This document shows, piece after piece, positions 1 through 64,000 of a DNA stretch of 64,000 nucleotides. The notes beneath the pieces are model-generated. The model made no database searches and had not been told where the DNA came from. It worked only from the letters and a program-made list of their open reading frames with translations. The position numbers and the translations under genes were made by a program. This DNA is from Pseudomonadota bacterium (GTDB taxonomy: Bacteria; Pseudomonadota; Alphaproteobacteria; Acetobacterales; Acetobacteraceae). Within the stretch, counting starts at the first letter, position 1. Each line of letters starts with the position of its first letter. The stretch spans positions 1-64,000 of the forward strand of contig JAJXWD010000003.1 in assembly GCA_021781835.1 (NCBI GenBank), given 5' to 3'.

Positions 1-58
1 GGCTGAAGCTGGACGGGGGGTGTTACGGTTTTCACGCGACTGGTCTAGAGCGTGTGAC

Positions 59-1102
59 ATGGAAAGAAAAGAGAGCGGCCCGGTTCTGGGGCTCGAGAGT
101 TCGTGCGACGAGACGGCCGCGGCCCTGCTGGCGCCCGACGGTACCGTGCTGGCGCAACGTGTGCTCAGCCAGATTGCCGACCACGCGGCCTTTGGCGGCG
201 TGGTGCCCGAAATTGCCGCGCGCGCGCATCTGGCGGCGCTGGATGGGCTGGCGAAAGACTGTCTGCGCGAGGCCGGGCTGGGCTTTGCCGATCTCGCCGC
301 CGTGGCGGCGACGGCTGGGCCCGGGCTGATCGGCGGGCTGCTGGTGGGTACGGGCTATGCCAAGGGAATTGCCGCCGCCACCGGCGCCACCTATCTGGCG
401 GTCAATCATTTAGAGGCTCATGCCCTGACCGCGCGTTTGCCCGGGATCGCCCCGCGGGCGCCGGAGTTTCCCTATTTGTTGCTGCTGCTCTCGGGCGGGC
501 ACAGCCAATGCGTCGCGGTCGAGGGCGTGGGGCGTTACCGCCTGCTCGGCTCCACGCTCGATGACGCGGTGGGCGAGGCGTTTGACAAAACCGCCAAGCT
601 GCTGGGGCTGCCATATCCGGGCGGGCCGGCGCTGGAGGCTTTGGCGCAAGAGGGCAACCCGGCCGCGATCACGCTGCCGCGCCCGCTGCTCCACCGCGAG
701 GGGTGCGATTTCTCGTTCTCGGGGTTGAAGACCGCCGTGGCGCAGCTGGTGGCGGCGCAAGGCGCCGGGGCCTTGCCGCGCGCCTTGGCCGCCGACATCG
801 CCGCGAGTTTTCAGGCCGCGGTGGCCGATTGTCTCGAAGACCGGGTGCGCCATGCGCTGGCTTTGTGCCCGGGGGCAAGGGCTTTGGTCATTGCCGGGGG
901 GGTGGCGTCCAACCGGCTCATCCGCGCCCGGCTGGAGGCGGTGGCGGCGGCGATGGGCACGTGCCTCATCGCCCCGCCCGTGCCGCTTTGCACCGATAAC
1001 GCGGTGATGGTCGCCTGGGCGGCGATCGAGCGCCTGCGGGCGGGGTTTGCCAGTCCGCTCGCGGCCCCCTGTAAGCCCCGCTGGCCCCTGGATGCCGCAT
1101 GA
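59..1102 (+). CDS. tsaD: tRNA N6-adenosine threonylcarbamoyltransferase TsaD
   Basis: This is the Kae1/TsaD subunit that transfers the threonylcarbamoyl group from TC-AMP to A37 of ANN-decoding tRNAs in the cytoplasm. The family start motif [13 protein letters not shown], the metal-binding HLEAH, the LLLSGGHSQ loop and the C-terminal [13 protein letters not shown] are all visible. I start at the ATG at 59 (MERKES, 347 aa) because the ORF-track extension to 20 adds residues unlike the family. The stop overlaps rlmJ by 4 nt (ATGA), so translation is probably coupled. It is the first gene of a tsaD-rlmJ-gpsA run. The promoter is not fully inside the window. Confidence 0.95.
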
Positions 1103-1911
1103 ATTACCGCCACATTTTCCATGCCGGCAATTTCGCCGATGTGATGAAGCACGCGCTCTATATCGAGCTGGTGCGCGCCTTGCAGCGTAAGGATAAGCCG
1201 CTTCTGATCCTCGATACCCATGCCGGCATCGGCCGGTATGAGGTAACCTCGCCCGAGGCGGAAAAGACTGGCGAATGGCGCGCGGGCATAGGCCTGCTGC
1301 TGGATGACCCGCCGCCCGCCCTCGCGGCCTATGTGGCGCTGGTGAAGGAGCTGGGGCTCTACCCAGGCTCGCCCTGGCTGGTGGCCGGGCTGATGCGCCC
1401 CAAGGACCGGCTGGTGGCCTGCGAGCTGCATGAGGAGGATGCCCAGACCCTGCGCCGGACCATGCGCCACACACCCAACGCGGCGGTGCATTTCCGGGAT
1501 GGCTATGAGGCGGTGAATGCGTTTTTGCCGCCGCCCGAGAAACGCGGTCTGATCCTGATCGACCCGCCCTTTGAGCGGACGGATGAGTTCGCCACGCTCG
1601 CCCGCGCGCTGGAGGCGGGCTGGCGTAAATTTCCCTCGGGGGTGTTTTGCGTCTGGTATCCGATCAAGCACCGTGCCCCGGTGCGGGCGTTTTTCGAGAC
1701 GCTCAAGCAGGGGCCGATCCGTGACATGGTTGCGTTCGAGCTGCTCAAGCGCCCAGATACCGACCCGAACCGCCTGAATGGCTGCGGGCTGCTCATCATC
1801 AACCCGCCTTTTGGTTTCGAGCCGGCTGCTCAGCCGATTCTCGCCGCCTGTGTCCAAAGCCTGGGCGAGGCGGGCGCTTCCTTCGCCATTGAAAGACTGG
1901 CCGATGAATGA
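1099..1911 (+). CDS. rlmJ: 23S rRNA (adenine(2030)-N(6))-methyltransferase RlmJ
   Basis: This SAM-dependent methyltransferase modifies A2030 of 23S rRNA. The N-terminus [19 protein letters not shown] is the hallmark of the RlmJ (formerly YhiR/DUF519) family, and the catalytic N6-adenine methylase motif appears as LIDPPFE near residue 156. At 270 aa it is close to family length. It overlaps tsaD by 4 nt upstream and gpsA by 8 nt downstream, so it belongs to a tightly packed cistron series. The function comes from family knowledge. I see no missing catalytic residue. Confidence 0.92.
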
Positions 1912-2857
1912 CCAAATCAACGTGATCGGGGCCGGTGCCTGGGGAACGGCGCTGGCCGTGCTGTTGGCGCGGGCCGGCAAGCGCGTGGTGCTGTGGGCGC
2001 GCACCCCCGAGATGGTGGCCGAAATGGCGGCCACGCGCGCCGCGCCGCGCCTGCCGGGCATTATGCTGCCCGATAATTTGGCGGTGACGGCGGACATGCC
2101 CCAGGCGGGCACCAGCCTGGTGGTGGTGCCGACCCAGCATTTGCGCGCGCTGCTGCCGCGCCTGCCCCAGAGCGGGCCTTTGGTGCTGTGCTGCAAGGGG
2201 TTGGAGATCGGCTCGCTCATGCTGCCGCCCGAATTTGCCGGGGGGGAACGTCTGGCCGTGCTGACGGGGCCGAATTTCGCCCATGAGGTGGCCGCTGGCC
2301 TGCCCGCCGCCGCCGTGCTCGCCACGCCCGATGAGATGCTGCGTGCCGAGCTGATCGGCCGGTTGCGCACCGACAGCCTGCGCCTTTACGGCAGCCCAGA
2401 CATGCTGGGCGCGGCGCTGGGGGGGGCGGCAAAAAATGTCATCGCCATTGCCGCGGGCGTGGTGATGGGGGCGGGGTTGGGCGAGAATGCCCGCGCGGCG
2501 CTGATCACCCGCGGCTTGGCCGAAATTGCCCGGCTGGCACTGGCCATTGGCGGGCGGGCGGAGACGGTTTCTGGCCTCTCGGGGCTGGGGGATTTGCTGC
2601 TGACCTGCACGGGCCCGTCATCGCGCAATTATTCGCTGGGGTTTGCGCTTGGCCAGGGCAGCAGCCTGGCGGCGGTGCTGGGCCAGAGAACCAGCGTGAC
2701 CGAAGGGGTGACCACCGCGCCCGCCTTGTTGAGCCGGGCGCAAAGGGCTGGGGTGGAAATGCCGATTACCGAGGCGGTGACCCGGCTGCTGGCAGGCGAG
2801 CGCACGGTTGCCCAGACGATGGCCGGCCTGATGGGGCGGGCGCTGAAGGACGAGTGA
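1904..2857 (+). CDS. gpsA: glycerol-3-phosphate dehydrogenase [NAD(P)+] GpsA
   Basis: Cytosolic enzyme that reduces dihydroxyacetone phosphate to sn-glycerol-3-phosphate for phospholipid synthesis. The Rossmann motif GAGAWGTALA sits at residues 8-17, and the catalytic lysine lies in GGAAKNVIAIAAG. The GLSGLGDLLLTC and LAEIARLALA stretches are typical. The start at 1904 (MNDQINVIG, 317 aa) puts the nucleotide-binding fold at the expected N-terminal position. The longer track ORF reads back through rlmJ in another frame and is rejected. The gene overlaps rlmJ by 8 nt, and only 3 nt separate it from the convergent DUF4149 gene, so no terminator fits between them. Confidence 0.95.
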   Translation: MNDQINVIGAGAWGTALAVLLARAGKRVVLWARTPEMVAEMAATRAAPRLPGIMLPDNLAVTADMPQAGTSLVVVPTQHLRALLPRLPQSGPLVLCCKGLEIGSLMLPPEFAGGERLAVLTGPNFAHEVAAGLPAAAVLATPDEMLRAELIGRLRTDSLRLYGSPDMLGAALGGAAKNVIAIAAGVVMGAGLGENARAALITRGLAEIARLALAIGGRAETVSGLSGLGDLLLTCTGPSSRNYSLGFALGQGSSLAAVLGQRTSVTEGVTTAPALLSRAQRAGVEMPITEAVTRLLAGERTVAQTMAGLMGRALKDE

Positions 2858-2860
2858 GTC

Positions 2861-3295
2861 TCAGCCCGCGCGCGGCGGGCGGCTGGTTTCGAAGCCGGCG
2901 CGCGCCAGGAGCAACAGCGTGACAAAAAAAGCCGCGCCGTTCACGCTGGTCGAGACCAGGTGCCAAAATGAGAAACCCGCGCTGTCATGGGCGGCGCGCA
3001 GCCGGTTCAGGAGCGGGATCAGCCAGAACAGACCCCAGGCGTTGGAGGCCGCCACCAGCGCCAGCAGCAGCGCGCGCCGGCGCTGGCCCCCCATGAGCGC
3101 GCCGATGAGCGCCAGCGCGCCCATGGCCAGGCCATAGCCGAAATACCAGGGAAATATCTGGCCGATGAACCCGCCCGCCACGGGGGGCGGCAGGCGGGTG
3201 AACACCAGCGGCGCCATGACGGCGCCAAAGAACAGCATCCCGCCCGCCAGCAGGCCAAGCCCGACAACGTTAAGGATGCCGCCCCAGTGTTTCAT
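2861..3295 (-). CDS. DUF4149-type small integral membrane protein
   Basis: A 144-residue protein with about four hydrophobic segments, starting near residues 5-28 (NVVGLGLLAGGMLFFGAVMA) and then about 48-68, 75-95 and 117-135. It resembles the DUF4149/TMEM205-like family of unknown function. The motif APLVFTRLPPPVAGGFIGQI fits that family's conserved first loop. Its start overlaps the stop of ahcY by one base, so it is the last gene of the ahcY transcript. No enzymatic residues are recognisable. The family call rests on hydrophobic layout and loop motif, so it is moderately sure. Confidence 0.65.
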   Translation of the reverse strand: MKHWGGILNVVGLGLLAGGMLFFGAVMAPLVFTRLPPPVAGGFIGQIFPWYFGYGLAMGALALIGALMGGQRRRALLLALVAASNAWGLFWLIPLLNRLRAAHDSAGFSFWHLVSTSVNGAAFFVTLLLLARAGFETSRPPRAG

Positions 3296-4602
3296 TAGTA
3301 GCGGTACAGATCGTGCTTGAAGGGGCCGGCGACCTCGAGGCCCAGATACTCGGCCTGTTTCGGGGTCAGCTGGGTCAGCTTGGCGCCAACCTTGGCCAGA
3401 TGCAGCGCGGCGACCTTCTCATCGAGATGGCGCGGCAGCACGTAGACCTTGTTTTCATATTTGCCCTTGGGCGCGGTCCAAAGCTCGAGCTGGGCCAGCA
3501 CCTGGTTGGTGAAGCTGGCGCTCATCACGAAGCTCGGGTGGCCGGTGGCGTTGCCGAGGTTAACCAGCCGGCCCTCGGAGAGCAGGATCAGGCGCTTGCC
3601 GTCGGGGAAGATGATTTCATCGACCTGCGGCTTGATGTTGTCCCACTGGTAATTGCGCAGGGCTTCGACCTGGATTTCGGAGTCGAAATGGCCGATATTG
3701 CAGACAATGGCGCGGTGCTTCATGGCGCGCATGTGCTCGATGGTGATGACATCGACATTGCCCGTGGCGGTGACGAAGATGTCGCCTTCCGGGGCGGCCT
3801 CTTCCATGGTGACCACCTCGTAGCCTTCCATGGCGGCCTGGAGCGCGCAGATCGGGTCGATCTCGCACACTTTCACGCGGCAGCCGGCATTGCGCAGCGA
3901 GGCGGCCGAGCCCTTGCCGACATCGCCAAACCCGTTCACCACCGCGACCTTGCCCGACATCATCACGTCCGTGCCGCGGCGGATGCCATCCACCAGGCTT
4001 TCACGGCAGCCATAGAGATTGTCGAATTTGGATTTGGTCACCGAGTCGTTGACGTTGAAGGCCGGCACTTTCAACGTGCCCTCGCGGGCCATTTCCCACA
4101 GACGATGCACGCCGGTGGTGGTTTCCTCAGAGACGCCGCGCACATGGTCGAGCATCTCGGGGTATTTGTCGTGCATGATCTGGGTGGCGTCGCCGCCATC
4201 ATCGAGGATCATGTTGGGGGTCCAGCCATCGGGGCCGCGCAGGGTTTGCTCGATGCACCACCAGAACTCCTCATCGCTCATGCCCTTCCAGGCAAACACG
4301 GGGATGCCGGCGGCGGCGATGGCGGCGGCGGCGTGGTCTTGGGTCGAGAAGATGTTGCAAGACGACCAGCGCACGCTGGCGCCCAGCGCGGTCAGGGTCT
4401 CGATCAGCACGGCGGTCTGGATGGTCATGTGCAGGCAGCCGACGATGCGCGCGCCGGCCAGCGGCTTGGTGGCGCCGTATTCGGCGCGCAGTGCCATCAG
4501 GCCGGGCATTTCGTCCTGGGCCATCTCGATCTCTTTGCGCCCCCAGGCGGCGAGGGAAATGTCCTTGACCTTGTAATCGTCGGCTTGGGCTTGCTCTGCC
4601 AT
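3295..4602 (-). CDS. ahcY: adenosylhomocysteinase (S-adenosyl-L-homocysteine hydrolase)
   Basis: Cytosolic NAD-dependent enzyme that splits S-adenosylhomocysteine into homocysteine and adenosine, closing the activated methyl cycle. Visible family blocks are [23 protein letters not shown], the NAD-binding [14 protein letters not shown] and the C-terminal ending FKHDLYRY. I start at [14 protein letters not shown] (4602, 435 aa), since the 71 extra residues in the ORF track are Arg/Pro-rich and run into glmU. An AGAGGA sequence precedes the ATG by about 13 nt, and a closer GAGA is also present. The 100-nt gap to glmU carries two hairpins. The next gene overlaps by 1 nt. Confidence 0.96.
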
Positions 4603-4656
4603 TGTCTCTATATCCTCTGTTGACGTGCCGGCCTCGCGGCCCGGGCATTGGTGGGG

Positions 4657-4714
4657 GCGGCGTGCCGCGAAAACCGGCATGCCGCAAGCCCCGGCCTGGA
4701 TTTCAGGCCTGGGG
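4657..4714. promoter_or_regulatory. two adjacent hairpins in the glmU-ahcY gap
   Basis: An 11-bp stem (4657-4667 with 4675-4685, loop CGAAAAC) is followed by a second stem with one bulge (4689-4698 with 4704-4714). The second overlaps the glmU stop codon. Read on the + strand it is followed by a T run, but no + strand gene ends here. On the - strand the pair could attenuate readthrough from glmU into ahcY or mark ends of processed RNA. I could not match it to the SAH riboswitch consensus. Confidence 0.4.
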
Positions 4715-5995
4715 CGGTTTTTTGGCCTTGATGACCTGCCGCCCCCGCGCGATGGCCACGCTGTTGGTGGGAACATCCTGGGTGATGACCGATCCAGCCG
4801 CGACCAGCGCGCCATCGCCGACCGATACCGGCGCGACCAGCGCGGAATTGGAGCCGATGAAGGCGCGCGCGCCGATTATGGTCTGATGTTTATTACGGCC
4901 GTCATAATTACAGAAAATTGTGCCGGCGCCGATATTGGTGTGCGGCCCGACATGGCCGTCGCCAATATAGGCAAGGTGGTTGGCCTTCACGCCCGGCTCC
5001 AGCTTGGCGGCCTTCACCTCGACGAAATTGCCGATATGCGCGGCCTCGCCGATATCGGCGCCGGGGCGCAGGCGGGCGAACGGCCCGATGATGGCGCCCG
5101 CGCGCACCACGCAGCCTTCGAGGTGCGAGAAGGATTTGATCTCGGCATCCGCCTCGACCCGGACATGGGGGCCGAACACGACATGGGGGGCGATGGTGAC
5201 GTTTTCGCCAAGCTCGGTGTCGGCCGCCAGAAACACGGTTTCCGGGGCCTGCATGCTCACGCCGCTGGCCATGGCCGCCTCGCGCGCGCGGCGCTGGAAC
5301 AAAGCCTCGGCCTGGGCCAGCTCGGCGCGGGAATTGACGCCGATGCATTCATCGAACGCGATATCGAGCGCGGCGACTTGCGCGCCCAGGCGGTTGGCGA
5401 TTTCCACGATGTCGGTCAGGTAATATTCACCTTTGGCGTTGTCGTTGCCGACCAGCGACAGCCAGGCGCCGATGTCGCGCCCCGCCGCGATGAGACCGCC
5501 GGCATTGCAAAAGCCGATTTGCAGCTCCTCGGCCGTGGCGTCGTTGAACTCGACGATTTTGCGGACATAGCCGTGCGCGCTCACCAGCCGGCCATATTTG
5601 CCGGCATCCGGAGGGGTGGTGCCCATCAGCACGAGCTGGGCATCGCCCGTTTGCAGGCGGGCCAGCAGGGCCGCCATGGTCTTGGCCGAGACCAGCGGGT
5701 TGTCGGCGTAGAAAATCGCGGTGGGGCCATCGCCGAAAAACGGCGCGGCCTGCTGGGCGGCGTGCGCCGTGCCCAGCCGCTCATGCTGGATGACCACGTG
5801 ATGCGGGCGGCTGAGCGCGGCCAGCTGGTCCATCTCCGGGCCGATGACCACCACGATCCGGTCGAACACCTGCTCGGCGGCCAGGATGAGGTGGCGCAGC
5901 ATTTCGCGCCCGGCGATTTTGTGGGCCGCCTTGGGCAGCCGCGATTTCATGCGGGTGCCGAGGCCGGCGGCGATGATGACGGCGGTGGAATTCAT
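4703..5995 (-). CDS. glmU: bifunctional UDP-N-acetylglucosamine pyrophosphorylase / glucosamine-1-phosphate N-acetyltransferase GlmU
   Basis: Makes UDP-GlcNAc for peptidoglycan and lipid A. The N-terminal uridylyltransferase domain (about 1-225) opens with [16 protein letters not shown], and its active-site loop is FYADNPL where most homologs have YGDxPL. The C-terminal left-handed beta-helix (about 245-425) shows hexapeptide repeats and [11 protein letters not shown]. At 430 aa it is slightly shorter than the usual 450 or so. It lies 10 nt after tyrC, so it shares that transcript. GlmM, which makes its substrate, is encoded at about 12 kb in a separate operon. Confidence 0.94.
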
Positions 5996-6005
5996 GGGTG
6001 GGGTC

Positions 6006-6893
6006 TCACGCCTGCTTGATGTCGATCAGGCTCTTGCGGATCTTGCGGCTGCGGTTGATGCGATCTTCGATGTAATCGACATCGCCCCAGCGCACGGCGC
6101 GCGCCATGGCCTGGGCATCTTCCGAGAAGCGCGCGAACATTTCGAGCAGCGCGTCCTTGTTGTTGATGAAGATGTCACGCCACATCACCGGATCGGAGGC
6201 GGCGATGCGCGTGAAATCGCGGAAGCCCGAGGCGGCGAATTGCAGCACTTCCTCGCGGATCTCGTCGGCCAGATCGTCGGCGGTGCCGCAGATGGTGAAG
6301 GCGATGAGGTGGGGCAGGTGGCTGACGATCGCGGTGACGCGGTCATGGTGCGCGGCGCTCATGCGCGCCGTGCGGGCGCCAAGCCGGGCCCAGAGCGCCT
6401 CGATCTTGCCGGTGGCCGCCTCGGTCGCGGATTCGGTGGGGGTGAGCAGGCACCAGCGCCCCTGGAACAGATGGGCAAGACCGGAGGTTGGGCCGGAAAA
6501 TTCGGTGCCGGCCAGTGGGTGCGCGGGCACGAAGCGCGTGTTTGGGCGCAGATGCGGGCTGACATCGGCGATCACCGATTGCTTGGTCGAGCCGACATCG
6601 GAGAGCACGGTCTCAGGGGCCAGATGCGGGGCGATTTCGGCGGCCAGCGCCGCGAAGGTGCCGACCGGCGTGCATAAAATCACGCCGTCGGCGCCGGTCA
6701 CGGCCTCGCGGGCGGTGCTGTGATATTCATCGGCCAGGCCCAGCTCGCGGGCTTTGTCCAGATGCTCGGGCTTGGCATCGTATATGCGCAGGCACCCGAC
6801 CGCGCCCGGCGCCGCCTGCAGGCCGCGCGCGATGGAGCTGCCGATATGGCCGATGCCGATGAGGGCGAGGGTGTGAAAAATGGGCTCAGCCAT
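6006..6893 (-). CDS. tyrC: prephenate/arogenate dehydrogenase family protein (TyrC)
   Basis: NAD(P)-dependent oxidative decarboxylation of prephenate or arogenate on the way to tyrosine. The Rossmann motif [13 protein letters not shown] is near the N-terminus, and the diagnostic substrate motif [11 protein letters not shown] lies at about residue 115. I begin at [13 protein letters not shown] (6893, 295 aa). The start overlaps the hisC stop by 8 nt, which argues for coupled translation. Together with the adjacent HisC aminotransferase and chorismate mutase it forms an aromatic amino acid branch. The sequence alone does not tell prephenate from arogenate specificity. Confidence 0.9.
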
Positions 6894-7971
6894 GGATGAA
6901 CTCCGCCAGCGCCGTGGCGACGCGGTTGCACTCCTCATCGGTGCCGATGGTGATGCGCAGGCAGGTCGGCAGCTTGTAGGAGGCGACCCGCCGGACGATG
7001 ATGCCCTGGGCGCGCAAGAAGGCGTCGGCCTGTATGGCGCGGGGCTCGGCCTCGAAATCGACGAGGATGAAATTGGCCTCGGAGGGATGGACGGTGAGGC
7101 CCGTCTGGGTCAGGCGCGCGGCCAAGTGCTGGCGGGCTTTTTGGTTGTGTGCCTGGCTCATTTCCAGCCAGCCGGGCTCGGCCAGGGCGGCGATGCCGGC
7201 GGCGGCGGCGGCCACGTTGACCGGGAAAGGCGGGCGCACGCGGTTGAGAATATCGGCGATGGCGGCGGGCGCGTAGGCCCAGCCCAGCCGCGCCCCGCCC
7301 ATGCCGAAAATCTTCGAGAAGGTGCGGGTCATCACGGTGTTGTCCCCGGCATCGACCAGCGAGCCACCGGCTTCGTAATCGGCGCGGGTGACATATTCGG
7401 CATAGGCCGCGTCGATCACCAGCAGCACATGCCCGGGCAGGGCCGCGCGCAGGCGGCGCATTTCGGCGTCCGTGACCATGGTGCCGGTGGGGTTGTTGGG
7501 GTTGGCGATGAACACCATGGTGGTTTGCGGCGTGACCGCGGCCAGGATGCCGTCAATGTCGGTGGTCAGGGCGGTTTCGGGAACCTTGACCACCGTGCAG
7601 CCGCACAGCTTGCCGGCGATTTCGTAGATCGAGAAGCCGTGCTCGCTCATGATCAGCTCGGTGCCGGGGCCGCCGTAAGACTGGATCAGCAGGGTCAGCA
7701 ACTCATCCGAGCCGTTGCCGCATACGATCCGCGCGGGGTCGAGGCCAAATTTGGCGCCGATGGCCTGGCGGAGCCTGGCCGAGCTGGGGTCGGGGTAGCG
7801 GTGCATGCCCAAGGCGGCCTCGGCGGCGGCTTGGCGCGCGCCGGGTGGCGGGCCGAACGCCCCTTCGTTGGATGACAGCTTCAAGGGCTGGTCGATGCCC
7901 GGCAGCTTCGATTCGCCGCCCACATAGGGGGCGATGGAGAAAATCTCCGGGCGGGGCTGGGGGGCGCTCAT
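6886..7971 (-). CDS. hisC: histidinol-phosphate / aromatic aminotransferase HisC
   Basis: PLP enzyme of aminotransferase fold type I, 361 aa from the ATG at 7971 ([12 protein letters not shown]). The substrate region [20 protein letters not shown], the Asp/Tyr of VIDAAYAEY and the PLP lysine in [16 protein letters not shown] are all present. The family converts imidazole acetol phosphate in histidine synthesis. Because it sits between chorismate mutase and TyrC, I infer that it also transaminates aromatic keto acids. Its start shares one base with the stop of the chorismate mutase gene (TGATG), and its end overlaps tyrC by 8 nt. Confidence 0.92.
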
Positions 7972-8816
7972 CAGGCGTCTCCAACGGGGAGGGCAAAGCA
8001 CCCCAGGACGGTCAGGGTCACATCGAGCGGCTGGCCATCCTGCCCGGTGGCGGGGGCGGTGGTGGCGAAGCCTGGGATTTCGGCGATCGCGCACAGCCCG
8101 CCCGGGTGGGCGGGCGGCGCAACCCAGATCTGGGTCGGCTGGTAGCCCGCGCGCGTCATGGCCATCTGCACCTCCACGGGGGTGAGGGGCTGGGGGGATG
8201 AAATGCCGATCAGGCTGTGGTCATGGGTGCTGGCATCGGGAGGGACAGTGGCCACCAGATAGGCCAAGCCGGCCGGCAGCCCCTCGGCGCGCGGCGCCCA
8301 GAAGGGGATTTTGCCGATGACATAAAGGCGCTGGGCGCCCTCCAGGAGGTGGGCGGGCCACCAGGGCTCATGGCGCTCGGCGAGGTCGGGCAGCACGGCC
8401 ACTTGCGCGCGGCCGTTTTGAAGATCGTCGAGCGTGTCTTGCAGCCGGGCATGGTGACGCACGGGGGTCAGCGGGCCGAAATGCTCGCGTGCCAGGGCCA
8501 GCCGGGTCTCACCGCCCGGCCCGCCCAGCACCGAGAGTTTCTGGCCGCCTTCGATGATCAGGGCGGCGGCGAACACTTCACGCCAGATCCGCACCACGGC
8601 CTGCCGGGGAAAATCGCCGGTGAGCTGCCCGAGCAGCCGCCGCACGATGTCGGCCTCGCGGCCGGGGCGGATCTTGACCCCCACCTTGCCGCCTTCGGAC
8701 GCGACCAGACCGACAATGCCGGCCCGTTGAGCGAAAAGCTCCAGGATCTGGTCATCTATGTTGTCTAACTTGGCCCGCAGCTCAGCCAGGCGGTGTGAGG
8801 AGAAAGGTGGTTTCAT
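7971..8816 (-). CDS. chorismate mutase (AroQ type) with a degenerate C-terminal domain
   Basis: Residues about 8-95 form a helical AroQ chorismate mutase domain: [22 protein letters not shown] at the start and the [17 protein letters not shown] helix after it. Residues about 95-281 resemble the prephenate-dehydratase-like extension seen in Rhodospirillales chorismate mutases. I cannot find the TRF catalytic motif or an ACT signature there. A separate full-length prephenate dehydratase (24,656) is in this window, so the extension need not be catalytic. It is the first gene of the run into hisC and tyrC and is transcribed divergently from the CheY-like gene. Confidence 0.8.
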
Positions 8817-8976
8817 CGCGCGCCCCTGTTAGCCCAATTATGCCGCCGCCGCAAAGCCGGGGCGGGCCGGCACGGCCGGGGGCGGCGAGATTCAGCCGGC
8901 TTTAACGGTGTCTCAATACATCTGGGCGACGATGGGGGGAGTTTAAGCGAAATCAGCCCGACGGAGCATATGCTAG

Positions 8977-9348
8977 ATGCCGACGATCCTTGTTCTTGAT
9001 GACTCTGCTACCATGGTCATGAGTCTGGCGCATATTCTGAAGGGCGCGGGATACGAGGTGGAAACCGGCATGAACGGCCGCGAGGGCATCGACAAGCTCA
9101 ATAGCGGCATCAAACCCAACGTGATCCTGACCGATTTGAACATGCCCGAACTCGATGGCATCGGCTTCATCAAGGAGGCGCGCAAAATCGCCGCGGCGAA
9201 ATTCACGCCGATCATTGTCCTGACCACCGAATCGGGCGGGCGCAAACGCGATGAGGCGCGGGCCGCCGGGGCTTCGGGCTGGTTGACCAAGCCGGCCGAG
9301 CCGAACCAGCTGCTGGCCGTCGTCAAGCAGCTTTGCCCGCCGAGATGA
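8977..9348 (+). CDS. CheY-like single-domain response regulator
   Basis: A 123-aa stand-alone receiver domain with no output domain. The acidic pair LVLDD (residues 8-9), the phospho-acceptor Asp in ILTDLNMPELDG (about 53), the Thr of IVLTTES and the Lys of LTKPAEP complete the conserved set, so it should be phosphorylatable. It begins a two-gene unit with an unknown 166-aa protein 6 nt downstream. No histidine kinase, flagellar or chemotaxis gene is adjacent. A CheY/PilH-like signalling role is inferred from fold only. Confidence 0.88.
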   Translation: MPTILVLDDSATMVMSLAHILKGAGYEVETGMNGREGIDKLNSGIKPNVILTDLNMPELDGIGFIKEARKIAAAKFTPIIVLTTESGGRKRDEARAAGASGWLTKPAEPNQLLAVVKQLCPPR

Positions 9349-9354
9349 GCGCCC

Positions 9355-9855
9355 ATGCCAGACCATGCGGGCGGCGCGGCGCGGCGGGCTGAAGCGGTTT
9401 TGCTTTGCCATCTGGAAAATTCGACCGCCAGCTTCGACGGCGTGGCGGCGTTCGATATTTTGTGGCGGACTTCCAGCCTGATCTCGAAACTGGCGGCCGG
9501 TTTGCCGGAGGCCGCCACGCCCCCCGCCGTGGCGCCGGGGCAGGAGGAGGCGCAGCGGCTCAGCCAGATGACCCAGCTCGAGGCCCTGCGCCACGATGTC
9601 GATCAGATTTGCATGCTGCACGCGCAGCGCCATGATTATTTTTTGCAGATCAAAAGCGGGCTGGAAAAGATGCTGCGCCTCTTGATCATGGCCGACGGCG
9701 ATGACGCGGCCTCCATGACCGTTGACGATCTGCTGGGCCTGTATGTGAGCGAAGACCAGCGCCAGGCTCATGCCCGGGCGCTGGACAGGCCGTCACTTTC
9801 CTCACCCTGGCCGGGGGGTCAGGGTGAGGCGGGGGCGGGTTCGGCGTTGAGATAG
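9355..9855 (+). CDS. unknown protein paired with CheY-like regulator
   Basis: I do not recognise this 166-aa protein. It is mostly helical and has no signal peptide or membrane segment. The centre (about 60-115) is charged and amphipathic, with LEALRHDVDQICMLHAQRHD, and is followed by a conserved-looking DDLLGLYVSEDQRQAHARAL tail. It starts 6 nt after the CheY-like gene and is probably cotranscribed. The last 20 or so residues are low-complexity and overlap the convergent gene by 37 nt, so the true stop may be less conserved. It could be an effector or phosphatase for the regulator, which is inference. No CheZ Q-motif was found. Confidence 0.6.
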   Translation: MPDHAGGAARRAEAVLLCHLENSTASFDGVAAFDILWRTSSLISKLAAGLPEAATPPAVAPGQEEAQRLSQMTQLEALRHDVDQICMLHAQRHDYFLQIKSGLEKMLRLLIMADGDDAASMTVDDLLGLYVSEDQRQAHARALDRPSLSSPWPGGQGEAGAGSALR

Positions 9856-10238
9856 CCGCCGACCGACCCTGCCGTCTGGAAGGTGAAGGAACAGGGAATG
9901 ACGCTGCCATAAGCCACCGGATAGCTGAGCGTTTGCAGGCTCAGATGCAGGGAGGCCGGGCTTAGCGTGACCGTTTGCCCGGCGGGAATGGCCAGGCTGG
10001 TCACCGCCTCGCCCTGGGCGTTCAGCAGCGTGGTGGATTTGGCCAGCGGGCAATCCCAGCCGGTCATGACATCGGGGCTGGCGCCCTTATTGTGAATTTC
10101 GATGAACCCCTCGGTTGCCTTCAGGGACTGGCCGGTTTCCCACACCGCGCCGTGATCGAGCGAGATGATCACATCGGCGCTGGCGGGAGTGGCGAGGGCG
10201 AAACCGCCGAGCAGGAGGGCGGGCAGATAAAATTTCAT
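9819..10238 (-). CDS. PCu(A)C-like periplasmic protein with altered metal motif
   Basis: A 139-aa exported protein with a signal peptide (MKFYLPALLLGGFALATPASA). The remainder looks like the PCu(A)C copper-chaperone beta-fold: GFIEIHNKGASPDVMTGW, then AGQTVTLSPASLHLSLQ, then VPCSFTFQTAGSV-like strands. The canonical H(M)x10Mx21HxM copper set is not intact. The HxM near residue 100 reads HLS. It starts 4 nt inside the end of the GST gene. Copper delivery to oxidase would fit the genome's cox operon but is not supported by the residues, so the family call is tentative. Confidence 0.5.
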   Translation of the reverse strand: MKFYLPALLLGGFALATPASADVIISLDHGAVWETGQSLKATEGFIEIHNKGASPDVMTGWDCPLAKSTTLLNAQGEAVTSLAIPAGQTVTLSPASLHLSLQTLSYPVAYGSVIPCSFTFQTAGSVGGYLNAEPAPASP

Positions 10239-10891
10239 GACAATGCCTCGAATTTTTCCAAAAGCCAGGAGGCGGGTTCCCGCGCCGAGGCATCATACCA
10301 TTGGGTGATGAGCGGATGGGCGCGCAGGGCCGCGCAATAGGCCGCGGCCTCTGGCCCCAAGGGGGGCTGATAGGTGAGAAACCGGGCGGCGATGGGGGCG
10401 AACATGGCATCGGCGTTGGTAAGCTGGCCGCCGAACAGGTAAGGGCCGGCGGCGCCGAATTTTTGCCGTGTGTCGGCCCACAGGGCCTCGATGCGGGCGA
10501 TGTCGGCCAGGCTCTCGGGGGTTTGCCCCAGCCCGGCATAGTCGCGCCCCAAATTCATGGGCATGGCGAGGCGCAGGGCGCGGAACCCGGCATGCATCTC
10601 GGCCGAGATGGACCGGGCGTGGGCGCGCGCGATTCGCGCGGCCGGCCACAGGCCAGGGGTCAGCTCGGCGCAATATTCGGCGATGGCGAGGCTTTCCCAG
10701 ATGCGCGCGCCCTCGTGCTCGAGATAAGGCACCGTGCCGCCGGGCGAGATTGCCTTGATGGCGGCGGTGTTGCCGCCCGCCAGCGGGATGTAGATTTCCT
10801 CGGCCTCCAGCCCGGCCAATTTGACCATCAGCCAGCCGCGCATGGACCAGGAGGAGTAGCGCCGTGTTCCCAGATAAAGCCGTGCCGTCAT
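10235..10891 (-). CDS. glutathione S-transferase family protein
   Basis: A 218-aa protein with the two-domain cytosolic GST layout. The N-terminal thioredoxin-like domain contains RRYSSWSMRGWLMVKLAG (a putative catalytic Ser at about residue 13-15) and the cis-Pro motif GTVPYLEHEG, then IWESLAIAEYCAE for the gamma-Glu site. The all-helical C-terminal half follows from about residue 88. The substrate is unknown. It is divergent from folP and overlaps the PCu(A)C-like gene by 4 nt. Confidence 0.85.
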   Translation of the reverse strand: MTARLYLGTRRYSSWSMRGWLMVKLAGLEAEEIYIPLAGGNTAAIKAISPGGTVPYLEHEGARIWESLAIAEYCAELTPGLWPAARIARAHARSISAEMHAGFRALRLAMPMNLGRDYAGLGQTPESLADIARIEALWADTRQKFGAAGPYLFGGQLTNADAMFAPIAARFLTYQPPLGPEAAAYCAALRAHPLITQWYDASAREPASWLLEKFEALS

Positions 10892-10988
10892 GTGCCTCTC
10901 GAAGCGTCAAAGCGGTTTCAGCTATGTCATATCTTGGGGGCAAGACAAAGAGTTGGTGGGCGAGGGGCGGCATGCTACCCATGCCGCC

Positions 10989-11828
10989 ATGAGACCGCAG
11001 ACGCAGTTTTGGGCCGGCTTGCCGCTGGACCGCCCCCTGGTAATGGGGATTTTGAACGTCACCCCCGACTCCTTTTCCGATGGTGGCCGGCATTTTGACA
11101 GCCAGGAGGCGATTGCCGCCGGGCGGCGCATGCGCGCGGCCGGCGCCGATATTCTCGATATTGGCGGGGAAAGCACCCGGCCGGGTTCCGCGGTTGTGAC
11201 TGTGGCCGAGGAGATTGTCCGGGTCGTGCCGGTTATTGCCGCCCTGGCCGCGGAAGGCGCGGTGATTTCGGTCGATACCCGCAACGCCGCCACCATGGCC
11301 GCCGCGCTCGATGCCGGGGCGCGGATCATCAATGATATTTCCGGCCTGGCCTTCGATCCCGGCGCGCGCGCGCTGGCGGCGGCGCGCAACTGCCCGGTGG
11401 TGCTGATGCATATGCGCGGCACCCCCCAGACCATGGATGCGTTTTGCGCCTATGACGATGTGGTGGCCGATGTCGTCCGTGAACTGGCGCTGCGGCGTGA
11501 CGAGGCGCTGGCGGCGGGCATCGCGCCGGAACATATCTGCCTCGATCCCGGATATGGCTTTGCCAAGAACACGGCACAGAATATCGAGCTGATGCGGGGG
11601 ATTCCGGCGCTGCTGGCGCTGGGGCAGCCGCTGTTGGTGGGGGTGTCGCGCAAGCGCTTCATCGGCCAGATGGTGGGCGGGTTGCCTCCCGCCGGGCGCG
11701 ATGCGGGGTCGCACGCGGCTGGGCTTTATGCGGTGGCCCAAGGGGCGCATATAGTGCGGGTTCATGATGTGGCCGGCGCCAGCCAGGGGCTGCGCGTGTG
11801 GCATGAGGTGAGCAAGAGTAGAGCATGA
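10989..11828 (+). CDS. folP: dihydropteroate synthase FolP
   Basis: TIM-barrel enzyme that joins p-aminobenzoate to 6-hydroxymethyl-dihydropterin pyrophosphate in folate synthesis. The pterin-site blocks are [25 protein letters not shown] and the C-terminal [12 protein letters not shown] choose the ATG at 10989 ([10 protein letters not shown], 279 aa) because the track start at 10890 runs into the GST promoter region and adds non-family sequence. It overlaps glmM by 4 nt. folE, the first folate-pathway enzyme, lies 2.3 kb downstream on the same strand. Confidence 0.94.
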
Positions 11829-13195
11829 GTAACACGCCTGACAGACGGTTTTTCGGCACGGACGGTATCCGTGGCAAGGCCAACACCTACCCCATGACCG
11901 TGGAAACCGCCCTGAAACTCGGGCAGGCCGCGGGCATTTTGTTCACACGCGGCAATCACCGCCACCGGGTCATCATTGGCAAAGATACGCGTCTCTCGGG
12001 CTATATGCTCGAGCCCGCGCTCACGGCGGGGTTCACCTCGGCGGGCATGAATGTCACGCTGGCGGGGCCGCTGCCCACACCGGCCATCGCCATGCTCACC
12101 CGCTCGCTGCGGCTGGATCTGGGCGTGGTCATCTCGGCCTCGCACAACCCGTTCGAGGATAACGGCATCAAGCTGTTCGGGCCCGACGGCACCAAGCTCT
12201 CCGATGAAACGGAGCTTGAGATTGAGGCGCTGATGGCGCAGGACCTGACCGCGCGTTTGGCTGGCCCCGAGCATCTGGGCCGGGCCTCGCGGCTGGTGGA
12301 TGCGGCGGGGCGCTATATCGAGGCGGCGAAATCCTCGCTGCCGCGGGGGCTGCGGCTGGACGGGCTGAAAATCGTGCTCGATTGCGCCCATGGCGCCGCC
12401 TACAAGGTCGCGCCCGCGGCCCTCTATGAGCTGGGCGCCGAGGTGATTGCCCTGGGTGTCCAGCCCGATGGCTTCAACATCAACCGCGATGCCGGCTCCA
12501 CCGCGCCGCGCCAGCTGTGCGAGGCCGTGCTCGAGCATGGCGCCGATATCGGCATCGCGCTCGATGGCGACGCCGACCGGGTGATTCTGGCCGATGAGAC
12601 CGGCGAGATCATCGATGGCGACCAGATTTTGGGCCTGATCGCCCGCGACATGCACGCCCAGGAGCGGCTGACCGGCCCGGGGATCGTCGCCACGGTGATG
12701 AGCAATCTCGGGCTTGAGCGGTTTTGCGCGGGGCTTGGGCTGGCGCTCCACCGCACCAAGGTGGGGGACCGCTATGTGGCCGAGACCATGCGCGATCTCG
12801 GGCTCAATCTCGGGGGCGAGCAATCTGGCCATGTGATTTTGTCCGATTTCGCCACCACCGGCGATGGCCTGGTGGCCGCCTTGCAGGTGCTGGCGGTGCT
12901 GGTGCGCAGCGGCCAGCCGGCTTCCAAGGCGTGCCGGGTGTTCGCGCCGCTGCCCCAGCTCATGCGCAATGTCCGCTATAATGGCGTTTCGCCGCTGGGC
13001 GCGCCGCATATCAAGGATGCCATCGCCGAGGCCTCGGCGCGGCTGGGCCAGCGGGGCAGGGTGCTCATCCGCCCCTCGGGCACCGAGCCGCTCATCAGGG
13101 TCATGGCAGAGGGCGAGGATGCCGGGCTCATTCAGCAGATTGTGAGCGAGCTGTGCGCCGAGATCGCCCAGGCCACGGCGGACGCCGCCGGATAG
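11825..13195 (+). CDS. glmM: phosphoglucosamine mutase GlmM
   Basis: Interconverts glucosamine-6-phosphate and glucosamine-1-phosphate, supplying GlmU. The N-terminal [12 protein letters not shown], the phosphoserine loop [14 protein letters not shown] (Ser about 102), the Mg-binding DGDADR and the phosphate-binding [12 protein letters not shown] are all intact. The length of 456 aa is normal. It overlaps folP by 4 nt, and the folP-glmM order is a common bacterial arrangement. thiD follows after 22 nt. Confidence 0.96.
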
Positions 13196-13217
13196 CCGGC
13201 GGCGCGGGGAGAAAACC

Positions 13218-14003
13218 ATGAAACGCGTATTGACGATTGCCGGCTCCGACTCAGGCGGCGGGGCGGGCATTGAGGCCGATATCAAGACCATCTCGGCGCT
13301 GGGCGCCTATGCCTGCACCACGATCACCGCGGTTACCGCGCAAAACACGCTGGGGGTGGCGGGGGTGCATGTGCTGCCGCCCGCTTTTGTCCGGCTGTCG
13401 ATCGAGACGGTCCTGGCCGATATCGGGGCCGATATTGTCAAGCTCGGCATGCTCGCCAATGCCGGCATCATTGACGCGGTGGCCGATGTGCTGCCCGCCG
13501 CCATCCCCCTGGTGCTCGACCCGGTGATGGTCGCGACCTCGGGCGCGGTGCTGCTGCCCGACGATGCCATCGCCGCGCTGCAAACCCGGCTTTTGCCGCG
13601 CGCCGCGCTGGTGACCCCCAACCTGCCCGAGCTTGCCAAGCTGGCCGGGCAGGGGGTTGAGACGGTGCCCGAGCGCCTGACGGCCGCGCGCGCGCTGCTG
13701 GCCCAGGGCGCGGCCGCCGTGCTGGTGAAAGGCGGGCACGACCGCAGCCCGTTTCTGGTCGATTATCTGGTGACGCCGGGCGGGGTCGAGGAAATCGGGT
13801 TTGACCGCATCGACACGAGCAGCACCCACGGCACGGGCTGCACCATGGCCTCGGCCATTGCCACCGGCATCGCCCAGGGGCTTGGCCTGTCGGCGGCGAC
13901 CAGGCGGGCGCGGCATTATTTGCAGCAGGCCATCGCCCAGGCGCCGGGATTTGGGCGCGGGCACGGGCCGCTTAACCATTTGGTACGAAATTTCGAGCCA
14001 TGA
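13218..14003 (+). CDS. thiD: hydroxymethylpyrimidine/phosphomethylpyrimidine kinase ThiD
   Basis: Phosphorylates HMP and HMP-P in thiamine synthesis. It is a ribokinase-like fold of 261 aa, with [17 protein letters not shown] at the N-terminus, TVTAQNT-like and PVMVATSGA loops, and the anion-hole motif [12 protein letters not shown] with the catalytic residue region near the C-terminus. A GGGGAGAA ribosome-binding sequence lies just before the start. Only 22 nt separate it from glmM, and I see no TPP riboswitch in that gap. It is probably expressed with folP and glmM. Confidence 0.94.
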
Positions 14004-14124
14004 TGGGACATGCCGCGCCGGGCGCAGCCCTTGCCGCGCCGGCTTTTGCCTCCATATCAGTCCGGCTGTGAGGCGGGGTGTTTTGGTGGGGTGTTTTGTG
14101 CGTCCGAGCGACGGAGTTGATGAC

Positions 14125-14769
14125 GTGAATATCGAGATAAAAAAAGCCGATGTAAGCAGCCGGGTGCCGAGCGGGGAGGCACGTCCCTCCCGCGCCGAGG
14201 CCGAGGCCGCCATTCGCACCTTGCTGCTGTGGGCGGGGGAAGACCCAAGCCGGGAAGGGCTGCTTGACACGCCGGCCCGCGTGGCCAAGGCATATGAGGA
14301 GTTTTTCAGCGGCTACCGGGAAGACCCCGAGGCGCTGCTCGCCCGCACCTTTGAGGAGGTGGAGGGCTATGACGAAATGGTCGTGCTGCGCGACATCCGC
14401 ATCGAGAGCCATTGCGAGCACCACATGGTGCCGATCATCGGCAGGGCCCATGTCGCCTATCTGCCCCAAACCCGGGTGGTCGGCATTTCCAAGCTCGCCC
14501 GCGTGGTCGATGCCTATGCCAAGCGCTTCCAGATCCAGGAAAAACTGACCGCGCAAATCGCCAATACCATCAACACGGTGTTGCAGCCGCGCGGGGTGGC
14601 GGTGGTCATCGAGGCCGGGCATCAGTGCATGTCCACCCGCGGGGTGCACAAGCCAGGCGCCAGCATGGTCACCAGCCGCATGCTCGGCGCGTTCCGCGAT
14701 GATCCCTCCACGCGCCGGGAGTTCCTGGCCATGATCTCGCCGCGCAGCTGCGCGGGCCTGGAAGCCTGA
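14125..14769 (+). CDS. folE: GTP cyclohydrolase I FolE
   Basis: Converts GTP to 7,8-dihydroneopterin triphosphate, the entry step to folate. Zinc ligands are visible in HCEHHMVPI and [10 protein letters not shown], and [19 protein letters not shown] is the family signature. No suitable ATG exists. I choose the GTG at 14125 because GGAG lies 8 nt before it (14113-14116) and the protein then has a normal length (214 aa). The track ORF extends upstream through thiD in another frame and is not accepted. Confidence 0.92.
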
Positions 14770-14884
14770 GCCGCCGGGCCTGTGGCCCGCTCACCCGCCG
14801 CGTTTTAACGCCCCCCTCTTGCGAAGGGCGGGCGGTAGCGGTTTAAGCCCTGTGCCTCTTGGGCTTCAGGGAAGGGATTTGAGC

Positions 14885-15913
14885 ATGTCACAGGTTGCCA
14901 CCAGCCAGGAAAACCGCCGTCTGGTTGCCATCTGGCTTTATCTGCTGGCCTTCATGATCTGGATCATGGTCGGTCTTGGCGGCTACACGCGCGACACCGG
15001 CTCTGGCCTCTCGATCATGGTCTGGGATCCGATCATCGGCATTTTGCCGCCCTTGAGCGCGGCCCAGTGGGCCAAGATGTTCGCGCTCTACCAGTCCATC
15101 TCGCAGTACCAGCTGCTGCACCAGGGCATGGATCTGGCCGGGTTCAAGCAGCTATTCTGGCCCGAATATTTTCACCGCCTGTGGGGGCGGCTGATGGGGG
15201 CGGTGCTCTTGCTGCCGCTCATTTTTTTCGCGTTGACCGGGCGGCTGGAGAAGCGGCTGATTCCCTGGCTGGGGCTGTTGTTCGTGCTGGGCGGGCTGCA
15301 AGGAGCCATTGGCTGGTTCATGGTCTCGTCGGGCTTTTTCCCCGATTCGGTGGCTGTCGAGCCGTGGCGCCTGTCGCTGCATTTCTTTGGCGCCATGTTC
15401 CTGCTCGGCGCCGTGCTCTGGACGGCCATGAGCGTGGAAACCCCGGTCCCCGCGCCCCAGCCCGGCCTGCTCGGCTTCAAACGCCTGACCCAGCTTGGCT
15501 TTGGGCTGCTGCTGCTCGCCATGTTCGGGGGCACGTTTGTTTCCGGCATTCACGGTATCGATGCGTTTGATGCCGCCCGTAACATCGGCACCGGCCTGCC
15601 GCCCGCCGGCTGGCCCATGAGCGGCATTTTTACCGATACCGCGACCATCATCTTCGACCATCAGCTGCTCGCGCTCATCGCGGCACTGGTCATTCTGGCG
15701 CTTGGCGTGCAGGCTTTCCGCCGAAATTGCCCGCGCCCCGTGCAGGATGGCGCCGCTCTGGCCGCCGGGCTGGTCATTTTGCAGTTCATTCTGGGCGTCA
15801 CCGCCCTGGTGTCCAAGATGATCGATATCGGCGTCGTCCACCAGATGAACGCCGTGCTGCTGCTGGGCGCGCTGCTGGGGCTGCTCCACCGTCTGCGCGG
15901 AGCCGTGAAATGA
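14885..15913 (+). CDS. ctaA: heme A synthase-like protein, COX15/CtaA family (paralog 1)
   Basis: A polytopic membrane protein of 342 aa from ATG 14885 (MSQVATSQENRR) with about eight hydrophobic segments. Family function: oxidation of heme O to heme A for aa3 oxidase. The N-half is canonical: GGYTRDTGSGLSI and EYFHRLWGRLMG. Four candidate heme histidines are present (FHRLWGR, LSLHFFGA, FDHQLLAL, VVHQMNAV). The C-half lacks the usual TWPLMDG-type loop and has a Gly/Pro-rich segment (NIGTGLPPAGWPMSG) instead. It overlaps a second family member by 4 nt. Confidence 0.85.
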   Translation: MSQVATSQENRRLVAIWLYLLAFMIWIMVGLGGYTRDTGSGLSIMVWDPIIGILPPLSAAQWAKMFALYQSISQYQLLHQGMDLAGFKQLFWPEYFHRLWGRLMGAVLLLPLIFFALTGRLEKRLIPWLGLLFVLGGLQGAIGWFMVSSGFFPDSVAVEPWRLSLHFFGAMFLLGAVLWTAMSVETPVPAPQPGLLGFKRLTQLGFGLLLLAMFGGTFVSGIHGIDAFDAARNIGTGLPPAGWPMSGIFTDTATIIFDHQLLALIAALVILALGVQAFRRNCPRPVQDGAALAAGLVILQFILGVTALVSKMIDIGVVHQMNAVLLLGALLGLLHRLRGAVK

Positions 15914-16947
15914 AAGCCGACCGCGCCCTGGGCAATTGGTGCCTGCTGCTCGCCTTCATGGTGTTTGGCATGGCCATTGGCGGCGGCCATGCGCGCACCA
16001 TTGGCGCCGGGTTTACCATCGAGGTTTGGCGGCCGATCACCGGCTTCATTCCCCCCACCTCGGCGGCCGACTGGGGGTTTCTTTTCGGGCTGTACCAGAA
16101 AACCGCCATTTTCCAGGCCCACCCGATTTCGCTCGCCCAGTACAAGGCCCTGTTTTGGCCGATGTTCATCGACCGTTGCTGGGGCCGCCTGATGGCGTTG
16201 GTCTTTCTGCTGCCCTTCGCCTATTTCTTCGCCACCGGCCGGCTGCGCGGTAAGCGCGCGCTGTGGATGCTGTTCATCTTCGGTCTGGGCGTGTTCCAGG
16301 CCAGCTGGGGCTGGTACATGGTGCAGACCGGCATGCAGCCGGGCGTGCTCTCGCCCCCGCCCGCCTGGGCCGGGCCGCATCTGGGCTCGGCGATGGTGAT
16401 TTTCTTCCTGGAAATCTGGACCGGCCTGACCTTCCGCCAGCCCGCGCCCGCGCCCCTCGATGGCGCGCGGGGGCTCAAGACCGCCCTGACCGTGAGCGTG
16501 GCATTGATCTGGTGCACGATTGTGTTTGGTGCCCTGGTGGCGACCAGCAACGCCATCACCGTCTATAACAGCTTCCCGACCATGGATGGAAATTGGCTGC
16601 CGCCCGGCATGTTCAGCCTGCACCCCTGGATCCTCAATTTTGTCGAGAACAAGGGCACCATTCAGTTTTTCCACCGGCTTCTGGCCACCATCACCGCGCT
16701 CACGGTGCTGGGAACGGGCTTTGCCGGGCTGCGCCTGCGCCCGCCGCCGGGGCTGCGCGATGTGCTGCTGCTGCTCATCGGCTTTGTCAGCCTGCAATAT
16801 CTGCTGGGCATGGTCACCATCGTGCTGGGCAATGTGAATATCGGCTATATCCACGAGCTGAACGCCATACTGTTGTTTGCAACGGCGGTCACCGCGCGCC
16901 ATATGCTGCGGGGCGCGAGCGGCGCGGCACAGCCGGCCGCCGCCTGA
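15910..16947 (+). CDS. heme A synthase-like protein, COX15/CtaA family (paralog 2)
   Basis: A second, divergent CtaA-type membrane protein (345 aa) translationally coupled to the first. Here the C-half is the canonical one: YNSFPTMDGNW, GTIQFFHRLLATITA, LQYLLGMVT and YIHELNAILL. The N-half is altered. The GGxTRxTxSGLS motif is replaced by GGGHARTIGAGFTI, and the first heme-ligand region reads FIDRCWGRL with Asp where paralog 1 has His. Three of the four expected histidines remain (including GPHLGS). The pattern suggests a heteromeric synthase or a specialised non-catalytic subunit. tldD follows after 14 nt. Confidence 0.82.
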   Translation: MKADRALGNWCLLLAFMVFGMAIGGGHARTIGAGFTIEVWRPITGFIPPTSAADWGFLFGLYQKTAIFQAHPISLAQYKALFWPMFIDRCWGRLMALVFLLPFAYFFATGRLRGKRALWMLFIFGLGVFQASWGWYMVQTGMQPGVLSPPPAWAGPHLGSAMVIFFLEIWTGLTFRQPAPAPLDGARGLKTALTVSVALIWCTIVFGALVATSNAITVYNSFPTMDGNWLPPGMFSLHPWILNFVENKGTIQFFHRLLATITALTVLGTGFAGLRLRPPPGLRDVLLLLIGFVSLQYLLGMVTIVLGNVNIGYIHELNAILLFATAVTARHMLRGASGAAQPAAA

Positions 16948-16961
16948 AGGATCGGAACAGT

Positions 16962-18398
16962 ATGTCAGCTTCTTTGCAAACGGCGCGGGCTCTTTTTCAT
17001 GACGGCCAGGGGCTCGACCCGGAACAGGCGCGGCGGATCGTCGCGGCGGGTCTGGCAGGCATGGATGATGGCGAGCTCTATCTCGAATATCGCGAGGCCG
17101 AGTCGGTCTCGCTCGATGATGGCCGCATCCGCGCCGCCGGCTTCGATACACGCCGTGGCTTCGGCCTGCGCGGCGTGCAGGGCGAGGCGGTCTATTTCGC
17201 CCATTCCGATGATATGACCATCGGCGCGCTCAGCCGCGCGGCCGCCACCATCGAAGCCGCCAGGAGCGTGGGGCCATCGTTCTCATGCGCGGCCCCCCCG
17301 GCGGCGGGCACACCGCTTTATGAGGGGCTGAATCCGCTGCGCGAAACCGATTTCGCCGCCCGCGCCGCGGTTTTACGCGAAATTGACGAGTTCACCCGCG
17401 CGGCGGATTCGCGGGTTGTGCAGGTCATGGCCAGCCTGGCCGGCGAGTGGCAGGTGATCGAGATCATCCGCCCCGAGGGGCCGGTGGTGGCCGATGTCCG
17501 CCCGCTGGTGCGCTTTAATGTCTCGGTGGTGCTGGAGCAGAACGGCCGGCGCGAGTCGGGCAGCCATGGCATGGGTGGACGCACCGGGTATGGGCCTTAT
17601 CTCGCGCCGCAGGCCTGGCAGGCGGCGGTGCGTGAGGCGATCCGGCAGGCCGAGGTCAATTTGGCCTCCGTGCCCGCGCCGGCGGGCGAGATGCCGGTGG
17701 TGCTTGGCCCTGGCTGGCCCGGCATTTTGCTGCACGAGGCGATCGGTCATGGGCTGGAGGGGGATTTTAATCGCAAGAATACCTCCGCCTTTGCCGGGCT
17801 CATGGGCAGCCGCATCGCCGCGCCTGGGGTCACGGTGGTCGATGACGGCACCATCCCCGGGCGGCGCGGCTCGCTGACCATCGACGATGAAGGCACGCCC
17901 AGCTCGCGCACCACGCTGATTGAGGACGGCGTGCTGGTCGGGTTTTTGCAAGACCGGCAGAATGCCCGGCTGATGAACATGCGCGCCACTGGCAATGGCC
18001 GGCGCCAATCCTACGCCCATGCCCCCATGCCGCGCATGACCAACACCATCATGCTGGGCGGGCAGGCTTCACGCGAGGACATGATCAAGTCCATCCAGCG
18101 CGGGCTTTATGCCGTGAATTTCGGCGGCGGACAGGTTGATATCACCTCGGGCAAATTCGTGTTCAGCGCCGCCGAGGCGTATTTGATCGAAAACGGCCAA
18201 ATCACCGCGCCAGTGAAGGGCGCGACATTGATCGGCAATGGGCCGGATGCGCTCACCAAGGTCGAGATGATTGGCGCGGACATGGCGCTTGATCCCGGCA
18301 TCGGTACCTGTGGCAAGAACGGCCAGGGTGTGCCCGTTGGCGTTGGTCAGCCGACCATCAAGCTCTCCGGCCTGACGGTGGGCGGCACCGCGGCGTGA
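16962..18398 (+). CDS. tldD: metalloprotease TldD
   Basis: The TldD/PmbA family forms a TldD-TldE heterodimeric zinc protease acting on small unfolded peptides. The 478-aa protein has the metal motif HEAIGHGLEGD, GTPSSRTTLIEDG, and a Gly-rich C-terminus (GIGTCGKNGQGVPVGVG). The start at 16962 (MSASLQTARALF) follows ctaA paralog 2 by 14 nt. The ORF-track start at 16593 lies inside ctaA2 and is rejected. No TldE/PmbA partner is in this window. A strong hairpin terminator follows directly. Confidence 0.95.
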   Translation: MSASLQTARALFHDGQGLDPEQARRIVAAGLAGMDDGELYLEYREAESVSLDDGRIRAAGFDTRRGFGLRGVQGEAVYFAHSDDMTIGALSRAAATIEAARSVGPSFSCAAPPAAGTPLYEGLNPLRETDFAARAAVLREIDEFTRAADSRVVQVMASLAGEWQVIEIIRPEGPVVADVRPLVRFNVSVVLEQNGRRESGSHGMGGRTGYGPYLAPQAWQAAVREAIRQAEVNLASVPAPAGEMPVVLGPGWPGILLHEAIGHGLEGDFNRKNTSAFAGLMGSRIAAPGVTVVDDGTIPGRRGSLTIDDEGTPSSRTTLIEDGVLVGFLQDRQNARLMNMRATGNGRRQSYAHAPMPRMTNTIMLGGQASREDMIKSIQRGLYAVNFGGGQVDITSGKFVFSAAEAYLIENGQITAPVKGATLIGNGPDALTKVEMIGADMALDPGIGTCGKNGQGVPVGVGQPTIKLSGLTVGGTAA

Positions 18399-18408
18399 CG
18401 GGAACCTT

Positions 18409-18469
18409 CCTGGGGAGCTTTTTTGGAAAGCTCCCCAGGTTCGCAAAAAAACCGCGATAAATTTTTGCG
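18409..18469. terminator. bidirectional terminator between tldD and carD
   Basis: A perfect 13-bp inverted repeat (18409-18421 with 18427-18439, loop TTTGG) is followed by a second stem, CGCAAAAA/TTTTTGCG (18442-18449 with 18462-18469). It lies between convergent tldD and carD, and the T- and A-rich arms can serve either direction. Confidence 0.85.
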
Positions 18470-18470
18470 G

Positions 18471-19163
18471 TTACTCGGACTTCAGGTGTCCGAGCAGCTT
18501 CTCGATGGCGGCGGGCTTGTCGATCTGCTCAAGCGCGGCATATTCGGCGGCCAGGCGGTCGAGAGCCGATTCATAAATCTGGCGCTCGGAAAAGCTCTGG
18601 TCGGGTTGCCCGGCATTGCGGTGCAGATCGCGCACCACCTCGGCAATGGCCGATGGGTCGCCCGAGTTGATCTTCGCCTCATATTCCTGCGCCCGGCGCG
18701 ACCACATGGTGCGCTTGATGCGCGCGCGGCCCTTGAGCACGTTCAGTACGTCGTCGAATTGCTTGCGTGAGGTCAGCTTGCGCAGCCCGGCCGTGCGGGC
18801 CTTGGCGGTCGGCACGCGCAGGGTCATGCGGTTTTCATCGAAGGTGATGTGGATCAGCTCCAGCGTATGGCCGGCAATCTCCTCGACCGCGATGCGCTCG
18901 ACCTTGCCCACGCCGTGGGTCGGATAGACCACATAATCACCCTGCTGGAAATTCTCGGCCTTGGCGGGCGCGCGCGGCGGCGAGAGCGGGCGCAGCGGCC
19001 CGGCCGGAATGCCGCCATGCATCACCGGCGCCGGTTCGGCGGTTTCCTTGGCGCGGGCGGTTGGCGCTTCGGTGTTTGGCTCGGGCTTCTGCCGGATCCC
19101 GGCCTCCTCGGCCGTCGTTTTCATCGTCTTCTTCGTCGTGGCAGACTTCTGTTTCTCGCTCAT
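18471..19163 (-). CDS. CarD family transcriptional regulator
   Basis: CarD-type proteins bind the RNA polymerase beta subunit through an N-terminal Tudor-like RID domain and stabilise open complexes. That domain begins at about residue 75 with QQGDYVVYPTHGVGKVERI, followed by the helical DNA-binding half (LTSRKQFDDVLNVLKG to the C-terminus). Residues 1-70 are a low-complexity Lys/Ala/Pro-rich tail. The start at 19163 (MSEKQKSATTKK, 230 aa) has GGAG 5 nt upstream. The much longer track ORF includes non-coding and fdxA-antisense sequence. It is the last gene of the helicase-S4-fdxA-carD block. Confidence 0.9.
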   Translation of the reverse strand: MSEKQKSATTKKTMKTTAEEAGIRQKPEPNTEAPTARAKETAEPAPVMHGGIPAGPLRPLSPPRAPAKAENFQQGDYVVYPTHGVGKVERIAVEEIAGHTLELIHITFDENRMTLRVPTAKARTAGLRKLTSRKQFDDVLNVLKGRARIKRTMWSRRAQEYEAKINSGDPSAIAEVVRDLHRNAGQPDQSFSERQIYESALDRLAAEYAALEQIDKPAAIEKLLGHLKSE

Positions 19164-19240
19164 CACCGCTCCAACCACCAAAAACCGGGGCGCGGCTTTC
19201 CCGCCCCCCGGCATGAATGAAACGTCCATATCATATTTTC

Positions 19241-19266
19241 GCGCCCCCGTCACGCCGGGGGGGCGC
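19241..19266 (-). terminator. hairpin after fdxA
   Basis: An 8-bp G/C stem GCGCCCCC/GGGGGCGC (19241-19248 with 19259-19266) begins immediately after the fdxA stop codon on the - strand. It has no following T run, so it may be an attenuating or RNA-stabilising hairpin between fdxA and carD rather than a full terminator. Confidence 0.35.
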
Positions 19267-19599
19267 TCAGGGCTGGCCGGGCTCGTGGGAGAGCAGGGCT
19301 TCCTTGCCGGGCTTGTTCTTCCACTCGTCCGAATCGGCGGGTGGGGTGCCCTTGCGGGTAATGTTGGGCCAGACCTTGGCCAGATCGCGGTTGCGCTCGG
19401 CCCAGGCGGTGGCGCGGTCGTCGCTGTCTGGGAAGATGGCCTCGGCCGGGCACTCAGGCTCGCACACGCCGCAATCGATGCACTCGTCCGGGTTGATGAC
19501 GAGGAAATTCTCACCGACATAGAAGCAATCCACCGGGCAGACTTCCACGCAGTCCATGTATTTGCATTTGATGCAGTTTTCGGTGACCACGTAGGTCAT
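19267..19599 (-). CDS. fdxA: 7Fe ferredoxin FdxA ([3Fe-4S][4Fe-4S])
   Basis: A small soluble electron carrier of 110 aa of the Azotobacter FdI type. The cysteine patterns [14 protein letters not shown] and [12 protein letters not shown] carry one 3Fe-4S and one 4Fe-4S cluster. The C-terminal extension after residue 60 ([19 protein letters not shown]) is typical of the alphaproteobacterial FdxA form. It lies between the S4 protein and carD on the same strand. The physiological partner is not shown by context. Confidence 0.94.
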
Positions 19600-19687
19600 C
19601 AGGCACTCCTAGAGAAGCAAAGACGGGTTCGTGCCCCCGTATGCGCGCGGGCGCGGATTAACGCAAGTAAGCCCGCCGCGGGGCCGG

Positions 19688-19951
19688 TTACGAGAGGTCC
19701 TGGTAGCAGGCTTGCGCCTGGGGGGCGGGGCCGCGCCGGGCGGGCCGGCCCAGAATCTCGATGACCTTGACCCCATGCGGCAGAGCCAGGGTGAGCACAT
19801 CGCCCGGGCGCACCTTGGCGTGGGGTTTTTCGGTCACCTGGCGGTTGATCCGCACGGCGCCGTCTGCCACCAGCAGGGCGGCGGCTTCGCGGGTTTTGCA
19901 AAACCGCGCGAAGACCAGGAACTTGTCGAGACGCAGCCCGTCTTCAGCCAT
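19688..19951 (-). CDS. S4-domain RNA-binding protein (Hsp15-like)
   Basis: An 87-aa protein that is almost only an S4 RNA-binding domain: LRLDKFLVFARFCKTREAAALLV followed by VRINRQVTEKPHAKVRPGDVLTL. Hsp15 relatives bind ribosomal RNA, including stalled 50S subunits. Its start codon touches the helicase stop codon with no spacer, so the two are almost certainly cotranslated. A ribosome or RNA role for both genes follows from this pairing. Confidence 0.88.
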   Translation of the reverse strand: MAEDGLRLDKFLVFARFCKTREAAALLVADGAVRINRQVTEKPHAKVRPGDVLTLALPHGVKVIEILGRPARRGPAPQAQACYQDLS

Positions 19952-22477
19952 TTACCGCCGTTTGGCCTGGCGCAGCGCCGCCAGTGCCGCGAAGGGGTTG
20001 TCGGCATCCACCGGCTCGGGCGCGGGCGGGGCGGCGGGCTTGGCCGCCGGCTGGTGGGTGTGCGGCGCGTGGTCTTGCTTGCGCCTGGCCAGCAGGGCCG
20101 GGTTGGGCGGGCCATATTGTTTGGGGCCGAGCGCGCCGGCCGCGATGATGCGAAAGCCCAGCACATGCAGCACGGGCGCCAGCTGGTCGGGCTTTAGCCC
20201 CATGCGGCTGCCAATGTTGGGGGGCAGCAGGATCGGGTGTTTGCGCAGCAGATAATGCAGCTCGCGGGTCAGTTTCTCGGCGATGTCGAGCCGCACCATG
20301 ACCGGCCCGGCGGGCAGCCAGCCCATATCGAGCGCGAAATCATGCCCCCAATTATCGGGCATGGGCGCGCTCACCAGCCCCGGGGCTGGCAAAGGCGGCG
20401 GGTTGCGGTCGTGCCACACGCCCCAGAACAGCGCGCGCAGCTTGGCCGCGCCGGGCTTGAGGGCGGCGGGCAGATAAATGGCGAAGCGCCCCAGATCGAT
20501 GCCGAATTTCTTGGCTTCCTGGCGCAGATCCACCGGCACGGCCTCGGGCCCGAGTACGCCGCCCGATTCGCTCAGGCGGTGCACGATGCCGCGCAGCGGC
20601 GCCGGCGGGTTTTCCATGGCCTTGAGCAGCGCGCCCAGATGCTTCTCGGTTTCCGTGGCCAGATACTGGGCCAGCCTGGCGCGCAGGCGCTCGCGGGCGA
20701 GGCCGTCGAGAAATTCGGAGTGGAGCACCTCGATGCCGGGCTTGAGGAAGGTCTCGCTTCGCTTGAGCCGGGCGATTTTGGCGCCCTCCCAGACGATCTG
20801 GCGCTCATCGGTGAGGGTGAAGGCCTCGTCCGCGGCGGTCTCGGCGCGCAGGATGCGCTGGGGCATCTCCACGGCCAAGGCGCGGCGCGCGGCGCGCAGC
20901 ACCAGTTTTTTCTCGGCCCCTTGTGTCGAGGGGTCGGGGTGGAACTGGAATCCCTCCACCCGTCCGACCTCGTGGCCTTCGACCAGCACGGTGCCGTTAT
21001 TGGTCACCACAGCCTGCAGTTCCGCCGCCTCGGCGTCTTCCAAACGTCTCGTCAAATGTGCCGCCCTCTTATCCACAAACCGAGCCATAAGCCTAACATG
21101 CAGCGTGTCTGAAAGCCGGTCCTCGACCGCGCGGGCGCGCATGGCCCAGCTGCCGGCGTCCTTCATCCAATCCGCACGGGCCGTTATATACGCCCAAACA
21201 CGGACATTCGTCAGCCTCTGCATCAGCGTGTCAATGTCGCCATCCATCCGGTCGAGATTTTCGATCTCCTGGCGGATCCAATCCTCGGGCAGTGTCTCGC
21301 CCGCGCGCAAATGGCGAAACACCCGGGCGCATAATTTTACATGCGCGTCGGTGGCCAGTTTGCGGAAATCGGGGATCTGGCAGGTTTCCCACAGCAGCCG
21401 CACCGCGCCGCGCCCCTGGGCAAGCTTGCGTATGTCGGCGTCGTGGCCGAGCGCGGTCAGGGTCAGCAGGTCGGCGGCGTCCTGGCCGCGCACCAGCCCC
21501 GGCAGCCTGGGCGGCGCGCTCAGGCTGGCCAGCAGATCCTCGAGCGAGGTGAAGTCCAGCGCCGCGTTGCGCCAGCATAGTTGCTCAAGCGGCTCGAACT
21601 CATGCGCTTCCACGGCCTCCACCAGCGCCTCGCCCAATGGTGGGCAGTCGGCGGTGGTGCCGAACGTGCCATCGCGCATGCCGCGCCCCGCGCGCCCCGC
21701 GATCTGGGCGATTTCGGTGGCATGCAGGGCGCGGGGCTGGCGGCCGTCGAATTTCTGGATGCCCGCGAAGCGCACATGGTCGACATCCATGTTCAGCCCC
21801 ATGCCAATGGCATCGGTGGCGATCAGGAAATCGACCTCCTTTTCCTGGTAGAGCGCCACCTGGGCGTTGCGCGTGCGTGGCGAGAGCCGGCCCATGACCA
21901 CCGCGCACCCGCCCCGCCGGCGGCGCACGGCTTCGGCGATGGCGTACACATCGGCCGCCGAGAAGGCGACGATGGCCGAGCGCGGTGGCAGGCGCGAGAG
22001 CTTGACGCCGCCCGCGAAGGAGAGCTGCGAGAGGCGCGGGCGGGTCTCGATCTCGATGCCCGGCACCAGCCGCTTGATCAGCGGCTTGATCGTCTCGGCG
22101 CCGAGAAACATGGTCTCGACCATGCCGCGCGCGTTGAGCAGCCGGTCGGTGAAGATATGCCCCCGGTCCGGGTCGGCGCAAAGCTGGATTTCATCGACCG
22201 CGAGAAACTCCACCCGCCGGTCGAGCGGCATGGCCTCGACCGTGCAGGAGAACCATTTCGCCCCCGGCGGGACGATCTTTTCCTCGCCGGTGATGAGCGC
22301 GACCGCGCGTATGCCCTTGCGCGCCACCATGCGGTCGTAATTCTCGCGCGCCAGCAGGCGCAGCGGAAAGCCGATGATGCCGGAGCCGTGCGCCAGCAGC
22401 CGCTCCAGCGCCAGATGTGTCTTGCCCGTGTTGGTGGGGCCCAGAACGGCCTTTACCCGGGGCTCAAAGCCGGACAT
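19952..22477 (-). CDS. SUV3/MgpS-like ATP-dependent RNA helicase
   Basis: Superfamily 2 helicase of 841 aa. Walker A is GPTNTGKTH, the DExH-like motif II is VDEIQLCAD, and motif VI is QIAGRAGRG. A long C-terminal region (from about 380) is family-specific and ends in a Pro/Ala-rich, basic tail. Homologs are related to mitochondrial SUV3 and alphaproteobacterial MgpS. The ATG at 22477 (MSGFEPRV) is preferred. An in-frame GTG at 22495 is also possible. It is followed without a gap by the S4 protein. Confidence 0.88.
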   Translation of the reverse strand: MSGFEPRVKAVLGPTNTGKTHLALERLLAHGSGIIGFPLRLLARENYDRMVARKGIRAVALITGEEKIVPPGAKWFSCTVEAMPLDRRVEFLAVDEIQLCADPDRGHIFTDRLLNARGMVETMFLGAETIKPLIKRLVPGIEIETRPRLSQLSFAGGVKLSRLPPRSAIVAFSAADVYAIAEAVRRRRGGCAVVMGRLSPRTRNAQVALYQEKEVDFLIATDAIGMGLNMDVDHVRFAGIQKFDGRQPRALHATEIAQIAGRAGRGMRDGTFGTTADCPPLGEALVEAVEAHEFEPLEQLCWRNAALDFTSLEDLLASLSAPPRLPGLVRGQDAADLLTLTALGHDADIRKLAQGRGAVRLLWETCQIPDFRKLATDAHVKLCARVFRHLRAGETLPEDWIRQEIENLDRMDGDIDTLMQRLTNVRVWAYITARADWMKDAGSWAMRARAVEDRLSDTLHVRLMARFVDKRAAHLTRRLEDAEAAELQAVVTNNGTVLVEGHEVGRVEGFQFHPDPSTQGAEKKLVLRAARRALAVEMPQRILRAETAADEAFTLTDERQIVWEGAKIARLKRSETFLKPGIEVLHSEFLDGLARERLRARLAQYLATETEKHLGALLKAMENPPAPLRGIVHRLSESGGVLGPEAVPVDLRQEAKKFGIDLGRFAIYLPAALKPGAAKLRALFWGVWHDRNPPPLPAPGLVSAPMPDNWGHDFALDMGWLPAGPVMVRLDIAEKLTRELHYLLRKHPILLPPNIGSRMGLKPDQLAPVLHVLGFRIIAAGALGPKQYGPPNPALLARRKQDHAPHTHQPAAKPAAPPAPEPVDADNPFAALAALRQAKRR

Positions 22478-22502
22478 GCGCGTCTTTCCGCTCACCGCCG
22501 GC

Positions 22503-23327
22503 TCAGCCGGCCAGGGCCTTGAGCGCGGCCTGGTGAAGCGCCGGATTGGCGGCGGCCAGCGCCGAGCCGTCGGCGGTGTCCAGGCGGAGTGGCGCGCCGG
22601 CCCAGTCGGTCACCACGCCGCCCGCGCCTTCCACCACCGGGCCGAGCGCCGCCCAGTCCCAGGGCTTGAGGCTGCATTCCGCGACCAGATCGATCTGCCC
22701 CAGCGCCAGCAGCCCGTAGGCATAGGCATCTCCCCCCCAATAAACGCGCTTGGCGCTCGCCTGCAGCTTGGCGAAGCGGGCGGCGTCGGCGGGGGTGAAC
22801 ATTTCTGGGGCGGTCGAGGAGAGTTCGGCCTCGGGCAGCGTGACATGGGCGCGCGTGCCGACCTTGCCGCCAAACGGGCCGGTGAAGCGCGTGGGTACGC
22901 CGCGCCCGCCAACCCAGCGTTCGCGCGTTACCGGCTGGTCGATGAAGCCCAGCACCGGCACGCCGTCCTCGAGCAGTCCGAGCAGCGAGCAGAAGCTGGT
23001 GCGCCCGGTGATGAAGGCGCGCGTGCCGTCGATCGGGTCGATCACCCACACATAGTGGGCGCCGGGATTATGGGGCGGGAATTCCTCGCCAATGATGCCG
23101 TGATCGGGGAAGGCGGCCAGCAGGTGCGCCCGCAGCGTTTCCTCGGCCTTGCGGTCGGCAACCGTCACCGGACTTTCATCCGATTTGTCGTCGGCTTCGA
23201 GCCCCACCCGGAAATAAGGGCGGATGGCGGCGCCGGCGGCATCGAGCGCGGCTTCGCCCGCGGTGATCCAGCCGTCAGGGGAGTTTGGCAGGGGCGTCGG
23301 AGTTTTTGTTGAGATAGGCAATGACAT
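22503..23327 (-). CDS. hisN: inositol monophosphatase-family histidinol-phosphatase (HisN-like)
   Basis: Mg-dependent phosphatase of the IMPase fold. The metal site is assembled from GEEFP, WVIDPIDGTRAF and CSLKPWDWAALGPVVEGAGG, all intact. HisN-type members dephosphorylate histidinol phosphate, but other sugar phosphates cannot be excluded. The start at 23327 (MSLPISTK, 274 aa) makes it overlap the cytochrome c gene by 53 nt and has only a weak ribosome-binding sequence, so a shorter start nearer ITAGEAALDAAG is possible. No other his gene is adjacent. Confidence 0.8.
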   Translation of the reverse strand: MSLPISTKTPTPLPNSPDGWITAGEAALDAAGAAIRPYFRVGLEADDKSDESPVTVADRKAEETLRAHLLAAFPDHGIIGEEFPPHNPGAHYVWVIDPIDGTRAFITGRTSFCSLLGLLEDGVPVLGFIDQPVTRERWVGGRGVPTRFTGPFGGKVGTRAHVTLPEAELSSTAPEMFTPADAARFAKLQASAKRVYWGGDAYAYGLLALGQIDLVAECSLKPWDWAALGPVVEGAGGVVTDWAGAPLRLDTADGSALAAANPALHQAALKALAG

Positions 23328-23826
23328 CGGCTCGCGTCTGGTCGTTCTTGATACCGGCGAACGACATCGCCGTACCCGGCGCAAAGCTGTTAGGCGCTTT
23401 CAGCCAGTCACTCAAGCTGTCCACCGTCCAGGGCTGTCCGGCCTTGGCGCTCACCGCGCTCGAATAGCCAAAGCCCGGCGCCGAGAAGGCCTTGCGTTGC
23501 ACCACGCCGTAAAGATTTGGCCCCACCCCGTTGGCCGCGCCCTTGGCCAGCGTGTGGCAGGCCGAGCATTGCTGCGCCACCACCGCCTGGCCCTTGGCGA
23601 TGTCGGCATTGGCGAGGTCGGCGCCAAAATCCGCCTGCGCGGGGGCCGCCGCCGCCACCGGCGCCGCGGGGGCCAGGCTGGTCATGGCGATGGCGGGGGT
23701 TTTGGGTGTGTCATCGGGTATGAAGATATGGGCAATCCGGTTGGCGCCCCAAAAGATCAGGCCCGCCGTCAGCAGGCCCGCCGCGATTTTGTTGCCCAGA
23801 AGGCTATCCTTCCCCGATCCGCTCAT
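23275..23826 (-). CDS. membrane-anchored class I c-type cytochrome (CycM/c552-like)
   Basis: A 183-aa electron carrier with an uncleaved N-terminal anchor (LLGNKIAAGLLTAGLIFWGA), an Ala/Pro-rich linker (about 45-75), and one mono-heme domain: QCSACHTLAKG and the axial Met in GTAMSFAGIK. It resembles the CycM-type cytochromes that link the bc1 complex to aa3 oxidase, encoded at 53-58 kb here. I use ATG 23826 (MSGSGKDSLL). The track start 15 codons upstream has no ribosome-binding site. It is divergent from kdsB. Confidence 0.88.
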   Translation of the reverse strand: MSGSGKDSLLGNKIAAGLLTAGLIFWGANRIAHIFIPDDTPKTPAIAMTSLAPAAPVAAAAPAQADFGADLANADIAKGQAVVAQQCSACHTLAKGAANGVGPNLYGVVQRKAFSAPGFGYSSAVSAKAGQPWTVDSLSDWLKAPNSFAPGTAMSFAGIKNDQTRADVIAYLNKNSDAPAKLP

Positions 23827-23924
23827 CGAGTGCCGTTCTCCCCCGTTCTTTTTCGCTGCTGCGATTGCCATTGACGCTACAGCGTTTTAGTCAGGCCAGA
23901 CAAGCCATTATTGCGAGTTCCGCC

Positions 23925-24653
23925 GTGCGCCCACTCATTCTCATCCCCGCCCGCCTGGGCTCGACGCGCCTGCCGGGCAAGGTGCTGGCCGATATCGCGG
24001 GCACGCCGATGATCGTGCATGTGCTGCGCCGGGCCGAGGCGGCGGGGCTGGGGCCGGTGGCGGTTGCCTGCGGCGAGGCCGAAATCGCCGAGGCGGTGCG
24101 CGCCGCGGGCGGACGGGCGATCCTGACCGACCCGGACCTGCCCTCGGGCTCCGACCGTATTTTCGCGGCCCTGCGGGAGCTAGACCCGGCCGGAGCGTTT
24201 GAGGCCGTCATCAATCTGCAGGGCGATCTGCCGGCCATCGCGCCCGGATGCCTGGCCGATGTACTGCGCCCCCTGGCGGCCGGATATGACATCGGCACGC
24301 TGGTCGCCCCGGTCACCTCGGCCGAGGAGGCCGCCGCGCCCTCGGTGGTGAAATGCGTGTGTGCCTTTCCCGAGGGCGCCGAAATCGCCCCCGCCTTGTA
24401 TTTTTCCCGCAACGCCGTGCCCGCCGGCGAGGGGCCGCTATGGCACCATATCGGCATTTACGCCTATAGGCGCGCGGCGCTGGCCAAGTTCGTGTCGCTG
24501 CCGCCATCGCCGCTGGAACTGCGCGAGAAGCTCGAGCAGTTGCGCGCGCTCGAGGCGGGGCTGCGCATCGGCGTGGCGCGGATTTCAGAGGCGCCGTTTG
24601 GCGTCGATACGCCGGCGGACCTCGAGCGGGCCCGGCAGATTCTGGGGGGCTGA
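23925..24653 (+). CDS. kdsB: 3-deoxy-manno-octulosonate cytidylyltransferase KdsB
   Basis: Activates Kdo as CMP-Kdo for LPS inner core synthesis. The nucleotide-binding start LILIPARLGSTRLPGK and the metal-binding NLQGDLP are present, with HHIGIYAYRRAALAKF and GVDTPADLERAR at the end. The family begins right before the PARLxSTRLPGK motif, so I take the GTG at 23925 (242 aa) rather than the track ATG at 23865, which lies in the promoter region of the divergent cytochrome gene. No clear Shine-Dalgarno precedes the GTG. pheA follows after 2 nt. Confidence 0.88.
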   Translation: MRPLILIPARLGSTRLPGKVLADIAGTPMIVHVLRRAEAAGLGPVAVACGEAEIAEAVRAAGGRAILTDPDLPSGSDRIFAALRELDPAGAFEAVINLQGDLPAIAPGCLADVLRPLAAGYDIGTLVAPVTSAEEAAAPSVVKCVCAFPEGAEIAPALYFSRNAVPAGEGPLWHHIGIYAYRRAALAKFVSLPPSPLELREKLEQLRALEAGLRIGVARISEAPFGVDTPADLERARQILGG

Positions 24654-24655
24654 CC

Positions 24656-25498
24656 ATGACATTGATTGCTTTTCAGGGCCAGGCCGGGGCCTATTCCGAC
24701 CTCGCCTGCCGCAACGCCTTCCCGGGCGCCGGGACGCTGCCTTGCGAGACCTTCGCCGCGGCCATGGAGGCCGTGCATGACGGCCGCGCCGATCTGGCCA
24801 TGCTGCCGCCCGAAAACTCCATCGCCGGCCGTGTCTCCGACATGCACGCCCTGCTGCCCGAGAGCGGGCTGTCCATCATCGGCGAGAAGTTTCAGCGTAT
24901 CGAGCATTGCCTGCTGGCGCCCAAGGGGGCGGCGCTGGCCTCCATCCGGCGCATCCACTCCCACCCCGTGGCGCTGGGGCAGGTGCGCAAGCTGCTGGCC
25001 GAGCTCGGCGCCTCGCCGGTGGTGGAATATGACACGGCGGGCGCCGCCGAAATCGTCGCCAAGCTCGATAATGTCGAGGATGCCGCCATCGCCTCATCGC
25101 TGGCCGGGGGGCTGCACGGGCTGGAAATCCTGCGCCGCAATGTCGAGGACCACCCCCACAACACCACGCGCTTCTACGTCATGGCCCGCGCGCCGCTGGC
25201 GCTCCCGCCCGAGACACCCGGCCTCATGACCACCTTTGTCTTCAACGTGCGTAACGTGCCCGCCGCGCTTTACAAGGCGCTGGGGGGCTTTGCCACCAAT
25301 GGCGTGAACATGACCAAGCTCGAGAGCTACATGGTCAATGGCAGCTTCACCGCCACCCAGTTTCTGGCCGAGGTGGAAGGCCACCCCGACCAGCCATCCC
25401 TGCGCCACGCCTTCGAGGAGCTGGCCTTCTTCTCGACCGAGATTAAAATCCTCGGTACCTACCCGGCCGACCCGTTCCGCCAGACCTTGCAGGGCTGA
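24656..25498 (+). CDS. pheA: prephenate dehydratase PheA
   Basis: Converts prephenate to phenylpyruvate for phenylalanine. The catalytic domain (about 1-185) starts with AFQGQAGAYSDLAC and carries the TRF motif in HPHNTTRFYVM. The C-terminal ACT regulatory domain (about 195-275) has TKLESYMVNGSFTATQF, the alphaproteobacterial form of the ESRP phenylalanine-binding site, so feedback inhibition is expected. It is a monofunctional enzyme (280 aa). The chorismate mutase is the separate gene at 8.0-8.8 kb. It is coupled to kdsB with a 2-nt gap. Confidence 0.95.
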   Translation: MTLIAFQGQAGAYSDLACRNAFPGAGTLPCETFAAAMEAVHDGRADLAMLPPENSIAGRVSDMHALLPESGLSIIGEKFQRIEHCLLAPKGAALASIRRIHSHPVALGQVRKLLAELGASPVVEYDTAGAAEIVAKLDNVEDAAIASSLAGGLHGLEILRRNVEDHPHNTTRFYVMARAPLALPPETPGLMTTFVFNVRNVPAALYKALGGFATNGVNMTKLESYMVNGSFTATQFLAEVEGHPDQPSLRHAFEELAFFSTEIKILGTYPADPFRQTLQG

Positions 25499-25515
25499 AC
25501 CGCGGCGCCAACCAA

Positions 25516-25545
25516 AACAGGCCGAACCCGAAGGTCCGGCCTGTT
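25516..25545. terminator. convergent terminator hairpin, pheA / ankyrin gene
   Basis: AACAGGCCG/CGGCCTGTT pairs over 9 bp with a 12-nt loop. On the - strand it is followed by TTTTGGTT, so it fits the ankyrin-repeat gene best. It also lies just past pheA. Confidence 0.6.
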
Positions 25546-25582
25546 GGCGAATGAACTCAGCCGGCGGTAGAGTGATATGGGG

Positions 25583-25624
25583 GGCTTGCGTCTGGCGACG
25601 CAATCCAAACCAATATCGATCTAA
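25583..25624 (-). repeat. element A, truncated copy (A1)
   Basis: 42-nt left half of the dispersed element A. On the - strand it begins TTAGATCGATATTGG and ends at ACGCAAGCC. Its initial TTAG contains the TAG stop of the ankyrin gene. It stops at the same base as the 43,685 copy. Confidence 0.8.
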
Positions 25625-26199
25625 TTATGCGGATCGAAGCCCAAAAAGCCCGCCGGCTGGTTGGCCTGGCCGGCATTGGAAGCGGGTGCCGCCGCGGCCT
25701 TGAGCGCCGGCCTGGCATGCGGGGCCAGCGCCCTGGTGTGCGCGGGAGCGGGTTGTGCGGTGGTCTTGGACAAGGTCCAGGGTTTGCCGACCGGCCCCGT
25801 TGTCCCGCCTTGCGCCGCCAGCTCGTTGCGGGTTTCGAGGATCAGGAAGGAAATATTGGTGCGGTTGAGCGCGATGGCGAGATCGAGCGGGGTTTCGCCA
25901 AACTGGTTCTGGGCCGTCAAATCGGCGCCACGGCTCAGGGCATCCTGGGCCGCCGCATAGTCGCCGCTGTTCACGGCGGCAAACAGCGCCTGGGTCGGGT
26001 CGCCCAAATTAGCCGTGTGCGTGGTTTGCACGGTGGGCGTGGGGGTTGTTATTCCGGGCAGGGCGGGGGGCGCCTTGTCCATCTGCTGGGGCTGGGGCTG
26101 CGGGGCGCCGCCGCCGTTCATGGGCAGCATTTGGGCAAACGCGGCACCCCCGCAAAAAGCCAGGGCCAAACCGAGAACAGGCAAGCGAAGATGTTTCAT
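25621..26199 (-). CDS. exported ankyrin-repeat protein
   Basis: A 192-aa protein with a signal peptide (LPVLGLALAFCGGAAFA), a Gln/Pro/Thr-rich linker, and a short ankyrin region at about 65-120: DPTQALFAAVNSGDYAAAQDAL, then GADLTAQNQFGETPLDLAIALN. The C-terminal third is Ala/Pro-rich and basic and ends FLGFDPHN. The partner is unknown. The TAG stop codon coincides with the first bases of repeat element A, which suggests the repeat inserted at or defined the gene end. phaR is 65 nt upstream on the same strand. Confidence 0.82.
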   Translation of the reverse strand: MKHLRLPVLGLALAFCGGAAFAQMLPMNGGGAPQPQPQQMDKAPPALPGITTPTPTVQTTHTANLGDPTQALFAAVNSGDYAAAQDALSRGADLTAQNQFGETPLDLAIALNRTNISFLILETRNELAAQGGTTGPVGKPWTLSKTTAQPAPAHTRALAPHARPALKAAAAPASNAGQANQPAGFLGFDPHN

Positions 26200-26264
26200 G
26201 AGGCCTGTCTCTAGCCCAACCCCGCTGGCCCGTCCATGCGGGGGCGCGTGTTCATCTGGCGCGG

Positions 26265-26849
26265 TTACTTGGTCTTGGCGTGCAGCGTCGCCAGCTCGTG
26301 CTGCAGGCGCTCCACCTCGGCCCGCAGCGCGGTGATTTCGTCCTGGCTATCCTGCGGGGCGTCGGGCCCGGCCTTGGCGCCCGCCTCGCGGTAAAAGGGG
26401 GAGAACAGGGTCAGCGCCCGCTCCATCATCGCCATGTTCTTGCGCCCGACCTCTTCCATGCCCGGCGGCATGAAGGAGCCCAGCGTCTTGCTCACGGTTT
26501 CGCGCACGCTTTCCTGCTGGCGGGCGAAATTGGCCATCGCCTCCTCGAAATAGCGCGGCACCAGGCTGGGTACGTTGCTGCCGTAAATGCCGATCAGCTG
26601 GCGCAGAAAATTGGTCGGCAGCAGGGCGTTGCCCTTGCCCTCTTCCTCGACGATGATCTGCGTCAGCACCCCGCGCGTGATGTCTTCGCCGGTCTTGGCG
26701 TCATAAACGACAAAATCCCGGTCCTTGCGGACCATTTCGGCCAGATTGTCGAGCGTGATGTAGCTGGAGCTTTCGGTGTTATACAGGCGCCGGTTGGCAT
26801 ATTTTTTAACAACTACGGGTTGCTGCGCGGTTTCCGGTGCTTCGTTCAT
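26265..26849 (-). CDS. phaR: polyhydroxyalkanoate synthesis repressor PhaR
   Basis: DNA-binding regulator that senses PHA granules and controls phasin and PHA genes. The N-terminal PHB/PHA accumulation DNA-binding domain reads VVKKYANRRLYNTESSSYIT, followed by the YDAKTGEDITRGVLTQIIVEEE segment. The C-terminus (about 160-194) is a coiled coil (ITALRAEVERLQHELATLH). At 194 aa it has normal family length. It is divergent from the PHA synthase genes across a 161-bp gap that is the natural place for its operator. Confidence 0.93.
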   Translation of the reverse strand: MNEAPETAQQPVVVKKYANRRLYNTESSSYITLDNLAEMVRKDRDFVVYDAKTGEDITRGVLTQIIVEEEGKGNALLPTNFLRQLIGIYGSNVPSLVPRYFEEAMANFARQQESVRETVSKTLGSFMPPGMEEVGRKNMAMMERALTLFSPFYREAGAKAGPDAPQDSQDEITALRAEVERLQHELATLHAKTK

Positions 26850-27010
26850 GACTGTTTTTCCATCCCACGATTGCCGCCCTTGGGCGTAATATCACCATAA
26901 AAACACGAATTTTGTGCGTTGCACAGAGCTTGCATCAGGTGGGCCGTATGGCGCAATTTTTATTATGACGGTAGGAGAGTAACGGCGGGCAGGCAGGAAC
27001 CGAATGCGCG

Positions 27011-27322
27011 ATGGACGACAATCTGGCCATGGATTTCGTGGCCTTGTGGCAGAGCGAGCTGACTGCCATGGGGGCGGACCGGGAGCTGCGCGAAACCTGG
27101 GCGGCAACCGTGTCACTTTGGGCGCAGGCGGCCAAGGTGGCGGCTGCCCATTTGCCGCATGACCCCGCGCCCCGAAGCGCCGGCGCCGCTCAGCCGGCGG
27201 GGGCCCCGGCCTCTGCTGCTGCATCTGGGGCTGGCCTGGCTGAAATGGCACGGCTTGAGCGGCGCGTTGCGGAGCTGGAACAACGACTGGCTGACGTGCT
27301 GGACCGGGAGCGGCGAGCCTGA
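27011..27322 (+). CDS. small coiled-coil protein, possible PhaE-like PHA synthase partner
   Basis: A 103-aa ORF directly before the PHA synthase. The N-half has regularly spaced Trp residues (FVALWQSELTAM, RETWAATVSLWAQAA). A Pro/Ala linker and a clear C-terminal coiled coil (LERRVAELEQRLADVLDRE) follow. This layout recalls the much longer PhaE/PhaR subunits of class III/IV synthases, but the similarity is only by architecture. Its last 164 nt overlap the track ORF of phaC in another frame. The coiled coil looks like real coding sequence, so phaC may start later. Confidence 0.55.
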   Translation: MDDNLAMDFVALWQSELTAMGADRELRETWAATVSLWAQAAKVAAAHLPHDPAPRSAGAAQPAGAPASAAASGAGLAEMARLERRVAELEQRLADVLDRERRA

Positions 27323-28349
27323 TCTGGGCCGGCTGCACGCCACGCTCGATGAGGTGCTGGCCGCCGACCAGGCATTGATCAAGGGGATCGCCGCCTACCG
27401 GCGCGATCCTTATGTCCGGGATCTGCAGGATCCGCCGGCCATCTGGGAGGAAGGCGAGAGCCGGCTGCTCGATTATGGCGGCAGCGGCCCCACGGTGCTG
27501 TTCGTGCCCAGCCTGATCAACCGCGCCTATATCCTTGATCTGATGGCCGATGCCTCGATGCTGCGGTTTCTGGCGGGGCAGGGGCTGCACCCCTATTTGC
27601 TCGACTGGGGCTGGCCCGGCCCGGCCGAGCGGCATTTTTCCTTGACCGACTATATAGCGGGGCGGCTTGAGCGCGCGCTGGCCGCTTTGCCGGGGCCGGT
27701 GGTGCTGGCGGGGTATTGCATGGGCGGTGTCATGGCGCTGGGGGCGGCGGCGCGGGCGGAGCTGTTGCAGCCGGGCAAGGTCTCGGCGCTCGCGCTGCTT
27801 GCCACGCCGTGGGATTTTCACAGCCCCGACCCGGGCGTTGCCCAGCGCGTCGCCGAGGCGCTGCCCGCTCTCGAACTGGCGATGCAGTTTTCCCAAACCC
27901 TGCCGATCGACGCGCTGAACACATTATTCGCCATGATCGACCCGTTCGGCGTCGCCAAGAAATTCCGCGATTTCGCCGGGCAGGATAAAGCCACCCCGCG
28001 CGCGCGGCGGTTTGTCGCCATGGAGGATTGGCTGGCCGATGGCGTGCCGCTCGCCGCGCCCGTGGCGCGCGAGACGCTCTCGGGCTGGTATGGCGCCAAT
28101 CTCACCGCGCGCAACCAGTGGCGGGTGGCCGGGCTGCCGGTGGAGCCCGCCCGCCTGCGCATGCCCAGCTTTTGCGCCATCCCCGCGCGCGACCAGCTGG
28201 TGCCCGCGGCCTCGGCCAGGGCGCTGGCCGCGCAGCTTGGCCGGTGCGCCATCATCGAGCCGGCGGCCGGGCATATCGGCATGGTGGCGGGAACGAACGC
28301 GGAAACTTTATTATGGCGGCCTTTCGCTGACTGGGTCCACCGCCTATGA
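27159..28349 (+). CDS. phaC: PHA synthase / alpha-beta hydrolase PhaC
   Basis: Alpha/beta-hydrolase-fold polymerase. The nucleophile elbow has Cys in GYCMGGVMALG, as in PHA synthases. The Asp is likely in AIPARDQLVP and the His in AAGHIGMVAG. VLFVPSLINRAYILDL and LLDWGWPG are typical of class III PhaC. Length is 396 aa from 27159 or 332 aa from an in-frame GTG at 27354. The true start is unresolved because the first 55 codons overlap the small upstream ORF and lack a ribosome-binding site. Class III enzymes are about 350-360 aa. phaA follows after 39 nt. Confidence 0.82.
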   Translation: MTPRPEAPAPLSRRGPRPLLLHLGLAWLKWHGLSGALRSWNNDWLTCWTGSGEPDLGRLHATLDEVLAADQALIKGIAAYRRDPYVRDLQDPPAIWEEGESRLLDYGGSGPTVLFVPSLINRAYILDLMADASMLRFLAGQGLHPYLLDWGWPGPAERHFSLTDYIAGRLERALAALPGPVVLAGYCMGGVMALGAAARAELLQPGKVSALALLATPWDFHSPDPGVAQRVAEALPALELAMQFSQTLPIDALNTLFAMIDPFGVAKKFRDFAGQDKATPRARRFVAMEDWLADGVPLAAPVARETLSGWYGANLTARNQWRVAGLPVEPARLRMPSFCAIPARDQLVPAASARALAAQLGRCAIIEPAAGHIGMVAGTNAETLLWRPFADWVHRL

Positions 28350-28388
28350 TGATGCTGTGCAACAAGCACAACAGCAAAGAGGGAAACC

Positions 28389-29561
28389 ATGGAAGACATC
28401 GTCATCGTTGCGGCAGCCCGTACCCCCGTTGGCAGCTTTAATGGCGCTTTCGGCTCTACCCCCGCCCATATTCTGGGGGCCACCGCGCTGAAGGCCGCCA
28501 TTGAGCGGGCCGGTTTGAGCGCGGAGGATATTGATGAGGTCATCCTCGGCCAGGTGCTGACCGCCGGCCAGGGGCAAAACCCCGCCCGCCAAGCCGCTCG
28601 CATCGCCGGCATCCCCGATGGCAAGACGGCGTTTGGCATCAACCAGGTGTGCGGCTCTGGCCTGCGCGCCGTGGCGCTCGCCGCCCAGCAGATCATTTCG
28701 GGCGAATCCGAGGTGGTGATCGCCGGCGGCCAGGAGAGCATGAGCCTTTCGCCCCACACCGCCTATCTGCGCGCGGGTGTGAAGATGGGCAACACCGATT
28801 TCGTCGACACCATGATCAAGGACGGGCTGTGGGATGCCTTCAACGGCTATCACATGGGCATCACCGCCGAGAACGTCGCCAAGCATTGGCAGATCAGCCG
28901 TGACGACCAGGACGCGCTGGCCCTGGCCTCGCAGCAAAAGGCCACCGCCGCCCAGGCCGCCGGCCGGTTCAAGGAGGAGATCGTCCCCGTCACCATCGCC
29001 AGCCGCAAGGGCGATGTGGTGGTCGATGCCGATGAGTACATCAAGCCCACCACCACCGCCGATGTGCTGGCCAAGCTGCGCCCGGCCTTCACCAAAGAGG
29101 GCACGGTCACGGCGGGCAACGCCTCGGGCATTAACGATGGTGGCGCCGCCCTGGTGGTGATGAGCGCCAAAAACGCCGCCGCCCGCGGCCTCACCCCGCT
29201 GGCACGCATCGCCAGCTTCGCCACCGCCGGCGTCGATCCCGCCCTCATGGGTTCGGGGCCGATTCCCTCGTCGCGCAAGGCGCTCGCCCGCGCCGGCTGG
29301 TCGGTTGACGATCTCGATCTGGTCGAGGCCAACGAGGCCTTCGCCGCCCAGGCCTGCGCGGTCAACAAGGATCTCGGGCTCGACCCCGCCAAGGTGAACG
29401 TCAATGGCGGCGCCATCGCCATCGGTCACCCGATCGGCGCCTCGGGCGCGCGCATCCTGATCACCCTGCTGCATGAGATGAAGCGCCGCGACGCCAAGAA
29501 AGGCCTCGCCACGCTGTGCATCGGCGGCGGCATGGGTGTCGCCATGTGTCTCGAGCGTTAA
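28389..29561 (+). CDS. phaA: acetyl-CoA acetyltransferase (beta-ketothiolase) PhaA
   Basis: Condenses two acetyl-CoA to acetoacetyl-CoA, or works in reverse. The thiolase fold has its nucleophile Cys in [10 protein letters not shown] (about 88), the His in [12 protein letters not shown] and the second Cys in [18 protein letters not shown] ribosome-binding site precedes the ATG. At 390 aa it is standard. It lies behind phaC and before scoAB, so its product can go to PHA or exchange CoA with succinate. A strong terminator follows, which separates it from scoA. No phaB reductase is in the window. Confidence 0.95.
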
Positions 29562-29575
29562 GCTGCGCTGCCCCG

Positions 29576-29605
29576 CCCGGAAGCCCAGCGGCTTCCGGGC
29601 TTTTA
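29576..29605 (+). terminator. rho-independent terminator after phaA
   Basis: A perfect 10-bp stem CCCGGAAGCC/GGCTTCCGGG with a 4-nt loop (CAGC), followed by CTTTTAAAA, starts 14 nt after the phaA stop codon. Confidence 0.9.
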
Positions 29606-29654
29606 AAAATATGCCGGGGGTTGCCGGCATGAATCTTGGGAGGTTTGGGAGAAA

Positions 29655-30368
29655 ATGGCGGTGAAGAAGCTTTATCCTGACGCGGTATCGGCGTTGTCTG
29701 GCTTGTTGTTCGATGGGATGACGATCATGTCGGGCGGGTTTGGCCTGTGCGGCATCCCGGATGTGCTGATCGAGGCGGTGAAGCGGGCGGGCGTGAAGAA
29801 TCTGACCGTGATTTCCAACAATGCCGGGATCGATGGCGCCGGGCTCGGCATCCTGCTTGAAACCCGCCAGATCTCCAAGATGATTTCATCCTATGTCGGC
29901 GAGAACGCGACCTTTGCCAGGCAATATCTCTCGGGCGAGTTGGAGATCGAGTTCAACCCGCAAGGCACGCTGGCCGAGCGCATCCGCGCCGGCGGGGCGG
30001 GGATTCCGGCGTTTTTCACGGCCACCGGCTACGGCACGCAGATTGCCGAGGGCAAGGAAACGCGCGTGTTCAACGGCCGTCATTACATCATGGAAACCGG
30101 CCTGTTCGCCGATCTGGCCTTGGTGCATGCCTACAAGGCCGACACCGAGGGCAATCTGGTGTTTCGCAAGACCGCGCGCAATTTCAACCCGATGATGGCG
30201 ACCGCCGCCAAAACCACCGTGGCGCAGGTGGAGCATCTGGTCGAGCCCGGCGAGATCGACCCCGACCATATCCACACGCCGGGCATCTTCGTCCAGCGTA
30301 TTGTTAAACTCGAAGCTCCGGTCAAGCGGATTGAGCAGCGCACGGTGCGCAAGCGGGAGGCTGTGTGA
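29655..30368 (+). CDS. scoA: 3-oxoacid CoA-transferase subunit A
   Basis: Subunit A of the SCOT-type enzyme that moves CoA between succinyl-CoA and acetoacetate. The CoA-transferase signature is [16 protein letters not shown] near residue 28, with [16 protein letters not shown] after it. A GGGAG ribosome-binding site precedes the ATG. It shares one base with scoB (TGATG), so the subunits are co-translated. Next to phaC/phaA this suggests acetoacetate or 3-ketoacid use linked to PHA turnover. Confidence 0.94.
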
Positions 30369-31006
30369 TGCCCTGGACACGCGATGAAATGGCCGCCAAG
30401 GCGGCGGCGGAGCTGCAAGACGGCTTCTATGTCAATCTCGGCATCGGCATTCCCACGCTGGTTGCCAACCATATTCCGGCGGGCATGACCATTTTGCTGC
30501 AATCGGAAAACGGCATGCTGGGCATGGGGCCGTTTCCGTTCGAGGGCGAAGAGGATGCCGATCTCATCAATGCCGGCAAGCAAACGGTCACGTCTCTGCC
30601 GACCACGAGCTTTTTCTCCTCGGCCGACAGTTTTGCCATGATCCGTGGCGGACACATCAATATTTCCATCTTGGGGGCGTTGCAGGTTTCGGAGGAGGGC
30701 GATCTCGCCAACTGGATGGTGCCGGGCAAGATGGTCAAGGGCATGGGCGGCGCCATGGATCTGGTCGCCGGCGTGCCGCGTGTGGTGGTGCTGATGGAGC
30801 ACACCGCCAAGGGCGAGCCGAAGATTTTGAAACAATGCACCCTGCCGCTCACCGGCAAGGGCGTGGTGAGCAAGATCATCACCGATCTCGCGGTGTTCGA
30901 GGTCAATAAGGGCGCCAAGCCAGGCCTCACCCTGCTCGAACTGGCCCCCGACGTCACGCTCGATGAGCTGCGCGCCCTGACCGGGGCCGATTTCACCGTG
31001 GCCTGA
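30368..31006 (+). CDS. scoB: 3-oxoacid CoA-transferase subunit B
   Basis: Subunit B of the same CoA-transferase (212 aa). The catalytic glutamate lies in [28 protein letters not shown] and [19 protein letters not shown] are family blocks. I start at the ATG at 30368. The track start three bases earlier is a GTG. The gene is followed by an unusually hairpin-rich 190-bp region that ends in a T-run terminator. Confidence 0.94.
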
Positions 31007-31007
31007 T

Positions 31008-31129
31008 CTGAAGAGACTGTTTTAAAACTCTCTTCAGAGAGTGATGACGTTGGATTGCCCCGCCTTGCGGGTAAATCCAACGTCTGACTCTGCCTCGAAT
31101 TCATAATTTCAGAGGCGAATTCAGGCATA
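31008..31129 (+). other. tandem hairpin region after scoB
   Basis: A 9-bp stem CTGAAGAGA/TCTCTTCAG (31008-31016 with 31029-31037) is followed by an 11-bp stem GACGTTGGATT/AATCCAACGTC (31046-31056 with 31074-31084) with an inner CCCGC/GCGGG. Next comes GCCTC/GAGGC with two GAATTC sites (31092-31122). It precedes palindrome B1 and a terminator, so about five stems lie in 190 bp. Confidence 0.7.
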
Positions 31130-31159
31130 ATACCAGTCAGCCTCAAGGCTGACTGGTAT
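31130..31159. repeat. element B palindrome, copy 1
   Basis: A 13-bp perfect inverted repeat, ATACCAGTCAGCC with GGCTGACTGGTAT, and loop TCAA. It is near-identical to the copies at 34558 and 43727, which have loop CTGA. Confidence 0.9.
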
Positions 31160-31160
31160 A

Positions 31161-31198
31161 AACGCGCCCCGCCATCTGGCTGGGCGCGTTTTTGTTTT
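31161..31198 (+). terminator. rho-independent terminator of the scoAB transcript
   Basis: AACGCGCCC/GGGCGCGTT stem (31161-31169 with 31182-31190) with a 12-nt loop, followed by TTTGTTTT. It lies 155 bp after the scoB stop and before the glycosyltransferase gene. Confidence 0.85.
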
Positions 31199-31329
31199 GG
31201 GGGCGGCTCCCGGTCTCTTACGGGCGGCGGAATTATGGAGTAGTCGTACCGAGCCGCGCGGGCGGGATGCGCCGTGGCGACACAGGGCGAACAGGGCTGG
31301 GCATGCCCTTTGGTAAAACGGGGGCGCGC

Positions 31330-34300
31330 ATGGCGGTCAGAGGGTTTGTCGATGATCTGCAGGGCAGCTACATCCTCGGCTGGGCGGTGGCGCTTGCCGA
31401 TGGCGCGAGTTGCGTCATCACCGTCAAGGATGACCAGGGCCAACTGCTCGGCAAGGGGCTGGCCTCATGCGAGCGGCAGGATCTGGCCTCTCTTGGGCTC
31501 GGGCGCATAAATTTCGGCTTCCGAATCGCGGTGCCCAACGTGCATCGGCACGCCGCCGTGCATGTGTTTGCCAATGACGAGGAGCTGCAAGGCTCGCCTT
31601 TGCGGCTGGGTGCTGGCATTTTTGATGGCGCCGGCGGGATCGAGGCCGACTATGTCACCGGCTGGGTGACCGAGCGCGTGGCGGGGTTCGAGGCGCCGCT
31701 GATCACGGTCAAAACCCATTTCGGAGACATTGTCGCGCAGGGGCAGGGCCGGTTCGAGGCGGAAGACGGTGATCCGCTTTTCGTTCCCGCGCGGTTTTCC
31801 CTGCGGCTCGATAATCAATGCCTCGGCGCGGGCGAACTGCAACTGTCGGTTTACGCCAACGACACATTGCTCAGCCGGGTCAATTGTCTCCTCACCCTCC
31901 AGGGCAATCTCGACCAGCTGACCGGCACGCGCTGCGCCGGCTGGCTGTTGTGCGAGCAGGCCCCGCAACGCCGGCTTTCGTTCAATGTCTATCGGGGCGA
32001 GACGCTCATTGGTGAAGTCGTCTGCGACAGCCCGCGCGCCGATGTCACCGCCCTCCACCCGGCGGCGGCCACGCCCGGCTTCGATGCCAGTCTGGAGGCG
32101 CCACTTCCGGCCGAAACCAGCCTGCTGAGTTTTCGCCTGCCCGGCGCCACCCATGATCTGTTCGAAGGTCCCTATCTGGCCGCCGAGCGCCCCGCCGCCA
32201 TCGAGGCGCTTCACCACGCCGCGCGGCTTGCTCACACGGCCGGGCTCGGCCAGGGCGAGCGGGCGGTTTTGGCCCAGGCGCTGGCGGCTTATCTGGTCAC
32301 GCTCCGCGCCGAGCCGCTGCTGGTTCTGCCCCGGCAAATCCAGCCCTTGGCGCCGCGCCGCGCGGGGCTGCGTTTGGCCATCGTCATTCCGGTTTATCGC
32401 GGGGTCGAGATCACCCGTGCCTGCATCGATTCCGTCCTGCGGCACCGCAACCCCGAAACCGACCTGGTGGTTCTGCTCAACGATGCCTCGCCCGAGCCCG
32501 GCATGGCGGTGGTGCTGGCCTATTTTGGCATGCAGCCCAATGTTGTCGTGCTCACAAACGGCGAAAACCGGGGCTTTGTGCGCACGGTCAATCGCGGTCT
32601 CGGGGTGGTGGGTGGGCTGGATGTTTTGCTGCTCAATTCCGATACGGTGCTCCATGCCGGCGGCCTCGATGAATTGACCGCCATTCTCGGGCAAAACCCC
32701 GAGATCGGCACGGTCACCGCCATCTCGAACAATGCGACGATTTTTTCCTACCCCAACGCCGCGCTGCGCGCGGCCTCCCTGCCCGATATGTCATGGCCTG
32801 AGCTGGCCGCCATCGCCTTGAGGGAAAATCGCGGCCGGTTTGTCGATGTGCCCACCGGGCACGGCTTCTGCCTGCTGATCCGCGCCGAGGTCATCGCCCG
32901 GATCGGCCGCCTCGATGAGGAATTTGGCCGCGGCTATGGCGAGGAAAATGATTTTTGCGCCAGGGCGGCGGATTTGGGCTACCGCAACGTGGCGGCGGGG
33001 GCGGTGCTGGTCGAGCATAAGGAGCGTGTCTCCTTCGTCGATGAGCGCGAGGATCTGATGACCCGCAACATGCGCCGCCTGCACACGCTCTACCCCGAAT
33101 ACATGGCCCAGATCCAAGCCTTTGAAGGTCAGGACGGCACGCGCGCCTTGCGCTGGGCGCTGGATGCCGCCCGGCTGACCAAGGCCCGGCAAAAGGGGGC
33201 CTCGTTCGTGCTGGTGGTCACCAACATGCTCGAGGGCGGAACCGCCAAAACCATCCTCGATATCGAGCGCAATGTCGGTTACGGCGAGGCGACGGTGCTG
33301 CGCCTGAGCGTGACGCGCGATCATCTGCTGGAGCTTTCCTGCGAGGCGCCCTTGCTGGGCGCCACCTTTGCCGCCGGCGAGATGGAGGCGCTGTTCACCC
33401 TGCTGGCGGCGGCGGCGCCCGGCAAGGTGATGCTGCACCAGCTGCTGGGCTTTCCCGCCGCCTTCATCGAGGCCTTGCCGGCCTGGCTCGCGGGGCGCGA
33501 GAGTTTCTTCTGGGCGCATGATTTCTATGCTTTGTGCCCGCGCGTCACGATGATCGACGCCATTGGCCGGTTCTGCGATGTCGCGGATACGGCGACATGC
33601 GGGCGCTGCCTGGGCATGAAGGGCAGCCACGAATTCGCCGCCCCCAACATGCCAGCTCCCGCCGCTCACCGCGCGCTGTTCCGCTCCGTTCTGCGCGGCG
33701 TCACCCATGTGCTCACGCCTTCCGCCAGCGCCGCCGCCTATCTCGGCCGGGTGTTCGACGATGTCTCCTTCGAGCCGTTACCCCACCCCGAGGCCGTGCC
33801 CGCCAAACCCGCCGCGCTCAGCACGGCCAACGAGCCCGAAATCATCATGCTCGGCGCCATCGGCCCGCATAAAGGCTCGGGCAAGCTGCTCGAAATCGCC
33901 GAGCGGGCCTGGCTGACGCGGCCGGCGCTGAAATTCCGCGTCATCGGCTATACCGACATCGACAAGGCGCTGCAGGCGGTGGGCAATGTCACCATCACCG
34001 GCTCATTTCCCCCCGCCGAGTTGCCGCGCCTGCTGGGCGAGGCGCGCGGCCGGCTGGTGCTGTTTCTCTCCACCTGGCCGGAAACCTATTCCTATACCCT
34101 GTCCGAGACCCTGCTGGCCGGGCTGGTGCCGTTGGTGCCAGATATCGGCGCCCCGGCCGAGCGCGTGCGCCGCGCGGGCATTGGCGCGGTGTTTCCCTTC
34201 CCAGCGGATGCCGAGACGGTGCTGGCCCTCATCGACAGGCTTCTGGCCAATCCCCGCGCCCTGCGCGCCAAGGGGGCCAGCCCGCTGGCCGCCTTCCGCA

Positions 34301-34368
34301 GCGCGGACGACCTCGCGCGGTACCGCGATTTGCTGTGCGCCGCGCCGCGGCTCTCCCGCGAGGCCTGA
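31330..34368 (+). CDS. large GT2-GT4 fusion glycosyltransferase with N-terminal GW repeats
   Basis: About 1012 aa. Residues 1-330 hold three beta-rich repeats with a GWxx signature (LQGSYILGWAVALAD, ADYVTGWVTERV, TRCAGWLLCEQA), probably carbohydrate or cell-surface related. Residues about 355-610 are a GT2 domain (LAIVIPVYRGVEITRACI, LLNSDTVLHAGGL, GYGEENDFCARAADLGYR). Residues about 630-1000 are a GT4-like domain (MLEGGTAKTILD, MLGAIGPHKGSGKLLE, STWPETYSYTLSETLL). It likely builds surface polysaccharide in the cytoplasm, and the substrate is unknown. Starts at 31303 or 31330 are both plausible. Palindromic repeats flank it, and no other polysaccharide gene is adjacent. Confidence 0.85.
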   Translation: MAVRGFVDDLQGSYILGWAVALADGASCVITVKDDQGQLLGKGLASCERQDLASLGLGRINFGFRIAVPNVHRHAAVHVFANDEELQGSPLRLGAGIFDGAGGIEADYVTGWVTERVAGFEAPLITVKTHFGDIVAQGQGRFEAEDGDPLFVPARFSLRLDNQCLGAGELQLSVYANDTLLSRVNCLLTLQGNLDQLTGTRCAGWLLCEQAPQRRLSFNVYRGETLIGEVVCDSPRADVTALHPAAATPGFDASLEAPLPAETSLLSFRLPGATHDLFEGPYLAAERPAAIEALHHAARLAHTAGLGQGERAVLAQALAAYLVTLRAEPLLVLPRQIQPLAPRRAGLRLAIVIPVYRGVEITRACIDSVLRHRNPETDLVVLLNDASPEPGMAVVLAYFGMQPNVVVLTNGENRGFVRTVNRGLGVVGGLDVLLLNSDTVLHAGGLDELTAILGQNPEIGTVTAISNNATIFSYPNAALRAASLPDMSWPELAAIALRENRGRFVDVPTGHGFCLLIRAEVIARIGRLDEEFGRGYGEENDFCARAADLGYRNVAAGAVLVEHKERVSFVDEREDLMTRNMRRLHTLYPEYMAQIQAFEGQDGTRALRWALDAARLTKARQKGASFVLVVTNMLEGGTAKTILDIERNVGYGEATVLRLSVTRDHLLELSCEAPLLGATFAAGEMEALFTLLAAAAPGKVMLHQLLGFPAAFIEALPAWLAGRESFFWAHDFYALCPRVTMIDAIGRFCDVADTATCGRCLGMKGSHEFAAPNMPAPAAHRALFRSVLRGVTHVLTPSASAAAYLGRVFDDVSFEPLPHPEAVPAKPAALSTANEPEIIMLGAIGPHKGSGKLLEIAERAWLTRPALKFRVIGYTDIDKALQAVGNVTITGSFPPAELPRLLGEARGRLVLFLSTWPETYSYTLSETLLAGLVPLVPDIGAPAERVRRAGIGAVFPFPADAETVLALIDRLLANPRALRAKGASPLAAFRSADDLARYRDLLCAAPRLSREA

Positions 34369-34411
34369 GGCGTTTACCCGCGCCGCCGAACCGGGCAGAC
34401 TGCCGCGCCAT

Positions 34412-34545
34412 CTGGGTCTTCAGCGGTTAGATCAATATTGGCTTGGATTGAGTCGGCAGACGCCAGCCAAACCAATGAAATTGATCGTTAAAATATAACT
34501 AGAGCGGGTGCGTCATAACGCATCCCGCTCTAGCTGAAGACCCAG
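34412..34545 (+). repeat. element A, full copy (A2) with 12-bp terminal inverted repeats
   Basis: The core 34427-34533 has TTAGATCAATATTGG at the left, then an inner palindrome, AAACCAATGAAATTGATC, and a right hairpin CTAGAGCGGG/CCCGCTCTAG. It is bracketed by CTGGGTCTTCAG (34412-34423) and CTGAAGACCCAG (34534-34545), a perfect 12-bp inverted repeat. The core matches the 62,526 copy in the opposite orientation. Confidence 0.88.
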
Positions 34546-34557
34546 GGCTTTGTTTTA

Positions 34558-34617
34558 ATACCAGTCAGCCCTGAGGCTGACTGGTATGCGCGTGAGGTTG
34601 GTGGGGCGGCCACGCGC
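34558..34617. repeat. element B palindrome, copy 2, with flanking hairpin
   Basis: The 30-bp palindrome (34558-34587, loop CTGA) is followed by GCGCGTG/CACGCGC (34588-34594 with 34611-34617). The right flank is shared with the copy at 43727. Confidence 0.88.
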
Positions 34618-34698
34618 AAACTCAAAGAGTTATACTGCCCCGCCACCGTATTCGAAGCGTCAAACATTTGGCGGGATGGTATAAGGAGAGACTTGCCG

Positions 34699-35544
34699 AT
34701 GCGTCGTGTCATCTTGCTGGTGCTGGCCGTGCTGTTGGGTGGCGGGGGGTATCTGGCCGCCAAGGCTTGGCTGTTTCCCGCCCCTCAAGCGGTTGCCAAC
34801 CAGAATCTCCGCCCCCTCACCAGTGCCGAGCAGGCGGTGTTTCTGCCCCTGGTATGTGGTGGGGCCAGCGCGGGCAGCGACGGCTACGCCCATGATTGCG
34901 CCAGCCTGCCGGGCTACCCTTCCGATGATTATGGCGGCGCCGGGCTGGGGCTTGGCATCACGCTTACCAGCATCACCCAGGGCCAGCTCACGGGGGCGGG
35001 GCGCGATGAGGCCTATGTTTCCTATCTGGGCAGTTTCGAGCCGCATGTCACCAATTTCGGTGGCGGCATCCTCTTTACCCGTGGCGCGGCGGGCGGGTGG
35101 GCGCTGGCCAAATGGTTCCCCGGCGCCAGCCTCGATGGGTGTTTGAGCCTCTCCCCCCAAGGCCGCGCGCGCTTTTTATGCCTCAAATCCTATGAAGGTC
35201 AGGGTGTGGCCGATACCAGCCTGACGGTCATGCAAGTCGGTTCCGCTCCCAGGCCCGTGCTGGCGGCCACGGATTTACGCGCCAGCCTGAACGCGGAGGC
35301 CAATTGCGGGCAGGTCAACGCGCCGTCCCAGGCCGTGCTGCTGGCGCTGGCGGGGCTGCGCCGCACGGCCGTGGGGTTTGGCGTGCAGGCGACGTATGTG
35401 GCGGCGGGCACCGCCGCCACGGCCTGCGCGGCGCACGCATTCGCCACCGCCCCCACCCAAACCGCAACCCTGACCCTGACCCCCGATGGCGACGGTTTCA
35501 CCCTCTCGCCCGCCCTCACCTTCGCGCCGGTGGCGGCGCCATGA
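34699..35544 (+). CDS. exported or membrane-anchored protein of unknown function
   Basis: I do not recognise this 281-aa protein. It begins with a signal or anchor sequence (RRVILLVLAVLLGGGGYLAA) and contains about six cysteines (VCGG, HDCASL, DGCLSL, FLCLK, ANCGQV, TACAAH) that could form disulfides in the periplasm. AAGGAG lies 10 nt before the ATG at 34699. The TTG at 34693 used in the track is too close to it. The stop overlaps the aldolase start by 4 nt, so the two are expressed together although their functions look unrelated. Confidence 0.75.
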   Translation: MRRVILLVLAVLLGGGGYLAAKAWLFPAPQAVANQNLRPLTSAEQAVFLPLVCGGASAGSDGYAHDCASLPGYPSDDYGGAGLGLGITLTSITQGQLTGAGRDEAYVSYLGSFEPHVTNFGGGILFTRGAAGGWALAKWFPGASLDGCLSLSPQGRARFLCLKSYEGQGVADTSLTVMQVGSAPRPVLAATDLRASLNAEANCGQVNAPSQAVLLALAGLRRTAVGFGVQATYVAAGTAATACAAHAFATAPTQTATLTLTPDGDGFTLSPALTFAPVAAP

Positions 35545-36185
35545 TGCCCAGCCCCCGCGAGCAACTCATCCAGGCCGCGCGCGCCATGGCCGCGCGGGGC
35601 TTGGCGGCGGGCACGTCGGGCAATGTCTCGCTGCGCACGCAGGGGGGCATCCTCATCACCCCTTCGGCCGTGCCGTATGAAGCCCTGACGCCTGAGATGA
35701 TCCCGCTCCTGCACGAGGACGGCTCGCACGAAGGCCCCTACCGCCCGTCCTCCGAGTGGCGCTTCCATCTCGATCTGCATCTCTCCCGCCCCGAGATCGG
35801 TGGCGTCGTGCATCACCACGCCCCCCACACCACGGCGCTGGCCATGGCGCGGCGCGAGATTCCGCCCTGCCATTACATGGTCGCGCGGTTTGGCGGGGGG
35901 AATGTGCGGTGCGCGGGCTATGCGTTGTTCGGCACGGCCGAGCTTTCGGCCGAAGTGGTCAAGGCGCTCGAAGGCCGCACCGCCTGCCTCATGGCAAGCC
36001 ATGGCGGCTTGGCGGTCGGGCGCGATGTGTGGGCCGCCCTGGCGGCGGCCACCGAGCTGGAAGTGCTGGCGCAGCATTATTTATTGTCGCTGGCGGCGGG
36101 CGGCCCGGTGCTGCTGAGCGAGGCGGAAATCACCGCCGCGCTCACCCAGTTCGCCACCGCCTACCGGCCCAACACCGGCGCCTGA
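35541..36185 (+). CDS. class II aldolase/adducin family protein
   Basis: A 214-aa zinc-dependent aldolase fold (fuculose/ribulose-phosphate aldolase-like). The N-terminal AARGLAAGTSGNVSLR is the phosphate-binding start, SSEWRFHLDLH has the catalytic Glu region, HHHAPHTTAL holds the metal histidines, and a later His lies in EVLAQHYLLSL. The substrate is unknown, since no sugar kinase or isomerase is adjacent. It is translationally coupled to the preceding secreted protein by a 4-nt overlap and convergent with pyrC across 68 nt, where I see only a weak 5-bp hairpin. Confidence 0.85.
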   Translation: MMPSPREQLIQAARAMAARGLAAGTSGNVSLRTQGGILITPSAVPYEALTPEMIPLLHEDGSHEGPYRPSSEWRFHLDLHLSRPEIGGVVHHHAPHTTALAMARREIPPCHYMVARFGGGNVRCAGYALFGTAELSAEVVKALEGRTACLMASHGGLAVGRDVWAALAAATELEVLAQHYLLSLAAGGPVLLSEAEITAALTQFATAYRPNTGA

Positions 36186-36253
36186 GCGCAATATGCCCGC
36201 AGAGTGCCGCGCCAAAACCCAAAATCAGAGCCTTGGGCTGAAGGCGCCAGGCT

Positions 36254-37579
36254 TCAGTGCCGGAACAGCACCGCCTGGCCCATCGGCTCGCCGGTCACCA
36301 CGCCCTCAAACATCACCACATTGCCGCGCACGATGGTCGCCACCGGCCAGGCGGTGACTTCCGTGCCCGCAAACGGCGTCCAGCCGCACTGGCTGGCGAT
36401 CCAGGAATTCTCGATCTTGCGCTTGGCCTTCATGTCCACGATCGAGAAATCGGCATCATAGCCCACGGCGATGCGCCCCTTGGCCATCGCGCCATAAATC
36501 CGCGCCGGCCCGGCCGACATCAGATCAACCAGCCGCATCAGCGGCAGGCGCCCGGCATTCACCTGGCTCAGCATCAGGGGCAGCAAGGTCTGCACGCCGG
36601 TCAGGCCGGAGTGGCAGGTCGGCCAGGGGCGCTCCTTGGCCTCGGCGGTGTGGGGGGCGTGGTCGGAGGCGATGGTGTCCGCCGTGCCGTCCAGCAGCGC
36701 GGCCCAGGCGGCATCCTGGTGGTGCTTGTCCCTGATCGGCGGGTTCATCACCGCATAGCCGCCCAGCCGCTCATAGGCCTCGGGCCCGGCCTGCAGCAAA
36801 TGGTTCACCAGCACCTCGGCGCTCAGCAGCCGCTTATGCTCGCGGATGAAGGCGAATTCCTCGGCGGTGGAGACGTGCAGAATATGCGCGCGCTTGCCGG
36901 TCTTTTCGGCCAGCGCGGTCACGCGCGCCGTGCCCAGCCGGGCGCATTCGGGGTCGCGCCACTCGCCATGGGCGGCGTAAGGGTCGCCGACCGAGAAGCG
37001 GGATTTGCGCTCTCGCAGCCGGTATTCATCCTCGGCGTGAAACGCAACGAGATGGCGCGAGCCGCGCAGCACGCGTTCGATATTCTCATCATCCTCGACC
37101 AGCAGGTCGCCGGTCGAGGAGCCCGCGAACACCTTCACGGCGCACACGCCGGGCATGTCTTCCATCTCGCCGACATGGTCGGCGTTTTCCTTGGTGGCGC
37201 CGACGTAAAAGCCCAGATCGCAATAAGTGTGGCTGGGGATATAGTCGTATTTGGCCTGTACCGTTTCCGGGTCGGTGGTGGCGGGCTTGGTGTTGGGCAT
37301 GTCAAACACCGTGGTCACGCCGCCCAGCACGGCGGCGAGCGAGCCAGAGCGCATATCCTCGACCCCGGGAATGCCGCCCTGGCCGCCATCGCGGAAATGC
37401 ACATGCGGGTCGATGATGCCGGGCAGCACATGCAGATTGGCGGCGTTGAAACGCTCGGCGGCATCGCCGAGGTTTTTGCCGATGGCGGCGATATGGCCGG
37501 CGATCACGCCGACATCGGCGCTCACCTCGCCCCAGGGCAGCACCACCGTGCCGTTCTCGATGATCAGGTCAAACTTCAT
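36254..37579 (-). CDS. pyrC: dihydroorotase (class I type) PyrC
   Basis: Amidohydrolase that cyclises carbamoyl-aspartate in pyrimidine synthesis. HVHFRDGG is the N-terminal metal motif, the carboxylated Lys is in AVKVFAGSS, and SDHAPHTAEAKE carries the catalytic Asp. The 441-aa length fits the class I (PyrC/AllB-like) group, so allantoinase-type activity is an alternative. No other pyr or allantoin gene is adjacent. Its start overlaps the GT9 gene end by 4 nt. Confidence 0.88.
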   Translation of the reverse strand: MKFDLIIENGTVVLPWGEVSADVGVIAGHIAAIGKNLGDAAERFNAANLHVLPGIIDPHVHFRDGGQGGIPGVEDMRSGSLAAVLGGVTTVFDMPNTKPATTDPETVQAKYDYIPSHTYCDLGFYVGATKENADHVGEMEDMPGVCAVKVFAGSSTGDLLVEDDENIERVLRGSRHLVAFHAEDEYRLRERKSRFSVGDPYAAHGEWRDPECARLGTARVTALAEKTGKRAHILHVSTAEEFAFIREHKRLLSAEVLVNHLLQAGPEAYERLGGYAVMNPPIRDKHHQDAAWAALLDGTADTIASDHAPHTAEAKERPWPTCHSGLTGVQTLLPLMLSQVNAGRLPLMRLVDLMSAGPARIYGAMAKGRIAVGYDADFSIVDMKAKRKIENSWIASQCGWTPFAGTEVTAWPVATIVRGNVVMFEGVVTGEPMGQAVLFRH

Positions 37580-38475
37580 GGTTCCCCTCCCAGCAGCCGG
37601 CCCGCGGCCTCGGCCACATGCTCCAGCGTCAAATCCTCCATGGCCGCCTCGCCTTCCGGGCCCGGCGCCACGGCAATGCCGGTCTTCACCCCGGCCGGCG
37701 CATATTCGCTGGCCTTCGAGCGCCCGAACAGCCCAAGCGTGGGCGTGCCTGCGGCCGCGGCCAGATGCATCAGCCCGGAGTCATTGCCTATATATATGGT
37801 GCTCCGGCGCAGACATGCAGCCGCCTCGGCCAGGCTGAGCTTGCCGACCAGATTGATGGCGTCCGGCAGCGCCGCCAGCACGGGCGCGGCGCGGCGGGCC
37901 TCATCGGCGCCGGGCCCGCCAAACACCGCGGCCCGGGCGCCCGGCAGGCGCGCGGCCAGCACATGGTAGAGCGCCACAAACCGCTCCGGCGGCCAGATCT
38001 TGCCGTCCCAGTTGGCCGTGGGGCCGAGCGCGATCACCGGGCCCTCGCCCAGCAGCCGGGCGGCCTTGGCGTCATCCTCGGGCGCGGTCCAGGCCACGGG
38101 CAGGGGGGCGGGGTCGAACCCCATGGCTTGGCCCAGCTGCACATAACGCCGCCCGGGCCGCCGCCCGCCTTTCATGATCTTGCGGCGCTTGGCGGCCAGC
38201 AGCAGCGAAACGCCCGAGCCCCGCAGATCCACGACCAGATCCCAGACATGCCCGGCAACGCCCCGCCACAGCACGAGCCAGTGCAGGTCGAAGCGTCTCT
38301 TGTCGAACACGATCAGCTTTTCCAGCCGTGGAAAGCGCGCGAACACGCCCGCGCTCGGGGAGCCGCAGGCAATGGTGAAGCGCGCGGCCGGATATTGCCG
38401 GCGCAGCTGTTCCAGTATGCCGCAGGAGATGACGGCATCGCCGATGCGCGAGGAGCTGATGAAGAGAATTCTCAT
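37576..38475 (-). CDS. glycosyltransferase family 9 (heptosyltransferase-like)
   Basis: A 299-aa GT-B-fold enzyme of the LPS heptosyltransferase group. RIGDAVIS at the N-terminus, LGPTANWDGKIWPPERF and the C-terminal YIGNDSGLMHLAAAAG (sugar-nucleotide site) are typical. It probably adds heptose or another sugar to lipid A-core on the cytoplasmic face, but the donor is not certain. It overlaps pyrC by 4 nt and is divergent from ygfZ. Confidence 0.88.
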   Translation of the reverse strand: MRILFISSSRIGDAVISCGILEQLRRQYPAARFTIACGSPSAGVFARFPRLEKLIVFDKRRFDLHWLVLWRGVAGHVWDLVVDLRGSGVSLLLAAKRRKIMKGGRRPGRRYVQLGQAMGFDPAPLPVAWTAPEDDAKAARLLGEGPVIALGPTANWDGKIWPPERFVALYHVLAARLPGARAAVFGGPGADEARRAAPVLAALPDAINLVGKLSLAEAAACLRRSTIYIGNDSGLMHLAAAAGTPTLGLFGRSKASEYAPAGVKTGIAVAPGPEGEAAMEDLTLEHVAEAAGRLLGGEP

Positions 38476-38555
38476 GCTGCCGCCCGCTTAGCCTGTTTAG
38501 GGCCGCGCGCAAACCGGGCTTGCCCGCAAGGGGGGATTTTCCCATCTTGTACGGT

Positions 38556-39368
38556 ATGACAAACATCGCCCTTTTGCCCGACCGCGCCGTGCTCTCCATC
38601 CAAGGCCCCGACCGTGTGGCGTTTCTCAACGGGCTGGTCAGCAATGATGCCGCCAAAGCCGCCCCCGGCCGGGCCGTGTGGGCGGCGCTGCTCACCCCGC
38701 AAGGGCGCTACCTCACCGATTTTTTCATCTTCGCGGCCGAGGACGCCCTGCTCCTCGACATCAAGCGGGCCGATGGCGCGCTGCTGTTGCAAAAGCTGCG
38801 CCGCTTCCGCCTGCGCATGGCGGTGGAGATTTCCGGCCTTGATGAGGACTGGCACGTTCAGGCCGCCTGGGACGGGCCGCCGCCCGCCGCGCCGCACGCC
38901 GCTCCAGACCCGCGCCTGCCCGAGGCGGGGTTTCGCCTGCTCGTTCGCACGCCGCTGCCGGCCACGGCCACGGCCGCGCATTATGCCGCCCACCGCATCG
39001 CGCTCGGCCTGCCCGATGGCGCCCCCGACCTGGAGCCCGAGAAAACCCTGCTGCTGGAGGCCGGGTTCGATGAACTGCACGGCGTCGATTGGGCCAAGGG
39101 CTGCTATATGGGCCAGGAATTGACCGCGCGCACCAAATATCGCGGGCTGGTCAAGCGCCGGCTGGTGCCCGTTGCCCTGTCGGCGCCGCTCGCGTCTGGT
39201 ACCTTGATTTACGCCGGAGACACGGAGGTTGGGCGCATGGGCTCGGGCGTGGAGGGCGCGGGCCTGGCCATGTTGCGGGTTGAGGCGCTGGGGGCTGAGC
39301 TGCGCGCGGGCACGGTCTCACTCGCGCCGCGCGTGCCGTCCTGGCTGGCTCTTGCCACCACGCCGTGA
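38556..39368 (+). CDS. ygfZ: folate-binding protein YgfZ/IbaG-type (iron-sulfur cluster repair)
   Basis: GcvT-like tetrahydrofolate-binding protein of 270 aa that helps maintain Fe-S enzymes. The diagnostic motif KGCYMGQELTAR, containing the conserved Cys, lies near residue 184, and IQGPDRVAFLNGLVSND begins the fold. I start at 38556 (MTNIALLPD). The track start is 12 codons earlier and less family-like. It is divergent from the GT9 gene. The permease follows after 183 nt, in which I see a TATAAT but no well-spaced -35 element. Confidence 0.9.
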   Translation: MTNIALLPDRAVLSIQGPDRVAFLNGLVSNDAAKAAPGRAVWAALLTPQGRYLTDFFIFAAEDALLLDIKRADGALLLQKLRRFRLRMAVEISGLDEDWHVQAAWDGPPPAAPHAAPDPRLPEAGFRLLVRTPLPATATAAHYAAHRIALGLPDGAPDLEPEKTLLLEAGFDELHGVDWAKGCYMGQELTARTKYRGLVKRRLVPVALSAPLASGTLIYAGDTEVGRMGSGVEGAGLAMLRVEALGAELRAGTVSLAPRVPSWLALATTP

Positions 39369-39551
39369 ATTGCCTGCCAAACGGCGTGTCAAACAGCCCT
39401 GGACACCTCCCCCGAGTGCGCCAAAATTTAACGGACTGTCTATTATTTAAATCGCTCTCCGATAATTCTGTTGACGTGCCCTGTATAATCAATCATGCGT
39501 AACAGGCCGTTTTTTGTCATGAAACGTAATGCCTAACAGGGGGAACAAATA

Positions 39552-40970
39552 ATGAGCACGGTTTCTAGCGGAGGTGTGCGCCTCAAGCGCGACAGCCTCG
39601 GTCTCTCGCAAATCATAGCGTCCACGCTGGCGAATATCGCGCCCGCGATGAGTTTTTTCTTCGGCTTCGGTCTCATCGCCTCGGGCGCGGGGGTCGGCGC
39701 GCCGATCACCATCCTGGTGGCGATGATCGTCATCCTCTTTCTTACCAACACGCTGGCGCAATTCTCCAAATACCGCCCGAGCACCGGTTCGTTCGTGACC
39801 TTCATCGGCATGTCGTTCGGGCCGACGGCGGGCGCGGCGGCGTCGTTGTTCGTGGTCACCGGCTATTGCATCGCCGCCGCGTCGGTGGTGGTGATCGCGG
39901 GCGGCTGGGCCGCGACCACGCTGCAAACCTTCCTGCACATCAACATTCCCTGGCAGGTGCTCAGCATTGTCGCCACGGCGGTGGTCGGGTTCCTGGTTGC
40001 GCGCGGCATTGGCCTGTCCACCACCTGGGCGGCGATTTTCTTTTATTTCGAGCTGGCGCTCCTGCTCGTTGGCGCGGTGATCATGCTGGTCGCCAACCAT
40101 GGCGCGATCTCGATGGCGCCGTTTGAGTTCTCCTCCGTCACCGGCGGCTGGAAGGGCATCGGGCTTGGTTTCCCGCTGGCCATCTATCTGTTCATCGGCT
40201 GGGAAAACTCGGCGATGCTCGCCGAAGAGACCACTGATCCGCGCCGCAACGTGCCCCGCGCCCTCATTACCGGCACGCTCTCGATCGGCATTCTCTACAT
40301 GTTCCTGGCCTTCGCCACCGAGACGGCGTTCCATAACAACGTGACCGCCATCGGCAATTCGGCCATTCCCTTCGTCGATGCCTTCAAGGCCTCGGCGGCC
40401 GGGCTGCTCATCGTTGCCTATCTGGCCGGCGTGACCTCGATCTTCTCCTCACTGATCGGCCTCACCAACGCCCAGGCGCGCATTTTGTTCAACTCCTCGC
40501 GTGAAGGGCTGCTGCCCGAGTTCTTCGGTAAGGTGCACCCTCAGCACCACACGCCGCACTCGGCCATGTGGGCGTTCATCGTCATCGCCCTGCTCATCGT
40601 TCTGGGCTTTGGCACGTTCGACAATATCGACCCCGTGACCCTGTTCGGTGAAACCGGCACCATGGGCACCATTCCGGTGGTGATCACCTATCTGCTCACC
40701 AACCTCGCCTTGCCGGTGTACATGCTGCGCTATCACCGCAACGAGTTCTCGCCCTTCAAGCACCTCATCGTCCCGCTGCTGGGCACGGCGTTCATGCTGT
40801 TCCCGCTCTGGGGCCTGGTGCAGCCCGGCCAGCCGGCGCCGTTCAACATCTACCCCTACGCGACCCTGGCCCTGTTCGCCTTCGCCCTCATCTATGGTGC
40901 GATCCTGGCCAAGCGTAACCCCGATCTGGTGCAGCGCATCGGCTCCTATGTCGCCGACGAAGAATACTGA
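39552..40970 (+). CDS. APC-superfamily amino acid permease
   Basis: A 472-aa inner-membrane transporter with about 12 predicted membrane helices. The first helix region SLGLSQIIASTLANIAPAMS, the FIGWENSAMLAEETTDPRRN loop (EExxxPxR signature of APC transporters) and TNAQARILFNSSREGLLP are diagnostic. The substrate cannot be read from sequence. A GGGGGA ribosome-binding site precedes the start, and a strong terminator follows, so it is a single-gene unit. Confidence 0.9.
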   Translation: MSTVSSGGVRLKRDSLGLSQIIASTLANIAPAMSFFFGFGLIASGAGVGAPITILVAMIVILFLTNTLAQFSKYRPSTGSFVTFIGMSFGPTAGAAASLFVVTGYCIAAASVVVIAGGWAATTLQTFLHINIPWQVLSIVATAVVGFLVARGIGLSTTWAAIFFYFELALLLVGAVIMLVANHGAISMAPFEFSSVTGGWKGIGLGFPLAIYLFIGWENSAMLAEETTDPRRNVPRALITGTLSIGILYMFLAFATETAFHNNVTAIGNSAIPFVDAFKASAAGLLIVAYLAGVTSIFSSLIGLTNAQARILFNSSREGLLPEFFGKVHPQHHTPHSAMWAFIVIALLIVLGFGTFDNIDPVTLFGETGTMGTIPVVITYLLTNLALPVYMLRYHRNEFSPFKHLIVPLLGTAFMLFPLWGLVQPGQPAPFNIYPYATLALFAFALIYGAILAKRNPDLVQRIGSYVADEEY

Positions 40971-40990
40971 TCGGCTTCAGTGCTCGTGAG

Positions 40991-41021
40991 AAAGGCGGTG
41001 CCTCGCGGCACCGCCTTTTTT
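40991..41021 (+). terminator. rho-independent terminator after the APC permease
   Basis: A perfect 12-bp stem (40991-41002 with 41007-41018), loop TCGC, runs straight into TTTTTT. It also sits near the end of the convergent AraC gene. Confidence 0.93.
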
Positions 41022-41067
41022 CATGTTCGCGGGGCGCTGAAAGTCAGGAAAGGCGATCGGGCATTTT

Positions 41068-42126
41068 TCATGTGGCGGCGCGCAGCTGCTCGGGTGAGGC
41101 GCCGAACCAGCGTTTGCAGGCGCGTGAGAAGGGGCTGAGCTCGGCATAGCCCAGCAGCTGGGCGATGGTGGAAATGCTGAGATGCGCCTGGGCGAGATAG
41201 GACCGGGCGAGGGTGCGGCGGACATCTTGCACGGCCTCGGCATAGGTGACGCCCTCGGCGCTCAAGCGGCGCTGGAGGGTCCAGCGGGCAATGCCGAGCG
41301 CCTCGGCCACCTGCTCGATGGGAGGCGCGCCATCGGGCAGGCGGGAGCGGATTTCGGCGCGCACGCGGTGGGGCAGCGGCACGCCGCCGCGCGGCAGGCG
41401 CTGGCCGTAGGCCTGGGCGGTGAGGCGGGCATAGAGCCCGGCATTGAAGCCCGGCATGCGGGCGCCGAGATCGCCGGGGCGGAAGATGAGCGCGTTGGTG
41501 CGCTGGCCGAAAAACACCGGGGCGTTGAAGGTGGCCTCGTGGGCGGTGGCATCCTCGGGCGCGGGATGCTCGAAATGCACTTCCTCGGGCGTGAAGCCGG
41601 GGCCGTAGGCCTGGCGCAGCAGGTTTTGAAACATCGCGAGGCTCAGCTCGGCATCCTGGCGGCGCTCGAGAATCCGCCAGTCGAGGATGCGGTATTCGAG
41701 CCGGAGCAGGCTGTTTTCGGTCCGCACCCGGAACTCGCTGGCCTGCTGGTGGAGGGGGAACAGGTCTGAGAACTGGCGGAGCGCCATGCCGATGCTGGGC
41801 GCGGCGAGCGCGATATCGCCCACCAGCCCGTGCGAGGAGGCGGGGAACTGGCGGCCGTAGCGGAGGCCGAAATCATCGTGCCCGGAGACGCGGGCGGCGC
41901 GCTCCATCATCTCGGCATAGGCCGATAGTTTGAGGCTGCCCTTGGCGTTTTCGTCCAGCCGGGCGGCATCCACCCCCGACGGGCCCATGACCGCGTCGGC
42001 ATCAGCCCCCAGCTCGCCGAGGAACGGCACCAGCCCCGCCGTCGCCACCAGCGCCAGCTCCGGGCTCGCCCCCTGCCTTGCAAATTGGCTCATTCCACTC
42101 ACTCCGCTGTCGGCCGCGGTTGGCAT
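41068..42126 (-). CDS. AraC-family transcriptional regulator (AraC/OruR type)
   Basis: A 352-aa regulator. Residues about 25-230 form the Arabinose_bd-type sensor domain (PF12625-like), and about 255-350 form the double HTH (VAEALGIARWTLQRRLSAEG and IAQLLGYAELSPFSRACKRW). AGGGA precedes the ATG at 42126. It is divergent from an aldehyde dehydrogenase with a 134-bp gap that contains a perfect 16-bp palindrome and an 8-bp direct repeat, so it probably controls that gene in response to an aldehyde or its precursor. Confidence 0.9.
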   Translation of the reverse strand: MPTAADSGVSGMSQFARQGASPELALVATAGLVPFLGELGADADAVMGPSGVDAARLDENAKGSLKLSAYAEMMERAARVSGHDDFGLRYGRQFPASSHGLVGDIALAAPSIGMALRQFSDLFPLHQQASEFRVRTENSLLRLEYRILDWRILERRQDAELSLAMFQNLLRQAYGPGFTPEEVHFEHPAPEDATAHEATFNAPVFFGQRTNALIFRPGDLGARMPGFNAGLYARLTAQAYGQRLPRGGVPLPHRVRAEIRSRLPDGAPPIEQVAEALGIARWTLQRRLSAEGVTYAEAVQDVRRTLARSYLAQAHLSISTIAQLLGYAELSPFSRACKRWFGASPEQLRAAT

Positions 42127-42153
42127 TTTCCCTGATTGGGGGGAGCGTAGAAC

Positions 42154-42188
42154 GGGCGTTGCGCGCGCGCAACCCTTGGCGGGCGTTG
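42154..42188. promoter_or_regulatory. candidate operator between AraC regulator and aldehyde dehydrogenase
   Basis: A perfect 16-bp palindrome GTTGCGCGCGCGCAAC (42158-42173) overlaps the first of two GGGCGTTG direct repeats (42154-42161 and 42181-42188, 27 bp apart). The position between divergent starts suits AraC binding. Confidence 0.55.
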
Positions 42189-42260
42189 TATTCGGGGGTC
42201 AATAAATGCCCGGCTGGGTTGGGTGATAGTGGGGACAATGGAACCCGAGGAGGAGCCCGC

Positions 42261-43688
42261 ATGACCCAAAATCTGAAATTCTACATCGACGGCAAATGGG
42301 TGGACCCGGTGGTGGCCAACCCGATCGCCGTGATCGACCCCGCCACCGAGGCGGCGTTTACGGAAATCTCGGGCGGGTCGAAGGCGGATGTGGACAAGGC
42401 GGTGGCGGCGGCCAAGCGGGCGTTTCGGAGCTTTTCGAAAACCAGCCAGACCTACCGGCTGGAATTGCTGAAAACCTGCCTGGAAGTTTACAATAAACGC
42501 TATGACGACATCGCCGCGGCCTGCACGCGCGAAATGGGCGCGCCGCTCAGCTTCTCGAAAGAGGCCCAGGTGTGGGTGGGGCAAGGGCATTTTCAGGCGC
42601 TGATCGACAAGCTGGAGCGGTTTGAATTTTTCGAGACCCGCGGCAGCACCCGCGTCGCGCTCGAGCCCATTGGCGTGTGCGGGCTGATTACGCCCTGGAA
42701 CTGGCCGCTGAACCAGATTGTGTGCAAGGTGGCCCCCGCCCTGGCGGCGGGCTGCACCATGGTGCTGAAGCCTTCGGAGATCGCGCCCCTCAACGCGCTG
42801 ATTTTCGCCGAGGTGATGCATGAGGCGGGCGTGCCGGCGGGGGTGTTCAATCTGGTCAACGGCACGGGGCCGGATGTGGGGCAGAAGCTGGCCGAGCACC
42901 CGGATGTGGACATGATGAGCTTCACCGGCTCGACGCGGGCCGGCATCATCGTGGCGCGCGAGGCGGCCAATACGGTCAAGCGCGTGTGCCAAGAGCTGGG
43001 CGGCAAATCGGCCAATATCTTGCTGCCCGACGTGGATTTGGAGGATGCGGTGCGCAAGGGCATCGGGGCGTGCTTCATCAATACCGGGCAAAGCTGCGAT
43101 GCCGCCACCCGCATGCTGGTGCCGCGCCTGCTGCATGACCAGGCGGTGGCGATTGCCGCCGACGAGGCCGCCAAACAGACCACCGGCAACCCGTGGGACG
43201 CCGGCACCGTGCTCGGGCCGCTGGTGAGCGAGCTGCAATGGAACAAGGTCCAGAGGCTGATCAAGGCCGGGATCGATGAGGGCGCCACGCTCGCCTGCGG
43301 CGGGCTGGGGCGGCCAGAGGGGCTGAACAAGGGCTATTATGCCAAGCCGACCGTGTTTGGGAATGTGACGCCGGGCATGACCATCGAGAAGGAGGAGATT
43401 TTTGGGCCGGTGCTCTCGATCATCCCCTATGACACGCTCGACCAGGCGATCGAGATCGCCAATGACACGGTCTATGGGCTGGCGGCCTATGTACAGAGCC
43501 GGGATCTGGGCAAGGCCCGCGAGGTGGCCGCCGAGATGCGGGCGGGCAGCGTTTACATCAACTACCCCGACCTTGATTTCGCGGCGCCTTTTGGCGGCTA
43601 CAAGCAATCGGGCAATGGGCGCGAATATGCGGATTTCGCGCTGCATGATTTTCTGGAGATCAAGGGCATTGTCGGGTACGGCGGTTAG
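42261..43688 (+). CDS. NAD(P)-dependent aldehyde dehydrogenase
   Basis: A 475-aa ALDH-superfamily enzyme. The NAD-site ITPWNWPLNQIVCKVAPALA, FTGSTRAG, the general-base Glu in CQELGGKSANI and the nucleophile Cys in NTGQSCDAATRM are intact. A GAGGAGGAG ribosome-binding site precedes ATG 42261. The track start 61 codons earlier lies in the AraC promoter. Regulation by the divergent AraC protein is likely. The TAG stop is formed by the first bases of repeat element A, so the protein ends GIVGYGG. Confidence 0.93.
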   Translation: MTQNLKFYIDGKWVDPVVANPIAVIDPATEAAFTEISGGSKADVDKAVAAAKRAFRSFSKTSQTYRLELLKTCLEVYNKRYDDIAAACTREMGAPLSFSKEAQVWVGQGHFQALIDKLERFEFFETRGSTRVALEPIGVCGLITPWNWPLNQIVCKVAPALAAGCTMVLKPSEIAPLNALIFAEVMHEAGVPAGVFNLVNGTGPDVGQKLAEHPDVDMMSFTGSTRAGIIVAREAANTVKRVCQELGGKSANILLPDVDLEDAVRKGIGACFINTGQSCDAATRMLVPRLLHDQAVAIAADEAAKQTTGNPWDAGTVLGPLVSELQWNKVQRLIKAGIDEGATLACGGLGRPEGLNKGYYAKPTVFGNVTPGMTIEKEEIFGPVLSIIPYDTLDQAIEIANDTVYGLAAYVQSRDLGKAREVAAEMRAGSVYINYPDLDFAAPFGGYKQSGNGREYADFALHDFLEIKGIVGYGG

Positions 43689-43726
43689 ATCAATATTGGT
43701 TTAGAGTGAGTCGACAGATGCAAGTC
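43685..43726 (+). repeat. element A, truncated copy (A3)
   Basis: 42-nt left half, TTAGATCAATATTGG onward, ending GATGCAAGTC. It supplies the aldehyde dehydrogenase stop codon and is joined directly to element B copy 3. Confidence 0.85.
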
Positions 43727-43793
43727 ATACCAGTCAGCCCTGAGGCTGACTGGTATGCGCGTGGGGGGCGGCCACGTGCACAATCAAAGGGTC
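43727..43793. repeat. element B palindrome, copy 3, with flanking hairpin
   Basis: 30-bp palindrome (43727-43756, loop CTGA) plus the GCGCGTG/CACGTGC flank (43757-43763 with 43773-43779). It shares both parts with copy 2. Confidence 0.88.
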
Positions 43794-43854
43794 GCCGCAC
43801 GCCAGAACACGCCCGGAAACATTATCAAATGTTTTTTGGCCGTTTCTTTGTTGT

Positions 43855-43884
43855 AAAAAAGGCCGGCGTTTTGGGGAGCGCCGG
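43855..43884 (-). terminator. rho-independent terminator after the P-loop kinase gene
   Basis: On the - strand, CCGGCG/CGCCGG pairs across a 10-nt loop and is followed by CCTTTTTT. It lies 10 nt after the kinase stop codon. Confidence 0.85.
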
Positions 43885-43894
43885 TGGCGGTTTT

Positions 43895-44515
43895 TCAGGC
43901 CCCCAGCAAGGCGTTCAGGCTTTGCTCGAGCTGTGAGCGCGGCAGGCGGCTGGCGCGGCCGGGGAAGATGATGTCGGCCTCGCGCTCGGGGTGGGTGAGC
44001 ATGTACATATCGACGCTGGGCAGGAAGATGCGCCGCCATTCATCGGCCCAGACGCCAAGCGCGCGGTCATGGGCGACCTCGAAGATGGTTTTGCGGTCGC
44101 TGTCGACGAAAATCTTCAGGCCGTAATAGGGCAGCAGCAGTGGCACCAGGGCGGAGATGCCCTCGATGATGACCGGGCGGGCGGTGGTGAGGCGCTTGGG
44201 CGTTTTGGAGACCGCGAAGCTCTGCCAATCGAACGGGTAATAGGTGCAGGCGCCGGTTTTGGCGAGGTCGATGACCGCCTGGAGGAATTGCTCATAGCGG
44301 ATATAGGGGAAGGGAAAGCCGGGCTGGCGCGAGACCCAGTCGGCTTCGGCGCTGATGAACTCATCGACGTGCAGGATCGGGAAGCCATAAATTTCGGCCA
44401 GGCGCAAAGCCAGGGTGGTCTTGCCCGCGCAGGGCAGACCGTCGATCGCGATGAGGGGTTTTTTGAGCGCATGGGCGAGACCGCCCGCTTTCCCCAACTC
44501 TCCCGCAGCTGCCAT
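43895..44515 (-). CDS. uridine kinase-like P-loop protein
   Basis: A 206-aa P-loop kinase. Walker A is IDGLPCAGKTTLALRLAE, an acidic HVDEFISAEADW follows, and a lid-like IIEGISALVP then SDRKTIFEVAHDR are present. The overall pattern is that of the uridine kinase/phosphoribulokinase-like family, but the substrate is not certain. I use ATG 44515 (MAAAGELGK). The track start is an upstream TTG. The unit ends in a T-run terminator. Confidence 0.75.
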   Translation of the reverse strand: MAAAGELGKAGGLAHALKKPLIAIDGLPCAGKTTLALRLAEIYGFPILHVDEFISAEADWVSRQPGFPFPYIRYEQFLQAVIDLAKTGACTYYPFDWQSFAVSKTPKRLTTARPVIIEGISALVPLLLPYYGLKIFVDSDRKTIFEVAHDRALGVWADEWRRIFLPSVDMYMLTHPEREADIIFPGRASRLPRSQLEQSLNALLGA

Positions 44516-44584
44516 GTGACCCCGTCTCCACGTCACAAGATCTGGCCCAAGGCCCAAATTGTGCGTGTGCTTAGCGCATTTCGC

Positions 44585-46186
44585 TCAGGCCGGTAAAGTC
44601 ACGCGCACGCGCAGGCCCTTGGGGGTGGCGTCGAGCATGGCGATGTCGCCGCCATGGGCGCGGATGATGTTGCGCGCGATCGCCAGCCCCAGGCCCGAGC
44701 CGCCGGTTTCGCGGTTGCGGCTGGTCTCGAGGCGGCGGAACGGCTCGAACACCCGCTCGCGCTCGGTTTCGGGGATGCCGGGGCCATCATCCTCGATGTC
44801 GATGCGCACCAGCCCCTTGTGCGGGGGGCTGAGGGTGACATGCGCGGCATCGCCATATTTGACCGCATTGCCGATGAGGTTGGCGAAGGCGCGCTTGCAG
44901 GCGAGCGGGCGCAGCCGCACGGCCAGATGCTCGGGGCCCTGGTAGGTGATGGCTTCCTGGCGCGCGGGGGTGAGGTCGGCCTGGTCATCGAGGATGGCGC
45001 GCAGGAGGCTGGCCAGATCGACCGGCGCCGGGGTTTCGGTGCTGCCGATGTCGCGGCCAAAGGCCAAAGTGGCGGCGACCATGGCCTCCATTTCATCGAG
45101 GTCGGCGAGCATTTTTTCGCGCTGCTCGTCGTCTTCCATGAATTCGGCGCGCAGTTTCAGGCGCGTGATGGGGGTGCGCAGATCATGGCCGATGGCGGTG
45201 AGCAGGAAGGTGCGGTCCTCGACGAAACGCCGGATGCGCGCCGCCATGGTGTTGAAGGCCTTGGCGGCGGTGACGATTTCGGCCGGCCCCTGCTCGGGCA
45301 AGGGCGGGGCGGTGACCACGTCGCGCCCCAGCGCCTCGGCGGCGGCGGCCAGCGTTTGCACCGGGCGCAGCAGCGTGCGCACCGCCCAGATGATCATCAC
45401 CGCGCCCAGCAGGGTCATGACGATGAAGGCGGTGGCGAAGCCGCGCGAGCGCCAGGGCGTGGGCGGGGGCAGCACGGCGCTGATGGTCAGCCAGGTATCG
45501 GGATAAAAATGACCGCCGGGCGGCGGGCCGGGCGGGCCGCCAAAGGATGCCTCCGCCGGGCCGCCGGGCGGTGGCCCGAAGGGCGGGCCTGCGGGCCCGT
45601 CATCGGACGGGGGGGCGAAAGCGGAATCGGGCCCGTCATCGGGCGGGGGGCCGGCATCTTGGGTCAGGCCGAGCCATTCATCGGCCAGCGGGTGGGTGCG
45701 CAGAAACCGCGCCATGGGGCTGGCATCGTCGGGCGCCAACCCGTTGGGCAGGGCGGAGGCGGCGCGCAAGCCGAAGCTGATGACGCAATGGGGCGGAAAG
45801 CCCGCGACGCGCAGGGAGAGGCCATCTGGGTGCAGGAAGGGAGGAATGCCTTCGGAGAAGATCGCCGCGCGGATGGCCTCGGCATCGGCCGGGGCCATGC
45901 GGGATGTGCCGGCCAGGGGCGGCGTGGTGGTGAGGATGGCGGTCTCGCCGTCGGGCAGGGATTCGCGGGCCAGCACATCGGCCCGGTCGGCGGGCGCGGC
46001 CTGGGCGATGTGGCGGTAGAGAATGGTGGCGCGGGTGGCGAATTCCTGCATCTCCTCGGTGTGGAGGAGCTTGATCTGGTTGAAGGTGTGGATGAGCAGC
46101 CCGAGCAGCTGGATGGCGGCGAAACCGACCAGCAGGAGCAGGATCATGCGCCGCGCCAGCGAGTGGGGCTTGAAGAACAGCCGCAC
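44585..46186 (-). CDS. membrane sensor histidine kinase (EnvZ-like) with Pro/Gly-rich periplasmic insert
   Basis: A 533-aa kinase. TM1 is RRMILLLLVGFAAIQLLGLL (about 13-32) and TM2 is near 248-268. A HAMP linker, the His box AIGHDLRTPITRLKL, the N box NLIGNAVKYG and the G boxes DDGPGIP and GGSGLGLAIAR follow. The periplasmic loop contains about 55 residues rich in Pro, Gly and Asp (DDGPAGPPFGPPPGG). The GTG at 46186 lies one base after the regulator's stop, so the two genes are coupled. The signal is unknown. Confidence 0.88.
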   Translation of the reverse strand: MRLFFKPHSLARRMILLLLVGFAAIQLLGLLIHTFNQIKLLHTEEMQEFATRATILYRHIAQAAPADRADVLARESLPDGETAILTTTPPLAGTSRMAPADAEAIRAAIFSEGIPPFLHPDGLSLRVAGFPPHCVISFGLRAASALPNGLAPDDASPMARFLRTHPLADEWLGLTQDAGPPPDDGPDSAFAPPSDDGPAGPPFGPPPGGPAEASFGGPPGPPPGGHFYPDTWLTISAVLPPPTPWRSRGFATAFIVMTLLGAVMIIWAVRTLLRPVQTLAAAAEALGRDVVTAPPLPEQGPAEIVTAAKAFNTMAARIRRFVEDRTFLLTAIGHDLRTPITRLKLRAEFMEDDEQREKMLADLDEMEAMVAATLAFGRDIGSTETPAPVDLASLLRAILDDQADLTPARQEAITYQGPEHLAVRLRPLACKRAFANLIGNAVKYGDAAHVTLSPPHKGLVRIDIEDDGPGIPETERERVFEPFRRLETSRNRETGGSGLGLAIARNIIRAHGGDIAMLDATPKGLRVRVTLPA

Positions 46187-46187
46187 C

Positions 46188-46904
46188 TCAGATCCGCTCG
46201 ACCGGCGTGGAGAGCACATAGCCACCGCCGCGCACGGTCTTGATGATCTGGGCGTTGCGCCCGTCATCCTCGAGCTTGCGGCGCAGGCGCGAGACGGCCA
46301 CGTCGATCGCGCGGTCGAACGGGCCGGCCTGGCGGCCGCGCAGCAGGTCGAGCAGCATGTCGCGGGTCAATACGCGGTTGGGGCGGTCGAGCAAGGCCAG
46401 CAGCAGGTCATATTCGCCGCCGGTGATGGCGACCTCGACGCCCTGGGGGTCGAGCAGGCGGCGGCGGGCGGTTTCCAGCACCCAGCCGGCGAACTGGTAG
46501 ATTTTGGTGTGGTCGGCCGGGCGCTGGTCGGCTTCGGTGGTGCGGCGGAGCACGGCGCGGATGCGGGCCAGCAGCTCACGCGGGTTGAAGGGCTTGGTGA
46601 CGTAATCATCGGCGCCAAGCTCGAGGCCGATGATGCGGTCGGTATCCTCGGCCATGGCGGTGAGCATGATGATGGGAATGTTCGATTCGGCGCGCAGCCA
46701 GCGGGCAATGTCGAGGCCGCCTTCGCCGGGCAGCATCAGGTCGAGCACCACGAGCTGGAAATGACCGTTGGCGACGGCGCGCCTTGCCTCCTTGCCATCG
46801 CGCGCGGTGGTGACGCGCAGGCGCTGGCGCTCGAGAAACTTGGCCAGCAGGTCGCGGATTTCGCGGTCATCATCGACGATGAGGATATGAGGCAGATGGT
46901 CCAT
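46188..46904 (-). CDS. OmpR-family response regulator
   Basis: A 238-aa regulator with a receiver domain (DDDREIRDLL, phospho-Asp in VVLDLMLPGEGG, Lys in VTKPFNPRE) and a C-terminal winged helix (about 140-235, ending IIKTVRGGGYVLS). I start at MDHLPHILIV (46904). The track start adds 49 residues from the promoter region. The kinase gene begins 1 nt after it. Upstream DNA has repeated ATTGT half-sites, which suggests autoregulation. Confidence 0.92.
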   Translation of the reverse strand: MDHLPHILIVDDDREIRDLLAKFLERQRLRVTTARDGKEARRAVANGHFQLVVLDLMLPGEGGLDIARWLRAESNIPIIMLTAMAEDTDRIIGLELGADDYVTKPFNPRELLARIRAVLRRTTEADQRPADHTKIYQFAGWVLETARRRLLDPQGVEVAITGGEYDLLLALLDRPNRVLTRDMLLDLLRGRQAGPFDRAIDVAVSRLRRKLEDDGRNAQIIKTVRGGGYVLSTPVERI

Positions 46905-46907
46905 GGC

Positions 46908-46964
46908 TGTTACAATAGCGCCGCCCCGCCCGCTTGGGCAGGGCTTGTTACAATCATTGACAAT
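46908..46964 (-). promoter_or_regulatory. repeated ATTGTAACA sites upstream of the response regulator
   Basis: ATTGTAACA occurs twice on the - strand (46916-46908 and 46954-46946). The second is preceded 10 bp upstream by ATTGTCAATG (46964-46955), giving a tandem 10-bp-spaced direct repeat typical of OmpR/PhoB-family operators. The first copy lies 3 nt before the ATG. Confidence 0.5.
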
Positions 46965-47039
46965 TTGGCCGATGCCGCAACCAACAGGCGGTTTCCAAGA
47001 AAACACTTGCGCCCCGGGGCCATGGGCTTTAAGGGGCGC

Positions 47040-47203
47040 CCCACGCAGCAACGTACGTGCCTCTGCCGGTCCTCCGGTTACGCAACGGCGTCAAGCGTTC
47101 TGGCAGCACAGCTGGGGAGACCCGGAAGTTGGCTGGTTCGTTCGACCGTTTTGTAACCCATGCCGCGCCACATCGCGGCCCATAGAGGATAAGGAGCAGG
47201 GCG
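47040..47203 (+). ncRNA. structured 5' leader of ornithine decarboxylase, candidate speF-type RNA
   Basis: This 160-nt stretch without an ORF precedes the decarboxylase. A closing stem GTG..CTGCC/GGCAGCAC (47057-47067 with 47102-47109) encloses CCGG-tcct-CCGG and ACGC-aacg-GCGT stems. A further hairpin GCCGCG/CGCGGC (47162-47179) lies before the AAGGAG ribosome-binding site. The speF RNA motif is known upstream of alphaproteobacterial ornithine decarboxylases. I infer this class from position and structure, not from a consensus match. Confidence 0.5.
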
Positions 47204-48328
47204 ATGACCCCTCGTGTCGCGTCGTATCTTGAATCCAACCCCGCCACCCCCTGCCTGGTGCTCGATTTGGAGCGGGTGGGGGAGAATTATGACCGGCTGC
47301 ACGCCGCCCTGCCGGCGGCGAGGATTTTTTATGCCGTGAAGGCCAACCCGGCCGCGCCGATTTTGCGCCTGCTGGTGGAGCGCGGCTCGTGCTTCGATGC
47401 CGCCTCGCTGCCCGAGATCGAGGCCTGCCTGGAGGCGGGGGCGAGGGCCGCGGATATTTCCTATGGCAACACGGTGAAGAAGCCCGCGGCGATCGCGCGG
47501 GCGCATGCGCTGGGCGTGCCGCTATTTGCCTTTGATTCGGACGAGGAGTTGGAAAAGCTCGCCCGCCATGCGCCGGGAGCCAAGGTTTATTGCCGCGTGG
47601 CCGTGGCCAATGAGGGCGCGGACTGGCCGCTTTCCAACAAATTCGGCACCCCGCCGGCCCAGGCCCGCGCGCTGATGCTCAAGGCCCGCGCGCTGGGGCT
47701 GGTGGCTCATGGGCTGTCTTTTCATGTCGGCAGCCAGCAGACCTGCGCGAGCGCTTATGAAAACGCCATCTCCACGGTGGCGGCGCTGTTCACGGACCTG
47801 AAATCGGCGGGGCTGGAGCTGAAAATGCTCAATCTCGGCGGCGGGTTTCCGGTGCGCTATGAGCGCGACGTGCCCGAGGCCGGGGTGTATGGCACGCGCA
47901 TCATGGCCGCTATGGTGGAGAATTTCGGCAATGACCTGCCGGACATGCTGATCGAGCCGGGGCGCGCCATGGTGGGCGATGCGGGGGTTGTGGTCTCTGA
48001 GGCGGTGCTGGTGTGCAAGCGCATCCCCGAGGATGAGCGCCCATGGGTGTATCTCGATATCGGGCGGTTTGGCGGCTTGGCCGAGACCGAGGGCGAGGCG
48101 ATCCGCTACCGGGTGAGCGCCGAGGCGAGCGGCCCGCTGGAGCCCACCGTGCTCGCCGGCCCGACCTGCGATGGCGTGGATGTGATGTATGAGAAAACCC
48201 CCTGCCTGCTGCCGCGGGGCCTCAAATCTGGCGACCGGGTGCTGATCCACGATACGGGGGCCTATGTGACCAGCTATGCCAGCCAGAATTTCAACGGCTT
48301 CGCGCCGCTGGCCGAACATTACATATGA
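47204..48328 (+). CDS. ornithine decarboxylase (PLP fold type III)
   Basis: Decarboxylates ornithine (possibly lysine) to putrescine. The PLP lysine is in FYAVKANP, then FHVGSQ, NLGGGFPV, EPGRAMVG and the active-site Cys/Asp in GPTCDGVDVM, which is the ODC-type signature rather than that of DapDC. The length is 374 aa. AAGGAG precedes the ATG. The long structured leader suggests polyamine or post-transcriptional control. It is followed by an 8-bp hairpin. Confidence 0.92.
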   Translation: MTPRVASYLESNPATPCLVLDLERVGENYDRLHAALPAARIFYAVKANPAAPILRLLVERGSCFDAASLPEIEACLEAGARAADISYGNTVKKPAAIARAHALGVPLFAFDSDEELEKLARHAPGAKVYCRVAVANEGADWPLSNKFGTPPAQARALMLKARALGLVAHGLSFHVGSQQTCASAYENAISTVAALFTDLKSAGLELKMLNLGGGFPVRYERDVPEAGVYGTRIMAAMVENFGNDLPDMLIEPGRAMVGDAGVVVSEAVLVCKRIPEDERPWVYLDIGRFGGLAETEGEAIRYRVSAEASGPLEPTVLAGPTCDGVDVMYEKTPCLLPRGLKSGDRVLIHDTGAYVTSYASQNFNGFAPLAEHYI

Positions 48329-48337
48329 TGTCATCCG

Positions 48338-48358
48338 GGCGCCGCTTGCAGCGGCGCC
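48338..48358 (+). terminator. hairpin after ornithine decarboxylase
   Basis: A perfect 8-bp stem GGCGCCGC/GCGGCGCC with a 5-nt loop lies 10 nt after the stop codon. There is no T run on this strand, so termination may be partial or rho-dependent. Confidence 0.45.
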
Positions 48359-48417
48359 AAAACCCCTTAATTTCGGGCGTGGATTCGCACTCAAACCAGG
48401 ACAAGGGGAACACCACC

Positions 48418-49116
48418 ATGGATGAGATCACGCTCAAGGCCGCCGATGGCAGCGGCGAGTTTTCGGCTTTTGTGTGGAAGCCGGCCGAGGATTCGGCCGG
48501 CGCCGTGGTGCTGATTCAGGAGATTTTCGGCGTCAATGACGCGCTGATCGAGACCGCCGAGGCGCTGGCACAGCAGGGCTTCATCGCGGTCGCGCCCGAT
48601 CTGTTCTGGCGCCAGGAAAAGGGCGTGAAGCTGACCGATAAAAGCGAGGCCGAGTGGAAAAAAGCCTTTGAGCTGATGAACGGCTTCGACCAGGACAAGG
48701 GCGTGGAGGATTTGAAGGTGGCGCTCGATGCCGCGCGCGCCCTGCCGGGCTGCAATGGCCGGGCGGGCACCATCGGGTTTTGCCTGGGCGGGCGGCTGGC
48801 GGTGATGATGGCGACCCGCTCGGACGCGGATGTGAACGTGTCCTATTACGGGGTGGCGCTGCAAAATCTGGCGGGGGAATTCGACAATATCTCGGCGCCG
48901 CTGATGCTGCACCTGGCCGAGAATGACGAATATTTTCCCGCCGCCGGGCAGGAGAAGCTGCTCGATGCGCTGGAGGGAAATGAATGGGTGGATGTGTTCA
49001 TCTACCCCGATGCCCAGCACGCCTTCGCGCGGCCCAACGGCGTGCATTACGATGCCCGCGCGGCGGTGATCGCCAATGGCCGCACCACCGAGCTGCTGGC
49101 CGAAATTCTCGACTGA
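48418..49116 (+). CDS. dienelactone hydrolase family protein
   Basis: A 232-aa alpha/beta hydrolase. The nucleophile Cys is in GFCLGGRLAVM, the Asp in AENDEYFP and the His in PDAQHAFARP, which is the Cys-Asp-His triad of carboxymethylenebutenolidase. VVLIQEIFGVNDAL forms the oxyanion strand. The start at 48418 (MDEITLKAAD) follows AAGGGGAA. No catechol-pathway genes are adjacent, so the physiological ester is unknown. It ends 7 nt before the next gene's start. Confidence 0.9.
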   Translation: MDEITLKAADGSGEFSAFVWKPAEDSAGAVVLIQEIFGVNDALIETAEALAQQGFIAVAPDLFWRQEKGVKLTDKSEAEWKKAFELMNGFDQDKGVEDLKVALDAARALPGCNGRAGTIGFCLGGRLAVMMATRSDADVNVSYYGVALQNLAGEFDNISAPLMLHLAENDEYFPAAGQEKLLDALEGNEWVDVFIYPDAQHAFARPNGVHYDARAAVIANGRTTELLAEILD

Positions 49117-49123
49117 GCCGGCT

Positions 49124-50275
49124 GTGCGGCTGACCAGGCGGCAGGTTTTGGGCGGGGCGGCGGCGCTGGTTGCCGCGCCGGCCCACGCGGCCCTGCCCGA
49201 TTTCGCGGCGGCGGTGCAAAGCCAGATGAACGCGCTGGGCGACGGCCCGGTGCTGCTCAACTCCTATCTGGTGGAAACCGGGCCGGACGCCACGGCGTTT
49301 GACCTCACCCAGGCCAATGCGGCTTATGTGTATGACAACGCCCTGGCCGGGCTGCTGCTGCTGGCCGCCGGCAAGCGCGCCGCCGCCGGGCGGATCGGGC
49401 AGGCGCTGGCCTTCGCGCAGAGCCATGACCGGCAATTCAGCGATGGCCGGCTGCGCAATGCCTATGCCGCCGGGCCGGTGAGCGCGCCGGTGAAGCTGGC
49501 CGGGTTTTGGGATGCCAAGGCCGGGCAATGGGATGAGGATCCGTATCAGCTGGGCACCGATTCCGGGCCGCTCGCCTGGGCGATGATTTTATGGGCGCGG
49601 CTGGGCATGACCGCCCCCGCCTTGGCCGCCGCGCGGTTTTTGGACGCGCGCCTGCGCACCGGGCTGGGCTATGAGGGCGGGCTGTACGGGTTTGATAACG
49701 CCCAGACGCTGCTGGCCTGGCAGAGCACCGAGCAGAATACCGATCTGACCGTCGCCTTCCGCGCGCTGGGGCGGACCGAGGACAGCGCCCATGCGGCGGC
49801 GTTTGTGGCCGCCATGAAGGGGGCGGCGGGGTTTGCCACCGGCACCGGGCCAGATGGCCGCATCAACCGCGCGGTGTCGGCCGATGCCGGGATTTGGCCC
49901 TATCTCGCCGGGCTGGGCGATGCGGCGAGCGCCCGGGCGGCGATTGCCGCGCTGCGCCATGATGATGGAATCGGGTTCGCGCAGGTGAGCGATGGCGTGT
50001 GGCTGGAAGGCACCGGTTTTGCCGCCCTGGCGCTGCGCGAGATGGGCGAGACGGCGCTGGCCGCGCGGTTTTTGGCCACGATCGGCGCCAATATCTCCCC
50101 CGAAGGCTATGTGTACGCGACCGAGGCGCCGATGCTCTCGACCGGCCTTGGCGTGGGGCCGGCGGTGAAGCCGGGCGCCGCGGTGCAGCCATTTAATTAT
50201 TATCGCCGCCCCTCGCTCAGCGCGACCTGCTGGGCCGGGCTGGCCGGGCTTGGCGCCAACCCGCTGGCCGGGTAG
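49124..50275 (+). CDS. Tat-exported protein with alpha/alpha-toroid-like repeats
   Basis: A 383-aa protein starting at a GTG with a twin-arginine signal (LTRRQVLGGAAALVAAPAHA). The mature part shows repeating helical hairpins (YVYDNALAGLLLLAAGKRAA, SGPLAWAMILWARLGM, GTGFAALALREMGETALAA) like the six-hairpin glycosidase superfamily. No specific family or catalytic residues could be assigned. It follows the dienelactone hydrolase by 7 nt and is convergent with mnmE across 10 nt. A periplasmic carbohydrate-related role is inference. Confidence 0.7.
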   Translation: MRLTRRQVLGGAAALVAAPAHAALPDFAAAVQSQMNALGDGPVLLNSYLVETGPDATAFDLTQANAAYVYDNALAGLLLLAAGKRAAAGRIGQALAFAQSHDRQFSDGRLRNAYAAGPVSAPVKLAGFWDAKAGQWDEDPYQLGTDSGPLAWAMILWARLGMTAPALAAARFLDARLRTGLGYEGGLYGFDNAQTLLAWQSTEQNTDLTVAFRALGRTEDSAHAAAFVAAMKGAAGFATGTGPDGRINRAVSADAGIWPYLAGLGDAASARAAIAALRHDDGIGFAQVSDGVWLEGTGFAALALREMGETALAARFLATIGANISPEGYVYATEAPMLSTGLGVGPAVKPGAAVQPFNYYRRPSLSATCWAGLAGLGANPLAG

Positions 50276-50285
50276 GCCCCCTTCC

Positions 50286-51557
50286 CTATTTGCCGATACA
50301 GAAGCTGGAAAACACGGCGTCCAGCACGTCCTCGACCCCGATGGCGCCAGCCAGGCGGGCCAGGGCGTGGGCGGCCATGCGCAGCTCCTCACCGCGCAAT
50401 TCGGGATCATCGAGGGGGAGCGCGGCGGTGAGGGCCTGGGCGGCATCGCGCGCGCAGGCCACCTGGCGCGGGCGGGCGAGCGCGGCGGCGCCCTTGGTAT
50501 CGGTGAGGGCGTGGGCGGCCGAGATGAGCGCCGCGCGCAGCTCGGCCAGGCCCTGGCCGGTTTTGGCCGACAAGGAGAGGTCGCCATCCGGGCTCCGGGC
50601 GAGGTCGGCTTTGGTGCGCAGGCGCAGATGCGGCGTGCCGGGCGGGGCTTCGGGGAAGGTTTCGCCGGGGGCGGCGGTGAGGAGCAGGAAATCCGCCCGC
50701 GCGGCGCGGGCATGGGCGCGGCGCACGCCTTCGGCCTCGATCTGGTCGGTGGTGTCGCGCAGGCCCGCCGTGTCGGTGAGGTGGACGGGCACGCCGCCCA
50801 GATCGACGCGCACGCCCAGCGCGTCGCGCGTGGTGCCGGGCAGGTCTGAGACGATGGCGATATCGTCGCCGGCGAGGGCGTTGAGCAGGGTGGATTTGCC
50901 GGCATTGGGGGCGCCCAGGATGACGAATTCCAGCCCTTCGCGCAGGCGCTCGGCGGCGGGGGCGGCACTGAGGGCGGCCCGCATGTCATCGCGCAGCTGG
51001 GCGATGCCGGTGAGCAGCGCGGCTTCGACTTCAGGGGGCAGATCCTCGTCGGGGAAGTCGATCAGCGCTTCCTGGCGGGCGATGAGCTGGCGGAGCCGCT
51101 CGCGCCAGCCGGCGATGGCGGCGCCAAGGCCGTGCATGGTCTCGAGCGCCAGGGCGCGCTGGGCCTCGGTCTCGGCGGCGATGAGGTCGGCCATGGCTTC
51201 GGCGCCGAGCAGATCGAGCTTGCCGTTATAGAGCGCGCGGCGGGAAAATTCGCCGGGCTCGGCCGGGCGGGCGCCAAGCGCGGTGAGCGCGGCCGCGACC
51301 GCCGCCCATACCGCCCGCCCGCCATGGAGGGAAAATTCGGCGCAATCCTCGCCGGTGAAGGAGTGGGGCGCGGGAAACAGGGTGATGAGGGCTTCATCGA
51401 GCGCGCGCCCGGCATGGGTGAGGCGGCGCAGAGCGGCCTGGCGGGGCTTGGGCAGCGCGCCCGCCAGCGCCGCGGTAATGGCCAGGGCGCGCGGCCCCGA
51501 GAGCCGGACCAGCGTGACCGCGCCGCCCCGGCCGGTGAGAGGGGCGAAGATGGTCAT
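50286..51557 (-). CDS. mnmE: tRNA modification GTPase MnmE
   Basis: With MnmG it installs the cmnm5 group at U34 of certain tRNAs. An N-terminal THF-binding domain begins TIFAPLTGRGGAVTLVRLSG, the G domain has GAPNAGKST, DLPGTTRD, DTAGLRD and TKAD, and the protein ends with the characteristic FCIGK. At 423 aa it is short for the family (about 450). It overlaps the carboxypeptidase gene by 4 nt and is the last gene of the oxidase transcript run. Confidence 0.94.
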   Translation of the reverse strand: MTIFAPLTGRGGAVTLVRLSGPRALAITAALAGALPKPRQAALRRLTHAGRALDEALITLFPAPHSFTGEDCAEFSLHGGRAVWAAVAAALTALGARPAEPGEFSRRALYNGKLDLLGAEAMADLIAAETEAQRALALETMHGLGAAIAGWRERLRQLIARQEALIDFPDEDLPPEVEAALLTGIAQLRDDMRAALSAAPAAERLREGLEFVILGAPNAGKSTLLNALAGDDIAIVSDLPGTTRDALGVRVDLGGVPVHLTDTAGLRDTTDQIEAEGVRRAHARAARADFLLLTAAPGETFPEAPPGTPHLRLRTKADLARSPDGDLSLSAKTGQGLAELRAALISAAHALTDTKGAAALARPRQVACARDAAQALTAALPLDDPELRGEELRMAAHALARLAGAIGVEDVLDAVFSSFCIGK

Positions 51558-53029
51558 GAGAGGTAGCGGGCGGTGAGGTGAGCCTCGAAATGCGCGGGGT
51601 TCAGGGGCTCGCCGGTGGCGTTGGCCAAAATCTCGTTAAAGCCGAGCGAGGCGCCGAGGCTGTGGACATGGGCCGTGAGCCAGCCTGAAAGCGGGGCGAG
51701 ATCGCCTGTGGCGAAATGCTCATCGAGCCCGGGCAGCGCGCGGCGGGCGGACGCCATGAGCTGGGCGGCGGCCATGGCGCCCAGAGTGTAGGAGGGGAAA
51801 TAGCCGATGGCGCCGTCATACCAATGAATGTCTTGCAGGCAGCCTTGGGCGTGCGTGGGCGGGGTGATGCCGAGCAAGGCGTGGAAGCCCTCATTCCAGG
51901 CGGCGGGGAGATCGGCCACGGGCAAATCGCCGCCGAGCAGCGCCTGTTCGAGGCGAAAGCGCAGCAGCACATGGGCGGGGTAGGTCAGCTCGTCGGCCTC
52001 CACCCGGATGAAGGAGCGCGCGACCCGGCGCAGGCGGGAGGTGAGCGCGGCCGGGCTGACCGGTTTGGCGAAAGCCTGGCCAAAGAGCGGCGCGAGATAG
52101 CCCAAATAAGCGTCCGACCGCGCGGCCTGCATCTCGATGATGAGGGACTGGCTTTCATGCATGGCCATGCCCGCGGCCTCGCCCACCGGCTGGCGGCGGA
52201 AGCTGGCGGGCAGGTTTTGCTCATAGAGCGCGTGGCCGGTTTCGTGCAGCACGCCCATGAGGGCAGCGCAGGGGTCTTGCTCATCATAGCGGGTGGTGAT
52301 GCGGATGTCGGTGGGGGTGCCGCCGCAAAACGGGTGGGCGGAAATATCGAGCCGGGCGGCGGTGAAATCGAGCCCGGCCGCGTGGGCGAGCGCGCGGGCG
52401 AGCGCGGCCTGCTCGGCCTCGGGGTATGGGCCCGCCGGCAGGGGCGTGGCCGGGCGGGTGGCTTGCAGGACCTCGGCCCTGGGCAAGGCGGTTTTGAGAA
52501 ACGCCTCGTACCGCGCGAAAATGCCGGCGGCCTGCGCGGCGGTGATGCCACGCTGATATTGGCTCATCAGCGCGTCATAGGGGGTTTGGCCAAGGGCCGC
52601 GCCCAATATGGCGGCGGTTTCGCGGGTGAGCGCCACCACCTCGGCCAATGCGGCTTCAACGGCTTTGAAATCGCTGGTCTTGCGGGCGGCGCGCCAGAGG
52701 CTCTCGCAGGTGCGCCCGGCGCGCACGCTGGCCTCGACCAGGTCACGCGGGAGGGCGGTGGCGCGGATATGGGCCTCGCGCATCAGGGTGAGGTTGGCCT
52801 CCTCCCAGTCGCCCGCGGCTTGGGCGATGGCGAGATCCTCGCCCAGCTCGGGGCTTGAGAGACACTCATGGGCGAGGCCGGCGAGCGTGGCCAGCTGCTC
52901 GCCGCGCGCCTCGGCGCCGCCGGGGGGCATCATGGCCGAGGCATCCCAGGAGAGCATGGCGGCGGCTTCGTTGAGGCAGGCGATGCGGGAGAAGCTTTGC
53001 GCCAGGCGCTCATAGGCGGGCTTGGTCAT
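51554..53029 (-). CDS. carboxypeptidase Taq (M32 metallocarboxypeptidase)
   Basis: Zinc carboxypeptidase of 491 aa. The metal motif HETGHALYEQ, the M32-specific HESQSLIIEMQ and DIRITTRYDEQDPCAALMG are intact. N-terminal SWDASAMMPPGGAEARGEQLATLA also fits the family. It lies between SURF1 and mnmE with 4-nt overlaps at both ends. No functional tie to respiration is obvious, so the linkage may be only translational. Confidence 0.93.
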   Translation of the reverse strand: MTKPAYERLAQSFSRIACLNEAAAMLSWDASAMMPPGGAEARGEQLATLAGLAHECLSSPELGEDLAIAQAAGDWEEANLTLMREAHIRATALPRDLVEASVRAGRTCESLWRAARKTSDFKAVEAALAEVVALTRETAAILGAALGQTPYDALMSQYQRGITAAQAAGIFARYEAFLKTALPRAEVLQATRPATPLPAGPYPEAEQAALARALAHAAGLDFTAARLDISAHPFCGGTPTDIRITTRYDEQDPCAALMGVLHETGHALYEQNLPASFRRQPVGEAAGMAMHESQSLIIEMQAARSDAYLGYLAPLFGQAFAKPVSPAALTSRLRRVARSFIRVEADELTYPAHVLLRFRLEQALLGGDLPVADLPAAWNEGFHALLGITPPTHAQGCLQDIHWYDGAIGYFPSYTLGAMAAAQLMASARRALPGLDEHFATGDLAPLSGWLTAHVHSLGASLGFNEILANATGEPLNPAHFEAHLTARYLS

Positions 53030-53721
53030 GGGGCGAGCAACCTTTTGCGGGCGAAAAAGATGAACTGAAAGCCCAGCGTGGCCGCGAGGCCGAACCAGGT
53101 GAGCGCGTACTGGTAATGGTTGTTGGGGGGGGTGGGCAAGTCTTGCGCGGGGATGGGCAGCAAAGCGCCGGGCGGCGGCGCGGGGCCAAGAACGATGAGC
53201 AGGTAAGGCGCGGCCTGGAGCCCCAGCGCGCGGGAGATGGCGGCGGGGTCGAGCGTGTAGAACAGGCGGTGGGCCGGGTCATCGGGCGCGGAGAACCAGC
53301 CGGGGTGTTCGGGCGCGCGGATATAGCCGACCGGGTTGGGCGGCAGGGTGAGGGCTTGAGGCGATTGCTCGGGCACCCAGCCGAGATCGACCAGGACGAT
53401 GGCGCCGGTGGGGCGCTGGCAAGGCTGGATCAGCTCGGCGCCGGGGATGGGGCCGGTGGGGGAGTCCTTGATCTCGTCGCCATAGAGGGCGGCCTGGCCG
53501 GGCAGCCACTTACAGATGATCTGCACTTTTTCAAAGGGCGAGGGGGTGGCGGGCAGCGGGATCGGCGCGGCCGCCTGGGCGGCGCGGATTTCGGCGATGA
53601 TGGCCTCTTTCCATGTCAGCCGGTGCAACTGCCAGACGCCCAGCGCCACCATGGCCGCCATGGCGGCCAAAGTGGCCAGACCCGGCGCCAGGATGCGCCG
53701 CCATTTATAGGGGGAGTTCAG
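53026..53721 (-). CDS. SURF1 family cytochrome oxidase assembly protein
   Basis: Inner-membrane assembly factor for aa3 oxidase (heme a insertion). TM1 is LAPGLATLAAMAAMVALGVWQL, followed by the HRLTWKEAII segment, the periplasmic domain with DLGWVPEQ and GYIRAPEHPGWFSAPDDP, and TM2 near the C-terminus (YALTWFGLAATLGFQFIFF). No ATG, GTG or TTG stands where the family should begin. I mark a CTG at 53721 overlapping the coxC stop (231 aa). An in-frame GTG at 53778, inside coxC, is the alternative. It overlaps carboxypeptidase Taq by 4 nt. Confidence 0.82.
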   Translation of the reverse strand: MNSPYKWRRILAPGLATLAAMAAMVALGVWQLHRLTWKEAIIAEIRAAQAAAPIPLPATPSPFEKVQIICKWLPGQAALYGDEIKDSPTGPIPGAELIQPCQRPTGAIVLVDLGWVPEQSPQALTLPPNPVGYIRAPEHPGWFSAPDDPAHRLFYTLDPAAISRALGLQAAPYLLIVLGPAPPPGALLPIPAQDLPTPPNNHYQYALTWFGLAATLGFQFIFFARKRLLAP

Positions 53722-54569
53722 CCCGCGACCACCGCGCTGCGGCCGAGATAATAGATGCAGACGAACAGGAACAGCCACACCACATCGACGAAATGCCAGT
53801 ACCAGGCGGCGGCCTCGAAGCCGAAATGGCGCGAGGGCGTGAACTGGCCGGCGCGGGCGCGGAAGAAGCACACGGTGAGGAAAATGGTGCCGATGATGAC
53901 ATGCAGCCCATGAAATCCGGTGGCGATGAAGAAGGACGAGGCGTAGATGCCGCCATGATAGAAGGGGAAGGGCGAATGGGTATATTCCCACGCCTGCCCG
54001 CACAAAAAGGACAGGCCGAGCAGGATGGTGATGCCAAGCCCGCGCACGAGGTTTTTCTGGTCACCCTCGAGCAGCGCGTGGTGCGCCCAGGTTATGGTGG
54101 TGCCCGAGAGCAGCAGCACCATGGTGTTGAACAGCGGGATGGCGAACGGGTCTATGCTGGTAACGCCCTGGGGGGGCCAGGTGGGCGCGAAGGCCGTGCC
54201 CATTTTCTCGGGAAAGAAGAAGTAATTGAAGTAATTCCAGAAGAAGGAGACGAAGAACATCACCTCGGAGGAGATGAACAGCGCCATGCCGTAGCGCAGC
54301 CCGACCTGGGTGACGATTTTGTGCAGGCCGGGCGTGCGGGATTCATGCACCACGTCTCGCCACCAGACAAACATGATGGTGGCAACCGAGAGCAGGCCGA
54401 TGGCGAGCAGGATGAAATTGTGAAAATGCGCGGCGAGGATGATGCCGGCGAAGGTGGTCATGGCCGAGGCGGCGCCAAAAAGCGGCCAGAGGCTGGGGTC
54501 AACCAGATGATATGGATGCGGAACGGAGCCTTTGACCTGGTCCTTGGCGGTGTGGAGATAGCCGCTCAT
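53718..54569 (-). CDS. ctaE: cytochrome c oxidase subunit III
   Basis: A seven-helix subunit (283 aa) of aa3 oxidase. The start MSGYLHTAKDQVKGSVPHPY and the family blocks WWRDVVHES, RYGMALFISSEVMFFVSFFW, THSPFPFYHGGIYASSFFIATG, and AWYWHFVDVVWLFLFVCIYY near the C-terminus are all clear. The acidic membrane residue of SEVMFF is conserved. It lies 40 nt after the small protein and directly before SURF1. Confidence 0.96.
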   Translation of the reverse strand: MSGYLHTAKDQVKGSVPHPYHLVDPSLWPLFGAASAMTTFAGIILAAHFHNFILLAIGLLSVATIMFVWWRDVVHESRTPGLHKIVTQVGLRYGMALFISSEVMFFVSFFWNYFNYFFFPEKMGTAFAPTWPPQGVTSIDPFAIPLFNTMVLLLSGTTITWAHHALLEGDQKNLVRGLGITILLGLSFLCGQAWEYTHSPFPFYHGGIYASSFFIATGFHGLHVIIGTIFLTVCFFRARAGQFTPSRHFGFEAAAWYWHFVDVVWLFLFVCIYYLGRSAVVAG

Positions 54570-54609
54570 TTAGCACATTCCCCCTCATAGGCTTATTGTT
54601 GCCTGGTTG

Positions 54610-54810
54610 TTACCACATCTGCCCCAGCTCGTGGAGCTTTATCATCACGAAGACATAGATGACGAACGCGAACAGGGCGAGCGCCGCCACGGTGTAGAGG
54701 TTGCGCCGCCGGCGGCGGCGGAGAAAGGCTTCGCGCTCATCATCGTCCCAGCCGCTTTGGCCAAGCTCGACATGGGGCATGCGGTCATCCTCGGGCCCCG
54801 CGCTGGCCAT
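54610..54810 (-). CDS. small single-pass membrane protein of the oxidase operon
   Basis: A 66-aa protein with an acidic N-terminus, an Arg cluster (LRRRRRRNLYT) and one C-terminal membrane helix (VAALALFAFVIYVFVMIKL). It occupies the CoxF-like position between ctaB and ctaE, where many alphaproteobacteria also carry cox11/ctaG. It starts 1 nt after the ctaB stop. The function is unknown. Assembly or stability of the oxidase is likely from location. No Cox11 domain is present. Confidence 0.72.
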   Translation of the reverse strand: MASAGPEDDRMPHVELGQSGWDDDEREAFLRRRRRRNLYTVAALALFAFVIYVFVMIKLHELGQMW

Positions 54811-54811
54811 G

Positions 54812-55762
54812 TCAGACCAGCCGGTCGACGGCGACGGCCGCGAAGATGATGAACAGATAGAGCAGGGAAAATTTGAAAGCGGCGCGGGCGGGCTTGTCGC
54901 CGGTCAGGCTGTGGCCGTGGGCGTCTTGCCGGTCGGCGTACACGCCCCAGCAGAAATAGAGAAAGGCCGCGCTCATGACCAGGGCGGAGAGGCCATAGAC
55001 CGGGCCCAGCAAATGCAGCGGCCAGGGCGAGACCGCCACCAGCAGCAAAATGACCGCATAGACCAGCACGTTGAGCCGGGTGTGTTTGGCGCCCTTGACC
55101 ACCGGCAGCATGGGAATGCCCGCCTTGGCGTAATCCTTGGCGGCATAGAGCGAGAGCGACCAGAAATGCGGCGGGGTCCAGAAGAACACGATGGCGAACA
55201 GCAGCACCGGCAACAGCCCGATATGGCCGGTGACCGCGGCCCAGCCGATGATGGCCGGAAATGCCCCCGCGCCGCCGCCAATGACGATGTTTTGCGGCGT
55301 GCGGCGCTTGAGCCACATGGTGTAGATGACGGCGTAATAGAAAATGGACACCGCCAAGCTGGCCGCCGCGCATAGATTGGTGGCCATGCCCAGCAGCACC
55401 ACCGAGACGATGGAGAGCACGATTCCGTAATCGAGCGCGGCCTCGGGGTTGATGCGTCCGGCCGGGATGGGGCGCGAGACCGTGCGCTTCATCAGCGCGT
55501 CGATGTCGCGGTCATACCACATATTGATGGCGCCCGCCGCGCCCGCGCCCAGCGCGATGCAGAAAATGGCGATCGCGGCCGCGAACACGCCAATGTGGCC
55601 GGGCGCGATGAACAGGCCGATGGCGCCGGTGAACACCACCAGGCTGATGACCCGGGGTTTGAGCAGCAGCAGCCAGTCGCGCGGGTCGGCGCGCGGGGGT
55701 TTCACGGCGTCGATCGCGGGGGCGGGCGGCTCTTGGGCGGCGGTGATCTGATCGGTCTGCAT
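54812..55762 (-). CDS. ctaB: heme O synthase (protoheme IX farnesyltransferase) CtaB
   Basis: UbiA-family membrane prenyltransferase that farnesylates heme B to heme O, the substrate of the CtaA paralogs at 15-17 kb. The two Asp motifs are NMWYDRDIDALMKRT and, after the FFWTPPHFWSLSLYAAKDY loop, YADRQDAHGH. I start at 55762 (MQTDQITAAQ, 316 aa). The track ORF runs back through ctaD antiframe. There are about nine membrane helices. It is 13 nt downstream of ctaD. Confidence 0.94.
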   Translation of the reverse strand: MQTDQITAAQEPPAPAIDAVKPPRADPRDWLLLLKPRVISLVVFTGAIGLFIAPGHIGVFAAAIAIFCIALGAGAAGAINMWYDRDIDALMKRTVSRPIPAGRINPEAALDYGIVLSIVSVVLLGMATNLCAAASLAVSIFYYAVIYTMWLKRRTPQNIVIGGGAGAFPAIIGWAAVTGHIGLLPVLLFAIVFFWTPPHFWSLSLYAAKDYAKAGIPMLPVVKGAKHTRLNVLVYAVILLLVAVSPWPLHLLGPVYGLSALVMSAAFLYFCWGVYADRQDAHGHSLTGDKPARAAFKFSLLYLFIIFAAVAVDRLV

Positions 55763-55775
55763 TGGGGGGGTAATG

Positions 55776-57380
55776 TTATCGAATGACCGGGACGTCAAGG
55801 AACGTATGCTGGGGCGCGGGGCTGGGCACCGCCCATTCGAGCGTGGTGGCGCCTTCGCCCCAGTAATTATCGGCCAGCGCCTCCTTGGAGGTGAAGATGC
55901 GGTAGAGCACGTAGAAGAACACCAGCGTGGAGGCCCCGGAAATGAGCGCGCCGATGGAGGAGACATAATTCCAGCCGGCGAAGGCGTCGGCATAATCGGG
56001 GTAGCGGCGGGGCATGCCGGCGAGGCCCAGGAAATGCATGGGGAAAAAGGTGAGGTTGACGCCGATGAAGAAGGTCCAGAAATGCACCTTGCCCCAGAAT
56101 TCGGGATAGGGGTGGCCGGTCATCTTGCCGATCCAGTAATAGAACCCGGCGAAGATGGCGAAGGCCGCGCCCATGGAAAGCACATAGTGAAAATGGGCGA
56201 TGAGGAAATAATCGTTGTGCAGTTCCTGGTCGAGCGGGGCGTTGGCCAGCACCACGCCGGTGGCGCCGCCGATGACGAACAGGAAGATGAACCCGACCGC
56301 CCACAGCATGGGGGTTTTGAACTCGATGGAGCCGCCCCACATGGTGGCGATCCAGGAAAACACCTTGATGCCGGTGGGCACGGCGATGACCAGGGTGGCG
56401 ACCTCGAAATAAATGCGGGAATCGGTGCTGATGGCCGAGACGAACATGTGGTGCGCCCACACCAGGAAGCCCACGAACCCGATGATGACCATGGCATAGG
56501 CCATGCCCAGATAGCCAAAGACCGGCTTTTTGGAGAAGGTGGAGACGACGTGGCTGATGATGCCGAAGGCCGGGAGGATCATGATATAAACTTCCGGATG
56601 GCCGAAGAACCAGAAGAGATGCTGGAACAGCACCGGGTCGCCCCCGCCCGCGGGCTCGAAGAAGGAGGTGCCGAAATTGCGGTCCATGATGAGCATGGTC
56701 ACCGCGCCCGCCAGCACCGGAATGGCCAGCACCAACAAAAACGCCGTGACCAGGATGGCCCAGCAGAAGAGCGGCATTTTATGCATGGTCATGCCCGGCG
56801 CGCGCATGTTGAGGATGGTGGCGATGAAATTGATGGCGCCCAGGAGCGACGAGATGCCGACCAGATGGATGGAGAAGAGCGTGAAATCGGTCGCCACGCC
56901 GGGGGAGTATTGGGCATTGTCGAGGGGGGGGTAGAGGGTCCAGCCGGCGCCGGTGCCGGTGCCGAGCAGCAGCCCCAGCATGACGAAAACAAAGCCCGCC
57001 ACCAGGAACCAGAAGCTCATGTTGTTGAGGCGCGGAAACGCCATGTCGGGAGCGCCGATCATCAGCGGCACGAACCAGTTGCCCATGCCGCCGATGAGGG
57101 CCGGCATGACGAACCAGAAGATCATGATCAGCCCGTGGGCGGTGATGATGGCGTTCCACTCGGTGCCCGAGGTGACGATATGGTTGTGCGGATACATGAG
57201 CTGGAGGCGCATGATCATGGACAGCACCCCGCCGACGCACGCCCCCACAAAGGCCGCGATGATGTAGAGCGTGCCGATGTCTTTGTGGTTGGTGCTCATC
57301 AGCCAGCGGGCGGCGAAGCTCTGCTGGTGGTGCTCATGGCCGCCATGAGCCTGGAAATCGTCATGCGTGGTGGTGGACAT
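55776..57380 (-). CDS. ctaD: cytochrome c oxidase subunit I (aa3 type)
   Basis: Catalytic subunit of 534 aa with 12 membrane helices. [35 protein letters not shown], the cross-linked His-Tyr and Glu site [16 protein letters not shown], the K-channel TGIKVFSW and the heme ligands in [11 protein letters not shown] are intact. The usual D-channel entrance Asp before WNxxIT appears as Ser ([13 protein letters not shown]). The N-terminus is His-rich (GGHEHHQQ). It lies 18 nt after ctaC. Confidence 0.96.
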
Positions 57381-57398
57381 GCTTGTCTCCTTCAGGGC

Positions 57399-58292
57399 TC
57401 AGTTCGCGGCATCGGCCAGTTTGAGGGGGAGCTGGGGCCGGATGACCGGGGAGGGCGGCACGGTATTGTCGGTGTAGGTGGCGAGCGCCTGCTTGGTCCA
57501 GGCCAGATAATCGGCGAGCGGTACGGCCTTGATCTCAATGGGCATGGCATCATGTCCGAGGCCGCAAATCTGGTTGCATTGGCCAAAATAGGTGCCGGGC
57601 TTGGTGATGATGGTCCAGCTGGTGAGGGTGGTGCCGGGGATGGCGTATTTCTGCACGCCCAATGAGGGCAGGTAGAAACCGTGCAGCACATCGCCCGAGG
57701 TGATGACGAAGCGGATCTTCTCACCCACGGGCAAGACCATGGGGTGATCGACCGAGAGGCGGCGGATCTCGCCGGGCTGGATCTGGGCGTCGGGGATCAT
57801 GTAGCTGGAATAATCGAGCCCGGGCACGGCGTTGTAATTATATTCCCAGTACCATTGATGGCCGGTGACCGTGACGGTCATGTAGGGGTTCGAATCGTCG
57901 GCCTGATAGAGGATCATCTTCACCGAGGGCACGATGATGACCACCAGCAGCAGGCTGGGGATGGTGATCCAGAGGATTTCGATGAGGGTGTTGTGGGTAA
58001 CCGTGCCGGGCACCGGGTTGGCGCGGGCATTGAAGCGGATGAACACATAGACCATCAGCACGCCGACAAAGGCGACCACGCCGGTCATGATCCAGAGCAC
58101 ATAGCGCATCAGCCAATCGACCTGCGCCTCCATGGGCGAGCCGGGGACGGGCAGCCACATTTGCCAGGCGTGCGGCGCGTTGACATAGGCATCGGCCGCC
58201 GCGGTCGGGTCGGCGCTTTGCGCGGCCGCCGCGTGGGCAAACAGAAAGAGCAGCGACAAGCCAAAAAGAGCCGATAGGTTTCCCCGCTTCAT
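57399..58292 (-). CDS. ctaC: cytochrome c oxidase subunit II
   Basis: A 297-aa subunit with a signal peptide (SALFGLSLLFLFAHAAAA), two membrane helices (near 68-90 and 108-128) and a periplasmic CuA cupredoxin domain. VTGHQWYWEYNY is the electron entry strand, and the CuA ligands are in DVLHGFYLP and GQCNQICGLGHDAMPI. No fused cytochrome c domain is present, so an external c-type cytochrome is needed. A candidate is the membrane cytochrome at 23.3-23.8 kb. It is the first oxidase gene, 106 nt after the binding-protein gene. Confidence 0.95.
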   Translation of the reverse strand: MKRGNLSALFGLSLLFLFAHAAAAQSADPTAAADAYVNAPHAWQMWLPVPGSPMEAQVDWLMRYVLWIMTGVVAFVGVLMVYVFIRFNARANPVPGTVTHNTLIEILWITIPSLLLVVIIVPSVKMILYQADDSNPYMTVTVTGHQWYWEYNYNAVPGLDYSSYMIPDAQIQPGEIRRLSVDHPMVLPVGEKIRFVITSGDVLHGFYLPSLGVQKYAIPGTTLTSWTIITKPGTYFGQCNQICGLGHDAMPIEIKAVPLADYLAWTKQALATYTDNTVPPSPVIRPQLPLKLADAAN

Positions 58293-58398
58293 GCTTCTTG
58301 CGTCCCCAAGATCACCGGGCCGTATGGGCAGCCCTTGTATAGTTCAAGTGATAGAGACCGAGTGCCGGAATTTCAAGCGCCGCGTGGGGCGGGCGGCA

Positions 58399-59544
58399 TC
58401 AAACCGGGATGAGCGCGCCGCCGCGCCATTGCTGCAAGGCAACAAACGCGCCGGTGTTCTGGCCACGCAGATCGAAGCTGGCGCCGAAGCCGTTGGCGAG
58501 CGTGCCCGTGGGCAGAGACAGCGCGCGCAGGGCGGGCAGCAATTTGCCGGCATCGCCGCCTTGCCTGGCCAGCGTCTCGAGGGTGAGGCGCGTGCCGACA
58601 TAGGCGGTCAGGCTGTCGGCCGAGCGGGGCGGCACGCCGTAGCGGGTGAGGTAGGCATCATGCACGGCGCTGGCGGGGCCGGACGGGGCGTAAAACGGCG
58701 CGCCGACGTAAAATGTGCCATCGAACCCGGCGCCCAGGGCGGCGGCGGTATCGCGCAGCCCGTAGCCGGCGCCAAAACCGATGAGCGTGCCGGGCCGCCA
58801 GCCCTGCAACCCGGCCGCGATGTGCAGGCCGAGCACGCCGTCGGGCCCCGCGGCATGGACCAGCACTTCGACCTTGGCGCGCATCAGGCGCCCGGCCTCG
58901 TCGAACAGATCGGCCTGGTCCTCGGGGTAGCCGACGGCCAGCTGCACCGGCAGCTTGGCCGCCGCGAGGGCGGCTTGCAGGGCCTGGGCGAAGGCCAGGC
59001 CATCGGCGCCGGTATTGTAGAGCAGGCCGATGACCCGCCCGGCATAGTTGGCCGCCAGCGTGCGGGCCACCAGGGCGGCCGCCATGGCGCTGGCGGGGCC
59101 GGTGCGGAGCAGAAAGTGAAAGCCGCGATTGCAGATGCCGTCCGCCATGGCGGTCAGCTCGATGAAGGGCACCCCCGCGATTTCGGCCGCGGCGGAGGCG
59201 GGAAAGGACAGCGCCGCGCTGGCGCTGCCCAGCACCAGGGCCGCGTGGGCGTTGGTGATCAGCCCGTTGACGGCGGCGCCGGCCTGGGCGGCGGCGGGGG
59301 CGTCGGCCACGGCGAGGGACACGGCCTGGCCGCCCACGCCGCCCGCCTGATTGACCGCCGCCACCGCCAGCTCGATGCCGCGCTGCACCTCACTGCCTTG
59401 CAGCGCCGCCATGCCCGAGAGCGGCAGCACCACGCCGCAGGGGCCGGGCACGGGGGGCGCGGCGGGCGCGCCGTCGGCCAGGGCGCGCGCGGGGGCGGCC
59501 AGCAGGGCGGCGGAGCTGAGCAGGGTGCGGCGGGTCAAGCGCAT
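58399..59544 (-). CDS. periplasmic type 1 binding-protein-fold protein (branched-chain amino acid binding / LpoA-like)
   Basis: A 381-aa exported protein with a twin-arginine-like signal (MRLTRRTLLSSAALLAAPARA). The Leu/Ile/Val-binding fold is visible in CGVVLPLSGMAALQGSEVQ, VNGLITNAHAALVLGSASAA and GVPFIELTAMADG. No permease or ATPase genes are adjacent. It may therefore be an orphan solute receptor or the related penicillin-binding-protein activator family. It precedes ctaC on the same strand and is divergent from the quinone oxidoreductase. The track ORF extending to 60699 is a shadow upstream of this start. Confidence 0.78.
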   Translation of the reverse strand: MRLTRRTLLSSAALLAAPARALADGAPAAPPVPGPCGVVLPLSGMAALQGSEVQRGIELAVAAVNQAGGVGGQAVSLAVADAPAAAQAGAAVNGLITNAHAALVLGSASAALSFPASAAAEIAGVPFIELTAMADGICNRGFHFLLRTGPASAMAAALVARTLAANYAGRVIGLLYNTGADGLAFAQALQAALAAAKLPVQLAVGYPEDQADLFDEAGRLMRAKVEVLVHAAGPDGVLGLHIAAGLQGWRPGTLIGFGAGYGLRDTAAALGAGFDGTFYVGAPFYAPSGPASAVHDAYLTRYGVPPRSADSLTAYVGTRLTLETLARQGGDAGKLLPALRALSLPTGTLANGFGASFDLRGQNTGAFVALQQWRGGALIPV

Positions 59545-59616
59545 GTGCCTCACTCGCATTCCCGCCCTTCCAGGGCAAGGGTTGACGCGCGCGCCGGGTC
59601 GGCGCGCTATAGGCGC

Positions 59617-60618
59617 ATGATATTGCCCGACACCATGCGCTATGTGAGCGCCCCCACCGCCGGCGGCCCCGAGGTCATGCAAATCGCGACCGGCCCGCTC
59701 CCCGTGCTTCACGACGATGAGATTTTGATCAAGGTGCATTATGCCGGGGTGAACCGGCCCGATGTGCAGCAGCGCAAGGGGCTCTACCCGCCGCCGCCCG
59801 GCGCCAGCCCGGTGATGGGGCTGGAGGTGGCCGGCGAGGTGGCCGCGCTCGGCGCCAATGCCAGCGGGTTTTTCCCCGGCCATAAGGTGACGGCGCTGTG
59901 CAATGGCGGGGGCTATGCCGAATATGTGGCGGTGCCCGCCGCCCAGTGCCTGCACTGGCCCGATGGCTATGACGCGCGGCTGGCGGCCGCGATCCCGGAA
60001 AATTTCTTCACCGTGTGGGCCAATGTGTTTGAGCTGGGGCAGCTCAAGCCGGGGGAGAGCCTGCTGGCGCATGGCGGCACCTCGGGCATCGGGCTGACCG
60101 CCATCCAGCTCGCGCGCGCCTTTGGCTGCCGGGTGTTCGCCACCGCCGGCTCGGAGGAGAAATGCCGCTTTCTGGAGCAATATGGCGTTACCGCCATCAA
60201 TTACAAAACCCAGGATTTCACCGCCATTGTCGCCGAGCAGACGGAGGGGCGCGGGGTGAATGTGATCCTTGACATGGTGGGCGCGCCTTATGCCGCGCGC
60301 AACCTGAAAACCCTGGCCAAGGGCGGGCGGCTGGTGATGGTGGGGGTGATGGAAGGCGGCAAGGCGGATGGGTTCGATCTGAGGCTGGTGATGGTGAAAA
60401 ACCTGACCGTCACCGGCTCGACCATGCGCCCGCGCAGCACCGCCGAGAAGGGCGCGCTGGCCCAGGCGCTGAAGCACAAGGTTTGGCCGCTGCTCGGCGC
60501 GCGCAAGGTCGAGCCGGTGGTCGACAAGGTGTTTGAGCTCGAAGATGTGGGGGCGGCGCATGCGCTGATGGAGGCGAGCACCCATATCGGCAAGATTTTG
60601 CTGCATGTGGGCGGTTGA
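59617..60618 (+). CDS. NAD(P)H-dependent quinone oxidoreductase, PIG3-like (MDR family)
   Basis: A zinc-free medium-chain dehydrogenase/reductase of 333 aa. PVMGLEVAGEVAALG, CNGGGYAEYVAVP, the NADPH-binding HGGTSGIGLTAIQLARAFG and STMRPRSTAEKGALAQ are typical of the quinone oxidoreductase PIG3/TP53I3 subgroup. The start could also be the ATG at 59635 (MRYVSAPTAG), since no strong ribosome-binding site distinguishes them. The track ORF from 58291 is rejected. It is followed by a lipoprotein after 52 nt. Confidence 0.9.
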   Translation: MILPDTMRYVSAPTAGGPEVMQIATGPLPVLHDDEILIKVHYAGVNRPDVQQRKGLYPPPPGASPVMGLEVAGEVAALGANASGFFPGHKVTALCNGGGYAEYVAVPAAQCLHWPDGYDARLAAAIPENFFTVWANVFELGQLKPGESLLAHGGTSGIGLTAIQLARAFGCRVFATAGSEEKCRFLEQYGVTAINYKTQDFTAIVAEQTEGRGVNVILDMVGAPYAARNLKTLAKGGRLVMVGVMEGGKADGFDLRLVMVKNLTVTGSTMRPRSTAEKGALAQALKHKVWPLLGARKVEPVVDKVFELEDVGAAHALMEASTHIGKILLHVGG

Positions 60619-60670
60619 GTTTTTTGCCAAACCGCCTATGGCACGCGCACCGATGACCGGGAGCTTTGAG

Positions 60671-61003
60671 ATGACGCGAATTCTTGTGCTGGGGGCCATG
60701 GCCGCCTTGGGCCTGAGCGGGTGCGCCTCGGCGCCGCCAAGCCCGGCCGATCAGGCCGAGGCCGCCGCCTGCACCAGCCAGGCCGATGCGGCTTACCAGC
60801 AGCGCACCATGAACCTGCAGGCGCGCCCCCTCCAGAACGGGCTGCGCTACGGCGCCCCCACCCAGCTGTTCGAGGGCGAGCAGATGGGCGCCATGAACGC
60901 GCGCGACAACCAGATCGCCACTTGCGAGCAGACCGGCAATGATAACGGCCAGCCGGTGGTGAATGGCGTGCCCGTCGTGACCCCGCATATCGTCGGCAAC
61001 TGA
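60671..61003 (+). CDS. small lipoprotein of unknown function
   Basis: A 110-aa protein with a lipobox (LGLSGCASAPPSPADQ; Cys about 18), so it should be lipid-modified. The mature part is Gln/Ala/Asn-rich with three further Cys-containing segments (ACTSQADAAYQQR, TCEQTGND). I recognise no domain. The start 60671 (MTRILVLG) is chosen because it gives a proper signal peptide. It lies in the same direction between the quinone oxidoreductase and RidA. Confidence 0.72.
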   Translation: MTRILVLGAMAALGLSGCASAPPSPADQAEAAACTSQADAAYQQRTMNLQARPLQNGLRYGAPTQLFEGEQMGAMNARDNQIATCEQTGNDNGQPVVNGVPVVTPHIVGN

Positions 61004-61032
61004 TCTTTTTTTTCACACCACGGAGCTTTTTC

Positions 61033-61383
61033 ATGAGCCGCATCATCCGCACCGAGGCTTCGGCCATTCTCTCCAAGGCCGTTGAGTATCACGGCTTTGT
61101 CTACACCATGGGCGTGGTCGCCACGAACCCGGACGCCGATATCACCGCCCAGACCAAGGACGTGCTGGCGCAGATTGATGCCCTGCTGGAATTGCATGGC
61201 ACCGACACGACCCGCCTGCTGCAGGCGCATATCTGGCTGAAAGATATTGCAGACCGCGCGGCCATGAATGAAGTATGGACCGCCTGGCTGCCCGAAGGCG
61301 CCGCCCCCGCCCGCGCCTGCGTGCAGGCCGTGCTGGCCGATCCGCGCTATCTGGTTGAGATCATGATCACCGCCTGCCGCTGA
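61033..61383 (+). CDS. RidA/YjgF family protein
   Basis: A 116-aa trimeric RidA-fold protein. Archetypal RidA hydrolyses reactive enamine/imine intermediates. TKDVLAQIDALLELHG, LLQAHIWLKDI and ARACVQAVLADPRYLVEIMI match the family, including the conserved Arg before the CVQAVLA strand, so 2-imino acid deaminase-like activity is plausible. It sits 29 nt after the lipoprotein gene and is followed by a 13-bp hairpin. Confidence 0.88.
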   Translation: MSRIIRTEASAILSKAVEYHGFVYTMGVVATNPDADITAQTKDVLAQIDALLELHGTDTTRLLQAHIWLKDIADRAAMNEVWTAWLPEGAAPARACVQAVLADPRYLVEIMITACR

Positions 61384-61422
61384 GCGGTGGATGTAATTGA
61401 TTTGAAACAAAAAAACGATCTG

Positions 61423-61452
61423 GCGCGGCCCGGAGGCGACTCCGGGCCGCGC
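61423..61452. terminator. 13-bp perfect hairpin after ridA
   Basis: GCGCGGCCCGGAG/CTCCGGGCCGCGC with loop GCGA lies 40 nt after the RidA stop. No T run follows on +, and a T run lies further along on the - strand. It is a plausible transcript end, but the mechanism is unclear. Confidence 0.5.
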
Positions 61453-61668
61453 TGATTCTGAACAAAGCCTTGCCGATGCGGCGGTTGGCGAGGGTGGGCA
61501 AAGCAATAGGAAACTTGTCTTAACCACTTTATTCGCGGCGCTTGAAATTCACAGAATAACCGCGGCTGTGGCATTTTTGTCGCAGTGGCGTATTGCGTCG
61601 GCTGCAATACACCCTTAGCGATGCGGCATGCCGCTGGTGGCTTTTTGGTAATGTGTGCAGGGCTAGAA
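61453..61668 (+). other. intergenic region before the CHAP gene
   Basis: No coding sequence is supported. The stretch contains a perfect palindrome GCGGCATGCCGC (61623-61634) and a GTATTG/CAATAC pair. A longer in-frame extension of the CHAP ORF back to 61585 lacks a ribosome-binding site and ends before the signal peptide. Confidence 0.5.
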
Positions 61669-62508
61669 ATGGACGCTGATACGCCGAAAAACTGGTGCAA
61701 GGCCCTGGGCTTGATGCTGCTGACCGGCGCGGCCGTGGCTTTGGGGCAACCGGCGCAGGCCCGTATCATCCGCCATGAGCGCATTGTCTCTCATGAGCGC
61801 ATCGTCTCCCATGAGCGTATTATCCATCAGGTCGTCCGCCACGCCCCGGCGCTGCACACCGCCAGCTACGCCAAGGACCGTGAGATCCACCACGAGACCT
61901 ATATTCACGATGTCAGCCACCGCGAGGTCAGCCACGATCTGCGTGAGCACCATGTGGAGGTGGCTCATGTGGAGCGGCGCGAGGCCGTGCACCATTATTA
62001 CCACCATTATGTGCGCATCGCGCATTATCGCCATTCCGGCCTGCAATGCGTGCCTTACGCGCGTGAGGTCTCGCACATCTCCCTGACGGGCGATGCCTAT
62101 CTGTGGTGGGCCGAGGCCGCCGGCCGCTACGCCCGCGGCAATGTGCCCGAGCAGGGCGCGGTGCTGAATTTCCGCCCCATCGGGCGCATGCCGCTTGGCC
62201 ATGTGGCGGTGGTGACCGGCGTGATCGACAGCCGCACCATTCTGGTGACCCAGGCCAACTGGGTGCCCGGCACGATTACCAATGACGTGACGGTGCAGGA
62301 CGTCTCGCCCAATAATGACTGGTCGGAGGTCGAGGTCGAGCTGGGTGATTCGACCACCTGGGGCGCGGCCTACCCGGTTTATGGCTTTATCTACGACCGC
62401 CCCGCCACCGGCACGGTGATTGCCGCCAACGGCCAGGGCGGCGAAGTGGCGGAAGCCCCGGTTGTGGCCCCCGTGGCCAGCCAGGCCCCCAACCGCAACC
62501 TGCAATAA
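61669..62508 (+). CDS. exported CHAP-domain peptidoglycan amidase with His-rich N-terminus
   Basis: A 279-aa protein with a signal peptide (ALGLMLLTGAAVALGQPAQA). Residues about 35-125 are extremely His/Arg/Glu-rich, with three HERIVS repeats followed by REIHHETYIHDVSHREVSHD and HHYYHHYVRIAHYRH. The CHAP domain (about 126-240) has the nucleophile Cys in GLQCVPYAREVS and the His in PLGHVAVVTGV. CHAP enzymes cut peptidoglycan amide bonds. The His block may bind metals or pH-gate the enzyme, which is inference. It ends in an Ala/Pro/Val-rich tail. Confidence 0.85.
   Translation: MDADTPKNWCKALGLMLLTGAAVALGQPAQARIIRHERIVSHERIVSHERIIHQVVRHAPALHTASYAKDREIHHETYIHDVSHREVSHDLREHHVEVAHVERREAVHHYYHHYVRIAHYRHSGLQCVPYAREVSHISLTGDAYLWWAEAAGRYARGNVPEQGAVLNFRPIGRMPLGHVAVVTGVIDSRTILVTQANWVPGTITNDVTVQDVSPNNDWSEVEVELGDSTTWGAAYPVYGFIYDRPATGTVIAANGQGGEVAEAPVVAPVASQAPNRNLQ
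61774..61827 (+). repeat. three tandem 18-bp repeats in the CHAP gene
   Basis: CATGAGCG... repeats begin at 61774, 61792 and 61810, encoding HERIVS, HERIVS and HERIIH. Synonymous changes between units show selection for the residues. Confidence 0.85.
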
Positions 62509-62525
62509 CCCCGCCACCGGCCCTT

Positions 62526-62630
62526 AGAGCGGGATGCGGTGTAACGCACCCGCTCTGAGCCTGTTTTAGCGATCAATTTCATTGGTTTAGCTTGCGTCTG
62601 TCGACGCACTCTAAACCAATATCGATCCAA
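62526..62630 (-). repeat. element A, full copy (A4)
   Basis: Read on the - strand: TTGGATCGATATTGG, an inner 40-nt imperfect palindrome (62581-62620, 10-bp outer and 6-bp inner stem), AATTGATCGCTAAAAC, then AGAGCGGG/CCCGCTCT at the end (62526-62556). The whole is bracketed by GCCCTT (62520-62525) and AAGGGC (62629-62634). It lies 57 nt after the stop of the VWA gene, in that gene's orientation. Confidence 0.88.
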
Positions 62631-62686
62631 GGGCGCGTAACGCCGCGCGGGCAGCCATCCTTTAACCGCACGCGTTTACGGCGCCA

Positions 62687-63880
62687 TCAGCGCGCCAGGG
62701 TGCGGGTGGCGCCGTCCAGCCCTTCGAGGGTGAGCGGAAACATGCGCCCCTCCATCTGCTCGGAGATCAGGCGCGTGGTCTGGGCATAGACCCAATGGCG
62801 CTCGGGCACAGGGTTCAGCCAGACGGATTTGGGAAAACCGGCCAGGAGCCGGCCAAGCCAGGTCTGGCCACTTTCCTCGTTCCAATAAGACACCGCGCCG
62901 CCAGGGGAGATCAGCTCGTAGGGGCTCATGGCGGCATCGCCCACAATCACCAGCTTCCAATTATGGTCATAGGTATGGAGCACGTCGTGGGTGGCGATGG
63001 CGTCTTGCGGGCGCATGCGGGCATCGGTGAACAGGCGCTCATAGGGGCAATTATGAAAATAGAGATGTTTGAGGTGCTTGAACTCCGAGCGGACGGCGGT
63101 GAAGAGCTGCGCGCAGAGGGTGATATGGTCGTCCATCGAGCCGCCGATATCGAGCAGCAGCAGCAGCTTCACGGCATTGTGGCGCTCGGGCACCAGATGC
63201 AGGTCGAGATAGCCGGCATTGCGCGCGGTGGCGCCGATGGTGCCGGGGAGGTCGAGCGTCTGGGCGGCGCCCTCGCGGGCGAAGCGGCGCAGGCGGCGCA
63301 GCGCGATTTGCAGGTTGCGCGTGCCTAGCTCGGCATCGCCCGCGAGGTTTTTAAACGCCCTCTGGTCCCAGAGTTTCACCGCCCGGCGGTGGCGGCTTTG
63401 CTCCTGGCCTATGCGCACGCCCTCGGGGTTATAGCCCTGCGCGCCAAATGGCGAGGTGCCGGCCGTGCCGATCCATTTCGAGCCACCCTGGTGGCGCCCC
63501 TGCTGCTCGGCCAGACGCTGACGGAGCGTTTCCATCAGTGCCTCGAAGCCGCCCAGGGCCTCTATCTCGGCCTTCTCCGCCTCGGTCAGCAGTTTCTCGG
63601 CCAGCGCGCGCAGCCATTCCGCGGGCAGCTCATGCACCTCGACCGCCTCGGGGCCAGAGGGCGCGGGGCCGAGGACGCCCTTGAAATGGGCGGCGAAAAC
63701 CTGGTCGAACTTATCGAGCAGGCGCTCATCCTTGACCAGGGTGGCGCGTGCCAGAAAATAGAAATGCTCGGCATCGAACCCCGCCAGACCCGCCTGCATG
63801 GCTTGTTGCAGGGTCAGGAACTCGCGCAGGCTCGCTTTTACCCCGGCTTGGCGCAGCGCGAGGAAAAACCCGAGAAACAC
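62687..63880 (-). CDS. VWA domain-containing CoxE-like protein
   Basis: A 397-aa protein. The C-terminal half (about 235-397) is a von Willebrand A domain with MIDAS motif LLDIGGSMDDH. The N-terminal half is helical (ASLREFLTLQQAMQAG, LDKFDQVFAAHFKGVLG). CoxE-type proteins act with MoxR AAA+ ATPases as metal-cofactor or complex insertion chaperones. A truncated gene ends 3 nt upstream on the same strand and may be such an ATPase. It is not part of the oxidase operon. Element A follows downstream. Confidence 0.88.
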   Translation of the reverse strand: MFLGFFLALRQAGVKASLREFLTLQQAMQAGLAGFDAEHFYFLARATLVKDERLLDKFDQVFAAHFKGVLGPAPSGPEAVEVHELPAEWLRALAEKLLTEAEKAEIEALGGFEALMETLRQRLAEQQGRHQGGSKWIGTAGTSPFGAQGYNPEGVRIGQEQSRHRRAVKLWDQRAFKNLAGDAELGTRNLQIALRRLRRFAREGAAQTLDLPGTIGATARNAGYLDLHLVPERHNAVKLLLLLDIGGSMDDHITLCAQLFTAVRSEFKHLKHLYFHNCPYERLFTDARMRPQDAIATHDVLHTYDHNWKLVIVGDAAMSPYELISPGGAVSYWNEESGQTWLGRLLAGFPKSVWLNPVPERHWVYAQTTRLISEQMEGRMFPLTLEGLDGATRTLAR

Positions 63881-63883
63881 GGC

Positions 63884-64000
63884 TCAGCCGCGCCGGGCCA
63901 GAAAGGCGACGCGCTCGAAGAGATGCACATCCTGCTCGGTTTTGAGCAGCGCGCCATGGAGCGGGGGGATGAGCTTGGCGGCATTGGTCTCACGCAAAAT
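63884..64000 (-). CDS. C-terminal end of a truncated gene (possibly AAA+ ATPase)
   Basis: The last 38 codons of an ORF that continues beyond the window, ending in VAFLARRG and TGA (63886-63884). It reads LRETNAAKLIPPLHGALLKT near the window edge. The reading frame is open to the edge and lies 3 nt before the VWA gene, so the two are probably co-translated. AAA+/MoxR identity is only suggested by the usual pairing with CoxE-like proteins. The fragment is too short to identify by motif. Confidence 0.45.
   Translation of the reverse strand: MLRETNAAKLIPPLHGALLKTEQDVHLFERVAFLARRG

Follow-up and report, generated by a model that had tools for sequence, protein, structure and literature searches.

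A tandem pair of overlapping genes, ctaA1 and ctaA2, provides the sole heme A synthase (CtaA) genes, with no third copy, of the genome from which the window comes (the whole 64,000-nucleotide stretch of DNA analyzed here). We give about an even chance to CtaA2 being a non-catalytic, co-translated partner of a catalytic CtaA1, probably within one hetero-oligomer whose existence we infer. The features of the window that bear on this are as follows.

14155-14769, plus strand: folE, GTP cyclohydrolase I, upstream of the pair.
14885-15913, plus strand: ctaA1 (copy 1), 342 residues, predicted catalytic heme A synthase.
15910-16947, plus strand: ctaA2 (copy 2), 345 residues, a CtaA paralog with M85 and D88 where E57 and H60 would be expected.
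15910-15913, plus strand: the ATGA stop/start overlap (4 nt) of ctaA1 and ctaA2, which makes translational coupling likely.
16962-18398, plus strand: tldD, a PmbA/TldD metallopeptidase and the first gene downstream of the pair.
53026-53751, minus strand: surf1, heme A insertion factor.
53718-54569, minus strand: coxC, subunit III.
54812-55738, minus strand: a ctaB-like heme O synthase of the UbiA family, producing the CtaA substrate.
55776-57380, minus strand: coxA, aa3 oxidase subunit I, the user of heme A.
57399-58292, minus strand: coxB, aa3 oxidase subunit II.

The genome is 2.90 Mb in size, 99% complete and assigned to Acidocella; Acidocella facilis ATCC 35904 and an Acidocella metagenome-assembled genome were among the named matches. 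Its aa3 operon (coxB, coxA, the ctaB-like gene, coxC and surf1, all on the minus strand between 53026 and 58292) lies in the pair's own window, giving heme A an evident user; there is no cox11 between ctaB and coxC (54570-54811). The oxidase subunit I genes of the genome comprise one aa3 CoxA and two CyoB-like proteins, and nothing pointed to another oxidase that uses heme A. The two CyoB-like quinol oxidase genes are ~4.3 kb apart on contig C41 of this genome (72020-77732). Elsewhere in the window (9819-10238, minus strand) is a gene for a small exported protein that by eye resembles a copper chaperone of the PCuAC type whose motif is changed.

CtaA1 and CtaA2 are 36% identical to each other, and both scored well against Pfam PF02628 (264.6 and 258.7 bits, respectively; cut-off 29.9). 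Against NCBIfam NF045570, the equivalog model for alphaproteobacterial heme A synthase, both fell below the cut-off of 550 (187.9 bits for CtaA1 and 165.3 for CtaA2). Searches of PDB sequences with either copy returned no synthase, and the solved synthases 6A2J and 8AW5 were found by fold comparison only. The models we compared were built from 16 sequences and resemble both structures with moderate TM scores (0.55-0.71); the best match was 6A2J in each case, for CtaA1 with a probability of 1.00, TM 0.60/0.65 and an E-value of 1.6e-3, and for CtaA2 with TM 0.61/0.67 and an E-value of 2.4e-4.

In published accounts of this fold, the heme O site lies in the N-terminal bundle together with Glu57, the proposed catalytic residue, and the C-terminal bundle holds heme b on the third and fourth His (PMC8239418, PMC12808453), making the N-domain the catalytic one and the C-domain that of heme B (PMC8239418). 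A 2026 survey found Glu57 strictly conserved and only His or Asn at the first heme-ligand position, H1, where replacement by Leu abolished activity and left heme binding intact (PMC12808453); an earlier classification lists the rare natural variants E57K and E57N (PMC8239418). We aligned 38 copy-1 and 39 copy-2 Acidocella proteins with 90 single-copy CtaA from the class and family, using B. subtilis CtaA numbering for E57 and H60. In every single-copy protein (90/90) the residue at E57 was Glu and those at H1 to H4 were His. The same was true of all 38 Acidocella copy-1 proteins, which have the catalytic Glu and four heme-ligand His, the residues in the window CtaA1 being E94 (equivalent to E57), H97, H166, H259 and H319. 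The C-half of this protein has lost the FPxMxG loop and reads HQ at position 260 in place of HR, changes that affect no ligand.

Copy 2 is altered at the opposite end. The window CtaA2 reads MFIDR (M85, D88) where ExxHR is canonical, and keeps H157, H255 and H315 along with the FPTMDG and QFFHR motifs. Throughout Acidocella, copy 2 has Asp at H1 (His60) in 39/39 proteins, with H2, H3 and H4 kept, and Met at E57 in 38/39, the remaining one having Asn; in Acidiphilium and the genus g56, Asp occupies H1 in 7/7 and Met E57 in 6/7. CtaA2 thus has neither of the residues expected of a functional heme A synthase, Glu57 and His60 (or Asn). Judging from the published mutants, it very probably lacks the ability to convert heme O to heme A, and CtaA1 is predicted to be the heme A synthase enzyme.

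The divergence extends well beyond these sites. Among 53 columns that were at least 95% conserved in the 90 single-copy CtaA (37 in the N-half and 16 in the C-half), the window CtaA1 retained 35/37 and 8/16, respectively, and CtaA2 retained 24/37 and 13/16. The difference between the conserved fractions of the N- and C-halves ranged from +0.32 to +0.51 over all Acidocella copy-1 proteins, from -0.24 to -0.16 over all copy-2 proteins, and from -0.12 to +0.10 over 88 full-length single-copy proteins. Since both copies fall outside the single-copy range in opposite directions, their complementary pattern is far outside chance, and it is fixed in Acidocella. Copy 1 of Acidiphilium and g56 has a canonical C-half, matching 14/16 conserved columns and including the NtFPLMxG and HR motifs; there it is the first outer loop that is modified. 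A preliminary description of this locus, made from the nucleotide sequence, had given the coordinates, the ATGA overlap and the motifs it quoted correctly, and its claim of complementary divergence was borne out by the opposite skew of every Acidocella copy 1 and copy 2. It had also reported Asp in place of the first heme-ligand His in copy 2, which holds for all the Acidocella proteins; the accompanying loss of the catalytic Glu it had overlooked.

The pair proved to be both stable and confined to a small group of genera. All 38 Acidocella genomes had two CtaA matches, and these were adjacent and on the same strand in 37, the last one being interrupted by contig ends. In Acidiphilium the pair was present in 11/11 genomes with an intact locus (a genome with a contig-end fragment and an incomplete genome with no CtaA fall outside this count), and it was also present in one genome of g56. 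Over the three genera the two genes were same-strand neighbors in 45/45 readable loci, 25 of which were called with the exact -4 overlap. The downstream neighbor tldD adjoined the pair in nearly all Acidocella and Acidiphilium loci, and folE was the upstream neighbor in part of Acidocella only. No tandem pair was found elsewhere, in 300 genomes from the Acetobacteraceae, 385 from the class and 398 from the phylum (~1,250 genomes were searched overall). Second matches in other Acetobacteraceae and Pseudomonadota were rejected as pairs: they turned out to be fragments, a single gene matched in two pieces by the profile, hits below the threshold, or distant copies not in tandem. One Acidocella metagenome-assembled genome (G014) had two tandem ctaA pairs, L043 and L044, both close to contig ends. 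Their copies group with different partners, those next to G016 being the first copy from L044 and the second from L043, which could reflect an exchange of partners, the presence of two strains, or chimerism of the assembly. Tandem co-translation and strict co-retention of the pair are supported: a relative with an aa3 oxidase and one copy alone, which the preliminary description had named as the case to look for, was not found among the genomes of the pair clade with an intact locus. We found no description of tandem CtaA, or of CtaA in Acidocella or Acidiphilium, in an open-access subset of the literature, and an earlier one is possible.

In a maximum-likelihood tree all pair genes formed one clade (100/99), sister to the single-copy Acetobacteraceae CtaA of genomes without an aa3-type CoxA, which are probably acetic acid bacteria. 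The copy-2 proteins of all three genera grouped together as a clade (100/100) whose stem is long, at about one change per site, and the grouping of the copy-1 proteins as one clade gave p = 0.50 in an AU test. Because the pair genes make up one clade and the copy-2 genes one within it, the tree shows that the tandem duplication happened once, in an ancestor shared by Acidocella, Acidiphilium and g56, before these genera diverged; copy 2 then went through a burst of change. Separate duplications in the first two genera were rejected, since the copy-2 proteins of both belong to one clade. As copy 1 of Acidiphilium and g56 has a canonical C-half where copy 2 already has Asp and Met, the residues indicate that the catalytic residues of copy 2 were lost first and that degradation of the copy-1 C-half is a later, Acidocella-specific step; symmetrical reciprocal loss is therefore not how the pair arose. 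CtaA2 must have had a selected role of its own before CtaA1 came to depend on it in any way.

CoxA of the pair clade is an ordinary, vertically inherited aa3 subunit, 75% identical to its nearest single-copy relatives, and the few changes specific to the clade at positions fixed elsewhere include no His; the idea that the pair is tied to a different oxidase was rejected on these points. Compared with other alphaproteobacterial CoxA, the changes at such positions are F89W, L125F, L132F, T369V and V373A, possibly near the hemes.

In the reading we prefer, CtaA1 would remain the enzyme, with the catalytic Glu and both substrate-heme His in its N-terminal four-helix bundle and both heme-b His in its C-bundle. 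CtaA2 no longer has the catalytic Glu or the first of the substrate-heme His, carries fixed Met and Asp in their places, and retains the heme-b bundle. The Aquifex enzyme is a homotrimer with the C-bundles (TM5, TM6) at its core and the N-bundles at the periphery (PMC7327177), and CtaA2, translated together with CtaA1, would probably assemble with it through these core C-bundles; a joint, trimer-like assembly is possible because both homologs are co-translated and keep the heme-b His. As a partner subunit CtaA2 might stabilize the complex, supply a canonical heme-b bundle, and hold or pass on heme A. In Acidocella, the order of changes suggests that the CtaA1 C-half later drifted because CtaA2 covered part of its role. 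CtaA1 may not need CtaA2, as it looks complete alone, most clearly in Acidiphilium, and any function within the pathway would also be consistent with the tandem arrangement and joint retention of the two genes.

The alternative that CtaA2 is a redundant duplicate heading for loss draws on the loss of its catalytic residues and is hardly credible: the gene is kept in every intact genome of the three genera, no pseudogenes of ctaA2 were seen, and omega, calculated for copy 1 and copy 2 against the closest relative (89% and 90% identical), was 0.137 and 0.090, respectively. These values support purifying selection on both copies. Copy 2 also has 18 residues, including H27, D88 and E316, that show essentially no variation among 46 copies and are seldom seen in single-copy proteins. 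With so low an omega and so many invariant residues the gene is not decaying, and its altered N-half, where omega was 0.059 even though the catalytic residues are lost, has some function. The same constraint and the new invariant H27, D88 and E316 would suit a model in which both copies are enzymes, CtaA1 carrying out the canonical step and CtaA2 using its N-site, remodelled by Asp88 and the new His27, for another heme step or another heme. We find this improbable given that the proposed catalytic Glu is gone, that only His or Asn was seen at H1 in a large survey (PMC12808453), and that the window genome, with its one aa3 CoxA and two CyoB-like proteins, gives no hint of a second oxidase using heme A. 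Slightly less improbable is a strict obligate heterodimer, in which each copy lacks one half-function and neither works alone. The preliminary description had argued for such a heteromer from reciprocal loss, and canonical residues are indeed lost in complementary fashion in Acidocella; the loss is lopsided, however, as Glu57 and all four His are still present in CtaA1, and the step from reciprocal loss to an obligate heteromer is not supported, given this full catalytic and ligand set and the canonical C-half of copy 1 in Acidiphilium and g56, where copy 2 is nonetheless always retained.

Cox11 is the CuB chaperone, and its distribution raises another role for CtaA2. Cox11 (PF04442) was absent from 29/29 pair-bearing genomes tested from Acidocella, Acidiphilium and g56, despite their vertical aa3 CoxA, and present in 16/17 of the Acetobacteraceae with a single CtaA that were tested from outside the sister clade, the exception being G134. 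With CtaA1 as the sole synthase, CtaA2 could then be a separate oxidase assembly factor in a lineage without Cox11, either a heme A chaperone or a helper in CuB/heme a3 maturation in CoxA. The catalytic site of CtaA2, with fixed new residues rather than scrambled ones, fits such a factor, and there is a functional precedent in CtaM (DUF420), which works at a late stage, perhaps on CuB, in bacteria that have no Cox11 (PMC9145763). We nevertheless regard this as rather unlikely, since the association of Cox11 with the pair rests on one clade and on one or two events and is statistically weak, five sister-clade genomes also lack Cox11 (and lack an aa3-type CoxA), and one genome of the class (G051) lacks Cox11 despite having aa3 and only one CtaA; in addition, neither CtaA1 nor CtaA2 gave a Pfam match to DUF420. 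The fuller version, by which a former heme A synthase turned assembly factor, a pseudo-enzyme acting as a metallochaperone-like subunit in heme A handover or CuB/heme a3 maturation, lets an aa3 lineage live without Cox11, we consider a little more doubtful again.

The preferred pairing of a catalytic CtaA1 with a non-catalytic CtaA2 departs from each known system it resembles. It shares with the type 2 CtaA/Cox15 proteins of alphaproteobacteria and mitochondria the Pfam family, the eight-helix two-bundle fold, outer loops without Cys pairs and, in copy 1, a complete catalytic and ligand residue set; unlike them, it is always tandem, its Acidocella copy 1 lacks the C-half FPxMxG and HR, and in its copy 2 both E57 and H60 are gone. 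Natural CtaA proteins with other residues at catalytic or ligand positions are on record (E57K+H123N, E57N, H60N, H278D; PMC8239418), but the combination of Asp at H1 with Met at E57 is not listed among them, and here the variant is the fixed partner of an intact copy. The archaeal four-helix CtaA of the Aeropyrum type illustrates that more than one chain can make up a heme A synthase, although that enzyme is half-length and homodimeric, whereas the pair consists of two full-length, differing chains. CtaM, an oxidase assembly factor of Bacillus and Staphylococcus, has been proposed to be distantly related to the CtaA superfamily, is dispensable for heme A synthesis and works without Cox11, but has only four helices.

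Defects in Cox15 cause fatal human disease. Heme A synthase raises questions of mechanism, of why it is oligomeric, of the role of the second heme, and of how heme A and copper are delivered to oxidase subunit I, and published work on the enzyme notes the absence of an in vitro assay. The pair offers a natural system in which one chain has the catalytic bundle and the other the cofactor bundle only, making the two roles genetically separable. If it is true that CtaA2 functionally replaces Cox11, these bacteria would have a new route of aa3 oxidase assembly.
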